In this document: positions 1 to 43,629 of the stretch, in pieces
How the letters are laid out: every line of letters begins with the position of its first letter
Position numbering within the stretch: position 1 is the stretch's first letter
Source: Bacillota bacterium
GTDB lineage: Bacteria; Bacillota; Clostridia; Lachnospirales; Lachnospiraceae
NCBI GenBank assembly: GCA_023663285.1
Contig: JAMPHT010000026.1
Span: 1-43,629 of the forward strand
Direction of reading: 5' to 3'
DNA length: 43,629 nucleotides
The notes under the pieces: model-generated
Databases searched by the model: none
Told to the model about the DNA's origin: nothing
Seen by the model: the letters and a program-made list of their open reading frames with translations, nothing else
Translations under genes and position numbers: made by a program

Positions 1-1
1 G

Positions 2-82
2 GACATCGATATCCTCTGCGATCGGGTGTATCGTATGCGGAGCGGGGAAATGTCAGATGAGACCCCCTTGACGATCTCCTGA
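2..82 (+). CDS. C-terminal end of a probable ABC-transporter ATPase (partial)
   Basis: The window opens inside an open frame of 26 codons that ends with TGA at 80-82. The residues include DIDILCDRVYRMRSGEM, which resembles the end of an ABC-transporter nucleotide-binding domain, where the segment after the H-loop reads 'aDRvyrmrdG'. The rest of the gene lies upstream and cannot be judged. The likely promoter of the next gene overlaps its last codons, so the next gene probably has its own start of transcription. The assignment rests on a very short stretch and is tentative. Confidence 0.35.
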   Translation, partial: DIDILCDRVYRMRSGEMSDETPLTIS

Positions 83-96
83 AGTGGAAGTATGAT
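68..96 (+). promoter_or_regulatory. Sigma-A-type promoter for the NYN gene
   Basis: TTGACG at 68-73 and TATGAT at 91-96 are separated by 17 bases. Transcription would start near 103 and give a leader of about 35 bases before the ATG at 138. The promoter overlaps the end of the preceding partial gene. Confidence 0.55.
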
Positions 97-137
97 CATT
101 ATTGAGTTCGAGTCTTAGTATAAAACAGGAGCGGAAT

Positions 138-1091
138 ATGGAAGAAAATATTGAAAATATCACAAGTGCCAGGATGCAGTTTGCGGTGCTGATCGACGCG
201 GACAACATCAGTTCCAAGTATGCGGCTACCATCTTTGAGGAGTTGGACAAGTTCGGCCTGTCAACTTACCGCAGGATCTACGGAAACTGGTCCAGGGCCA
301 ACGGCTGGAGTGAGGGGATGCTGCTGGAGCATTCCATTATGCCGGTGCAGCAGTTTTCCTATACCACGGGGAAAAATGCCACGGATATGGCCATGGTGAT
401 AGACGCCATGGATATTTTATTCAAAAATAAGGTGCAGGGCTTCTGCCTGGTGACCAGCGACAGTGATTTTACCAGGCTTGCCATGCGGCTTCGGGAGGAG
501 AGTATGTTCGTCCTGGGGATGGGGGAGTCCAAGACGCCTCCGGCATTGACGAGAGCCTGCAACAGGTTTATCCACCTGAATCTGGTGGCGGAGCAGAACA
601 AGGCGCTGGAGGGCAGTGATAATATGGAGGGGAGCGAGGAGCAGAACGTTACCTCTGTCATGGAGGTGCGGCAGGCGATCCTGGCCCTGATCAATGAGAA
701 TGACGGAAAGCAGGTGGATCTGGCGCAGATCGGGAACCGTTTAAATGACAGGTTCTCCGATTTCGACGTCCGCAATTACGGGTATACAAAGCTCAGCACC
801 ATGGTGTCCCAGGAGCTGTCCGACCTGAATGTGAAGAAGGTGAACAACCAGTATTATGTGGAGCGGCGTTCCACCCTCACCAAGGCGGAGCTGGAGCGGG
901 AGATATGCAGTATGATCCAGCTAAGCGGCGGTATGATCGACAATCTCTCCACACTGAACGACGAATTACACAAAAAGTATAAGCAGCTGGATTTCAGGCA
1001 GTTTGGATACAGCCGTATCTCCAGCTTTCTGCGCAGCTTAAAGTCTGTGACGGTCCATGAAAACCGGGTGACGCTGCGGGGTGAGAAGTAA
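138..1091 (+). CDS. NYN-domain (PIN-like) ribonuclease with two OST-HTH/LOTUS-like domains
   Basis: Predicted cytoplasmic RNA-processing protein of 317 residues. The first ~145 residues form a NYN domain, a PIN-like Mg-dependent nuclease fold. Its acidic positions are visible in VLIDADN near the start, in ATDMAMVIDAMD, and in VTSDSDF, the conserved C-terminal acidic motif. Two similar ~70-residue units follow. Each begins with a helix (EVRQAILALI; LEREICSMIQ) and ends with F..YGY.KLS or FGYSRISSFL, as in OST-HTH/LOTUS RNA-binding domains. ATG 138 is preferred over the longer frame from 102 because AGGAG at 128-132 lies six bases upstream and the conserved part starts after it. The rarA gene follows 14 bases later, so co-transcription is likely. 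The RNA target is unknown. The family call is confident from motifs; nuclease activity is inferred. Confidence 0.85.
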   Translation: MEENIENITSARMQFAVLIDADNISSKYAATIFEELDKFGLSTYRRIYGNWSRANGWSEGMLLEHSIMPVQQFSYTTGKNATDMAMVIDAMDILFKNKVQGFCLVTSDSDFTRLAMRLREESMFVLGMGESKTPPALTRACNRFIHLNLVAEQNKALEGSDNMEGSEEQNVTSVMEVRQAILALINENDGKQVDLAQIGNRLNDRFSDFDVRNYGYTKLSTMVSQELSDLNVKKVNNQYYVERRSTLTKAELEREICSMIQLSGGMIDNLSTLNDELHKKYKQLDFRQFGYSRISSFLRSLKSVTVHENRVTLRGEK

Positions 1092-1105
1092 CAGAGGGCG
1101 GAAAG

Positions 1106-2443
1106 ATGGACATTTTTGAATATATGCGCAGCACCAGTATGGAAAAGGAATCGCCCCTTGCGGCGCGGATGCGTCCCAGGACCCTGGACGAGGTGGTGGG
1201 GCAGGAGCACATCATCGGCAGGGACAAGCTGCTGTACCGGGCCATCAAGGCGGATAAAATCAGCTCCGTCATCTTTTACGGGCCGCCGGGAACGGGGAAA
1301 ACTACTCTGGCGCGGGTGATCGCCAACACCACCAGCGCGGAGTTTACCCAGATCAACGCCACCGTGGCGGGCAAGAAGGATATGGAAGAGGTGGTGGCAA
1401 AGGCCAGGGATACCCTGGGAATGTACGGAAAGCGCACCATTCTGTTTATAGACGAGATCCACCGCTTTAACAAAGGGCAGCAGGATTATCTGCTTCCCTT
1501 TGTGGAGGACGGCACCCTGATTCTCATCGGGGCCACTACGGAGAATCCCTATTTTGAAGTGAACGGGGCGCTGATCTCCCGGTCTGTTATCTTTGAGCTG
1601 AAGCCCATCCCCGTGGAGGCGGTGAAGGAGCTTATCCGCAAGGCAGTCTATGACACGGACCGGGGGATGGGGGCGTATAACGCTCAGATCGACGAGGCGG
1701 CTTTGGATTTTCTGGCGGAACTCTCCGGGGGAGATGCAAGACACGCCCTGAATGCGGTGGAGCTGGGGATCATGACCACCAACCGCAGCGAGGACGGAAA
1801 GATACATATCACCCTGGAGGTGGCGCAGGAGTGTATCCAGAAGCGGGCTGTCCGGTATGACAAGACGGGTGACAATCACTATGACACGATCTCCGCCTTC
1901 ATTAAGAGCATGAGGGGCTCCGACCCGGATGCGGCGGTGTATTATCTGGCGCGGATGCTTTATGCGGGGGAAGAGGCGGCGTTTATTGCCAGGCGCATCA
2001 TGATATGCGCGGCGGAGGATGTGGGAAATGCAGATCCCCAGGCGCTGGTAGTCGCTACGAACGCTTCCCTGGCGGTGGAGCGGATCGGAATGCCGGAGGC
2101 TCAGATCATTCTTGCCCAGGCGGCGGCCTACGTTGCCTGCGCACCTAAGAGCAATGCCAGCAGCAGCGCTGTTTTTGAAGCCATGCAGACCGTGGAGCAG
2201 ACAGGCAGCCTGCCGATCCCGGTATATTTGCAGGACGCTCATTACAAGGGCGCCGCAAAGCTGGGCCACGGCACAGGCTATAAGTATGCCCACGATTATC
2301 CGGGTCATTATGTGAGGCAGCAGTATCTGCCCTATGAGCTGGACGGGAAGGAATTTTACAGGCCCACGGGAAACGGGTATGAGGTGAAGATCAGGGAACA
2401 TATGAAAAAGCTGAAGGAGGAGGCGGGGGAGCTTCCGGAATGA
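1106..2443 (+). CDS. rarA: Replication-associated recombination protein A (RarA/MgsA), AAA+ ATPase
   Basis: Clamp-loader-like AAA+ ATPase that acts at stalled replication forks. The 445-residue length is normal for the family. The sequence begins with SPLAARMRPRTLDEVVGQEH, the usual N-terminal signature. It has Walker A GPPGTGKTT (about residues 56-64), Walker B LFIDEIHRF, and the sensor-1 segment TTENPYFEVNGALISRS. The C-terminal part contains YYLARMLYAGEE and the tetramerisation-region motif PKSNAS. A purine-rich site (AGAGGGCGGAAAG) precedes the ATG. It sits 14 bases after the NYN gene and converges on the DUF4364 gene 24 bases downstream, with no obvious terminator between them. Confidence 0.96.
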   Translation: MDIFEYMRSTSMEKESPLAARMRPRTLDEVVGQEHIIGRDKLLYRAIKADKISSVIFYGPPGTGKTTLARVIANTTSAEFTQINATVAGKKDMEEVVAKARDTLGMYGKRTILFIDEIHRFNKGQQDYLLPFVEDGTLILIGATTENPYFEVNGALISRSVIFELKPIPVEAVKELIRKAVYDTDRGMGAYNAQIDEAALDFLAELSGGDARHALNAVELGIMTTNRSEDGKIHITLEVAQECIQKRAVRYDKTGDNHYDTISAFIKSMRGSDPDAAVYYLARMLYAGEEAAFIARRIMICAAEDVGNADPQALVVATNASLAVERIGMPEAQIILAQAAAYVACAPKSNASSSAVFEAMQTVEQTGSLPIPVYLQDAHYKGAAKLGHGTGYKYAHDYPGHYVRQQYLPYELDGKEFYRPTGNGYEVKIREHMKKLKEEAGELPE

Positions 2444-2467
2444 TCGAGAGCGGCAGGTACTTCACAT

Positions 2468-2983
2468 TCAGAACAGTTCCTGAACCAGCAGTCGATAGAT
2501 CTGCTGGTTCTTCTTCTGCCAGTTGTCGCAGATGGAGGCGGCAATGCTTTCGTCGGGTACGGACAGGGTGATATCTACCAGGCTGACGCCTCTGTCCTTT
2601 GCCACCAGATGCGCCTCGTACTCTCCGGAGGTGGACTTATAGTAATCGCCCAGGACGGAGACCTCGTTGCGCAGGGAGTATTCGTTCTCGCGAAAGTAGG
2701 TATTGATGTCCTGCTTGATGGAGTCGCTGATCCGGTTCTGGAAGAAGTTCAGCGTTTCCAGCCCTTCCGCCGTGAGGGACAGATGGGTCCGGTTGCGGAT
2801 AGTCTCCGATGAGATCAGCTTTGCATCCGTCAATTCGTTTATTACCTGCTGCAGCGTGAGAAAGTTTGTGTAATCCCGTCCCAGGATAAAGTCGCTGACC
2901 TGCGCGGTAGTCATGGGGAAGGTCACCCGGTTCAGCATATACAGTACGATCAACTTATAGAGAGTCAGCGGATCATGCATCAT
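2468..2983 (-). CDS. DUF4364 family protein (winged-helix-like, function unknown)
   Basis: Protein of 171 residues typical of Clostridia. It begins MMHDPLTLYKLIVLYMLNRV, the family's usual opening, and continues with FPMTTAQVSDFILG, which looks like a winged-helix DNA-binding region. The C-terminal half (YKSTSGEYEAHLVAKD, DITLSVPDE) resembles a small beta domain. The start at 2983 is chosen over 2995 because AGAGGA lies about three to four bases upstream of this ATG on the minus strand. Its role is unknown; a transcriptional regulator is a reasonable guess from the fold only. It faces rarA tail to tail, and no clear promoter was found in the 156 bases between it and the malic enzyme gene. Confidence 0.8.
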   Translation of the reverse strand: MMHDPLTLYKLIVLYMLNRVTFPMTTAQVSDFILGRDYTNFLTLQQVINELTDAKLISSETIRNRTHLSLTAEGLETLNFFQNRISDSIKQDINTYFRENEYSLRNEVSVLGDYYKSTSGEYEAHLVAKDRGVSLVDITLSVPDESIAASICDNWQKKNQQIYRLLVQELF

Positions 2984-3116
2984 AGTTCCTCTCATTCTGC
3001 CGTATATGCGGCATAGTCATATGTGGCACAGCCAATAACCTCGCTGCGAAGCAAAATGTGCCCACAGGACTCATTGGTATTGAACTTCGCGGGAAAAAAC
3101 TCAAATTTTCCGTATG

Positions 3117-3141
3117 AAAAGCGGATAATGTCCGCTTTTTT
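3117..3141. terminator. Bidirectional-looking terminator hairpin after the malic enzyme gene
   Basis: AAAAGCGGA, a 5-base loop and TCCGCTTTTTT form a stem that begins immediately beyond the malic enzyme stop codon. The U-run is four on the minus strand (the gene's direction) and six on the plus strand. The stem is short, so the call is moderate. Confidence 0.55.
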
Positions 3142-4294
3142 ATGCCCGGATATGGGATTTTACCGCCTGGGCCACCAGCTCTGCCACCTTCGGATCAAAG
3201 GCTTCGGGCAGGATGTTATTCTCGTTCAACTCGTCCTCTGGCACCAGGCCCGCTATGGTCTCAGCTGCCGCCAGCTTCATTTCTTCCGTGATCCGGGCAG
3301 CCCGGCCCTCCAGCGCCCCCTTAAAGATACCGGGGAAGGCTATCACGTTATTGACCTGGTTGGGAAAATCGCTGCGGCCTGTGCCTACTATTCTTGCGCC
3401 GGCGGCTTTGGCCGCATCCGGCATGATCTCAGGAACAGGGTTTGCCATGGCAAAGAGGATGGCGTCGTGGTTCATGGAAGCCACCATATCGGGGGTCACG
3501 ATGTTGGGAGCGGAAACGCCTACGAAGATATCTGCGCCTTTCAGGGCGTCCGCCAGAGTGCCGGTCTCGTTCCCCAAATTTGTCACCTCCGTCATTCTCT
3601 GCTGCATCCAGTTTAAGCCTTCCGTGGATCCGGACAGGATGCCCGTCTTGTCGCACATAATAATGTTGGGAAAGCCGTAAGTCAAAAGCAGCCTGGTGAT
3701 GGCGACGCCTGCGCTTCCGGCTCCGTTTATCACGATCTTACAGTCCTCTTTTTTCTTTTTCACTACCTTTAAGCTGTTGATGATGCCGGCAAGGACGACG
3801 ATGGCGGTACCGTGCTGATCGTCGTGGAACACAGGAATGTCCAGAAGCTCCTTCAGGCGTTCCTCGATCTCAAAGCATCTGGGGGCGCTGATATCCTCCA
3901 GGTTGATGCCGCCGAAGCCGGGAGCGAGCCAGGTGACCGCCTTGATGATCTCCTCGGTGTCCTGAGTGTCAAGGCAGATCGGCACTGCGTTGACTCCGCC
4001 GAATTCCTTAAAGAGAACGGCTTTTCCCTCCATGACAGGCATAGCGGCGTGGGGACCGATATTGCCCAGCCCCAGGACGGCGCTTCCGTCTGAGACCACA
4101 GCCACGGTATTGGCCTTCATTGTATATTTGTAAGCCGCCTCTTTGTCCTTGGCAATGACCTTGCAGGGCTCAGCCACGCCGGGAGTGTATGCCACGGACA
4201 GATCCTCTCTGGATCTCACAGGGGCCTTGGAGACGATCTCCAGCTTCCCGTTCCATTTTTCGTGCATCAACAGTGCTTTTTCGTTGGTTGTCAT
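3140..4294 (-). CDS. Malic enzyme (oxaloacetate-decarboxylating malate dehydrogenase, NAD type)
   Basis: Converts malate to pyruvate and CO2 with reduction of NAD(P), linking C4 acids to pyruvate. The 384 residues match the short bacterial form without a phosphotransacetylase domain. Visible motifs are YTPGVAEPC (substrate tyrosine region), [23 protein letters not shown], the metal-binding FHDDQHGTA, and the dinucleotide fold [10 protein letters not shown]. The final third has [10 protein letters not shown]-like features ([19 protein letters not shown]). The start has AGAGGTA seven bases upstream on the minus strand. It is transcribed alone, divergently from rho, from a promoter at 4324-4352. 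NAD rather than NADP use is assumed from family habit and is not decided here. Confidence 0.95.
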
Positions 4295-4323
4295 AGCAGT
4301 ACCTCTTTTCCTGAATATGTATT

Positions 4324-4352
4324 ATCATATAATAATTCGTGATTGTATGCAA
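4324..4352 (-). promoter_or_regulatory. Promoter of the malic enzyme gene
   Basis: On the minus strand TTGCAT (4352-4347) and TATGAT (4329-4324) are 17 bases apart, placing the transcript start about 25 bases before the malic enzyme ATG. Confidence 0.5.
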
Positions 4353-4403
4353 GTATGAAATGGCTGAGGAGTTCTGTAGTTTACATTTGCAAAAAATTAG
4401 GAC

Positions 4404-4432
4404 TTCCTATTTTAGGAAAAGTGTATTATAAT
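4404..4432 (+). promoter_or_regulatory. rho promoter with overlapping inverted repeat
   Basis: TATAAT at 4427-4432 is a perfect -10 element. The matching -35 position (4404-4409, TTCCTA, spacing 17) is poor, but it forms the left arm of a perfect inverted repeat TTCCTA-TTT-TAGGAA at 4404-4418. A weak -35 overlapped by dyad symmetry suggests a site for a regulator. The leader from here to the rho ATG would be about 140 bases. Confidence 0.45.
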
Positions 4433-4580
4433 AAAAAGTGTACTTAATAAAGAGAAGTCAATCAAAGTATCAAGGAATCATGTCGATGAACCCCGTCGAT
4501 GACCGTCTTGCCGTAATTCCCGTTTTTGTATTGTGGATAGGAAAGCTGCTTTTATTTTATGTGTTTTTGAGGAGGATTTT

Positions 4581-6221
4581 ATGAGAGAAAAATATGAATC
4601 ACTGGCGCTTGTACAGTTAAAGGAGCTTGCGAAGGTGCGCGGGCTGAAAGGCACTTCAACTATGAAGAAGGCTGAGATTGTAGAGGCTATGCTGGCGGAG
4701 GATGAGAGGCTTAAGAAGCTGGAGGAGCAGGAAAAGGCGGCAAAGGCCAGAGAAGCAGCTCCGGCCCAGGCGGCGTCCCAGACCTTGGGCAGCGGGGGGA
4801 GGCCTGCTTACAAGCGTCAGACAGCGGGGCAGGGGAGACCTGCGTCCCAGAGAAATGCGGGTCCTGCCCGGACTGAGGCAGCGTCCCATACCGAGAGCGG
4901 GGGACGGAGCGAAGGGGGCGGACGCGCCGAGAATCCCCATGCCCCGGCTGCAGTGAAAAGCGAAAATGCCCCGAAGGCGGAGAACGCGCCTGCAAAGACG
5001 GAAAATGCAGCGCCTGCGGCGGAGGGGGCGGCGGTATCCCGTCCGCTCAGAAGCAATGAGGTCTATGATGAAAAAACCTATCCCAGAGAGCTGGACAGCG
5101 GCGAGGAAGCCAGCGGTATCCTGGAGGTCATGCCGGATGGCTACGGCTTTATCCGCTGTGAGAATTATCTGCCCGGTGAGAACGACGTCTATGTGGCGCC
5201 CAGTCAGATCCGCCGGTTTGGCTTAAAGACCGGCGATATACTCCGGGGCAACAAGCGGGTCAAGACCCAGCAGGAGAAGTTCAGCGCCCTGCTGTTCATC
5301 CGTACGATCAACGGATATACCACGGAGGAATCCGCAAAGCGGACGGCCTTTGAGGATATGACGCCCATTTTCCCCAACGAGCGTATCCGGCTGGAAATGC
5401 CGGGATGCAGCGTGGCTATGCGGGTCATGGATCTGGTGAGCCCGGTGGGCAAAGGGCAGCGCGGTATGATCGTGTCTCCCCCCAAGGCCGGAAAGACAAC
5501 GCTGTTAAAAGAGGTGGCAAAGTCCGTCCTGCGCACGAATCCCCAGATGCATATGCTGATCCTGCTGATCGATGAACGCCCTGAGGAGGTGACGGATATC
5601 AAGGAGGCTATCCACGGGGAAAACGTGGAGGTCATCTACTCTACCTTTGACGAGCTGCCGGAGCATCACAAGCGAGTGTCTGAGATGGTGATAGAGCGCG
5701 CAAAGCGTCTGGTGGAGCACCAGAAGGATGTGGTCATTCTCCTGGACAGCATCACCCGCCTGACGAGGGCGTACAATCTTGTGGTCCCCCCCAGCGGGCG
5801 CACATTGTCCGGCGGTCTTGACCCGGCGGCCCTGCATATGCCCAAGCGGTTTTTCGGCGCAGCCAGAAATATGCGGGAGGGGGGCAGCCTGACTATCCTT
5901 GCCACGGCGCTGGTTGAGACGGGAAGTAAGATGGATGATGTGGTGTACGAGGAATTCAAGGGCACGGGCAACATGGAGATGGTGCTGGACCGTAAGCTTT
6001 CGGAAAAGAGGATCTTCCCGGCCATTGACCTGGCAAAATCCGGCACCAGGAGAGAGGACCTGCTGCTGAATCGGGACGAGCTGGACGCAATCAATATTAT
6101 GCGGAAGGCATTGAACGGCATGAAGCCGGATGAGGCCACGGACAGGATACTGGATATGTTCTCAAGGACCAGAAGTAACTTTGAATTTGTGCAGATGGTA
6201 AAGAAGAACAAGTTTATATAA
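4581..6221 (+). CDS. rho: Transcription termination factor Rho
   Basis: Hexameric RNA-dependent ATPase that terminates untranslated transcripts. The 546-residue product has a Rho_N domain (1-40), then a ~115-residue low-complexity insert rich in Ala, Gly, Arg, Pro, Asn and Glu (about 45-160), then the cold-shock-like RNA-binding domain (about 175-240, with MPDGYGFIR and NDVYVAPSQIRRF). The ATPase domain runs to the end: Walker A SPPKAGKTT (about 299-307), Walker B VVILLDSITRL, and the Q/R-loop region SGGLDPAALHMPKRFFGAARN. ATG 4581 is used because GAGGAGG (4569-4575) sits just upstream; the longer frame from 4533 lacks this. It heads the rho-rpmE-DUF1385-prmC-prfA cluster. The 3' end is overlapped by a 19-bp hairpin. 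Confidence 0.97.
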   Translation: MREKYESLALVQLKELAKVRGLKGTSTMKKAEIVEAMLAEDERLKKLEEQEKAAKAREAAPAQAASQTLGSGGRPAYKRQTAGQGRPASQRNAGPARTEAASHTESGGRSEGGGRAENPHAPAAVKSENAPKAENAPAKTENAAPAAEGAAVSRPLRSNEVYDEKTYPRELDSGEEASGILEVMPDGYGFIRCENYLPGENDVYVAPSQIRRFGLKTGDILRGNKRVKTQQEKFSALLFIRTINGYTTEESAKRTAFEDMTPIFPNERIRLEMPGCSVAMRVMDLVSPVGKGQRGMIVSPPKAGKTTLLKEVAKSVLRTNPQMHMLILLIDERPEEVTDIKEAIHGENVEVIYSTFDELPEHHKRVSEMVIERAKRLVEHQKDVVILLDSITRLTRAYNLVVPPSGRTLSGGLDPAALHMPKRFFGAARNMREGGSLTILATALVETGSKMDDVVYEEFKGTGNMEMVLDRKLSEKRIFPAIDLAKSGTRREDLLLNRDELDAINIMRKALNGMKPDEATDRILDMFSRTRSNFEFVQMVKKNKFI

Positions 6222-6241
6222 TTATATAAACTTGTTCTTCT
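6202..6241 (+). terminator. Long perfect hairpin overlapping the rho stop codon
   Basis: Bases 6202-6220 and 6223-6241 are perfect reverse complements (19 bp) separated by two bases. The left arm encodes the last rho codons and includes the first two bases of the stop codon TAA (6219-6221). The stem is AT-rich and has no U-run after it, so it could be a terminator, a 3'-end stabiliser or a processing site. Confidence 0.5.
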
Positions 6242-6280
6242 CGAAGAATAAATTTAGGATGTTTTTCTTAAAATTAGGGG

Positions 6281-6309
6281 TTGCAAGTGTACAAACCTTG
6301 TGTTACAAT
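6281..6309 (+). promoter_or_regulatory. rpmE promoter
   Basis: TTGCAA at 6281-6286 and TACAAT at 6304-6309 with a 17-base spacer. Transcription would start near 6316, giving rpmE its own leader of about 77 bases. Confidence 0.65.
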
Positions 6310-6315
6310 AATACC

Positions 6316-6392
6316 GCTGTTTGTGGTTCCATAGGCAGTGCGGATGAGAACGAAGAATAGCAGTATGTAACTATATAGAGAGGTGAAAGAAG
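6316..6392 (+). ncRNA. Possible L31 leader (5' UTR of rpmE)
   Basis: The 77 bases between the predicted transcript start and the rpmE ATG contain GCAGTGCGGATGAGAACGAA and a GAGAGGTGAAAG ribosome site. L31 genes of Firmicutes are known to carry autoregulatory leader RNAs, and this purine-rich leader occupies the right place. No match to the covariance model could be tested, so this is position plus precedent only. Confidence 0.3.
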
Positions 6393-6593
6393 ATGAAAGA
6401 AGGAATCCATCCCCAGTATTACCAGGCAACTGTAACCTGCAACTGCGGCAACACTTTTGTGACCGGCTCCACGAAGCCTGAGATCCACGTAGAAGTTTGT
6501 TCCAAGTGCCATTCATTCTACACCGGCCAGCAAAAGACAGCAAGAGCCGATGGACGTATTGAGAAGTTCAACAAGAAATACGGCGTTAAATAG
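6393..6593 (+). CDS. rpmE: 50S ribosomal protein L31 (zinc-binding type)
   Basis: Small ribosomal protein of 66 residues bound at the central protuberance and bridging to the 30S subunit. It has the zinc-type (C+) cysteine set: CNCGN near residues 16-18 and CSKCH near 36-40, with SFYTGQQK and the C-terminal basic tail FNKKYG. A GAGAGGTGAAAG ribosome site lies just upstream. It has its own promoter after rho and a terminator hairpin at 6603-6634, so it is probably a separate transcript inside the cluster. Confidence 0.96.
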
Positions 6594-6602
6594 GAATCGC
6601 AA

Positions 6603-6634
6603 AAAAGGTTGAGGTGCTTGTATCTCAACCTTTT
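6603..6634 (+). terminator. Intrinsic terminator after rpmE
   Basis: GGTTGAG (6607-6613) pairs with CTCAACC (6624-6630) around a 10-base loop, flanked by A and T runs (TTTT at 6631-6634). It lies 10 bases after the rpmE stop. Confidence 0.7.
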
Positions 6635-6666
6635 CTGTTCATGCGACCGGAACGGAGATAAGATTT

Positions 6667-7746
6667 ATGGCGAAGAGAAGAAAGAAGTGCTATTCCGGTA
6701 TCGGCGGCCAGGCGGTGCTGGAAGGCGTTATGATGAAAAACCAGGAGAAATACGCGGTTGCCGTGCGGAAGGCAAACGGTGAGATCTCCGTGGAGCTGGA
6801 AAATTATCAGGGACTGCTTCATGGCAGTAAGATCAAGGAGATTCCTTTTATCCGGGGCGTCTTTAACTTCATAGATTCCCTGGTGCTGGGAATGAGATGT
6901 ATCAATTTCTCCGCCTCTGTTTATGACGAGGGGGAGGATGAAAAGGCGCCGAAGAGTGAAAAGGCTTCAGGCGGTGGCGGCGAAAAGCTGGCGACCACGC
7001 TGGTGACTTTGTTTTCCATAGCGCTGGCAGTGGGTATCTTTATTGTGCTGCCATATTATCTGGCAGACTTTTTCCGTGGCTTTGTGCGCAATGAGTCTCT
7101 GATGGCGATCATTGAAGGTGCGATCCGTATTGCCATTTTCATTCTCTATGTCTGGGCGATCAGCCTTATGAAGGATATTCGGCGATTGTACCGCTATCAC
7201 GGCGCGGAGCACAAGTGCATCAACTGTATTGAGAAGGGGCGTCCGCTGACGGTACACAATGTTATGAGAAGCTCCAGACTGCACAGAAGATGCGGCACCA
7301 GCTTTATTTTCTTCGTGCTGATCGTCAGCGTGGTCCTGTTCTTTTTTATCAGGGTGGATAATCCGTTGCAGCGGGTGATCCTGCGCATCCTGCTGATGCC
7401 GGTGGTGGCAGGGATCTCCTATGAGCTTATCAGGCTGGCGGGCCGCAGCAACAATATTTTTGTGCTGATTCTTTCTCTGCCGGGTATGTGGATCCAGAGG
7501 ATGACCACCAAAGAGCCGGACAGGGAGATGGTGGAAGTGGCGATTGCGGCGGTGGAAGCCGTGTTTGACTGGAAAACCTTTCTCTATGATAATTTCGGCT
7601 ATGAGGTAGACGAGACCTGGATGCAGGAAGAAGAGGAACAGCCGTCCTACGGAGACGGAGAGGAATTTGCGGAGGAACAGCCAGCCTACGACGGCGTGGA
7701 AGAATTTTCGGAGGAGCAGGAACATGGAGTACAGGGAAGCTTATAA
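6667..7746 (+). CDS. DUF1385 family membrane protein (YqhQ-like)
   Basis: Integral membrane protein of 359 residues and unknown biochemical role, widespread in Firmicutes. The N-terminus carries the family signature GIGGQAVLEGVMMKNQEKYA, followed by conserved FIRGVFNFIDSL. Hydrophobic segments are visible at about residues 113-133 (LVTLFSIALAVGIFIVLPYYL), 150-170, 215-235 and 240-260. A conserved YHGAEHKCIN lies between membrane segments and recalls a metal site. The C-terminal ~45 residues are acidic and contain two near repeats (EEEEQPSYGDGEEFAEEQ / EFAEEQPAYDGVEEFSEEQ). The gene overlaps prmC by 23 bases. This position between rpmE and prmC/prfA is common in Clostridia. Confidence 0.9.
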   Translation: MAKRRKKCYSGIGGQAVLEGVMMKNQEKYAVAVRKANGEISVELENYQGLLHGSKIKEIPFIRGVFNFIDSLVLGMRCINFSASVYDEGEDEKAPKSEKASGGGGEKLATTLVTLFSIALAVGIFIVLPYYLADFFRGFVRNESLMAIIEGAIRIAIFILYVWAISLMKDIRRLYRYHGAEHKCINCIEKGRPLTVHNVMRSSRLHRRCGTSFIFFVLIVSVVLFFFIRVDNPLQRVILRILLMPVVAGISYELIRLAGRSNNIFVLILSLPGMWIQRMTTKEPDREMVEVAIAAVEAVFDWKTFLYDNFGYEVDETWMQEEEEQPSYGDGEEFAEEQPAYDGVEEFSEEQEHGVQGSL

Positions 7747-8671
7747 TATGGGAAAGGCTGTCCTGTCGGCGGCGTCTGTTCCGGATGCGGATGCAGATGC
7801 GAGGCTGCTGCTGGAGTTTGTCTGCAGCACAGACAGGAACACGCTGCTTGCCCATGGTGACAGGGAAGTGAGCAGGGAAGAGGAGAACGCCTACCGGGAA
7901 CTGGTGGAAAAGCGCTCGCGGCGCATTCCGCTTCAGCATCTCACCGGAGTACAGGACTTTATGGGACTGGAGTTTGACGTGAACGAGTATGTATTGATCC
8001 CCAGGCAGGATACGGAGATACTGGTGGAGGAAGTGCTGCCGCAGCTGCATGACGGTATGCGGGTGCTGGATATGTGTACCGGTTCCGGCTGTATTTTGAT
8101 CAGCCTGCTCCACTATTCCAATAATTGTGAAGGCGTGGGCGTGGATGTGTCAGAGGAAGCCCTGAAGGTGGCGGAGCGGAATGCAGTGAAGCTGTTGGGA
8201 GAGCAGGCAGTGCGGAACAGGTCGGGAGAACCGGGCAAAACGGCGGGTTCGGGAGAGGCCGGGGAATCACCGGAGCTTCCCGATATGTTTGTGGGCTCCC
8301 ATGTCAGCTTTGTGCAGAGCGATCTGTTTGAGAAGGTTGAGGGAAAGTTTGATCTGATCGTCTCGAATCCGCCTTATATAGAAAGCGATGTGGTTGATAC
8401 CCTGATGCCGGAGGTGCGGGACAATGAACCCCGGCTGGCTTTGGATGGCAGCGAGGACGGGCTTTTATTTTACAGGCGGATACTGGAGGAATGTCCCCGG
8501 TATCTGCAAGGGGGCGGTATGCTCTTTTTTGAAATAGGATATGATCAGGGAGAGGCGGTGAGCCGCCTGATGGAGCAGGCCGGCTTCCTGCAGGTGATGC
8601 TGATCAACGATTACGCGGGAATGGACAGAGTGGTGTGCGGGACGCGGCGTTTTGAAAATATGCCGGAATGA
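7724..8671 (+). CDS. prmC: Peptide chain release factor N5-glutamine methyltransferase
   Basis: Methylates the glutamine of the GGQ motif of release factors, and therefore its downstream neighbour PrfA. The 315-residue product has an N-terminal helical recognition domain, the SAM-binding motif VLDMCTGSGCILISL, and the catalytic SNPPYIESD that binds the target glutamine. LTGVQDFMGLEFDVNEYVLIPRQDTE is the family's linker hairpin region. Between the SAM motif and NPPY there is a Gly/Ser/Glu-rich insert of about 35 residues (around RNRSGEPGKTAGSGEAGE) that most homologues lack. The start at 7724 has GGAGCAGG just upstream; the longer frame from 7667 would be entirely inside the DUF1385 gene. Confidence 0.96.
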   Translation: MEYREAYNMGKAVLSAASVPDADADARLLLEFVCSTDRNTLLAHGDREVSREEENAYRELVEKRSRRIPLQHLTGVQDFMGLEFDVNEYVLIPRQDTEILVEEVLPQLHDGMRVLDMCTGSGCILISLLHYSNNCEGVGVDVSEEALKVAERNAVKLLGEQAVRNRSGEPGKTAGSGEAGESPELPDMFVGSHVSFVQSDLFEKVEGKFDLIVSNPPYIESDVVDTLMPEVRDNEPRLALDGSEDGLLFYRRILEECPRYLQGGGMLFFEIGYDQGEAVSRLMEQAGFLQVMLINDYAGMDRVVCGTRRFENMPE

Positions 8672-8695
8672 TGCTGTGGAAAGTAGGAGAGCTGT

Positions 8696-9772
8696 ATGTT
8701 TGACAGGTTAGAGGATCTGCTGATCCGTTTTGAGGAAATCATGGGCGAGCTCCATGAGCCGTCGGTGGCGAACAACCAGGAAAGGTTTCGGAAGCTGATG
8801 AAGGAGCAGAGCGATCTGACTCCCATTGTGGAAGCCTACAGGGAGTATAAGAAATGTAAGCAGGATATCGACGATTCCCTGGAAATGCTGGAGGAAGAGA
8901 ATGACGAGGAAATGAGGGGGATGATCAAGGAGACCCTGAATGACAGCAGGAAACGGGTGGAGGAGCTGGAGCAGGAGTTGAAGCTCCTGCTTTTGCCGAA
9001 GGATCCCAATGACGACAAGAATGTTATCGTGGAGATCCGCGCAGGTGCGGGCGGAGATGAGGCGGCGCTGTTCGCGGCGGAGATCTATCGTATGTATGTG
9101 CATTATGCGGAGAGCCAGAGGTGGAAGGTGGAGACCATGAATGCCGATGAGATCGGCATTGGCGGTATGAAGGAAGTGCAGTTTATGATCACCGGCCAGG
9201 GCGCATACTCCAAAATGAAGTATGAGAGCGGCGTGCATCGGGTACAGCGTGTGCCGGAGACGGAGAGCGGCGGGCGTATCCATACCTCCACTATCAGCGT
9301 GGCTGTGATGCCGGAGGTGGATGAGGACATAGACATTGTGATAGATGACAAGGACATTCGGATCGACGTGATGAGGGCTTCCGGAAACGGAGGCCAGTGC
9401 GTGAACACCACGGATTCTGCAGTGCGCCTGACCCACTATCCGTCGGGCATTGTGGTGTACAGTCAGACGGAGAAGTCCCAGATACAGAACAAGGCGAAAG
9501 CGTTTGCTCTGCTGAAGGCAAAGCTGTATGACATTGAGCAGCAGCAGAGGCACGACGCGGAGGCGGAAATGCGAAGAAGCCAGATCGGCACAGGGGATCG
9601 TTCCGAGAAGATACGCACCTATAATTTTCCTCAGGGGCGCGTCACGGATCACCGCATAGGTCTTACTATCTATAAGCTGGACAAGGTGATGGACGGGGAC
9701 ATTCAGGAGATCCTGGACGCCTGTATCGCTGCCGACCAGGCGGCAAAGCTGGCAAAGATGAACGAAAATTGA
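8696..9772 (+). CDS. prfA: Peptide chain release factor 1
   Basis: Recognises UAA and UAG in the ribosomal A site and triggers peptide release. The 358 residues are the usual length. The catalytic loop is [17 protein letters not shown], with GGQ intact. The stop-codon recognition region reads [13 protein letters not shown], where P-E-T occupies the P-x-T tripeptide typical of RF1. The C-terminal [20 protein letters not shown] is also characteristic. AGTAGGAGAGCTGT provides the ribosome site. It follows prmC by 24 bases, so modifier and substrate are co-expressed. Confidence 0.97.
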
Positions 9773-9814
9773 AGAATGCAGCAGGTTATTAAAATGGGAA
9801 AGGAAGTTGCGTTT

Positions 9815-10048
9815 ATGGCAGAGCGGATGACATGGGAACAGATACAGGAAAAATATCCGGATCAATGGGTTGGGCTGGTTGATGTTCAGTATCAGGATGA
9901 CGACGGTATATCAGTAGCGTCTGCCGTTGTTAAGTATGCGGATAAAACGAAGTCGGAATTGACAAGATTAGTACTAAAAGGCGAAATCATTTCCCGTCAT
10001 ACGAACCCGGAGGGTTATATGCAGCTTGGGATGGTAGGAATATTATGA
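9815..10048 (+). CDS. Hypothetical protein paired with the retropepsin-like protein
   Basis: Protein of 77 residues, not recognised. It begins MAERMTWEQIQEKYPDQWVG, then has a short beta-rich middle (SAVVKYADKTKSELTRLVLKG) and a hydrophobic end QLGMVGIL. There is no signal peptide or membrane segment. ATG 9815 is preferred because AAGGAAG lies eight bases upstream; a longer frame opens at 9776. Its stop overlaps the start of the next gene (ATGA at 10045-10048), so the two are translationally coupled. The base composition is more AT-rich than the flanking prfA and surface-protein genes. A partner, chaperone or substrate role for the protease-like neighbour is inference. Confidence 0.7.
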   Translation: MAERMTWEQIQEKYPDQWVGLVDVQYQDDDGISVASAVVKYADKTKSELTRLVLKGEIISRHTNPEGYMQLGMVGIL

Positions 10049-10515
10049 AGCAATATACCTTGAAGTTAGATAATACCAGGAAAAGACCTGTGGTGATATT
10101 AAATAATGGCCTTACTGCGTTGTTGGACACGGGAGCTTATATTCCAGTCTGGACAGATGATGAGGATATATTGACATCGGAGCTTGGAGCTGAACTGGTC
10201 AGAAAGGATGTTCCGCTTTCAGGATTTGGCGGTTGCACACATGGTAATCTATATAAAGTAAATATAGACATTGGCGGTATTCTATATCCCGATATGCATA
10301 TCATTGCAAACAATGAGATAAACGCTACTTTCAACCTTATATTGAGTGCAACCATGTTTGAAGGGCTGATTTACCAGGTCGATACTGTAAATCATGTTTT
10401 AAATATAGAAGTGCCTGACTGTGAGAGTAATGTACGCAATTTGCGGGTAATCAATAAAGAGGGCAAAACTTTTGTACTTTGTAATGGCCTTGAGGCCGAG
10501 GCGCTTGTTTTATAG
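10045..10515 (+). CDS. Retropepsin-like aspartic protease domain protein
   Basis: Protein of 156 residues with the hallmarks of a single-domain aspartic protease fold. ALLDTGAYIPV (D28-T-G30) is the catalytic flap-side motif, and FNLILSATMFEG later in the chain corresponds to the hydrophobic-hydrophobic-Gly segment near the end of the retropepsin fold, with serine in the usual glycine position. FGGCTHG may form part of the flap region. There is no signal peptide, so it is probably cytoplasmic and would need to dimerise to build a full active site. It is coupled to the 77-residue gene by a 4-base overlap. Proteolysis is inferred from the DTG motif; the target is unknown. Confidence 0.7.
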   Translation: MKQYTLKLDNTRKRPVVILNNGLTALLDTGAYIPVWTDDEDILTSELGAELVRKDVPLSGFGGCTHGNLYKVNIDIGGILYPDMHIIANNEINATFNLILSATMFEGLIYQVDTVNHVLNIEVPDCESNVRNLRVINKEGKTFVLCNGLEAEALVL

Positions 10516-10557
10516 ATTGACTTACAGAGAGATAGTGGGAACAAGGGAGGATATACA

Positions 10558-10899
10558 GTGACAGGAGTTATTTCTTCTGTTTTTATGATTTTGATCGTGG
10601 TTTTGTTTGTGTATGCTGTGGTGTGGGGCAGCGGCCCTGTGCATAAGGTGACTGCAAAGACCCAGGGTATCGTGGAAGAGGTCAGAGTGGAAACGGACCG
10701 TAAGGTACATACCTCCGGCGCCGCAGACTGGGGAGTCAACAGAAAGACATACCGCCCGTACATCCGATACAGCTACGAAGGCAGAAGCTATGTGGGCAGG
10801 TCGGAGCAGGCTTTCAGCAGGGCGAAATTTTTTCCCGGCGATGTGGTGACTATAGGAGTCAATGACGTGGACAGGGAGAGCGTCAGGATCTTAAAGTAA
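10558..10899 (+). CDS. Small DUF3592-like membrane protein
   Basis: 113 residues starting at GTG, chosen because AGGGAGG (10544-10550) lies seven bases upstream. A single N-terminal membrane segment (about residues 4-23, VISSVFMILIVVLFVYAVVW) is followed by a soluble beta domain with YRPYIRYSYEGRSYVGRS and FFPGDVVTIGVNDVDRES. This resembles DUF3592-type domains, in which a membrane helix precedes a small beta barrel. The vWA gene follows 39 bases later, and no terminator was seen between them, so they may be one transcript. Its function is unknown. Confidence 0.65.
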   Translation: MTGVISSVFMILIVVLFVYAVVWGSGPVHKVTAKTQGIVEEVRVETDRKVHTSGAADWGVNRKTYRPYIRYSYEGRSYVGRSEQAFSRAKFFPGDVVTIGVNDVDRESVRILK

Positions 10900-10938
10900 T
10901 TTTAGAAAGCGCTGCCTGGCAGCGAGACGAGGGTGGAG

Positions 10939-13900
10939 ATGGGGATTTTATTACAGCTTGGAGCGGGACTGCTTCCGGGCGCAGTGGGAGCATTGGTGTT
11001 TCTGGTGCGCAGGAAGGCGTTTGGCATTAAACAGATAGTTTCGGTACTGCTGCTTTGGTGTCTGAGCGGCGGCATGATCACAATGGGCATCCTGCAGCTT
11101 CCGGAACAGGAAAAGCCTCACAGACAGGCGTCCGGGCAGGAGCTTCTGGCGTTTGCCAACGCGCTGTATCTGGAAGGAGAATGGGAAAGTGCCGAGGAGG
11201 TGCTGGGGACGTACAGCCTTGCATATGGCTATGATGACCAGTGCAGGCTTCTTGTGGCGCGCATTTTTCTGGCGGAGGGCAGCAGTGAGAGAGCGGCGGG
11301 GCTTTATGCCTATCTGGAGAATCAGACGGGACTGTCCATAGCGCCCAGAGAAATACAGTACGCACAGGGGAAGGTATCCCGCAGCGAGACGGACCTGGTC
11401 ATGCTCAGGTATCTGCAGGATATAGGAGCAGAGCTTTCGGACTATGGCTATGAGGAGGGCAGTGATCAGACCGTTTCCGCCATAGCTGAGGTGGATCAGT
11501 CTCTTGTGCTTCGGGACATCCGGATGGAAGTGGAGGACGCCTATGATCTGGAGGAAGGAACGATCCGTGACTGTGCGGCGCTGCTGGCGGAGCTGAAAAA
11601 TGCAGAGAAGGGCGTGTGGGAGGAGGAACAGGCCAAGTCTCTGCGCCGTGTTTTTTCCAGACTTGAGGAGGATGCGCCGGGACTTTTGGAGCTGCCCTGT
11701 TTGGAGCGTGCCCGTCTGGAAACCTATGTGCGGGACGGAGACTTCGACAAGGTGACGAAAGCCCTTGGAGAAACGTCCTCCTACCATGAACTGATGCTGG
11801 CGGCGGAGCTTTATATGGGCGGAATGGTAAAGCATTCTGATTTTCCGGAGTCCTTTCAGAGTGTGGATACCGGGGAGGCCCGGCAGGTGAAACGACAGCT
11901 GAAGGCGGTGCTGAAAGCAAACAGGAAGGGAGCCAACGTTCAGGAGCGGAAGGCCAGGGAAGCCAGGGTGGAGGCCCTTGAGGCGCAGCTGGAAGCGCCG
12001 GAGCTGGCGGTCATAAAGAGTATGCTGCAGGAGCAGGCTGTCCGGGCGGGAGAAGACAGGAGCAAGGTCTATCTGGAGCTTGCCAGGGTGGAAAGCTATT
12101 TCGGAAACGAGACCGCCGCCGATACCTGTCTGGGCAATGCGATCTATTCTTCCTGGGACTGCCTGGACGACAGCTATTCTTACGCAATGGGGCAGATCGC
12201 AGATGTAATAGACGGCAAGGGAGACCTGGAGGACATCAAGCGCGTACCGGACTATGTGGACACAGTGATGGAAAATGCCCTGACTGTGGATGTGGAGGAG
12301 ATCCTGGCTGTGAATACAGCCGCAAATATGGCGGAAGCAGCCGAGGAGGAAGCGGCGGATGCTGACAGGAGGCAGGACGATGACAGAGAGCCGGAGGAAG
12401 AGGAAAGCTCCGCGTCCGGCGGCATGGCGGGTTATCAGGCGTTCCCCCGGACGGTGGCGGATTACGTGAGCCGCGCCAGGAGCGCTGTCAGTATCGGATC
12501 TGTGGATACGGAGCATTTTGAACAGATCTCGGCAAAGGTGCAGATATCCAGCGATTACATAAACGATACGGAGGAGTTGAAAAGCGCGCTGGCGGTATAT
12601 GACTGCGGGGCGCAGATCACGGATTTTTCTCTGGAAAAGATAGATTATGCCGGTTCCAATATCCTGCTGTGCTGCGACGTGTCGGGAAGTATGTCGGACA
12701 GTATCGGAGATCTGAAAAACGCTGTGGTGACTTTTATCACGGAGCAGAATCCGGATGAGCGGCTGGCAGTAGTGACCTTTAACAGTCAGATCGTGGAGAC
12801 CGGAGGCTTCGGCACCACCGATGAAAAGCTTCTTGCGATGGCGGAAGGTATGCGGGCAGACGGCGGCACGGATATGTTTTCCGCAGTGGTGAACTGTCTT
12901 GGAGATTTTCCGGGGGGCCGCGGGGAAAACAATGTACTGATACTGATGACGGACGGACAGGACGGCGGCGCTCACGGCAGTCAGGAGATCTATGAGCAGA
13001 TCGGCGGGCTGGCCGGGGAGAAAGGGGTGACCATCTATACCATAGGGCTTGGAACCTCTGTAGATACCGGCTATCTGACTACCATTGCAGACAGCGGCGG
13101 CGGTTCTTTTGTCTATGTGTCCGAAAGCGATAGTCTGAACGGTTTTTATGATATGCTCCACGAGCAGCTTTATAACCAGTACAGGCTTACCTTTCAGGCG
13201 GTGGATACCATGACCATGCGGGGCAGGACGCTGGAGGTGTCACTGCCCGAAGAGAATGTGCGGACCTCTAAGACGTATCATCTGACGGAGAAAGGAAATG
13301 CAGACGGCAATGTGAATGTCAGCAGGGGGATCTCCGTGTCAGGGATCTCGCCCAGATATCTGTATAAGGGTCTGCAGGATGTGCGGGTGGAGCTTAGGGG
13401 AACGGGATTTCAAAAGGAATCTAAGGTCAGTGTGAAGCTGAATGGTACGCTGGATTACACCATACCGGCGGAATATCTGTCGGAGGAGGCATATGTCCTG
13501 ACGATTCCCGCCAGTGTGGCAGTGGGAAGCTACAATGTGGAGGTCTCTATCGACGGACAGAGGGTAGTGCTGCAGAACGGCTTCTCGGTGATAGCCGCAG
13601 GAAAGGAAAAGACCACTGTCTTTGGAAAATATGTGTTTACTTCCGGGAAAAAGATTGAATACGCCGACGGTTCCTGTCTGCTGCAGGAGGGAGTGCAGAT
13701 GAACGGCTGGCTGCGGTTCAAGGGAGACGTGCTGCTTGCGGGGGACATTGAAAACGGCAGTTCCATCCGGGTGACGGAAAACGCAGGCTCTTATGTGTCG
13801 TTTGACACTGCTACTGCGGAGGGCCTGGGGGCGCTGTTTGCGCAGAAGGGAATCGCATTGGATCTTCCGGCGCTGCATGGCTTTACACTGTACAGGGATG

Positions 13901-15060
13901 AAAAGCTGGCGGATGATATACAGACGGGGGCGCTTGCCATATTCCGGGTGCTGCGGTTTGACAGCCCCAGCGTGCAGCTGTACCCGGACAGTATTCGGCT
14001 GAATTATAAGACAGGGAGTACTATATTGCCCTATCAGGACAATATTCTCAATGCCTGCGGGGTGAAGGAGCTGTTTCAGTTCTCCCTGGACGGGACGGCG
14101 CAGATCACGGACAGAAATGTGGGTCTGATCCTGGATGCGTCCTATAAGGATGCGGATTCCAAAAATTATAACCATACCCTGAACCTGTTCAATGCGCCGG
14201 TGTACTTTAACGGCTCGGTGAAGGTGAAGGTCGACACTATCAAAAATGAATACACCGTGGGCGCTATGGTGAGTCTGGCATTTTTTGCCAAGGAGTCGGG
14301 GATCGGCGCGGAGATCTCCTGGAAGGGCCATAAGGTAGACGCCGTGAAGCTGGAGCTGGAGCTGGCGGAAGGAATCAAGCTGCCCACGGCCATTCCCATT
14401 GAGGCAAATGATTTCGGCTTTCAGGTGTCGGATATCCAGCAGGCATTGGAGAGCGGGCAGTGGACAAGTCTGGTGTTTGAAGGGTCTATGTCTTTGAGCT
14501 GCGGGAAGGTCAGTGAGTATTTCCCCAAGCTGGAAAAGTTTGTGGGTGACATCAGTGTTCTGGAAATGCCGGATACCACCGCATCCTTCCGTATATCGCC
14601 CTTCCGGGTGGAGGCGGATGCGAAGCTGGTATTCCTGAGCGAGATCACTCTGGCGGAGGCGGGGCTGAAGCTGGGCAGCTTTGAATATACCAATGAGATG
14701 CTGGATCTGGACGAGGAGGAAGTGCAGGGGATAAACGCCAGGCTGAAGCTGGGCTTTCTGTGGGACAGTGCGGACGGGCGCGCCAAGGTAGAGGTGTCGG
14801 GCGCCGGAGAGCTGGACGCCCACAGCCGATTTGTGGGTGTGTGCCTTAACGGTACGGCCATGGTGGATGTAAAGTGGTGGCTCTTTAATTTTGAGAACAA
14901 AAAGGAAGGAGATCTCTGTCTGGGGCTGTACACTACCCATGCGGGGAAAAAGCAGTTTGTGCTGGTGACAAAATACGAGGATCTCTTCGGGAAAGTCAAA
15001 GGTAATTTCTACTATATTGACGAGAACGGCCATGCGGGCAAAAATAAGGGGTATCTGTAA
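10939..15060 (+). CDS. Very large membrane-anchored von Willebrand factor A domain protein
   Basis: 1373 residues. Two N-terminal membrane helices (about 6-26 and 32-52) are joined by a basic loop (RRKAFGIKQ), which by the positive-inside rule places the remaining ~1300 residues outside the cell. Residues ~70-490 are helical with repeated short helices, TPR-like, and contain an acidic linker near 475-495. The vWA domain spans about 570-745 with a complete MIDAS metal site: D580-x-S582-x-S584, T644 in DGGTD, and D672 in MTDGQD. An IPT/TIG-like segment follows (about 790-870: ISPRYLYKGLQDVRVELRG). The last ~500 residues are beta-rich and unrecognised. ATG 10939 is preferred to GTG 10933 for its GAGGGTGG spacing. 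Ligand or matrix binding is inferred. Confidence 0.8.
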   Translation: MGILLQLGAGLLPGAVGALVFLVRRKAFGIKQIVSVLLLWCLSGGMITMGILQLPEQEKPHRQASGQELLAFANALYLEGEWESAEEVLGTYSLAYGYDDQCRLLVARIFLAEGSSERAAGLYAYLENQTGLSIAPREIQYAQGKVSRSETDLVMLRYLQDIGAELSDYGYEEGSDQTVSAIAEVDQSLVLRDIRMEVEDAYDLEEGTIRDCAALLAELKNAEKGVWEEEQAKSLRRVFSRLEEDAPGLLELPCLERARLETYVRDGDFDKVTKALGETSSYHELMLAAELYMGGMVKHSDFPESFQSVDTGEARQVKRQLKAVLKANRKGANVQERKAREARVEALEAQLEAPELAVIKSMLQEQAVRAGEDRSKVYLELARVESYFGNETAADTCLGNAIYSSWDCLDDSYSYAMGQIADVIDGKGDLEDIKRVPDYVDTVMENALTVDVEEILAVNTAANMAEAAEEEAADADRRQDDDREPEEEESSASGGMAGYQAFPRTVADYVSRARSAVSIGSVDTEHFEQISAKVQISSDYINDTEELKSALAVYDCGAQITDFSLEKIDYAGSNILLCCDVSGSMSDSIGDLKNAVVTFITEQNPDERLAVVTFNSQIVETGGFGTTDEKLLAMAEGMRADGGTDMFSAVVNCLGDFPGGRGENNVLILMTDGQDGGAHGSQEIYEQIGGLAGEKGVTIYTIGLGTSVDTGYLTTIADSGGGSFVYVSESDSLNGFYDMLHEQLYNQYRLTFQAVDTMTMRGRTLEVSLPEENVRTSKTYHLTEKGNADGNVNVSRGISVSGISPRYLYKGLQDVRVELRGTGFQKESKVSVKLNGTLDYTIPAEYLSEEAYVLTIPASVAVGSYNVEVSIDGQRVVLQNGFSVIAAGKEKTTVFGKYVFTSGKKIEYADGSCLLQEGVQMNGWLRFKGDVLLAGDIENGSSIRVTENAGSYVSFDTATAEGLGALFAQKGIALDLPALHGFTLYRDEKLADDIQTGALAIFRVLRFDSPSVQLYPDSIRLNYKTGSTILPYQDNILNACGVKELFQFSLDGTAQITDRNVGLILDASYKDADSKNYNHTLNLFNAPVYFNGSVKVKVDTIKNEYTVGAMVSLAFFAKESGIGAEISWKGHKVDAVKLELELAEGIKLPTAIPIEANDFGFQVSDIQQALESGQWTSLVFEGSMSLSCGKVSEYFPKLEKFVGDISVLEMPDTTASFRISPFRVEADAKLVFLSEITLAEAGLKLGSFEYTNEMLDLDEEEVQGINARLKLGFLWDSADGRAKVEVSGAGELDAHSRFVGVCLNGTAMVDVKWWLFNFENKKEGDLCLGLYTTHAGKKQFVLVTKYEDLFGKVKGNFYYIDENGHAGKNKGYL

Positions 15061-15142
15061 TTGCCGGTAAAGGCCGGGTTTTCGCGTCTGCACAGCGGAG
15101 AAACAGCAGGCGCAAAAGTACGCAGGCGTAAGGAAAGGTGTT

Positions 15143-17020
15143 ATGATCATGAAAAACAAAAACAGGTTTTTTAAGCCGATACTGGCGTTGCTTTTGTGCG
15201 TACTGCTTTCGGCGGTATTTACTATAAAAGCAAGTGCGGAGACGGAGAGCACCCGGATCGCTATGATGCCCGGAGGACAGGATCTGACGGTGCTGTTTTC
15301 CTTTGACCGGGAAAATATTGACATTACCTTTGTCTCTCCCTCCGGCAGCCGTCTTTCCAAAGGGGATGAAGGGCTTGAGTTTGCCGAGGGAGAGTTGTGG
15401 AGCACTTATCGGGTGACGGATGCGGAGGAGGGCGCCTGGTGGGTGGAATATGACAGAGGGGCGAACATTGAAATCGAGTATTCCGTCCTGGATGAGTCTT
15501 ACGGGCTGTGGATCCAATATGTGAGGCTGGAGGGAATGGAAGGGGAGAGCCTGACGGTCTCTTTTCAGGCGGATAGTGAGAGCGGCGATATACGTTATGA
15601 TTATGAGCTGTGGGCGGTGAACGATGAGGATAACAGCTTGTCGGATGTGATCTCATCCGGGTGGGCGCGGGCCAATCAGGAGGAGCAGGTCACAGCTTCT
15701 TTAAGTTCCTTGAACAGCGGCAGCTACACTCTCAGGCTGGAGGTGAGCAGCCGGGAGCAAGACGCGGAAGTTTTTGATTCCATGACAGGGGAGGGATTTG
15801 CCTTTACCAATATGGATCTGCCGTCGGCTATGCAGGGAGGCAGAGTGTATCTGGATATGGACAATCACACCTGTAAGCTGGACTGGCAGGATGCTAAGGA
15901 CTATGGCGACAAGAGCTACCGGGTGATCATGTCGGGCAGCGCCGGGGAGATCTATCATGGCGAATTGGACAGCTCCGTCACGGATACGGAGGTGGTGTAT
16001 CCGGTGGACGAGACGCTCCTGCAGGTCAGCCTTTCCTGTAAGAAAAAGAGCCTGTGGTCGGAGCCGCTTGTGTGGGAGATCGACCTGCAGAAGGGGGAGG
16101 CGCTGCGCGCTCCTGCTGCGGATGTCACTGGTGACGGGCAGCTGCAGGTGGAATATGCGGTATCCGGGGAACGGATGCTTATCCTTTCCGTGAACGGTGA
16201 GGAGGGAGAATTTGTACTGAAGGATTCCGGTTTGCTGGGGGTCAGCCTGCAGCCGGGCCAGAATCAGGTATACGGCGAGTTTGAAGGGGAAGGCGGCATT
16301 ATATATGTGCTGGACAGGCTGATCTATTATGATGCTCTTCCGCCGGAGATACTGCTGTATGACGATCTGGACGGAAAGACCTTTTATGAGGATCATGTGG
16401 ATATCATAGGCTCTGTGAAAGGCGGAAGCCTGACAGTGAACGGGGAGGAGCTTATACCGGGAGAGCAGGGGGACTTTTCCTACGGACTGACACTGTCTCC
16501 GGGAGAGAATGTGGTGGAGCTGAAAGCCTCGGACAGCAACGGAAATGTCAGTATGCAGGTGTTGACCTTATATAGGGAAAACAGCTTTCCAGGGGGGAGA
16601 GCCGGACAGGCGCTGCGGGAATTTCTGCCTCTTTTTGGGGCGCTGCTGGCCAGCCTGCTTGTGATTCTTCTGGCATTTCTGTTTATGCGCAAAAAGGAGA
16701 AGAAAGCATCTGCCCAAAAGGCTCCGGCGGCAGGAAAGAAGCGGACTCTTGCAAAATGGGTATGCGCCGCCGTGGTTCTGGGGCTTCTGGAGGCCGGCTG
16801 CGTCTGGCAGTATGTGCAGTACAGCCTGTTTGTCCGCTCAATAAAGTACCTGGAGCTGGCGGAAAACTCTATTACAAAGGCGGCGGAGTACCTGCGGATA
16901 AAAAGGTTTCTGGGCGTCGGGGCAATCGGCGGGCTTGTGCTTTTTGTGCTGTCGATCATTATTGTGATCGTGCTGGCAAAGCGGAAGAAGGCGGCGAAGA
17001 AAAGCGAGAATGACCTATGA
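15143..17020 (+). CDS. Secreted, C-terminally membrane-anchored beta-domain protein
   Basis: 625 residues. It has an N-terminal signal peptide (basic MKNKNRFFK, hydrophobic core, cleavage likely after KASA). The extracellular part is beta-rich: residues ~30-130 resemble the sandwich domains that follow vWA domains, and ~415-500 (PPEILLYDDL, VNGEELIPGEQGDFSYGLTL, GENVVELKASDSNGNVS) resemble a glucodextranase-B or bacterial Ig-like domain. Three hydrophobic segments near the C-terminus (about 498-520, 540-560, 590-615), each next to Lys/Arg clusters, anchor it. It starts 82 bases after the vWA gene and is probably in the same transcript. The start is either 15143 or the ATG at 15149; AAGGAAAGG precedes both. 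Its function is unknown, and partnership with the vWA protein is inferred. Confidence 0.75.
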   Translation: MIMKNKNRFFKPILALLLCVLLSAVFTIKASAETESTRIAMMPGGQDLTVLFSFDRENIDITFVSPSGSRLSKGDEGLEFAEGELWSTYRVTDAEEGAWWVEYDRGANIEIEYSVLDESYGLWIQYVRLEGMEGESLTVSFQADSESGDIRYDYELWAVNDEDNSLSDVISSGWARANQEEQVTASLSSLNSGSYTLRLEVSSREQDAEVFDSMTGEGFAFTNMDLPSAMQGGRVYLDMDNHTCKLDWQDAKDYGDKSYRVIMSGSAGEIYHGELDSSVTDTEVVYPVDETLLQVSLSCKKKSLWSEPLVWEIDLQKGEALRAPAADVTGDGQLQVEYAVSGERMLILSVNGEEGEFVLKDSGLLGVSLQPGQNQVYGEFEGEGGIIYVLDRLIYYDALPPEILLYDDLDGKTFYEDHVDIIGSVKGGSLTVNGEELIPGEQGDFSYGLTLSPGENVVELKASDSNGNVSMQVLTLYRENSFPGGRAGQALREFLPLFGALLASLLVILLAFLFMRKKEKKASAQKAPAAGKKRTLAKWVCAAVVLGLLEAGCVWQYVQYSLFVRSIKYLELAENSITKAAEYLRIKRFLGVGAIGGLVLFVLSIIIVIVLAKRKKAAKKSENDL

Positions 17021-17153
17021 AAAAGAAATGCCGTATTTTCTGTAATGCGTTGTGTCTTTCGAGGGCCTGGAAGGCGAAATCAGCACGAAAGCGTTTGAGA
17101 AAGATTCGCATGAATAGCGCCTTGGAAATTCGAGTATGGGTAATAGGACATGA

Positions 17154-17192
17154 GAAAGCGCGTATCGATTTTTTCAATCAATACGCGCTTTC
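17154..17192. terminator. 12-bp hairpin, possible terminator
   Basis: GAAAGCGCGTAT (17154-17165) pairs perfectly with ATACGCGCTTTC (17181-17192) around a 15-base loop. It could end either the surface-protein transcript (plus) or the orphan minus-strand transcript from 17428. Neither side has a real U-run, so it may be a structural rather than a terminating element. Confidence 0.45.
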
Positions 17193-17428
17193 AAACTGCC
17201 TGATCCAATGGACTTTACCTCCTTCTTTATTCTGTTTTTTTCCGGTCTGTTTTTCCTGACTTCTTTTCTTCCATTTCTACCGTTGTGCTTTCTCACGAAT
17301 CTTTGTACCCTGTACTGTAACCTCCTGATTGGTGATTAGGAATCTGTTACTTTGCTTTCGTGTACTCACACATAATTTTCTTTCTCTTTATTTAATTGGA
17401 TGGAAGATTTTTCTTATCTCTTCTTGTT
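17154..17428 (-). ncRNA. Candidate small RNA or small-peptide transcript
   Basis: The perfect promoter at 17435-17463 would start a minus-strand transcript near 17428 that runs to the hairpin at 17154-17192, about 275 bases. It contains two strong Shine-Dalgarno-like sequences (AGGAGG at 17326-17321 and AAGGAGG just before 17217) but only tiny frames: MCEYTKAK (17373-17347), MEEKKSGKTDRKKTE (17274-17227), a 5-codon TTG frame (17208-17191) and a 40-residue Lys/Arg-rich GTG frame (17296-17174) whose nearest Shine-Dalgarno is too far away. No known RNA family is recognised. A transcript is likely; what it encodes is open. Confidence 0.4.
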
Positions 17429-17434
17429 GATTTT

Positions 17435-17463
17435 ATTATAGTGCAACAAAAATAATTTGTCAA
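17435..17463 (-). promoter_or_regulatory. Perfect-consensus sigma-A promoter facing an empty region
   Basis: On the minus strand TTGACA (17463-17458) and TATAAT (17440-17435) are exactly 17 bases apart. The ~45 bases upstream of the -35 (17464-17510) are A/T tracts that could act as an UP element. No protein gene lies downstream on this strand before the hairpin at 17192. Confidence 0.75.
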
Positions 17464-17652
17464 CACATTTTTTGAAAAAAATTAAAATTATTTTTAAACT
17501 GACATGGAAAGCACAAAATTGCCGGATAAAACAGAATAATAATCATAATATTCTGTCAAAGAAGTTCCGCCACAAATCGTTGCGCGTGTAAAAAGTAATG
17601 CTGTAAAAAGTAACGTAGCGTAAAGAGCAGGACATCCGGCTTCGCGGCCGTA

Positions 17653-17682
17653 TTGACAAACTTAGGGATATTCTGGTATTAT
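17653..17682 (+). promoter_or_regulatory. Promoter of the phosphodiesterase/ATPase operon
   Basis: Consensus TTGACA at 17653-17658 and TATTAT at 17677-17682 with an 18-base spacer. TG at 17674-17675 precedes the -10 as in an extended -10 element (TGGTATTAT). The transcript start would be about 44 bases before the gene at 17733. Confidence 0.65.
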
Positions 17683-17732
17683 TTGTTGAAGGGCAGAGTT
17701 TATACACAGAGTTTATACGCGGGGGATAAGCT

Positions 17733-20018
17733 ATGAGGGATGTATATACGACGCTGCTGGTGATCTTTGCGGCAGCTATTTTTATCTGCAGCTGTGTAAT
17801 TGGCAGACGTGATAAACGCCCGCTGACGAAGGCCATACGTTACATAATGATTGCGGCACCCTGTACCATGGCCGCTTATGCGGCGGCGCTGATCGCGCCC
17901 ACTTTATTCTCGGCAGAGTTGATGTACGCCATATACTATACGGTGTCGGATGTGCTGCTGATCTGTATGCTGCTTTATGCGCTGAAGTATACCAATGTCT
18001 ATGAGATGCGGACTGTGCAGAAGGCGGTTCTTTATTCGATAGTTGCGGTAGACGGCGTGCTGATGCTGCTGAATGTCTTTACGGAGAAGGTATTTATTTT
18101 CCACTGCGGTCTGATGGAGGATGCGGGTACTTTCTTTTACGGCATCGGAGAGCGCGGCGGTCTGTATAATTTCCACAGGTTTATCATATACGGAATGGTG
18201 GTGCTGATCGTGCTGCCCCTGGTGGTAAAGATCGTGAAATCGCCGGTGATGTACCGCAAAAAATTCTGGCTTACCCTGATCAGCCTTTTGATCATTATTG
18301 CCGCCAATGTGCTTTATCTGGTAATGGATCTGGAGATAGACTTTTCCGTGCTTACCTACGGCATTATGGCGCTGGCGATCTATTATTTCAATGTGATATA
18401 TGTTCCCCAGGGTCTGGTAGAGGGGCTGTTGTCCTCCAGTATCAAGAATATGGACGACAGCGTGATATGCTTTGACCTGGAGGGTAACTGCGTCTATGCC
18501 AACTCTGTGGCCTACGGCTTTTTCAAGGCGGAGAGTTCCGCACCCTTTGAGGATTATTACAGGGAGTGGATGAACGGCAGGCAGCTTGCCGATGCGGAGG
18601 ATGCGGAGTGGAAGGAGACCAGGGAGGTAAATTCCGCGAAGAGATACTATGACGTGAGCTTCAAGCGGCTGTGCGACAGCGGTGAAAACTGCGTGGGCTG
18701 CTTTTTTAAGATGCACGACGAGACGGTAGAGGTGGAAAAGCTGGCGGCGGAGCGGTTTCGTGCCACCCACGACCGCCTGACGGGAATCTATAATAAGGAG
18801 CATTTTTATGATGTGGTAGCGGACGTGGTGCGGGAGGCGGAGCCGGGAACCTACTGCATGGTCTGCTCCGATATCAAGAATTTTAAGCTGGTGAACGATA
18901 TTTTCGGCATCAACGTGGGGGATGAGGTGCTGATAAACATTGCAGACACACTTAAGAGGATGGCAGGCCCCGGTTCCGTTTTCGGCAGGATCTCAGGGGA
19001 CAGATTTGCCATATGTATGCCCAGGGAACGCTTTGATCCGGAGGTTTTTGCCGGTGAGATCCGTCGTATCGGGGAAATGAGCGGCACATCCACCTACCGC
19101 ATTTGTATGCACGTGGGCGTCTATGACATTGTGGACAGGGACATAGCGGTCTCCGTTATGTGCGACAGGGCTTATATGGCTATAAAGACTATCAAATCCA
19201 GCCTTGCGGACGTGATAGCTCATTATGATGAGGGGATCCGGGAGAGCACTGTAAGCGAGCAGAAGCTGACGGGAGAGTTTGGCGCCGCCCTTGAGGACGG
19301 CCAGTTCTGCTTTTACATTCAGCCCCAGGTGTCCGTCAGGGGAAAGGTTTTGGGGGGCGAAGCGCTGGTGCGTTGGATCCACCCTGAGCGGGGGCTGGTC
19401 CCGCCCATAGAGTTTATCGGGATACTGGAGAAAACGGGCCTGATCTGTAAGCTGGATATGTACATATGGGAGCAGGCATGTAAGAAGCTGCGGGAGTGGA
19501 AGGACAGAGGGCTTACGGATTACCATATTTCCGTGAACATTTCCCCCAAGGACTTCTATTTCGCGGATATATATAAGGTGTTTACGGGGCTTGTGGAAAA
19601 ATATGAGTTAAAGCCCCGCAATCTGCGGCTGGAAATCACGGAAAGCGCCATCATGAGTGATTTTGAAAAGCAGCTGGTGCTGATCCAGAGGCTGCAGGAG
19701 TATGGTTTCCTGGTGGAGATGGACGACTTCGGAAGCGGCTACTCCTCTCTGAATATGCTCAAGGATATGCCGGTGAATACCCTTAAGGTGGACATGGGCT
19801 TCTTAAGGCAGACGAATCATCAGGAGCGCAGCAGGACGATCCTCAAGATGATCATCTCCCTGTCTAAGCAGCTTGGCATGGAAGTGATCACGGAGGGCGT
19901 TGAGACCGGGGAGCAGGTGGATTTCCTGACAGATATAGGCTGCGATATTTTCCAGGGCTATTATTTTGCAAAGCCCATGCCGGTCAGCGAGTTTGAACAG
20001 AAATATTTTGACAGGTAA
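17733..20018 (+). CDS. Membrane c-di-GMP phosphodiesterase: 7TM sensor, PAS-like, degenerate GGDEF, EAL
   Basis: 761 residues. The first ~225 form a multi-helix membrane sensor like the 7TM region of some histidine kinases. A PAS-like domain follows (about 235-335, DDSVICFDLEGNCVYANS), then a GGDEF domain (about 340-500) whose active-site loop reads ISGDRF instead of GGDEF, so cyclase activity is unlikely. The EAL domain (about 510-760) looks catalytic: E543-A-L, NISPKDF, EITES, D664-D665-FGSGYS, LKVD, E721-GVET and QGYYFAKP are all present. It should hydrolyse c-di-GMP to pGpG. The atpB start lies 37 bases downstream with no terminator between, so it appears to be the first gene of the F-ATPase transcript. 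Confidence 0.9.
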   Translation: MRDVYTTLLVIFAAAIFICSCVIGRRDKRPLTKAIRYIMIAAPCTMAAYAAALIAPTLFSAELMYAIYYTVSDVLLICMLLYALKYTNVYEMRTVQKAVLYSIVAVDGVLMLLNVFTEKVFIFHCGLMEDAGTFFYGIGERGGLYNFHRFIIYGMVVLIVLPLVVKIVKSPVMYRKKFWLTLISLLIIIAANVLYLVMDLEIDFSVLTYGIMALAIYYFNVIYVPQGLVEGLLSSSIKNMDDSVICFDLEGNCVYANSVAYGFFKAESSAPFEDYYREWMNGRQLADAEDAEWKETREVNSAKRYYDVSFKRLCDSGENCVGCFFKMHDETVEVEKLAAERFRATHDRLTGIYNKEHFYDVVADVVREAEPGTYCMVCSDIKNFKLVNDIFGINVGDEVLINIADTLKRMAGPGSVFGRISGDRFAICMPRERFDPEVFAGEIRRIGEMSGTSTYRICMHVGVYDIVDRDIAVSVMCDRAYMAIKTIKSSLADVIAHYDEGIRESTVSEQKLTGEFGAALEDGQFCFYIQPQVSVRGKVLGGEALVRWIHPERGLVPPIEFIGILEKTGLICKLDMYIWEQACKKLREWKDRGLTDYHISVNISPKDFYFADIYKVFTGLVEKYELKPRNLRLEITESAIMSDFEKQLVLIQRLQEYGFLVEMDDFGSGYSSLNMLKDMPVNTLKVDMGFLRQTNHQERSRTILKMIISLSKQLGMEVITEGVETGEQVDFLTDIGCDIFQGYYFAKPMPVSEFEQKYFDR

Positions 20019-20054
20019 AAATACAGGAAGTGTTTGGAAAAGGAGGAATCAGGT

Positions 20055-20900
20055 GTGTGCAGGAAAAAACGCATAGCAGGTCTTGCCATATGGATCGGCA
20101 TTATGCTGGCGCTGCTTGTGGGCGTGTTCTTGACCGGCAGTTCGGCAGCCAGACAGGAATCGATCAAGGAAGCTATGAAGGATGCCGTACTGCATGAGTC
20201 AAACAAGATAAGCCTGTTTGGAATAAAGGATGTAAATCCGGCGCTTATTTCGGCTTTTACCCTTACGGTCGTCCTGCTGCTGATCGCAGCCTGCATCCGT
20301 ATCCTTGTCATTCCGAGATTTAAGTATATTCCGGGGAAATTTCAGCTTTTACTGGAACAGGCGGTGGGCTTTTTTGATGACCTTGCAAAGTCAAACAGCC
20401 CGCACAGGAACAGATTCCTGGGCGCATATGTCTTTGCGGCGGGCGTTTATATTTTCATCGGGACGCTGTTTGAACTGTTTGGAATACAGGGCGTTACAAC
20501 GGAAGGAGCGTCGATCGCCCTGCCGGCTCCGCTTTCTGATATCAACGGGGCTATCTCAATGGGCTGCTTATCTTACCTGGTGATCTTGTCGGGAGGTATT
20601 GCCGGAAACGGATTCCGGGGAGTCGGAAGCACATTAAAAGATTTTTCTCTGCCGATCTCCATGAGTTTTCGTCTTTTCGGGGCGCTGCTCAGCGGGCTGC
20701 TGGTAACGGAGCTTGTATACTTTTATATCCACTTAAGCTTTCTGCTTCCCGTGGCAGTGGGCATTATGTTTACATTGCTTCATGCGTTGATCCAGACCTA
20801 TGTGCTGACCATGCTTACGGCGCTCTTTTACGGAGAGGTATCTGAGCCCCATGAGAAAAAAGTAAAAAACAAACGAAGGAAAAAGCAGGCATTGACCTGA
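20055..20900 (+). CDS. atpB: F-type ATPase subunit a
   Basis: Membrane stator subunit of Fo that forms the ion half-channels beside the c ring. 281 residues from the GTG at 20055, preferred because AGGAGG (20041-20046) is eight bases upstream; a TTG at 20034 is an alternative. The essential arginine lies in SMSFRLFGALLSG and the conserved glutamine in LIQTYVLTMLTALFYG. Several hydrophobic helices are visible, with a basic C-terminal tail (KKVKNKRRKKQ). No atpI gene precedes it, and the phosphodiesterase gene occupies that place. It looks divergent from the housekeeping form but has the key residues. Confidence 0.93.
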   Translation: MCRKKRIAGLAIWIGIMLALLVGVFLTGSSAARQESIKEAMKDAVLHESNKISLFGIKDVNPALISAFTLTVVLLLIAACIRILVIPRFKYIPGKFQLLLEQAVGFFDDLAKSNSPHRNRFLGAYVFAAGVYIFIGTLFELFGIQGVTTEGASIALPAPLSDINGAISMGCLSYLVILSGGIAGNGFRGVGSTLKDFSLPISMSFRLFGALLSGLLVTELVYFYIHLSFLLPVAVGIMFTLLHALIQTYVLTMLTALFYGEVSEPHEKKVKNKRRKKQALT

Positions 20901-20916
20901 AAAGGAGGTTATTGAA

Positions 20917-21273
20917 ATGAAGTCGATGGTAAAGAAGCTTTCTGCAGTGATAATGTTGATCATGGTGCTGTTTATGGTTCCGATTCCGGTATCTGCCGCG
21001 GAAGCGGGCGCATCCGAAGCGGCGGAGGCTGTGGAGGCAGATACGGATTCCGGCAGCAGTAAGGCATGGGCGGCAGCAGTGTGCGTGGGACTGCCTGCAG
21101 CCGTGGCGACTATTGGGATGGCATGGGCCATTTCAAAGTCCTCGGAGGGCATATCCAGACAGCCGGAGGCGGACGGGAAGATCCGTACAAGCCTGATGCT
21201 GGGCCTGGTATTCATTGAAACAGCTATTATCTATGCGTTGATCATTGCCATATTGATCATCTTCGTTTTGTAG
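20917..21273 (+). CDS. atpE: F-type ATPase subunit c with N-terminal signal peptide
   Basis: Ring subunit of Fo. At 118 residues it is longer than the usual 70-90. The first 27 residues look like a cleavable signal peptide (KK, hydrophobic core, VSA before AEAG), followed by an acidic linker (about 28-48). The hairpin has helix 1 (about 50-72), the conserved loop RQPEA (81-85) and helix 2 with the ion-binding carboxylate E101 in FIETAIIY. The E-T pair resembles sodium-type subunits, but the helix-1 position usually holding glutamine in those is methionine, so ion choice is unresolved. The glycine repeat normal in helix 1 is mostly missing. AAAAGGAGG precedes the ATG. Confidence 0.88.
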   Translation: MKSMVKKLSAVIMLIMVLFMVPIPVSAAEAGASEAAEAVEADTDSGSSKAWAAAVCVGLPAAVATIGMAWAISKSSEGISRQPEADGKIRTSLMLGLVFIETAIIYALIIAILIIFVL

Positions 21274-21298
21274 CAGGTTTTGGAAAGGCGTGGTTATT

Positions 21299-21748
21299 AT
21301 GAATATCCCTTTAAATATAGACTGGCAGCAGATACTGCTTCATTTATTCAATTTTGTCATTTTGTCGGGAGGCTTATATTTTCTTCTTTACAAACCGGTA
21401 AAAAGCTTTATGGATCAGAGAGCCGCCTATTATCAGGGAATGGACAAGGCCGCCGCGGACAGGCTGGAGCAGCTCAAGGCGCAGGAGCAGGAGTACAGGA
21501 GACGTTTGGAGGGCGCGGAGCTGGAGATCAGCCGCAAAAAGGAACAGGCGGCCAGGGAAGCTGAAAAAGCGGCGGAAACGATTTTGAAGGAAGCCAATGA
21601 ACAGAAGGGGCAGATCATTGCGGAGGCGCAAAGAGAGGCTGCACATGAGAAAGAAAAAATGCTCCAGGCTGCAAAAGAAGAGATCGTAGAGCTGGCGCTG
21701 GCCGCCACTGAAAAAATGCTTCATGGGGAGGCGGTATCCCATGAATGA
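21299..21748 (+). CDS. atpF: F-type ATPase subunit b
   Basis: Peripheral-stalk subunit, 149 residues. One N-terminal membrane helix (about 12-33, LLHLFNFVILSGGLYFLLY) is followed by a long charged coiled coil (AAADRLEQLKAQEQEYRRRL and onward) ending in ELALAATEKML. ATG 21299 is used with GGAAAGG ten bases upstream; the frame is open from a GTG at 21290. It overlaps atpA by eight bases, which leaves no room for the atpH (delta) gene that usually sits between b and alpha. Confidence 0.9.
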   Translation: MNIPLNIDWQQILLHLFNFVILSGGLYFLLYKPVKSFMDQRAAYYQGMDKAAADRLEQLKAQEQEYRRRLEGAELEISRKKEQAAREAEKAAETILKEANEQKGQIIAEAQREAAHEKEKMLQAAKEEIVELALAATEKMLHGEAVSHE

Positions 21749-23309
21749 AAAGATGATGGACGAACAGCTTGACCGGTTGAAAACTATGTGGTCGGAGCTT
21801 ACTGCGCAGGAGGGCGATATCATCCCCCTTATGCAGGAAGCGGTAAAGAACTGGGTGCCCTCTGACATGGCGCAGGAGAGAGGGATCGTCCTGACTGTGG
21901 GAGACGGCATTGCCACCGTGGGCGGCCTGGGAAACGTTACCTATGGCGAAATACTGATTTTTTCAAACAACATCAGAGGCATGGTGCAGGACTTAAAACG
22001 CGGGGAGATCGGCTGTATCCTTTTTGGCGACGAGCAGGATATATATGAGGGAAGTGTGGTAAAAAGGACGGGTAAAACGGCAGGCATTCCGGTGGGCGAT
22101 TTATTTTTGGGACGGGTGATCGACGCCCTTGGCAATCCCATCGACGGCCGCGGGAAAATACATGGCGACGGATATCGTCCCGTGGAAGCTCCTGCGCCGG
22201 GAATCATTGACAGGCAGCCGGTGGATCGTCCCATGGAAACAGGGCTTCTGGCTATTGACGCCATGTTTCCCATTGGCCGCGGACAGCGGGAGCTGATCAT
22301 CGGAGACCGACAGACGGGCAAGACGGCCATTGCGCTGGATACTATTCTGAATCAAAAGGGAAAAGGTGTCATCTGTATTTATGTGGCCATCGGTCAAAAG
22401 GCGTCTTCCGTGGCGCAGCTTGTGGAAACACTCAAAAAGCATGACGCCATGAAATACTCTATCGTTGTAGCTGCGACTGCCGGTGACGCCGCCCCTCTGC
22501 AGTATATTGCGCCCTATGCAGGATGCGCCTTGGGAGAATACTTTATGGGGAAGGGGAAAGATGTGCTGATCGTGTACGATGACCTTTCCAAGCACGCCAT
22601 AGCTTACCGGGCGCTCAGTCTGCTTCTGGAACGTTCTCCGGGGCGTGAGGCTTATCCGGGTGATGTCTTTTATCTGCATTCCCGTCTGCTGGAACGTTCC
22701 GCACAGCTGTCGGAGGAGCTGGGGGGCGGCAGCATGACGGCGCTGCCAATTGTGGAGACCCAGGCGGGCGACGTTTCTGCTTATATCCCCACAAATATTA
22801 TTTCAATTACGGACGGTCAGATATTCCTTGAAAGCTCTCTTTTCTTTGCAGGCCAGAGGCCGGCAGTCAACGTGGGCCTGTCCGTGTCCCGTGTGGGCGG
22901 GAATGCGCAGACAAAGGCGATGAAAAGGGCGGCGGGGGATATACGTCTGGAGCTGGCGCAGTATCGGGAAATGGAAGTGTTCATGCAGTTTTCCAGCGAC
23001 CTGGATGAAGTGACCAAACGCCAGCTTGCTTTCGGCCAGGGGCTGATGGAGCTTTTGAAGCAGGCACAATACTGTCCCTTAAAGCAGGTAGACCAGGTGA
23101 TCCTTCTGACAGCGGCGCTGAATCATGTGATGCAGAACGTTTCCATTCGTAGAATTCCGGAATTTGGGAAAGGTCTGATCGCATATGTAAAGGAGCAGCT
23201 TCCTGACGTCTGCATGGAGATCGAGAAGAGCGGGGCGCTTACGGATGATGGCAGGGAAAGGATACTTGAAGTATCGAGACAATACCGGAATACGGTAAAA
23301 GAAGAATAA
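21741..23309 (+). CDS. atpA: F-type ATPase subunit alpha
   Basis: Regulatory nucleotide-binding subunit of F1, 522 residues. Motifs: GDRQTGKTAIA (P-loop), VVYDDLSKHAIAYR (Walker B region), VETQAGDVSAYIPTN, and SVSRVGGNAQTKAMKR with the conserved arginine. The first ~50 residues (EKMMDEQLDRLKTMWSELTA...) do not look like the canonical N-terminal helix (xxEEISxxIxxxI) that binds subunit delta; the conserved part begins at VGDGIATVGGL about 18 residues later than in typical alphas. With the missing delta gene, this suggests a differently built peripheral stalk. ATG 21741 has GGGGAGG nine bases upstream. Confidence 0.95.
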   Translation: MNEKMMDEQLDRLKTMWSELTAQEGDIIPLMQEAVKNWVPSDMAQERGIVLTVGDGIATVGGLGNVTYGEILIFSNNIRGMVQDLKRGEIGCILFGDEQDIYEGSVVKRTGKTAGIPVGDLFLGRVIDALGNPIDGRGKIHGDGYRPVEAPAPGIIDRQPVDRPMETGLLAIDAMFPIGRGQRELIIGDRQTGKTAIALDTILNQKGKGVICIYVAIGQKASSVAQLVETLKKHDAMKYSIVVAATAGDAAPLQYIAPYAGCALGEYFMGKGKDVLIVYDDLSKHAIAYRALSLLLERSPGREAYPGDVFYLHSRLLERSAQLSEELGGGSMTALPIVETQAGDVSAYIPTNIISITDGQIFLESSLFFAGQRPAVNVGLSVSRVGGNAQTKAMKRAAGDIRLELAQYREMEVFMQFSSDLDEVTKRQLAFGQGLMELLKQAQYCPLKQVDQVILLTAALNHVMQNVSIRRIPEFGKGLIAYVKEQLPDVCMEIEKSGALTDDGRERILEVSRQYRNTVKEE

Positions 23310-23321
23310 GGAGCGGTGGCG

Positions 23322-26073
<2,752 letters not shown>

Positions 26074-26096
26074 GGCAGGCGTGTCTCGGATTGGTG

Positions 26097-27950
26097 ATGC
26101 AGATGGAAAAATGGTATGTGGCGGCAAAGAAAGCGGACTTTGACAAATGGGCGGCGGAATTTCAGATCAGTCCCGTGCTGGCAAGAATTTTGCGGAACCG
26201 GGATCTGACGGAGGAAGCGCAGGTCAGAAGGTTCCTTAAGGGAACACTGGAGGACTGCTATTCCCCCTGGCTTATGAAGGATATGGAGAAGGCGGTGACG
26301 CTTGTAACGGAGGCGGTGGAGCAGGGGATATCTATCCGGGTCATCGGAGATTATGACGTGGACGGTATCTGCTCCACCTATATTTTGACAAAGGGCTTCC
26401 GGCTGCTTGGCGCGAAGGCGGATGCGGCGATCCCCCATCGCATCCATGACGGCTACGGCTTAAATGCTTCTCTGATCGAGGAAGCGAGGCAGGACGGCAT
26501 AGGGCTCATCGTCACCTGCGACAACGGCATTGCGGCCGCCGCCCAGATCGAACTGGCAAATACCTATGGCGTCCGGGTGGTGGTCACCGATCACCATGAG
26601 GTCCCCTTTCAGGAGGAGCAGGATGAGGCCGGAAATATTGTCAAAAGAGAGCTTCTGCCCCCCGCCATGGCGGTCATTGACCCCAAGCAGGAGCAGTGCA
26701 GCTATCCCTTTCCGGGTATCTGCGGGGGAGTGGTGGCTTATAAGCTGATACAGGCGATAGGGGAGAGGACGAAGCATCCCGGACTGGAAGAGGCTATGGA
26801 GGAGTTCCTGGAATTTGCGGCTCTGTCTACCGTCTGCGACGTGATGGAGCTGAAGGATGAGAACAGGATACTGGTCAGGGAGGGGCTGAAGCGCCTCAAA
26901 ATCACCCGGAACCAGGGACTGCGGGCGCTGATGGAGGTCAATCAGCTGGAACCGGCAGGCTTAAATGTCTATCATCTGGGCTTTGTCATAGGTCCCTGCC
27001 TGAACGCTACAGGACGGCTGGACACTGCCAGGCGGGCGCTGGAGCTTCTGCAGAGCGGCACAAAGCAGGAAGCCTTCGGGCTGGCAAGGGAACTGAAGGA
27101 AATGAATGACAGCCGTAAGAGCCTGACCCTGAAAGGGGTAGAGGCGGCGGAGGAATATATCAGAGAGCATCATTTGGAGCAGGACAAGGTGATGGTCATT
27201 TTCCTGCCCTCGGTGCATGAGAGCCTGGCGGGAATCGTTGCAGGGAGGATACGGGAGCGATATGAGCATCCGGTGTTTATTCTGACCAGGGGGGAGGAAG
27301 GGGTCAAAGGCTCCGGACGCTCCATTGAAGGGTATCATATGTATAATGCCATGGTGCAGGTGAAGAAATACTTTTCAAGGTTCGGCGGCCATGCCATGGC
27401 GGCGGGGCTGTCCATGGTATCTGAGCTGCCTGCAGAGGAGAACGGCGTGACAGAGGAAACGCCTGCAGCCGTAGAAACATCTGCGGAGGAAAAGATAATA
27501 GAGGATTTCCGCCGGGAGATCAATGCAAGATGCGGGCTGCAGGAGAAAGATTTTGCCGTCAGGGTACATATTGACGTGCCCATGCCCATGGATTACGGCA
27601 CAGAGGCGCTGGCGGAGGAGCTGAATCTGCTGGAGCCCTTCGGGGTGGGAAACCCCAGGCCGCTGTTTGCGGAGAAGGATCTGCTTTTCCTGGCGGGTTA
27701 TAAGATGGGGGCAAAGAAAAACTGTGCCAGATATACGGTACAGACCTCAGGGGGAAGCCGGAAGCAGCTGGTATATTTCGGGGATCTGGAGAGGTTCGGA
27801 GGCTTCCTGGAGGAAAAGTACGGTCCGGGGAGCGAAGAGGCGCTGTACGCCGGGCAGGCGCAGTTGAAGGTGTCCGTGGTCTATCAGCTGGGGACGAATA
27901 CCTACAGGGGAAAGACGGAATTACAGTATGTGATGCAGTATTATTGCTGA
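26097..27950 (+). CDS. recJ: Single-stranded-DNA-specific exonuclease RecJ
   Basis: 5'-3' exonuclease on single-stranded DNA in recombination and mismatch repair, 617 residues. DHH-family motifs: IGDYDVDGICST (motif I), CDNGIAA (motif II), TDHHEVPF (motif III DHH), and the DHHA1 region with GSGRSIEGYHMYNAM and FGGHAMAAGLSM. The oligonucleotide-binding domain includes LLEPFGVGNPRPLF. The start is uncertain among TTG 26091, GTG 26094, ATG 26097 and ATG 26103, none with a strong ribosome site. It follows atpC directly and appears to be the last gene of that transcript, closed by the hairpin at 27952-27995. Confidence 0.94.
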   Translation: MQMEKWYVAAKKADFDKWAAEFQISPVLARILRNRDLTEEAQVRRFLKGTLEDCYSPWLMKDMEKAVTLVTEAVEQGISIRVIGDYDVDGICSTYILTKGFRLLGAKADAAIPHRIHDGYGLNASLIEEARQDGIGLIVTCDNGIAAAAQIELANTYGVRVVVTDHHEVPFQEEQDEAGNIVKRELLPPAMAVIDPKQEQCSYPFPGICGGVVAYKLIQAIGERTKHPGLEEAMEEFLEFAALSTVCDVMELKDENRILVREGLKRLKITRNQGLRALMEVNQLEPAGLNVYHLGFVIGPCLNATGRLDTARRALELLQSGTKQEAFGLARELKEMNDSRKSLTLKGVEAAEEYIREHHLEQDKVMVIFLPSVHESLAGIVAGRIRERYEHPVFILTRGEEGVKGSGRSIEGYHMYNAMVQVKKYFSRFGGHAMAAGLSMVSELPAEENGVTEETPAAVETSAEEKIIEDFRREINARCGLQEKDFAVRVHIDVPMPMDYGTEALAEELNLLEPFGVGNPRPLFAEKDLLFLAGYKMGAKKNCARYTVQTSGGSRKQLVYFGDLERFGGFLEEKYGPGSEEALYAGQAQLKVSVVYQLGTNTYRGKTELQYVMQYYC

Positions 27951-27951
27951 G

Positions 27952-27995
27952 AAAGCCTGCGTGGTGACCGATTGGGTCATAACACAGGCTTTTTT
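27952..27995. terminator. Terminator between convergent recJ and rqcH
   Basis: AAAGCCTG (27952-27959) pairs with CAGGCTTT (27985-27992), with an inner TGACC/GGGTCA stem, followed by a run of six Ts on the plus strand. On the minus strand the A-run gives the reverse transcript a U-rich end too, so it may serve both genes. Confidence 0.8.
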
Positions 27996-28054
27996 GTGGA
28001 AAGAGCGGCAGTATGGATTTTGGTAGAAAACATCGCTGGCTTTGTATTCTGGAT

Positions 28055-29848
28055 TTAGTCCGACACAGCCTGTATCCCGGAAATGTCGCTGTCGATGCTC
28101 ATGGAAAAATTGGTGTAATAGACCACAAAGCCGGGCTTTGCGCCGGCAGGCTTCTTGATATGTTTTTTCTGGATATAGTCGATCTCCACCTTTTCCTGGT
28201 CACGGCCTTTGGAGTAATAGGCCGCCAGCCGGGCTGCTTCCTCAAAGGTGCGGTCCGGAAGCTCCTCCGCGCTGCCCATTCTTACGATGACATGGGAGCC
28301 GGGGATCTTCTTGGCATGGAACCACCAGTCGTTGCCTGTGGCGATCTTAAAGGTAAGCTCGTCGTTCTGATAGTTATTTTTTCCCACATACATATGGAAG
28401 CCGTCGCTGCTGAGATAGTGGAAGGGCCTGCTTGCAGTCTTTTGCTTTTTGGAGCCGCTCTTTCGGCGGATATAGCCGCTTTCCGTAAGCTCCTCCTTGA
28501 TTTCCGCCAGATCCTCCTCCCGCAGGGCAATATCCAGGGAGTTGGAGATGGATTCCAGGTGGTCGATCTCGGATTTGACTTCTTTGGTCAATTGTGAAAG
28601 GGCCTCATAGGTGCGTTTCAGCTTGCTATATTTGTCAAAGTATTTCTTTGCATTTTCCGTGGGGCTTAAAAGAGGGTCCAGGGGAATGGTCACGGTCTCA
28701 TTGGTATAGTAATTTAAAGCCTCCAGGGACTTTGCTCCGGGTTTTGCGCCGTAGCCGTAGGTGTTTAAGAGCTCGCCGTAGACCCGATAGGCGTCTCTTT
28801 TTTCCGTATCCTGTATCTGGCGCAGCTGCAGGTCGTATTTCTTCACATTGCGCTCCAGAGCGGTCTGGACAATATGCCGCAGGTCCGCGGATCTCTGCCG
28901 GATGCGGAGCAGAGAGTTTTTTTCGGCATAATACTTTTCCAACAGGGCGGACATGGAATCATAGGGGACGGTGTAGCTGCCGGGGGGTTGCCGATCCAGG
29001 GAGGAAGAAATGTCTCCCCGGCTTAAGGGGCAGCCGTAGATCGTCAACGGCAGCGCGCAGAATTCCACCGGACTGCCGTGTTCATAGGCAATATTGGGAG
29101 AGAACCGCTCATCCCTGACGGCGGCTGCCATTTCGGAGAAAGCCTCATAGAGTGCGCGGTAGTCCGAATCGGTCAACGCAGCGGTGGGCAGTTCCCCGTC
29201 GATTCCCGCCTCGAAGCACAACTCCTGGGCGAGTATGGGGGAAATCCCGGTAAAGCTGCCGTAGACCGCCTTGAAAACAGGCTGGGGCTTTGTCAGGAGA
29301 GCGCTTTGAAAGGCGTCAAAGTCCGTGGTCAGGGCGTCCAGCTTGTCCTGGGTCCTGGCTACAAAATAGGGTTTTCCGGGAAGGACCTCCCGGAGGCTGC
29401 TGACTGCGGCGGATACCTTCTTGATGCTGTCGATGATCATGCCGTCGTCGCCGCAGAAGATAATGTTGCTGTGCTTGCCCATGATCTCGATGATCAGTGT
29501 TTTGCTGCACAAATCTCCCATTTCATCCAGATGTTCAATGCGAATGCGGACAATACGCTCAAGGCCCGGCTGGGTAATATCAGTGATGCGCCCGTTCTGT
29601 AAATGCTTTCGCAGGAGCATACAGAAATTGGGGGCGGTCATAGGGCTTGGTTTACTGCTTTCGGTCAGATAGATCAAGGGCAGGGAGGCGTTGGCGGAGA
29701 GCAGGAGCTTCCGCTGTCCTGTGGGCTGCCTGATGGTCAGAAGCAGCTCGTCCTCCTCCGGCTGGGCGATCTTATACAGCCGCCCGCCCACCAGTTCCCG
29801 ATTAAGTTCGCTTACTACATTTGCTATTGTAACGCCGTCAAATGCCAT
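28055..29848 (-). CDS. rqcH: Ribosome quality control factor RqcH (NFACT family, Fbp-like)
   Basis: Binds stalled 50S subunits carrying peptidyl-tRNA and adds C-terminal alanine tails. 597 residues. The N-terminus MAFDGVTIANVVSELNREL is the family signature (NFACT-N). The middle carries a long coiled coil (about 290-430), and the NFACT-R domain lies near the C-terminus with SSDGFHMYVGKNNYQNDEL, NDWWFHAKKIPGSHVIVR and the closing YTNFSMSIDS. Older annotation calls this family fibronectin-binding protein. AAGGAGAGAGCC precedes the ATG. It is alone on the minus strand, with its promoter region shared divergently with yicC. Confidence 0.94.
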   Translation of the reverse strand: MAFDGVTIANVVSELNRELVGGRLYKIAQPEEDELLLTIRQPTGQRKLLLSANASLPLIYLTESSKPSPMTAPNFCMLLRKHLQNGRITDITQPGLERIVRIRIEHLDEMGDLCSKTLIIEIMGKHSNIIFCGDDGMIIDSIKKVSAAVSSLREVLPGKPYFVARTQDKLDALTTDFDAFQSALLTKPQPVFKAVYGSFTGISPILAQELCFEAGIDGELPTAALTDSDYRALYEAFSEMAAAVRDERFSPNIAYEHGSPVEFCALPLTIYGCPLSRGDISSSLDRQPPGSYTVPYDSMSALLEKYYAEKNSLLRIRQRSADLRHIVQTALERNVKKYDLQLRQIQDTEKRDAYRVYGELLNTYGYGAKPGAKSLEALNYYTNETVTIPLDPLLSPTENAKKYFDKYSKLKRTYEALSQLTKEVKSEIDHLESISNSLDIALREEDLAEIKEELTESGYIRRKSGSKKQKTASRPFHYLSSDGFHMYVGKNNYQNDELTFKIATGNDWWFHAKKIPGSHVIVRMGSAEELPDRTFEEAARLAAYYSKGRDQEKVEIDYIQKKHIKKPAGAKPGFVVYYTNFSMSIDSDISGIQAVSD

Positions 29849-29918
29849 GGCTCTCTCCTTTTATACTGTTTTTACAAGTCTACCAGATTTATTTGGAAAA
29901 AGCAATGGCGGGGCACTC

Positions 29919-29947
29919 TTGACGCTTTCCGAAACATACCTTATAAT
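29919..29947 (+). promoter_or_regulatory. Promoter of the yicC-remA-gmk-rpoZ operon
   Basis: TTGACG at 29919-29924 and TATAAT at 29942-29947 with a 17-base spacer, about 70 bases before the yicC ATG. It lies in the 172-base divergent gap with rqcH. Confidence 0.7.
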
Positions 29948-30020
29948 AAGAAGTGCTTACGGCTTACAGCGTCTGGCAGTAGGAAGCGTCTGACGACAGT
30001 ATGCCGGGATAGGAGCACTG

Positions 30021-30899
30021 ATGATAAAGAGTATGACCGGCTTCGGCAGATGCGAGGCCGCGGAGAACAACAGAAAGTTCACGGTGGAGATAAAGGCGGT
30101 AAACCACCGTTATCTGGATGTCAGTATCAAGATGCCTAAGGCTTTGAACTATTTTGAGTCGGCTATCCGGAGCGAACTGAAAAAGTACATTTCCAGGGGA
30201 AAGGTGGATGTATTTATCTCCTATGAGGACCTTTCTGAGCATACCTGTACGGTCCGTTATAATAAAGAGGTGGCGGAGGAATATCTGCTCTATCTGCGCC
30301 GGATGGCGGAGGAATTCGGACTGGAGGATGATATCCGGGTCTCGACGCTGTCCAGATATCCGGAGGTCTTTACCATGGAAGAGGCGGGAGCAGACGAGGA
30401 AGAACTCTGGAAAGAGCTGCAAAGGGCCGTGGAGGGCGCGGCGAAAATGTTTGTGGAAAGCCGGGTCACAGAGGGGGAACACCTGAAGGAGGATCTGCTG
30501 GAAAAGCTGGACGGTATGCTGAAGCTGGTGGACTTCATTGCCGGGCGGTCGCCTCAGATCGTGACGGAGTACCGCCGCAGGCTGGAAGAGAAGGTGAAAG
30601 AGCTTCTGAACGATGATACCGTGGATGAAAACAGGCTTCTGACAGAGGTCACCATCTTTGCGGACAAGATATGCGTGGATGAAGAGATCGTGCGGCTTCG
30701 CAGCCACATCGAAACCACTCGCGCAGCGCTGCTGGAGGGCGGCTCCATCGGCCGCAAGCTTGATTTCATAGCGCAGGAGATGAACAGGGAGGCAAACACC
30801 ACGCTGTCCAAGGCAAACGACCTGGAGATCTCAAACTGTGCCATTGAGCTGAAAACGGAGATCGAGAAGGTGCGGGAGCAGATCCAGAATATTGAATAG
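30021..30899 (+). CDS. YicC/YloC family endoribonuclease
   Basis: 292 residues. The N-terminus MIKSMTGFGRCEAAEN and EIKAVNHRYLDVSIKMPK are diagnostic of the YicC family; the C-terminal DUF1732 region contains GGSIGRKLDFIAQEMNREAN and EISNCAIELKTEIEKVREQ. Members have been shown to cut RNA and to influence sRNA or mRNA decay. It is the first gene of a cluster with remA, gmk and rpoZ, an order widespread in Firmicutes, and the genes are closely spaced. Confidence 0.94.
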   Translation: MIKSMTGFGRCEAAENNRKFTVEIKAVNHRYLDVSIKMPKALNYFESAIRSELKKYISRGKVDVFISYEDLSEHTCTVRYNKEVAEEYLLYLRRMAEEFGLEDDIRVSTLSRYPEVFTMEEAGADEEELWKELQRAVEGAAKMFVESRVTEGEHLKEDLLEKLDGMLKLVDFIAGRSPQIVTEYRRRLEEKVKELLNDDTVDENRLLTEVTIFADKICVDEEIVRLRSHIETTRAALLEGGSIGRKLDFIAQEMNREANTTLSKANDLEISNCAIELKTEIEKVREQIQNIE

Positions 30900-30930
30900 A
30901 CCGGTAAATTGACAGAAAAGAGGCGGTTGG

Positions 30931-31206
30931 ATGCTGATTCACATCGGATTCGGCAATATTGTGAACACCACAAAGATCATTGCCATAGTCAGCCCGGATT
31001 CCGCGCCGGTGAAGCGGCTGGTGCAGAGCGCGAAGGAAAAGGGCATGGCCATCGACGCCACCCAGGGACGCAGGACCAAGTCGGTGCTGGTCATGGAGAA
31101 TAGCCAGGTAGTGCTGTCGGCGCTTCTGCCGGAGACCATTGCAGGGCGGGTCCAGACAGGACAGGAGGACGGCGTACAGACCGGGGCAGAGGATGATGCA
31201 GAGTAG
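30931..31206 (+). CDS. remA: RemA-family (DUF370) extracellular-matrix regulator
   Basis: 91 residues. MLIHIGFGNIVNTTKIIAIV and GMAIDATQGRRTKSVLVMEN are the DUF370 signatures. In Bacillus, RemA is a DNA-binding activator of matrix and osmoprotection genes and forms oligomeric rings. The last ~20 residues (VQTGQEDGVQTGAEDDAE) are an acidic tail with a short repeated VQTG, probably disordered. It sits 31 bases after yicC and 9 before gmk. The targets in this organism are unknown. Confidence 0.9.
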   Translation: MLIHIGFGNIVNTTKIIAIVSPDSAPVKRLVQSAKEKGMAIDATQGRRTKSVLVMENSQVVLSALLPETIAGRVQTGQEDGVQTGAEDDAE

Positions 31207-31215
31207 GAGCAGAGT

Positions 31216-31854
31216 ATGAAGCAAAAGGGAATACTGATAGTCCTGTCCGGATTTTCCGGAGCAGGCAAGGGAACGGTGGTAAAGCGGCTTATAAAGAAAT
31301 ATGACGATTACGCCCTCTCTGTTTCCATGACCACCAGAGCCCCCAGGGCGGGAGAGCGGGATGGCGTGGAATACTTTTTCACCACAAGGGAAAAGTTTGA
31401 GGAGACCATCGTTAAAAACGGGTTGATCGAATATGCGCTTTACTGCGGCAATTATTACGGGACCCCCAGCGCCTATGTGGAGGAGCAGTTGGCGGCAGGG
31501 AAGAACGTCATCCTGGAGATAGAAATCCAGGGAGCGCTGAAGATCAAGGAAAAATATCCGGAGAGCCTGCTGATGTTCATAACGCCGCCGAACGTCCGGG
31601 AATTGAAGCGCAGGCTGGAGAAAAGAGGGACGGAGAGCCCGGAGGTGATCGCCAGGCGCCTGGCCCGTGCGTCAGAGGAATCAGAAGGCATTACCGCCTA
31701 TGATTATATAGTAGTCAATGATGATCTGGAGGTCTGCGTGGAGGAGATCCACCGCCTGGTGGACGCGGCCCGCAGAGCGCCTGTCAGAAGGCAGGAATTT
31801 ATAAAAGAGATCACAGAGGAACTGAAGGGTTTAGTGAAAGGAGCAGATTCATAA
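31216..31854 (+). CDS. gmk: Guanylate kinase
   Basis: Phosphorylates GMP to GDP with ATP. 212 residues. P-loop GFSGAGKGTVVKRL, GMP-binding SVSMTTRAPRAGERDGVEYFF, and the lid region RLEKRGTESPEVIARRLARA are all present. The stop codon overlaps the rpoZ start by one base (TAATG), so translation is coupled. Guanylate kinase inhibition by (p)ppGpp is known in Firmicutes, which is of interest because a synthetase-domain protein is encoded 3.8 kb downstream. Confidence 0.97.
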   Translation: MKQKGILIVLSGFSGAGKGTVVKRLIKKYDDYALSVSMTTRAPRAGERDGVEYFFTTREKFEETIVKNGLIEYALYCGNYYGTPSAYVEEQLAAGKNVILEIEIQGALKIKEKYPESLLMFITPPNVRELKRRLEKRGTESPEVIARRLARASEESEGITAYDYIVVNDDLEVCVEEIHRLVDAARRAPVRRQEFIKEITEELKGLVKGADS

Positions 31855-32087
31855 TGTTACATCCATCTTATTCAGACTTAATGAAAGTTGTAAACAGCGA
31901 GGTTGAGCAGGGCGAGGCGCCGGTGGTCAACAGCCGCTATTCTATTGTGATGGCCACATCCAAGCGGGCAAGGCAGCTCATTGCAGGCGAGGAAGCGCTG
32001 GTAGAGGACAAGGATAAAAAGCCGCTTTCCGTTGCCATAGATGAGTTGAACCAGAGCCAGATCAAGATACTCGGCGACGAAGAATAA
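31854..32087 (+). CDS. rpoZ: DNA-directed RNA polymerase subunit omega
   Basis: 77 residues. The conserved core reads NSRYSIVMATSKRARQLI, followed by KPLSVAIDELNQSQIKI. Omega assists folding of the beta' subunit. It starts within the gmk stop codon. A hairpin with a U-run follows at 32096-32173, so it appears to be the end of the yicC operon or a point of partial read-through into rimO. Confidence 0.94.
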   Translation: MLHPSYSDLMKVVNSEVEQGEAPVVNSRYSIVMATSKRARQLIAGEEALVEDKDKKPLSVAIDELNQSQIKILGDEE

Positions 32088-32095
32088 GGCCAGGG

Positions 32096-32173
32096 GCTGT
32101 TGCAAAATGACGGTTTTCTGCAGGATAGATCGCTGTATCCGGCAGAATTCCTGTGTGATGCGACAGCTTTTTT
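32096..32173 (+). terminator. Two-stem terminator between rpoZ and rimO
   Basis: GCTGTTGC (32096-32103) pairs with GCGACAGC (32160-32167), with one G-U pair, and six Ts follow (32168-32173). An inner hairpin TTCTGC-A-GGATA / TATCC-G-GCAGAA spans 32116-32147. The structure ends 18 bases before the rimO ATG, so it may attenuate rather than fully stop transcription. The left edge GGGGCTGTTGCAAAA (32093-32107) resembles some insertion-sequence ends. Confidence 0.65.
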
Positions 32174-32191
32174 GCGAGGCGGGATTTATTT

Positions 32192-33520
32192 ATGAAGATA
32201 TTGTTTATATCCCTGGGCTGCGATAAGAACCTGGTGGACACGGAAATGATGCTGGGTCTGCTGGGCAGGGAGGGGTACTCCTTTACGGATGACGAGGCGG
32301 AGGCTGATATCGTGGTGGTAAACACCTGCTGCTTTATCGGAGACGCCAAGGAGGAGAGTATCAATACGCTTCTGGAAATGGCGGAGCTGAAAGACTCCGG
32401 GCAGATCAGGGCGCTGATCGCCGCCGGATGTCTGGCCCAGCGTTACCGGGAGGAGATCCGGAAGGAGATACCCCAGGTGGATGCTATTGTAGGTGTCAAT
32501 GGAATCGGGGAAATCGCAGATGCCGTCAGGGAGGCACTGGAAGGAAACGGGCAAAACCATTACGGAGAGCCGGACAGTCCGCCCGGAGGCTTGAGGGAAA
32601 GGGTGCTGACCACGGGAGGGCATTATGCCTATCTGAAAATTGCGGAGGGCTGTAATAAGCGCTGCACCTACTGCATTATTCCCAAGGTCAGGGGAAGCTA
32701 CAGAAGCGTGCCCATGGAGGAGCTGGAGGCCCAGGCACAGAAGCTGGCAGAGCAGGGAGTGCGGGAGCTGATCCTGGTGGCCCAGGAGACCACGCTGTAC
32801 GGCGTTGACCTGTATGGGAAAAAGAGCCTGCCGGAATTGCTGCGGAGGCTGGCAAAAGTAAGCGGCGTCTACTGGCTTCGGATCTTGTACTGTTACCCGG
32901 AGGAGATCACGGAGGAGCTGATCGAAACCATTGCGCAGGAGCCAAAGGTCTGCCATTATCTGGATATTCCCATTCAGCACGCCGCGGACGGAGTGCTGCA
33001 GCGCATGGGGCGTAAGACCCATCAGGAGGAACTGCGCAGGCAGATCATAAAGCTGCGGGAGCGGATCCCCGACGTCTGTCTGCGGACTACGCTGATCAGT
33101 GGATTTCCGGGGGAGACAGAGGAGGATCACCGGGAGCTGTACCGCTTTGTCAATGAGATGGAATTCGACAGGCTGGGGGTTTTCCCTTACTCTCAGGAGG
33201 AGGACACGCCGGCGGCGGAGATGCCGGATCAGATAGAGGAAGAGGTGAAGGAGCTTCGCCGGGATGAGTTGATGGAGCTGCAGCAGGCCATTTCCTTTGA
33301 AAAGTCGGAAAGCATGGTGGGAAAAGTGCTGGAGGTCATGGTGGAGGGCAAGGTGGCGGAGGAGGACGTGTACGTCACCAGAACTTACCGGGATGCGCCG
33401 GGGGTGGACGGCTATCTGTTCTTAAATACTACGGCTTCCCTGATGACAGGAGATTTTGTCAGGGTGCTTGTCACCGATCACAATGAATATGATCTGATAG
33501 GAGAAATGTATCATGGGTAA
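32192..33520 (+). CDS. rimO: Ribosomal protein S12 methylthiotransferase RimO
   Basis: Radical-SAM enzyme that adds a methylthio group to an aspartate of S12. 442 residues. The N-terminal UPF0004 domain has three cysteines (SLGCDKN, NTCCF, AAGCLAQ) for one Fe-S cluster. The radical-SAM motif is CNKRCTYCIIP, preceded by YLKIAEGC. Conserved LDIPIQHA and TLISGFPGETEEDH follow. A C-terminal TRAM domain (about 375-440) ends the protein. AAEGC-type context and the absence of tRNA-binding features favour RimO over MiaB. It overlaps pgsA by eight bases. Confidence 0.95.
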   Translation: MKILFISLGCDKNLVDTEMMLGLLGREGYSFTDDEAEADIVVVNTCCFIGDAKEESINTLLEMAELKDSGQIRALIAAGCLAQRYREEIRKEIPQVDAIVGVNGIGEIADAVREALEGNGQNHYGEPDSPPGGLRERVLTTGGHYAYLKIAEGCNKRCTYCIIPKVRGSYRSVPMEELEAQAQKLAEQGVRELILVAQETTLYGVDLYGKKSLPELLRRLAKVSGVYWLRILYCYPEEITEELIETIAQEPKVCHYLDIPIQHAADGVLQRMGRKTHQEELRRQIIKLRERIPDVCLRTTLISGFPGETEEDHRELYRFVNEMEFDRLGVFPYSQEEDTPAAEMPDQIEEEVKELRRDELMELQQAISFEKSESMVGKVLEVMVEGKVAEEDVYVTRTYRDAPGVDGYLFLNTTASLMTGDFVRVLVTDHNEYDLIGEMYHG

Positions 33521-34088
33521 AATGAATCTGCCGAATAAGCTGACTGTTTTTCGGGTAATACTGATCGTTCCCTTTGTGGTGATCCTGCTGGGCGGGGAAG
33601 CGGGATGGTTTGGCCCAAACCGCCTGATCCCGGACGGTATTGCGCTGGCTGTTTTTGTTGTGGCAAGCCTGACGGATCTGATAGATGGCAAGATTGCCCG
33701 GAAATATGACCTGGTGACTAATTTCGGAAAGTTTATGGATCCTCTTGCGGATAAGCTCCTTGTGAGCGCGGCGCTGATCGCCCTGGTGGACATGGGGCGG
33801 ATACCCGCCTGGGTGGTGATCATCATTATCAGCCGGGAGTTTATCATCAGCGGATTCCGTCTGATAGCGTCTGACAATCATGTGGTCATTGCCGCCAGCT
33901 ATTGGGGAAAGTTCAAGACTACCTTTCAGATGGTCATGGTGTGCCTTATGATCCTGAATCTGGGGGCAATGTTTTCCTGGCTGCAGATAGTGACGGATGT
34001 TGTTATGTGGATAGCTCTGGCGCTGACAGTGATCTCCCTGGTGGATTACCTTGTGAAAAATAAGGGTGTGATGAAGGAGCAAGTGTGA
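33513..34088 (+). CDS. pgsA: CDP-diacylglycerol-glycerol-3-phosphate 3-phosphatidyltransferase
   Basis: Makes phosphatidylglycerol phosphate, the committed step to anionic phospholipids. 191 residues with four to six membrane helices. The CDP-alcohol phosphotransferase motif is complete: D-L-I-D-G-x2-A-R with GKFMDPLADK further on (within about residues 51-82). The N-terminus NLPNKLTVFRV is typical. The gene starts inside rimO and ends exactly where the structured repeat region begins (its stop codon lies inside the GTGTGAG repeat at 34083-34089). Confidence 0.95.
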   Translation: MGKMNLPNKLTVFRVILIVPFVVILLGGEAGWFGPNRLIPDGIALAVFVVASLTDLIDGKIARKYDLVTNFGKFMDPLADKLLVSAALIALVDMGRIPAWVVIIIISREFIISGFRLIASDNHVVIAASYWGKFKTTFQMVMVCLMILNLGAMFSWLQIVTDVVMWIALALTVISLVDYLVKNKGVMKEQV

Positions 34089-34349
34089 GAAGAATTTCCA
34101 ATTGCCTTCGGCAATTTTCGCTCAACAGCCAAAAGCCTGATTCTCAGGCTTAGCTGTTTCGCGAAGAAATTCTACGGCGCAAGGAAGCGCCTGCTCACAC
34201 TGAAGAACGCAAGCGAACGAGTTCGCTTTGGACAGCGTTCTTCTCATCGATTGTTCTTGACAATAGAATCAGCCTTTTGATTCTATTGTATGTGCCCAAG
34301 AGAGGGCATAGCCCACCTCTTTGTGCGGGCATGACTGGAAGTGTGAGAA
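34081..34349 (+). repeat. Multi-hairpin intergenic element bounded by 11-bp direct repeats
   Basis: AAGTGTGAGAA occurs at 34081-34091 and again at 34339-34349. Between them lie several perfect stems: AGTGTGAG (34082-34089) with CTCACACT (34194-34201); AGAATTTC (34091-34098) with GAAATTCT (34166-34173); AATTGCC/GGCAATT; AAGCCTGA/TCAGGCTT; GGCGC/GCGCC; GAAGAACGC with GCGTTCTTC (about 34202-34243); and ACAATAGAATCA/TGATTCTATTGT (about 34260-34291). No protein is encoded. The repeated end sequence also appears in reverse near 36852-36868. It may be a small non-autonomous mobile element or a structured RNA. Confidence 0.6.
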
Positions 34350-34376
34350 AACAGGAGAAACGGAAACGAGGAGCAT

Positions 34377-35642
34377 ATGACGGTAGAATTGATCTGTGTG
34401 GGAACGGAGCTGCTGCTGGGTAATATCGTGAACACCAACGCGGCGTATCTTGCGGAAAAGTGTGCGGGACTGGGGCTTGCCTGTTATTTTCAGACAGTGG
34501 TAGGGGACAACAGGGAGCGTCTGAGCCTGGTGCTGAGGGCGGCGCTGGAACGGTCGGATGTGGTCATCCTGTCAGGGGGCTTAGGCCCCACTGAGGATGA
34601 TCTGACCAAGGAGGTGGCTGCCGAGGTCTGCGGAAAGCAGCTGATCATGCATAATCCCAGCAAAAAGGCCATCAAAAAATATTTTGAACAGCGGGGCGTC
34701 AAGCCCACGGACAATAATTGGAAGCAGGCCATGCTTCCTGAGGGCTGTATCGTGCTGGAGAACCATAACGGCACTGCCCCCGGCGCTATTATGGAGCTTA
34801 CAAACGCGAAGGTAGTGCTGCTTCCCGGACCGCCGAACGAGCTGTGCCCCATGTTTGAGGAAAGCGTCATGCCCTATCTGGCGGGGCTGACGGCTCATGT
34901 CATCTGCTCGCAGACAGTGAAGATCTGCGGCGTGGGGGAGAGTAAGGCGGAGACTATGGTGAAGGATCTGATCGACGCACAGACCAATCCCACCATAGCC
35001 ACCTATGCAAAGACAGGGGAAGTACATATCAGGGTCACTGCCGGCGCCGAGGACCAGAAAGCGGCAATGAAGCTGATCAAGCCGATGGTGAAGGAATTGA
35101 AGAATCGGTTTGGAAACGATATTTATTCCACCGAGGAGGATACCACGCTGGAGAAGGCGGTGGTAGACCTTCTGAAGGCAAACGGTCTCACAGTCACCTG
35201 TGCGGAGTCCTGTACCGGAGGGCTGCTCTCGGCCAGGCTGATCAATGTGCCGGGAGCGTCGGATATATACAAGATCGGCGTTATCACCTATTCCAACAAG
35301 GCCAAGCGCAGATTCTTAGGGGTGAAGAAGTCTACCCTTCAGAAGTACGGAGCCGTCAGCGGGCAGACGGCGGAGGAGATGGCAAAAGGGGCGGCTCTTT
35401 TGCTGAAAGCGGACGTGGCCGTGGCGGTGACCGGGCTGGCAGGTCCGGACGGGGGAACGGAAGAGATACCTGTGGGGCTTGTGTACATTGCCTGCAGCGT
35501 CAAGGGAAAGGTCACGGTGAAAAAGTATCAGTTTTCCGGCAGCCGCAGTAAAGTCAGGGATTCCGCCGTCTCGGCGGCGCTTTCGCTGCTGCGGGGCTGT
35601 ATCCTGGAATATTTCAGCAAGGTGACCTTTGGTAAGAAGTAG
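34377..35642 (+). CDS. cinA: CinA family protein (competence/damage-inducible; nicotinamide-nucleotide amidase)
   Basis: 421 residues. The N-terminal MoaB/MogA-like domain has ICVGTELLLGNIVNTNA and SGGLGPTEDDLTKE. The C-terminal amidase domain has VTCAESCTGGLLSARL and AVTGLAGPDGGTEEIPVG, with the catalytic serine in ESCTGG. The enzyme deamidates NMN for NAD salvage and is often encoded beside recA. ACGAGGAG lies just before the ATG. In many Clostridia recA follows directly; here the REC-synthetase gene is inserted between them, 16 bases after cinA. Confidence 0.95.
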   Translation: MTVELICVGTELLLGNIVNTNAAYLAEKCAGLGLACYFQTVVGDNRERLSLVLRAALERSDVVILSGGLGPTEDDLTKEVAAEVCGKQLIMHNPSKKAIKKYFEQRGVKPTDNNWKQAMLPEGCIVLENHNGTAPGAIMELTNAKVVLLPGPPNELCPMFEESVMPYLAGLTAHVICSQTVKICGVGESKAETMVKDLIDAQTNPTIATYAKTGEVHIRVTAGAEDQKAAMKLIKPMVKELKNRFGNDIYSTEEDTTLEKAVVDLLKANGLTVTCAESCTGGLLSARLINVPGASDIYKIGVITYSNKAKRRFLGVKKSTLQKYGAVSGQTAEEMAKGAALLLKADVAVAVTGLAGPDGGTEEIPVGLVYIACSVKGKVTVKKYQFSGSRSKVRDSAVSAALSLLRGCILEYFSKVTFGKK

Positions 35643-35657
35643 GATGGACTGACAGAT

Positions 35658-36731
35658 ATGCAAAAGATTTTGGTAGTGGATGATGAGGAAACAAACCGCG
35701 AGTTACTGCGGGCAATACTGGAAGATTGTTATACGGTGGTGACGGTGGAGGACGGAGAGAAGGCACTGCAGAGGCTGCGGGAATATCATAAGGAAACGGC
35801 GGCGGTACTTCTGGACCTGCAGATGCCGAATACAGACGGATTCGCGGTGATAGCGGAGTTGAAAAGGAATGGCTGGATCGACAGGATCCCGGTACTCATC
35901 ATAAGCGCCGATAAAAATGTTACGATCGAGAGTCAGTGCTTTGAACAGGGGGTCTCCGACTTTATCCATAAGCCCTTTGAGCCTGCCATCGTCAGGAACA
36001 GAGTGAAAAGCTCCATTGATCTGTTCGACCGTAAGAACGGGCTGGAACAAAAGGTGGAGGAGCAGGCGGTAACGCTGGAGAGGCAGTCGCAGATCATCCA
36101 GCTGCAGGAAGAAAAGCTGAGCCAGGCAAAGCCCTTCAACAAGTTGATGCTGGAGTACCGTTCTGCGATCATGGAAGTGGAGACAAGGCTTAAGGTACTG
36201 AACGCGGTATTTTCCGAGGAATATAACAGAAACCCTTTTGAGTCCATCCGGAGCAGGCTGAAATCGCCGGAGAGCATTGCCAGGAAATTAGAGCGGAAGG
36301 GCTATCCCCTCACCCTGGGAAATATAAAGGAGTATGTGACGGATGTGGCGGGATTGCGGGTGATCTGCTCTTTCCCGGACGATATCTACCGGCTGGCGGA
36401 CCTGCTGATCGAGCAGGATGATATAATGCTTTTAAGGTCAAAGGATTATATAAAGACGCCTAAGCCCAACGGCTACCGAAGCCTACATCTGACTTTGAGC
36501 GTGCCCCTGTTTCTTCCCTACGAAAAGAAGTATGTGAAGGTGGAGGTACAGTTCCGCACCATTGCCATGGATTTTTGGGCAAGCCTAGAGCATAAGCTGA
36601 AATATAAGAAAGACGGTTTGGCGGATGCGGATGAGATCGAGCGGCAGCTGAAGGTATGCGCGGACTCCATCGAGGAGCTGGATTACCGGATGCAGGAGAT
36701 ACGGGATAAAATCTACGGCTCCGACCAATAA
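35658..36731 (+). CDS. Response regulator fused to a RelA/SpoT-type (p)ppGpp synthetase domain
   Basis: 357 residues. Residues 1-120 are a receiver domain with the full set: D8-D9, phospho-acceptor D53 in LLDLQMP, S83 and K105 in HKPFEP. A coiled coil follows (about 125-160). Residues ~165-357 match small alarmone synthetases of the RelQ/RelP type: RSRLKSPESIARKLERKG, D229 in DVAGLRV, YIKTPKPNGYRSLHL, E296 in VEVQFRT, and MDFWASLEHKLKYKK. Both the Mg-binding aspartate and the catalytic glutamate are present, so it could make pppGpp or ppGpp. Phosphorylation of D53 probably controls it, but no sensor kinase is encoded nearby. There is no hydrolase domain. It is placed between cinA and recA, with a weak ribosome site (AGGA). 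Confidence 0.88.
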   Translation: MQKILVVDDEETNRELLRAILEDCYTVVTVEDGEKALQRLREYHKETAAVLLDLQMPNTDGFAVIAELKRNGWIDRIPVLIISADKNVTIESQCFEQGVSDFIHKPFEPAIVRNRVKSSIDLFDRKNGLEQKVEEQAVTLERQSQIIQLQEEKLSQAKPFNKLMLEYRSAIMEVETRLKVLNAVFSEEYNRNPFESIRSRLKSPESIARKLERKGYPLTLGNIKEYVTDVAGLRVICSFPDDIYRLADLLIEQDDIMLLRSKDYIKTPKPNGYRSLHLTLSVPLFLPYEKKYVKVEVQFRTIAMDFWASLEHKLKYKKDGLADADEIERQLKVCADSIEELDYRMQEIRDKIYGSDQ

Positions 36732-37056
36732 TGAGAGGACGCCGTAATTATTCAGCCTGGCAAATGTGACGGCGTTAGGAGAGTATTGCCGCCTGCCGCA
36801 TGGAACGGGCAATCAGACCAATCCCACGGAGTCTGGCGACTCCGTGGGATTAGAATTTCTTCTCACACTTTTTACTTGCAGAAATATTCGTTCTATGTTA
36901 CACTTTCTTTGTCTGATACTTCGTGTATTTCTTATCTGTATCGGTATGTAGGGGCATTTCGCCATCTGTTTCAGAAAAATAATGAATAAAAAATGGAGGT
37001 GGATGCCTTTGAGGGAGTTTTAAAGGACTTTTATTGTAATAAAATACAAATTGTAA
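36732..37056. other. Intergenic region before recA with several hairpins
   Basis: No gene is seen. The first half holds ACGCCGT/ACGGCGT (36739-36745 with 36769-36775), ATTGCC/GGCAAT (36785-36790 with 36808-36813) and a strong 14-bp stem at 36820-36851, followed by AGAATTTCTTCTCACACT (36852-36869), the reverse complement of the end sequence of the element at 34081. The rest is AT-rich up to the recA promoter. Confidence 0.6.
36820..36851 (+). terminator. 14-bp perfect GC-rich hairpin after the REC-synthetase gene
   Basis: AATCCCACGGAGTC (36820-36833) and GACTCCGTGGGATT (36838-36851) pair perfectly around a TGGC loop. The following sequence (AGAATTTCTTCTC) is pyrimidine-rich but lacks an immediate U-run. 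It is the best candidate for the end of the cinA/REC-synthetase transcript. Confidence 0.55.
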
Positions 37057-37085
37057 TTGACAAATCAGAACAAATGTTTTATTCT
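37057..37085 (+). promoter_or_regulatory. recA promoter
   Basis: TTGACA at 37057-37062 and TATTCT at 37080-37085, spacer 17. An imperfect LexA-like site GAACAAATGTTT (37068-37079) fills the spacer. Confidence 0.7.
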
Positions 37086-37093
37086 TAAAAAGA

Positions 37094-37107
37094 AGAACAT
37101 TTGTTCT
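37094..37107 (+). promoter_or_regulatory. LexA (SOS) box of recA
   Basis: AGAACATTTGTTCT is a perfect palindrome that fits the Firmicute SOS consensus GAAC-N4-GTTC. It begins nine bases after the -10 element, so LexA bound here would block transcription start. Confidence 0.85.
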
Positions 37108-37127
37108 ATACAAAAAGGAGATTTCAA

Positions 37128-38225
37128 ATGGAAAAAGATGAAAAATTGAAAGCGTTAGATGCGGCAATCAGCCAGATCGAGAAGCAGTACGGAAAGGGAG
37201 CGGTCATGAAGCTGGGCGACCCTTCCGCGCAGATGAATGTAGAGACGATCCCCACCGGATCCTTAAGCCTTGATATTGCGCTGGGACTTGGGGGCATCCC
37301 CAAAGGGAGGATCGTGGAGATATACGGCCCGGAATCCAGCGGTAAGACCACCGTCACCCTGCATATGATCGCAGAGGTACAGAAGAGGGGCGGTATTGCA
37401 GGATTTATTGATGCGGAGCACGCCCTGGACCCGGTCTATGCGAAGAATATCGGCGTGGATATTGATAATCTGTACATTTCTCAGCCGGATAACGGCGAGC
37501 AGGCGCTGGAAATCACGGAGACCATGGTTCGCTCCGGCGCCATTGACATAGTCGTTGTGGACTCTGTGGCAGCTCTTGTGCCCAAGGCGGAGATCGACGG
37601 AGACATGGGAGACAGCCATGTGGGACTGCAGGCCAGGCTGATGTCCCAGGCTCTGCGGAAGTTGACCGCGGTGATCAGCAAGTCCAACTGCACGGTAGTG
37701 TTTATCAACCAGCTTCGTGAAAAAGTGGGTATAATGTTCGGAAATCCGGAGACGACTACCGGCGGTCGGGCGCTGAAGTTTTACTCTTCCGTGCGTCTGG
37801 ACGTGCGCCGGATCGAATCCCTGAAGCAGGGCGGCGAGGTCATCGGAAACCGCACCCGCGTGAAGGTGGTAAAGAATAAGATCGCCCCGCCCTTCAAGGA
37901 GGCGGAGTTTGACATTATGTTTGGCGAGGGTATTTCCAGAGAAGGAGATATTCTGGATCTGGCGGCGGAATTGAACATTGTGGTAAAGTCCGGCGCTTGG
38001 TATGCCTATGAAGGAAATAAGATCGGTCAGGGCCGGGAGAATGCAAAGCAGTATCTGAAGGATAACCCGCAGGTCTGTCAGGAGGTCAGCCAAAAGGTAA
38101 GAGAGCATTACGGCTTTGACGGTGCAAAGGCCAAGGAGGACGCAGCCGGAGGAAAGAAGCCCGCAGACGAGGGGGAGAAGGCAGCGTCGGAAACGGAAAA
38201 AACCTTGAAAAAGAAGGAGTCGTAA
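37128..38225 (+). CDS. recA: Recombinase RecA
   Basis: Strand-exchange recombinase and co-protease for LexA. 365 residues. Walker [11 protein letters not shown] (about residues 65-74), Walker [15 protein letters not shown], loop L1/L2 regions ([40 protein letters not shown]) are all intact. The C-terminal ~35 residues are a Lys/Glu/Ala-rich charged tail ([15 protein letters not shown]). ATG 37128 is used with AAAAAGGAG upstream; a longer frame from 37101 would start inside the SOS box. recX follows by 42 bases. Confidence 0.98.
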
Positions 38226-38267
38226 GGGGGCAAAAAAGCTTCCGGAAAGAAAGAGCAGGAGCAGTTC

Positions 38268-38891
38268 ATGAGGGTCACGGCGATCGAGGAGCTGTCCCGC
38301 TCCCGCAGCAAGATATATATTGACGGAGAGTTCGCCTTTGTCCTGTACAAGGGCGAACGGCGTCTCTATCATTTGCAGGTGGGAGAGGAGATCGCTCAGA
38401 AGGATCATGACGAAATATGGAATAAGGTTCTGCCGAAGCGGGCGAAGCTTCGGGCGATGAATCTGTTGACAAAGCGGGAGTACACCGAAAAGCAGCTATA
38501 TGATAAGCTGAAAGAGGGCTTATATCCTCCGGAGGTGATCCGGGAGGCCCTTGACTATGTGGCGGAGTTTCATTATACAGACGATCTGCGATACGCCTGC
38601 GATTATATTGTGGGCCACGAGGAAACCAGGAGCCGGAGACGGATCGAACAGGACCTGATTGGAAAGGGCATTGACAGAGCAACGTTGGAGCGTGCCTGGG
38701 CTAAATGGGAAGAGCAGGGAGGAAGCCAGGACGAGGCGGCCATGATTCGGGCATTGCTGAAAAAGCGCGGATACGATCCTGAGTGTGAAGATATTCGCGA
38801 GAGGCAGAAAACCTACGCATTCCTTATGAGAAAAGGCTTTTCCGGCGATGCGGTACGGAAAGCATTAAAAGCAGATGATATTGACACTTGA
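38268..38891 (+). CDS. recX: Regulatory protein RecX
   Basis: Binds and limits RecA filaments. 207 residues, helical throughout in three-helix repeats: AMNLLTKREYTEKQLYDKLK, FHYTDDLRYACDYI and RRRIEQDLIGKGIDRATLE are the typical segments. The N-terminal ~55 residues (ELSRSRSKIYIDGEFAFVLY) form the extra beta domain seen in Firmicute members. It is 42 bases downstream of recA, and co-transcription is likely, bringing it under the same SOS control. Confidence 0.92.
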   Translation: MRVTAIEELSRSRSKIYIDGEFAFVLYKGERRLYHLQVGEEIAQKDHDEIWNKVLPKRAKLRAMNLLTKREYTEKQLYDKLKEGLYPPEVIREALDYVAEFHYTDDLRYACDYIVGHEETRSRRRIEQDLIGKGIDRATLERAWAKWEEQGGSQDEAAMIRALLKKRGYDPECEDIRERQKTYAFLMRKGFSGDAVRKALKADDIDT

Positions 38892-38916
38892 CATGAAGCA
38901 GTTTTAAGTTTAAAAT
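38888..38916 (+). promoter_or_regulatory. rny promoter
   Basis: TTGACA at 38888-38893 and TAAAAT at 38911-38916 with a 17-base spacer, overlapping the recX stop codon region. A second TTGACA at 38881-38886 lies just upstream. Confidence 0.65.
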
Positions 38917-38962
38917 TTAACTGTTGTAATGTGCTTGTTTATGTACAATGAAAACCAAATAA

Positions 38963-38975
38963 AGGAGGTGCTCCT
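38963..38975 (+). promoter_or_regulatory. Ribosome-site hairpin before rny
   Basis: AGGAG-GTG-CTCCT forms a perfect 5-bp hairpin in which the Shine-Dalgarno sequence is one arm, ending four bases before the rny ATG at 38980. Folding would hide the ribosome site, so translation may be modulated. Confidence 0.4.
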
Positions 38976-38979
38976 GTAG

Positions 38980-40533
38980 ATGTCGCCATACATTTGGGTC
39001 ATTATCATTGTGGCAGCCATTGTTGTGTCAGCAGTAGTAACGACTCTGATCGTGACAAACGTTCAGAAGAAGTCAGCTGCTTCAACCATTGGAAATGCAC
39101 AGGATAAGGCAAGGGAGATTATCGACGAAGCTCTTAAGACGGCTGAGACAAAGAAGCGTGAATCGCTCCTTGAGGTAAAGGAAGAGTCCATTCGTACCAA
39201 GAATGAACTTGACAAGGAGATCAAGGAACGCAGGGCGGAAGCCCAGCGGTATGAGCGCAGGGTCCAGCAGAAAGAAGAGAACATCGATAAGAAGGCAGAC
39301 GCTATTGAGAAGCGTGAAGCGAGCTTAACAGCGAAGGAAGAATCTTTAAACAAGATGAAGGAAGAGGTCTCCAAGCTGAATGAGCAGCGTGTACAGGAAC
39401 TGGAACGAATTTCCGGATTAACCTCTGAACAAGCAAAAGACTACTTATTGAAAATTGTTGAAGATGAAGTAAAGCATGAAACGGCCGTGATGATCAAGGA
39501 AATGGAGAGTCGGGCCAAAGAAGAAGCAGACAAAAAGGCGAAGGAATATGTAGTGAATGCCATACAGAGATGTGCAGCAGACCATGTCTCTGAAACTACG
39601 ATTTCCGTCGTACAGCTTCCGAATGACGAGATGAAGGGAAGGATCATAGGTCGAGAGGGAAGAAATATACGTACCCTGGAGACTATGACCGGTGTGGATC
39701 TGATCATAGACGATACGCCGGAGGCAGTGATCCTGTCAGGCTTTGACCCGATTCGTCGTGAGGTTGCGAGGATCGCGCTTGAGAAACTGATCGTGGACGG
39801 GCGTATCCATCCCGCCAGAATCGAAGAGACGGTGGAAAAAGCGCAAAAAGAAGTGGAAGTGATGATGAAGGAAGAAGGCGAGGCCGCAACGCTTGAGGTT
39901 GGCGTACATGGTATCCATCCTGAGCTTGTCAGATTGCTGGGTAAGATGAAATTCAGAACCAGCTATGGCCAGAATGCACTGAAGCATTCCATTGAGGTTG
40001 CGCAGCTGTCAGGGCTTCTTGCCGCAGAGATGGGGCTGGACGTCAGACTGGCAAAGCGTGCCGGGCTGCTCCATGACATCGGCAAGTCGGTGGACCATGA
40101 AATGGAAGGGTCTCACATCCAGCTTGGCGTGGAGCTGTGCAGAAAGTACAAGGAGAATTCCGTTGTCATCAACGCAGTAGAATCCCATCACGGTGATGTG
40201 GAAGCAACATCCCTGATTGCATGTATTGTACAAGCTGCTGATACAATATCCGCTGCAAGACCGGGAGCTAGAAGGGAAACTCTGGAAACCTATACTAGCA
40301 GATTAACAAAATTAGAAGAAATAACAAACAATTTCAAAGGTGTAGATAAATCTTTTGCTATTCAGGCAGGTCGTGAAGTTCGAGTGATGGTTGTGCCGGA
40401 GCAGATTTCGGATGCCGATATGGTTTTGCTGGCCCGTGATATTTCCAAGAAGATCGAGACGGAAATGGAATATCCCGGACAGATCAAGGTAAACGTTATC
40501 CGTGAAAGCCGTGTGATCGAATACGCAAAGTAA
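38980..40533 (+). CDS. rny: Ribonuclease Y
   Basis: Membrane-bound endoribonuclease that starts mRNA decay in Firmicutes. 517 residues. One N-terminal membrane helix (about 3-25), a long coiled coil (about 30-200, rich in Lys/Glu), a KH RNA-binding domain (about 210-270, [20 protein letters not shown]), and an HD catalytic domain (about 330-430) with [17 protein letters not shown] and [12 protein letters not shown]. The C-terminal domain contains [14 protein letters not shown]. The start has AAAGGAGGTG upstream. It has its own promoter after recX and a terminator at 40580-40622. Confidence 0.97.
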
Positions 40534-40579
40534 CCATGACAAACAGTTCAGACTTGAAAATTTCATAAGAGAGAAGAGT

Positions 40580-40622
40580 TGTCGCTTTCACAAATATAAT
40601 TTGTGAGGCGGCAGCTTTTTTT
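40580..40622 (+). terminator. Intrinsic terminator after rny
   Basis: TCACAAAT (40588-40595) pairs with ATTTGTGA (40599-40606), extended by a GC-containing lower stem, and is followed by seven Ts (40616-40622). Confidence 0.8.
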
Positions 40623-40695
40623 CATATATGATAAAGTGCAAAAGAAAAACAAGCGGCCTGCGAAGCAGGCGATAAAGTGCAGGAGGCGCTTTAGA

Positions 40696-40704
40696 TGATA
40701 TAAT
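40696..40704 (+). promoter_or_regulatory. Extended -10 promoter for the lipoprotein gene
   Basis: TGATATAAT at 40696-40704 matches an extended -10 element; no good -35 is present at the expected distance. An 11-base GATAAAGTGCA occurs twice just upstream (about 40629-40641 and 40671-40681) on either side of a small GCCTGC/GCAGGC hairpin. Confidence 0.45.
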
Positions 40705-40750
40705 AATAGAAAATGCAGTTAAACCATAAAATCACGAAGAGGAAATTATA

Positions 40751-41527
40751 ATGACAGGAATCAGGAAAATAGCAGTATGCTGTCTGGCGGCCGTGATGGC
40801 AGTGGCGTTTACGGCCTGCGGACAAAAATCAGGAGTTTACTATGAAGCACTGGATGTATCCTGTGTGAAAGGTCCGGTGGAATCGGTCTTTCCCGGAGGC
40901 GTATACTATCTGTATTACGACGGACGCATCTATACGTCTGTATCCGGCGTGATGCTCAGTGAATATGGATATACCGGGGAATATGCCCTGCAGACGCTCT
41001 GTGAGGTATCCGGAAACGGATGGTCAAAATGGTCTGCGGATGGAGCTCTGCTGGATGAGGTCACCCATACCGGGAGGATCTATAGGATTGCAAATATTGA
41101 TGAGAAGGACAGGGTCATATTGTATTTTCAAAGTGATGCCGGAGACGTGCAGCCGGCCGCGGAGTATGCCTTTGCCTTTGACTGCTGCAACGGAAAGCGC
41201 TTTTCTACCGGCAAAGATGTTTTCGGAGGGAGAATAGACGCGGAGCTGACAGAGGAGATCTGCGGGGCGGACGGAATGGCGATGGACTGCGCGGAAGGTG
41301 ACCTTGAAGCTTTTTTTAAAGCATTGTATGCTGCTCCCGTGCTGGAGGAGGGGGCAGAACTGACGGAAGCCCCTGCCGCCATGACACGATTTTTCTTTCA
41401 GGATCGATTTTGGGGCGGACTCTATTTTTATATTTCTGCCGACGGCAATGTGTGTTATGTCACACCGGAGCAGACCGTATTCCTGTTTGAACTGGACAGT
41501 GACAGCGTCTCCTTCCTGTTCCCGTGA
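40751..41527 (+). CDS. Putative lipoprotein of unknown function
   Basis: 258 residues. A signal peptide with a lipobox-like end (MAVAFTAC) places the lipidated cysteine near residue 23, so the protein should be anchored outside the membrane. The rest has no recognised domain; it is acidic and beta-rich, with aromatic clusters (GGVYYLYYDGRIYTSVSG, FWGGLYFYISADGNVCYV) and several cysteines (CCNG, CGAD). It stands alone between the rny terminator and the aminotransferase promoter. Confidence 0.75.
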   Translation: MTGIRKIAVCCLAAVMAVAFTACGQKSGVYYEALDVSCVKGPVESVFPGGVYYLYYDGRIYTSVSGVMLSEYGYTGEYALQTLCEVSGNGWSKWSADGALLDEVTHTGRIYRIANIDEKDRVILYFQSDAGDVQPAAEYAFAFDCCNGKRFSTGKDVFGGRIDAELTEEICGADGMAMDCAEGDLEAFFKALYAAPVLEEGAELTEAPAAMTRFFFQDRFWGGLYFYISADGNVCYVTPEQTVFLFELDSDSVSFLFP

Positions 41528-41583
41528 GAATGTTTGCCGGTTTTCGCCGTCACCTGCTATTTCCGCAATTTTAAAATTCCCTC

Positions 41584-41612
41584 TTGTAGAATCCTGCCTC
41601 TTGTAGTATGAT
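41584..41612 (+). promoter_or_regulatory. Promoter of the aminotransferase gene
   Basis: TTGTAG at 41584-41589 and TATGAT at 41607-41612 with a 17-base spacer. The sequence CTCTTGTAG is repeated at 41581-41589 and 41598-41606, so the -35 sequence is duplicated within the spacer. Confidence 0.5.
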
Positions 41613-41669
41613 AGTTCGAGTGAATGTATGATTGTATACAATTATCCAATGATGATCTGAGGAGGCAGT

Positions 41670-42968
41670 ATGAAAGCGTATCAGGAACTGAGCAAAGAGG
41701 AACTGTTATCATTGCAGAAACAGCTGGAAAAGGACTTTGAGGTGGTGAAGGGAAGAGGGCTTAAGCTGGATATGTCCAGGGGCAAGCCATCCGTAGCCCA
41801 GCTTGATATGGGAATGGATATTTTTGACGTTCTGAACTCAAAGAGCGATATGAAGAGCATGAACGGCGTAGATGTGCGAAATTACGGCGTGCTGGACGGA
41901 CTGGACGAGGCAAAGCAGATGATGGCGGATATCATGGGCGTCTCCATGAAAAACGTGATCGTGTACGGAAACGCCAGCCTGAACATTATGTACGATGCGG
42001 TTTCCAGCGCCATGATCCACGGCGTTATGGGCAATACCCCCTGGTGCAGGCTGGAAAAGGTAAAGTTTCTGTGCCCGGCGCCCGGCTATGACAGGCATTT
42101 TGCCATCACCCAGCACTTTGGGATCGAAATGATTACCGTGCCCATGACCCCTCAGGGACCTGATATGGATATGGTGGAGCGGCTGGTGGCTGAGGATGAG
42201 AGCATCAAGGGCATCTGGTGCGTTCCCAAGTATTCCAATCCTCAGGGCTACTCCTACTCTGACGAGACGGTGAGGCGGTTTGCAAACCTGAAGCCTGCGG
42301 CAAAGGATTTCCGCATTTTCTGGGACAATGCCTATGCGGTGCATCATCTTTATGATGAGCCGGAGAGACAGGACAAGATCCTGGAGATCCTGGAAGAGTG
42401 TGAAAAGGCGGGCAATCCGGATATGGTATATGAGTTTGCGTCCACCTCCAAGATCAGCTTTTCCGGGGCAGGGGTGGCGGCTATCGCTTCCTCTGAAGGG
42501 AATCTGGAGTGTATCAAAAAGTCATTGACAATACAGACCATCGGCTACGACAAGATCAATCAGCTCCGTCATGCCCGTTATTTTAAGAATTTTGACGGGA
42601 TCAGGGAGCATATGAAAAAGCATGCGGCGTTGATGCGGCCCAAGTTCGAGGCGGTGGAAGGGATTCTGGAAAAGGAGCTGGGGGGCTTAGGGATCGGAAC
42701 CTGGACCAAGCCAAACGGCGGTTATTTCATTTCCTTTGACGCCATGGAAGGATGCGCTAAGGCAATCGTTGCAAAGTGTAAGGAGGCCGGCGTAGTGCTG
42801 ACAGGCGCGGGAGCCACTTACCCCTACGGAAAGGACCCCAAGGACAGCAATATCCGCATCGCTCCCTCCTTTCCCACACCGGAGGAAATGTCTATGGCCA
42901 CGGAGCTGTTCGTGCTGTGCGTAAAGCTTGTGAGTGTAGAGAAGCTTTTGCAGAATGGAGAAACGTAG
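41670..42968 (+). CDS. Aspartate aminotransferase, class Ic type (fold-type I PLP enzyme)
   Basis: 432 residues. It belongs to the divergent aspartate aminotransferase group once annotated as MocR-like aminotransferase without the DNA-binding domain. Motifs: N-terminal RGLKLDMSRGKPSVAQLDMG, VYGNASLNIMYDAVS (cofactor phosphate region), VPKYSNPQGYSYSDETVRR, FWDNAYAVHHL (aspartate to the pyridine nitrogen), and the Schiff-base lysine in ASTSKISFSGAG. The C-terminal IRIAPSFPT has the substrate-carboxylate arginine. GAGGAGG-type sequence (AGGAGGCAGT) precedes the ATG. The substrate is probably aspartate/2-oxoglutarate by family, not shown here. Confidence 0.9.
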   Translation: MKAYQELSKEELLSLQKQLEKDFEVVKGRGLKLDMSRGKPSVAQLDMGMDIFDVLNSKSDMKSMNGVDVRNYGVLDGLDEAKQMMADIMGVSMKNVIVYGNASLNIMYDAVSSAMIHGVMGNTPWCRLEKVKFLCPAPGYDRHFAITQHFGIEMITVPMTPQGPDMDMVERLVAEDESIKGIWCVPKYSNPQGYSYSDETVRRFANLKPAAKDFRIFWDNAYAVHHLYDEPERQDKILEILEECEKAGNPDMVYEFASTSKISFSGAGVAAIASSEGNLECIKKSLTIQTIGYDKINQLRHARYFKNFDGIREHMKKHAALMRPKFEAVEGILEKELGGLGIGTWTKPNGGYFISFDAMEGCAKAIVAKCKEAGVVLTGAGATYPYGKDPKDSNIRIAPSFPTPEEMSMATELFVLCVKLVSVEKLLQNGET

Positions 42969-43040
42969 CCGCTGTAGAGGAAAGGCGGAAGGGCAGCGCC
43001 TGCTATATGCGTAGAGGAAAGGAAGCAGAGGGAGGTTTCT

Positions 43041-43574
43041 ATGGAAGAATATAAGAGATTGAACAGAGAGCTGGTGGCCAAAGGCGCTATTATCGATTAT
43101 TATCGGGACACCATGCTGATACCCAACGGAAATACTGCAAAGTGGGATTTGATCGACCATAAGGGGGCGGCGGCAGTGGTGGCTGTCCGGGAGGACGGAA
43201 AGCTGCTGATGGTCCGCCAGTACCGCAACGCCTTAGAGCGGGAGACGCTGGAGATCCCCGCGGGCGGCCTGAACGGACGGCAGGAGCCCACGGAGACGGC
43301 GGCCCGGAGAGAACTGGAGGAAGAGACGGGCTTCACCTGTGATAAGCTGGAGCTGTTAAATTCCATCTATACCACAGTTGCATTCTGTAATGAAAAGATA
43401 GACATTTATCTTGCGAAGGATCTGAAGCCGGGGAAGCAGCACCTGGACGAGGACGAATACCTGAATGTGGAGGCGTATGAGCTGGAGGAGCTGAAGCAGA
43501 TGATATTTGACTGTAAGATCCAGGATTCCAAGACCATCTGCGGTATTCTGACCTATGCCGCAAAATTTGCGTAA
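43041..43574 (+). CDS. NUDIX hydrolase, ADP-ribose pyrophosphatase type
   Basis: 177 residues. The Nudix box is complete: GGLNGRQEPTETAARRELEE followed by ETGF. The upstream VAVREDGKLLMVRQYRNALER and ETLEIPAGG are typical of ADP-ribose pyrophosphatases, which split ADP-ribose to AMP and ribose 5-phosphate. The later YTTVAFCNEKIDIYLAKDL fits the same group. GAGGGAGG precedes the ATG. It lies 72 bases after the aminotransferase, with no terminator seen, so the two may be co-transcribed. The last 55 bases of the window after it show nothing recognisable. Confidence 0.92.
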   Translation: MEEYKRLNRELVAKGAIIDYYRDTMLIPNGNTAKWDLIDHKGAAAVVAVREDGKLLMVRQYRNALERETLEIPAGGLNGRQEPTETAARRELEEETGFTCDKLELLNSIYTTVAFCNEKIDIYLAKDLKPGKQHLDEDEYLNVEAYELEELKQMIFDCKIQDSKTICGILTYAAKFA

Positions 43575-43629
43575 CTAAGGAAACGCTGATTAATACCTTG
43601 ACCAGCATTCCCCTTATCGACATCACTCC

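What the first reader, a model, noticed from the sequence alone, without database searches (positions are those of the whole stretch)
35658..36731. Two-component receiver domain fused to a (p)ppGpp synthetase
One 357-residue protein joins an apparently functional receiver (D8-D9, D53, S83, K105) through a coiled coil to a RelQ/RelP-like synthetase with D229 and E296 intact. This would put alarmone synthesis under direct phospho-signal control, instead of control by ribosome state or transcription alone. There is no hydrolase domain and no adjacent histidine kinase, so the kinase must be elsewhere. It is inserted between cinA and recA, genes that are often adjacent.
Basis: partly seen in the sequence, partly recalled or inferred. 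Interest (0 to 1): 0.85.

Follow-up and report, generated by a model that had tools for sequence, protein, structure and literature searches.

The report
Phosphorelay receiver fused to alarmone synthetase
Some bacteria of the Lachnospiraceae carry a single protein in which the on/off receiver of a sensory relay is joined to an enzyme that looks able to make the stress signal (p)ppGpp, which would let an outside cue switch the growth-arrest alarm directly.

Summary
Window 35658-36731 (+) encodes 357 aa: an intact receiver (REC), a coiled coil and a RelP-type small alarmone synthetase (SAS) with its catalytic residues. It is not a one-off: 37 distinct REC-SAS genes were aligned, all with D9, D53, D229 and E296, and their synthetase parts form one clade. 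Spread is patchy: 14 of 101 genomes of the window's genus, 9 of 299 of its family, only the window in 391 of its class (E<=1e-66).

This is an output-domain swap. (2) In one relative (L048) REC-SAS starts 7 nt after a PAS hybrid histidine kinase; full-length orthologs of that kinase occur in 7 of 9 REC-SAS+ against 13 of 290 REC-SAS- genomes (family), 12 of 14 against 18 of 87 (genus), not shown independent of phylogeny.

Best reading: a phosphorelay-gated RelP. Catalysis and sign of control are untested.

The parts
35658..36731 (+). REC-SAS gene: receiver, coiled coil, RelP-type alarmone synthetase; 357 aa
   Evidence: 36 further distinct orthologs aligned
35658..36011 (+). Receiver (REC) domain, residues 1-118, phospho-acceptor D53 (codon 35814-35816)
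   Evidence: Pfam Response_reg 4-116, 82.7 bits; D9 and D53 in 37 of 37
36012..36128 (+). Coiled-coil linker, residues 119-157, continuous with REC helix alpha5; fusion junction near residue 157
   Evidence: AF2 helix 109-189; heptad pattern and no indel in 35 of 36; local alignments with full-length REC-HD-GYP-type proteins end at median residue 155-159 for nine of ten of them
36129..36728 (+). RelP-type (p)ppGpp synthetase domain, residues 158-357; catalytic D229 and E296
   Evidence: Pfam RelA_SpoT 199-319, 113.2 bits; S. aureus RelP 6ewz E 4.4e-50, Foldseek rmsd 1.2 A to 6ewz_A
34377..35642 (+). cinA, upstream neighbour; its stop lies 15 nt before the REC-SAS start, so co-transcription is likely (inference)
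   Evidence: PRK00549 531.8 bits; sequence
36820..36851 (+). Terminator-like hairpin (14 pairs) between REC-SAS and recA
   Evidence: consensus scan only; 4 such sites found, 3.1 expected by shuffles
37128..38225 (+). recA, downstream neighbour, with a promoter-like site at 37057-37085
   Evidence: TIGR02012 578.3 bits; (2 promoter-like sites found, 2.6 expected)

Best explanation
REC-SAS is an orphan response regulator whose output is alarmone synthesis. It arose once, when the receiver and coiled coil of a REC-HD-GYP-type (c-di-GMP phosphodiesterase-like) regulator were joined in frame to a RelP-type synthetase. Inferred mechanism: a PAS hybrid kinase (G000:C26 in the window's genome) autophosphorylates and passes phosphate through its own receivers and a stand-alone Hpt protein (G000:C56) to D53. 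The phosphorylated receivers pair and turn the coiled coil. That movement runs into helix alpha1 of the synthetase, which in RelQ contributes to the central cleft of the tetramer, and changes synthetase activity; I favour activation. Shown: architecture, residue conservation, selection, single clade, junction, kinase adjacency in one genome, kinase co-occurrence by counts. Inferred: phosphorylation, relay route, activation, the product (p)ppGpp.
For: Both domains over Pfam cut-offs in P0001 and matched in 26 of 26 members of A1. ATP, Mg and guanosine-site residues of SaRelP (K80, S84, K88, R91, D107, Y151, E174, H190; PMC5794853, passages) map to K202, S206, K210, R213, D229, Y273, E296, H312 and are kept in at least 34 of 37. 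REC-SAS synthetase parts: one clade, 37 of 37 rows, SH-aLRT 97, quick tree. REC plus linker: in 36 genomes the best non-REC-SAS matches (16 at E<=1e-40) are 45-51% identical over residues 1-157; 5 of the 16 were Pfam-scanned and 5 of 5 are REC plus HD_5/HD. Full-length local alignments of 37 REC-SAS with ten REC-HD-GYP-type proteins end at median residue 155-159 for nine and 173 for L003; those with three stand-alone SAS start at residues 127-157. An Hpt-like family lies by these regulators in 7 of 8 loci; 5 of 5 scanned are Hpt. Hybrid kinase 7 nt upstream in L048. Full-length ortholog (71-86%) in 7 of 9 REC-SAS+ against 13 of 290 REC-SAS- genomes (family sample) and 12 of 14 against 18 of 87 (genus sample) (Fisher 6.5e-8 and 4.4e-6). 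Own ortholog G000:C26 is PAS-HisKA-HATPase-REC-REC. A stand-alone Hpt (open frame under 200 aa) in 20 of 21 REC-SAS+ genomes (no REC-SAS- genomes were searched as control).
Against: No biochemistry. The kinase is adjacent only in L048. G111 and G642 lack a match over 61%, and G188 and G708 show only a partial match (74-75% over about 258 residues); the copy in G001 has one in-frame TAG. 31 REC-SAS- genomes in the two samples have the kinase, so it must serve something else too. The cut-offs would miss fragments in REC-SAS- genomes. The co-occurrence is not shown to be independent of phylogeny: on the recA tree only 1 independent pair lies on supported branches (6 on all branches). G689 shows no stand-alone Hpt. 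pTM 0.62 and a pLDDT dip at 141-160, with P159 at the junction, leave room for a kink rather than one rigid helix. Some local alignments with REC-HD-GYP-type proteins run past the junction, to residue 282 at most. The REC tree supports the REC-SAS clade only at 75 and warns of long branches.
Confidence: 0.66

Rival explanations
1. The receiver works by phosphorylation, but phosphorylation switches the synthetase off: RelP-type enzymes are intrinsically active, so the fusion would be active at rest and silenced on signal.
For: SaRelP has an ordered G-loop and is active without an allosteric activator (PMC5794853, passages); the G-loop proline is kept (P268, 37 of 37).
Against: Most known enzymatic response regulators are switched on by phosphorylation (recalled). 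A constitutively active synthetase would be costly (inference). Nothing computed here decides the sign.
Confidence: 0.25
2. The receiver is a dimerisation or docking module that is not phosphorylated; the synthetase is controlled by expression, as RelP is elsewhere.
For: RelP in S. aureus and B. subtilis is under transcriptional two-component control (PMC10117726, passages). By motif scan of the flanks held (short in several loci), 35 of 37 copies have no kinase gene near; L048 has one adjacent and L054 one about 4 kb upstream.
Against: D9 and D53 in 37 of 37, S/T83 37 of 37, K105 36 of 37; purifying selection on REC; kinase adjacency in L048 and co-occurrence.
Confidence: 0.12
3. The kinase link is a by-product of shared ancestry or niche; another kinase feeds REC-SAS.
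For: 31 REC-SAS- genomes also carry the kinase; the phylogeny-aware test has no power; the kinase has no conserved neighbours in 16 further loci.
Against: 7-nt adjacency in L048; in the sample with nearly one genome per genus 7 of 9 against 13 of 290; a 60% relative of the same kinase stands at the head of the kinase-Hpt-FapA-REC-HD-GYP gene row in L235.
Confidence: 0.3
4. The synthetase makes another product, such as pGpp, (pp)pApp or a tRNA modification, as toxic SAS enzymes do.
For: PADLOC candidate family PDC-S33 matches residues 142-308 (72.7 bits). Some SAS enzymes make pGpp (PMC7591505, passages).
Against: Closest solved relatives are RelP; no conserved neighbour that could be an antitoxin.
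Confidence: 0.1

Closest known systems
RelP / SasA / YwaC (SAS2) of Bacillota
   Same: Synthetase fold and catalytic residues; G-loop proline; no hydrolase domain; best PDB and Foldseek matches (6ewz, 6fgx, 6fgk).
   Different: No receiver: chains of 210-237 aa in the PDB; the two-component control reported is on transcription (VraRS, WalKR; PMC10117726), not in the enzyme itself.
REC-HD-GYP-type response regulators of the same family (L223, L226, L228, L230, L237)
   Same: REC and coiled coil 45-51% identical to the window's over residues 1-157, same register.
   Different: Output is an HD domain (HD_5/HD in Pfam; HD-GYP by motif), not an alarmone synthetase.
RelZ (MS_RHII-RSD) of Mycobacterium smegmatis
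   Same: SAS domain fused to a second domain (PMC7591505, passages).
   Different: The partner is RNase HII, not a signalling receiver.
RelQ / SasB / YjbM (SAS1)
   Same: Homologous synthetase.
   Different: pppGpp binding in RelQ moves F42, T44 and N148 (PMC5794853); here S196, R198 and D305 stand at these places (mapped by hand).
PleD and other REC-GGDEF regulators
   Same: A receiver drives synthesis of a nucleotide second messenger (analogy, recalled); PleD is the best non-SAS PDB match, through its receiver.
   Different: Different enzyme and messenger.

Membership tests
Small alarmone synthetase, RelP type | RelA_SpoT domain over the curated cut-off, no HD hydrolase | tested here: met
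   113.2 bits against 27; no HD match
Small alarmone synthetase, RelP type | ATP-binding and catalytic residues of SaRelP | tested here: met
   All present in P0001; each in at least 34 of 37 copies
Small alarmone synthetase, RelP type | Closer to RelP than RelQ; RelQ pppGpp-site residues replaced | tested here: met
   E 4.4e-50 against 1.2e-35; F42, T44, N148 replaced; the G-loop proline does not discriminate in this set
Small alarmone synthetase, RelP type | Single-domain protein | tested here: not met
   357 aa with an N-terminal receiver; so a fused variant, not a plain RelP
Small alarmone synthetase, RelP type | Homotetramer and (p)ppGpp synthesis | not testable with these tools
   needs protein
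Response regulator | REC domain with acidic pocket, phospho-acceptor D, T/S and K | tested here: met
   82.7 bits; D8, D9, D53, S83, K105
Response regulator | Paired kinase gene | tested here: inconclusive
   none in the window by motif; 7 nt away in L048; co-occurrence by counts
Response regulator | Phosphorylation changes output | not testable with these tools
   needs protein
REC-HD-GYP response regulator | HD-GYP output domain | tested here: not met
   no HD match in P0001; REC and linker alone are shared
toxSAS toxin-antitoxin | Adjacent conserved antitoxin gene | tested here: not met
   no neighbour family in more than 3 of 27 loci, several with flanks of 1.5 kb or less

The most novel reading that the evidence does not exclude
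A dedicated phosphorelay (PAS hybrid kinase, stand-alone Hpt, REC-SAS) switches (p)ppGpp synthesis directly. It evolved by exchanging a c-di-GMP-degrading output domain for an alarmone synthetase on the same receiver and coiled coil, so that one sensory route was re-wired from one second messenger to another.
Probability: 0.45. Interest if true: 0.85.

Novelty: new variant of a known kind. Interest (0 to 1): 0.72.

Why it matters
Alarmone synthesis is known to answer starved ribosomes, transcription, and binding of alarmones, RNA or partner proteins (partly recalled). A receiver built into the enzyme would let two-component sensing set (p)ppGpp without new transcription, and would give a natural, tunable tool for making (p)ppGpp on demand. 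The output swap also offers a clear natural case of a sensory module moved between two nucleotide second messengers, with a candidate kinase and Hpt to test.

Tried and rejected
Assembly or chance fusion: rejected, 37 distinct full-length copies aligned. RelQ-type allostery: RelQ residues replaced. Mobile or phage cargo: no full-length copy among plasmid, phage or viral-contig matches. Conserved neighbours of REC-SAS: none in more than 3 of 27 loci, two of which are the same gene held twice (L015, L046). REC-SAS replacing stand-alone RelP: 2 of 14 against about 27 of 87 have a stand-alone RelP-like gene (by hand, boundary fuzzy), Fisher p 0.34. REC-SAS excluding the 42-51% REC-HD-GYP class: 8 of 21 against 9 of 15 (by hand), p 0.31. 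Kinase co-occurrence on a recA tree: 27 of 30 genomes had recA (G678, G689, G718 did not), G708 was counted as kinase-bearing, too few independent pairs. G-loop proline as a marker: in 31 of 31 stand-alone SAS too. The junction: the HD rows were cut at 165 residues and the query at 157, so those two cannot show where similarity ends; one search repeats it with full-length proteins. First dN/dS pass for L148 was misaligned and was redone; the L151 synthetase value could not be computed. Dropped rows: L015 (same as L046) and L118 (same genome as L155); the G642 and G689 copies were counted but not aligned. Partial or frame-broken matches L059, L063 and L081 were not followed. One search kept 80 of 587 relatives, so its 18 full-length of 80 is not a census. 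An earlier count said 8 nt for the L048 gap; it is 7.

Full report
What is there. The ORF at 35658-36731 (+) is 357 codons from ATG to TAA. Pfam places a receiver at residues 4-116 and a RelA_SpoT synthetase domain at 199-319, both far over their cut-offs, and no other family at E<=0.001. The start lies 15 nt behind the cinA stop. A terminator-like hairpin at 36820-36851 and a promoter-like site at 37057-37085 lie between it and recA (consensus matches, about as many as shuffles give).

It is a real family. A scan of genome contigs kept the best 80 of 587 relatives, of which 18 are full length. Whole-genome searches found full-length copies in 9 of 299 genomes of the family (nearly one per genus), 14 of 101 of the genus, 3 of 392 of the order sample (E<=1e-85) and only the window itself in 391 of the class sample (E<=1e-66, so a distant cousin could be missed). 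Phyla outside the window's class were not searched with genomes. Of the 18 named records 10 are titled Lachnospiraceae and one is Petralouisia muris, of that family; the other titles name Hungatella, Clostridium, Clostridiaceae, Clostridia or no family. The Clostridium-titled one (L046) is the same gene as L015 from the window's own family. No full-length copy was found on plasmids, phages or viral contigs. I aligned 37 distinct copies: D9, D53, F102 and S/T83 37 of 37, K105 36 of 37; of the synthetase residues K202, S206, K210, D229, P268, Y273 and E296 37 of 37, H312 36 of 37, R213 34 of 37. Pfam finds both domains in 26 of 26 members of alignment A1. Against the 94% identical ortholog dN/dS is 0.05 for REC, 0.06 for the linker and 0.03 for the synthetase; against the 80% one 0.13, 0.15 and 0.04; over all six orthologs tried 0.03-0.23, one value not computable. 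So the receiver is kept by selection, not carried along.

Which synthetase. By sequence the C-terminal part is nearest to S. aureus RelP (6ewz, E 4.4e-50) and B. subtilis YwaC (3.3e-48), then RelQ/YjbM (1.2e-35); by structure it fits 6ewz_A at 1.2 A. PMC5794853 (passages read) lists SaRelP K80, S84, K88, R91, D107, Y151, E174 and H190 for ATP, Mg and guanosine binding; they map to residues present here. The RelQ residues reported to move with allosteric pppGpp (F42, T44, N148) correspond to S196, R198 and D305. So this is a RelP-type enzyme without the RelQ switch. The own genome also has a stand-alone SAS (C3, 45% identical) and a match in a 794-residue frame (C52) that I take to be the long Rel.

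Where the receiver came from. I searched 36 genomes with REC plus linker (residues 1-157). After the REC-SAS proteins themselves come 16 matches at E<=1e-40, 45-51% identical, in open frames of 367-403 aa. Five were scanned and all five are REC plus HD_5/HD; the name HD-GYP rests on the motif seen in the sequence. With full-length proteins on both sides, local alignments of 37 REC-SAS with nine such proteins end at median residue 155-159 (range 149-282), and with the own-genome paralog L003 at 173; alignments with the three nearest stand-alone SAS start at residues 127-157. In one search identity to stand-alone SAS is 0.49-0.99 per ten-residue block from 161 on, apart from one block (321-330, 0.38). 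These three SAS (L056-L058) have no receiver in frame or upstream; in L056 a gene that looks like a KdpE-type regulator lies downstream on the other strand (by eye). The SAS tree puts all 37 REC-SAS in one clade (SH-aLRT 97, quick method). The REC tree also gives one clade with the HD-GYP-type receivers alongside, but weakly (75 and 82, few rows, long-branch warnings). I read this as an output-domain swap with one origin.

Linker. AlphaFold2 predicts one helix 109-189 that joins REC alpha5 to synthetase alpha1 (mean pLDDT 91.9, pTM 0.62, dip to 82 and 77 at 141-160; P159 at the junction may kink it). Residues 133, 140, 147 and 154 are hydrophobic in all or nearly all copies, and 35 of 36 relatives have no indel in 109-189; L148 lacks 4 residues. 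A length fixed in this way suits mechanical coupling better than a loose tether. In RelQ residues of alpha1 help bind pppGpp in the central cleft (PMC5794853 figure legend), which is why I propose the coiled coil as the route of control; this step is inference.

Which kinase. REC-SAS has no conserved neighbours. By motif scan of the flanks held, 35 of 37 copies have no kinase gene near; L054 has one about 4 kb upstream. In L048 REC-SAS starts 7 nt after a 1047-residue hybrid kinase with PAS, HisKA, HATPase and two REC domains. The kinase and REC part is 60% identical to the hybrid kinase of L235, which stands at the head of a gene row kinase-Hpt-FapA-REC-HD-GYP (FapA by clustering with the protein whose part was scanned). 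Full-length orthologs (71-86%, apart from the next class at 65% or less) occur in 7 of 9 REC-SAS+ and 13 of 290 REC-SAS- genomes of the family sample, and in 12 of 14 against 18 of 87 in the genus (counts by hand from the tables, tests). The window's genome has one at C26, 73% identical, with the same domains. These are counts of related genomes; on a recA tree only one independent pair lies on supported branches, so the test has no power. The kinase has no conserved neighbours in 16 further loci. Stand-alone Hpt frames under 200 aa occur in 20 of 21 REC-SAS+ genomes (no REC-SAS- control, so this shows availability, not association). In the window's genome the only one found is at C56, between a histidine kinase and the REC-HD-GYP-type protein that is the nearest receiver paralog, in a cluster with a scanned CheA-like kinase and genes that look like cheB, cheR and cheY (by eye).

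Position. In the window and two near relatives (G699, G666) the gene sits between cinA and recA, with other genes added in those two. Of 27 genus genomes with recA found, 16 have cinA within 1.5 kb upstream of recA and no REC-SAS there.

Literature. Full-text searches of the held PMC library showed no paper whose listing speaks of a receiver fused to an alarmone synthetase; listings were cut (for example 20 of 30, 15 of 18, 8 of 29), and I judged by title and abstract start. I read passages only of PMC3153485 (RSH survey; its one 'response regulator' hit is in a reference title), PMC5794853, PMC10117726, PMC7591505, PMC6416229, PMC6667448, PMC1183210 and PMC3018481. Subscription journals and preprints are mostly not held, so absence from print is not shown.

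Verdict. A true and conserved architecture, most likely a phosphorelay-gated RelP. Catalysis, phosphorylation, and whether phosphate turns it on or off are open.

Noticed in passing
L167:2811-4463 (G183:C4): A glycosyltransferase family 8 domain fused in front of an SAS domain (550 aa); seen once.
   Followed up: partly
L017:1149-2600 (G006:C70): An SAS domain followed by a GDSL/SGNH hydrolase domain (483 aa) in a 67% complete genome; seen once.
   Followed up: partly
window 37095-37106: GAACATTTGTTC just upstream of recA, an exact match to GAACNNNNGTTC, the form of a Gram-positive LexA box (recalled); the only one in the window.
   Followed up: no
G000:C56 (L239): Cluster with a CheA-like kinase, genes that look like cheB/cheR/cheY, a histidine kinase, an Hpt and two REC-HD proteins.
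   Followed up: partly
L158:5182-6426: A nickel-insertion (Ni_insertion, LarC-type) gene lies between cinA and REC-SAS in the 94% ortholog, on the other strand; this gap seems a place of gene turnover.
   Followed up: no
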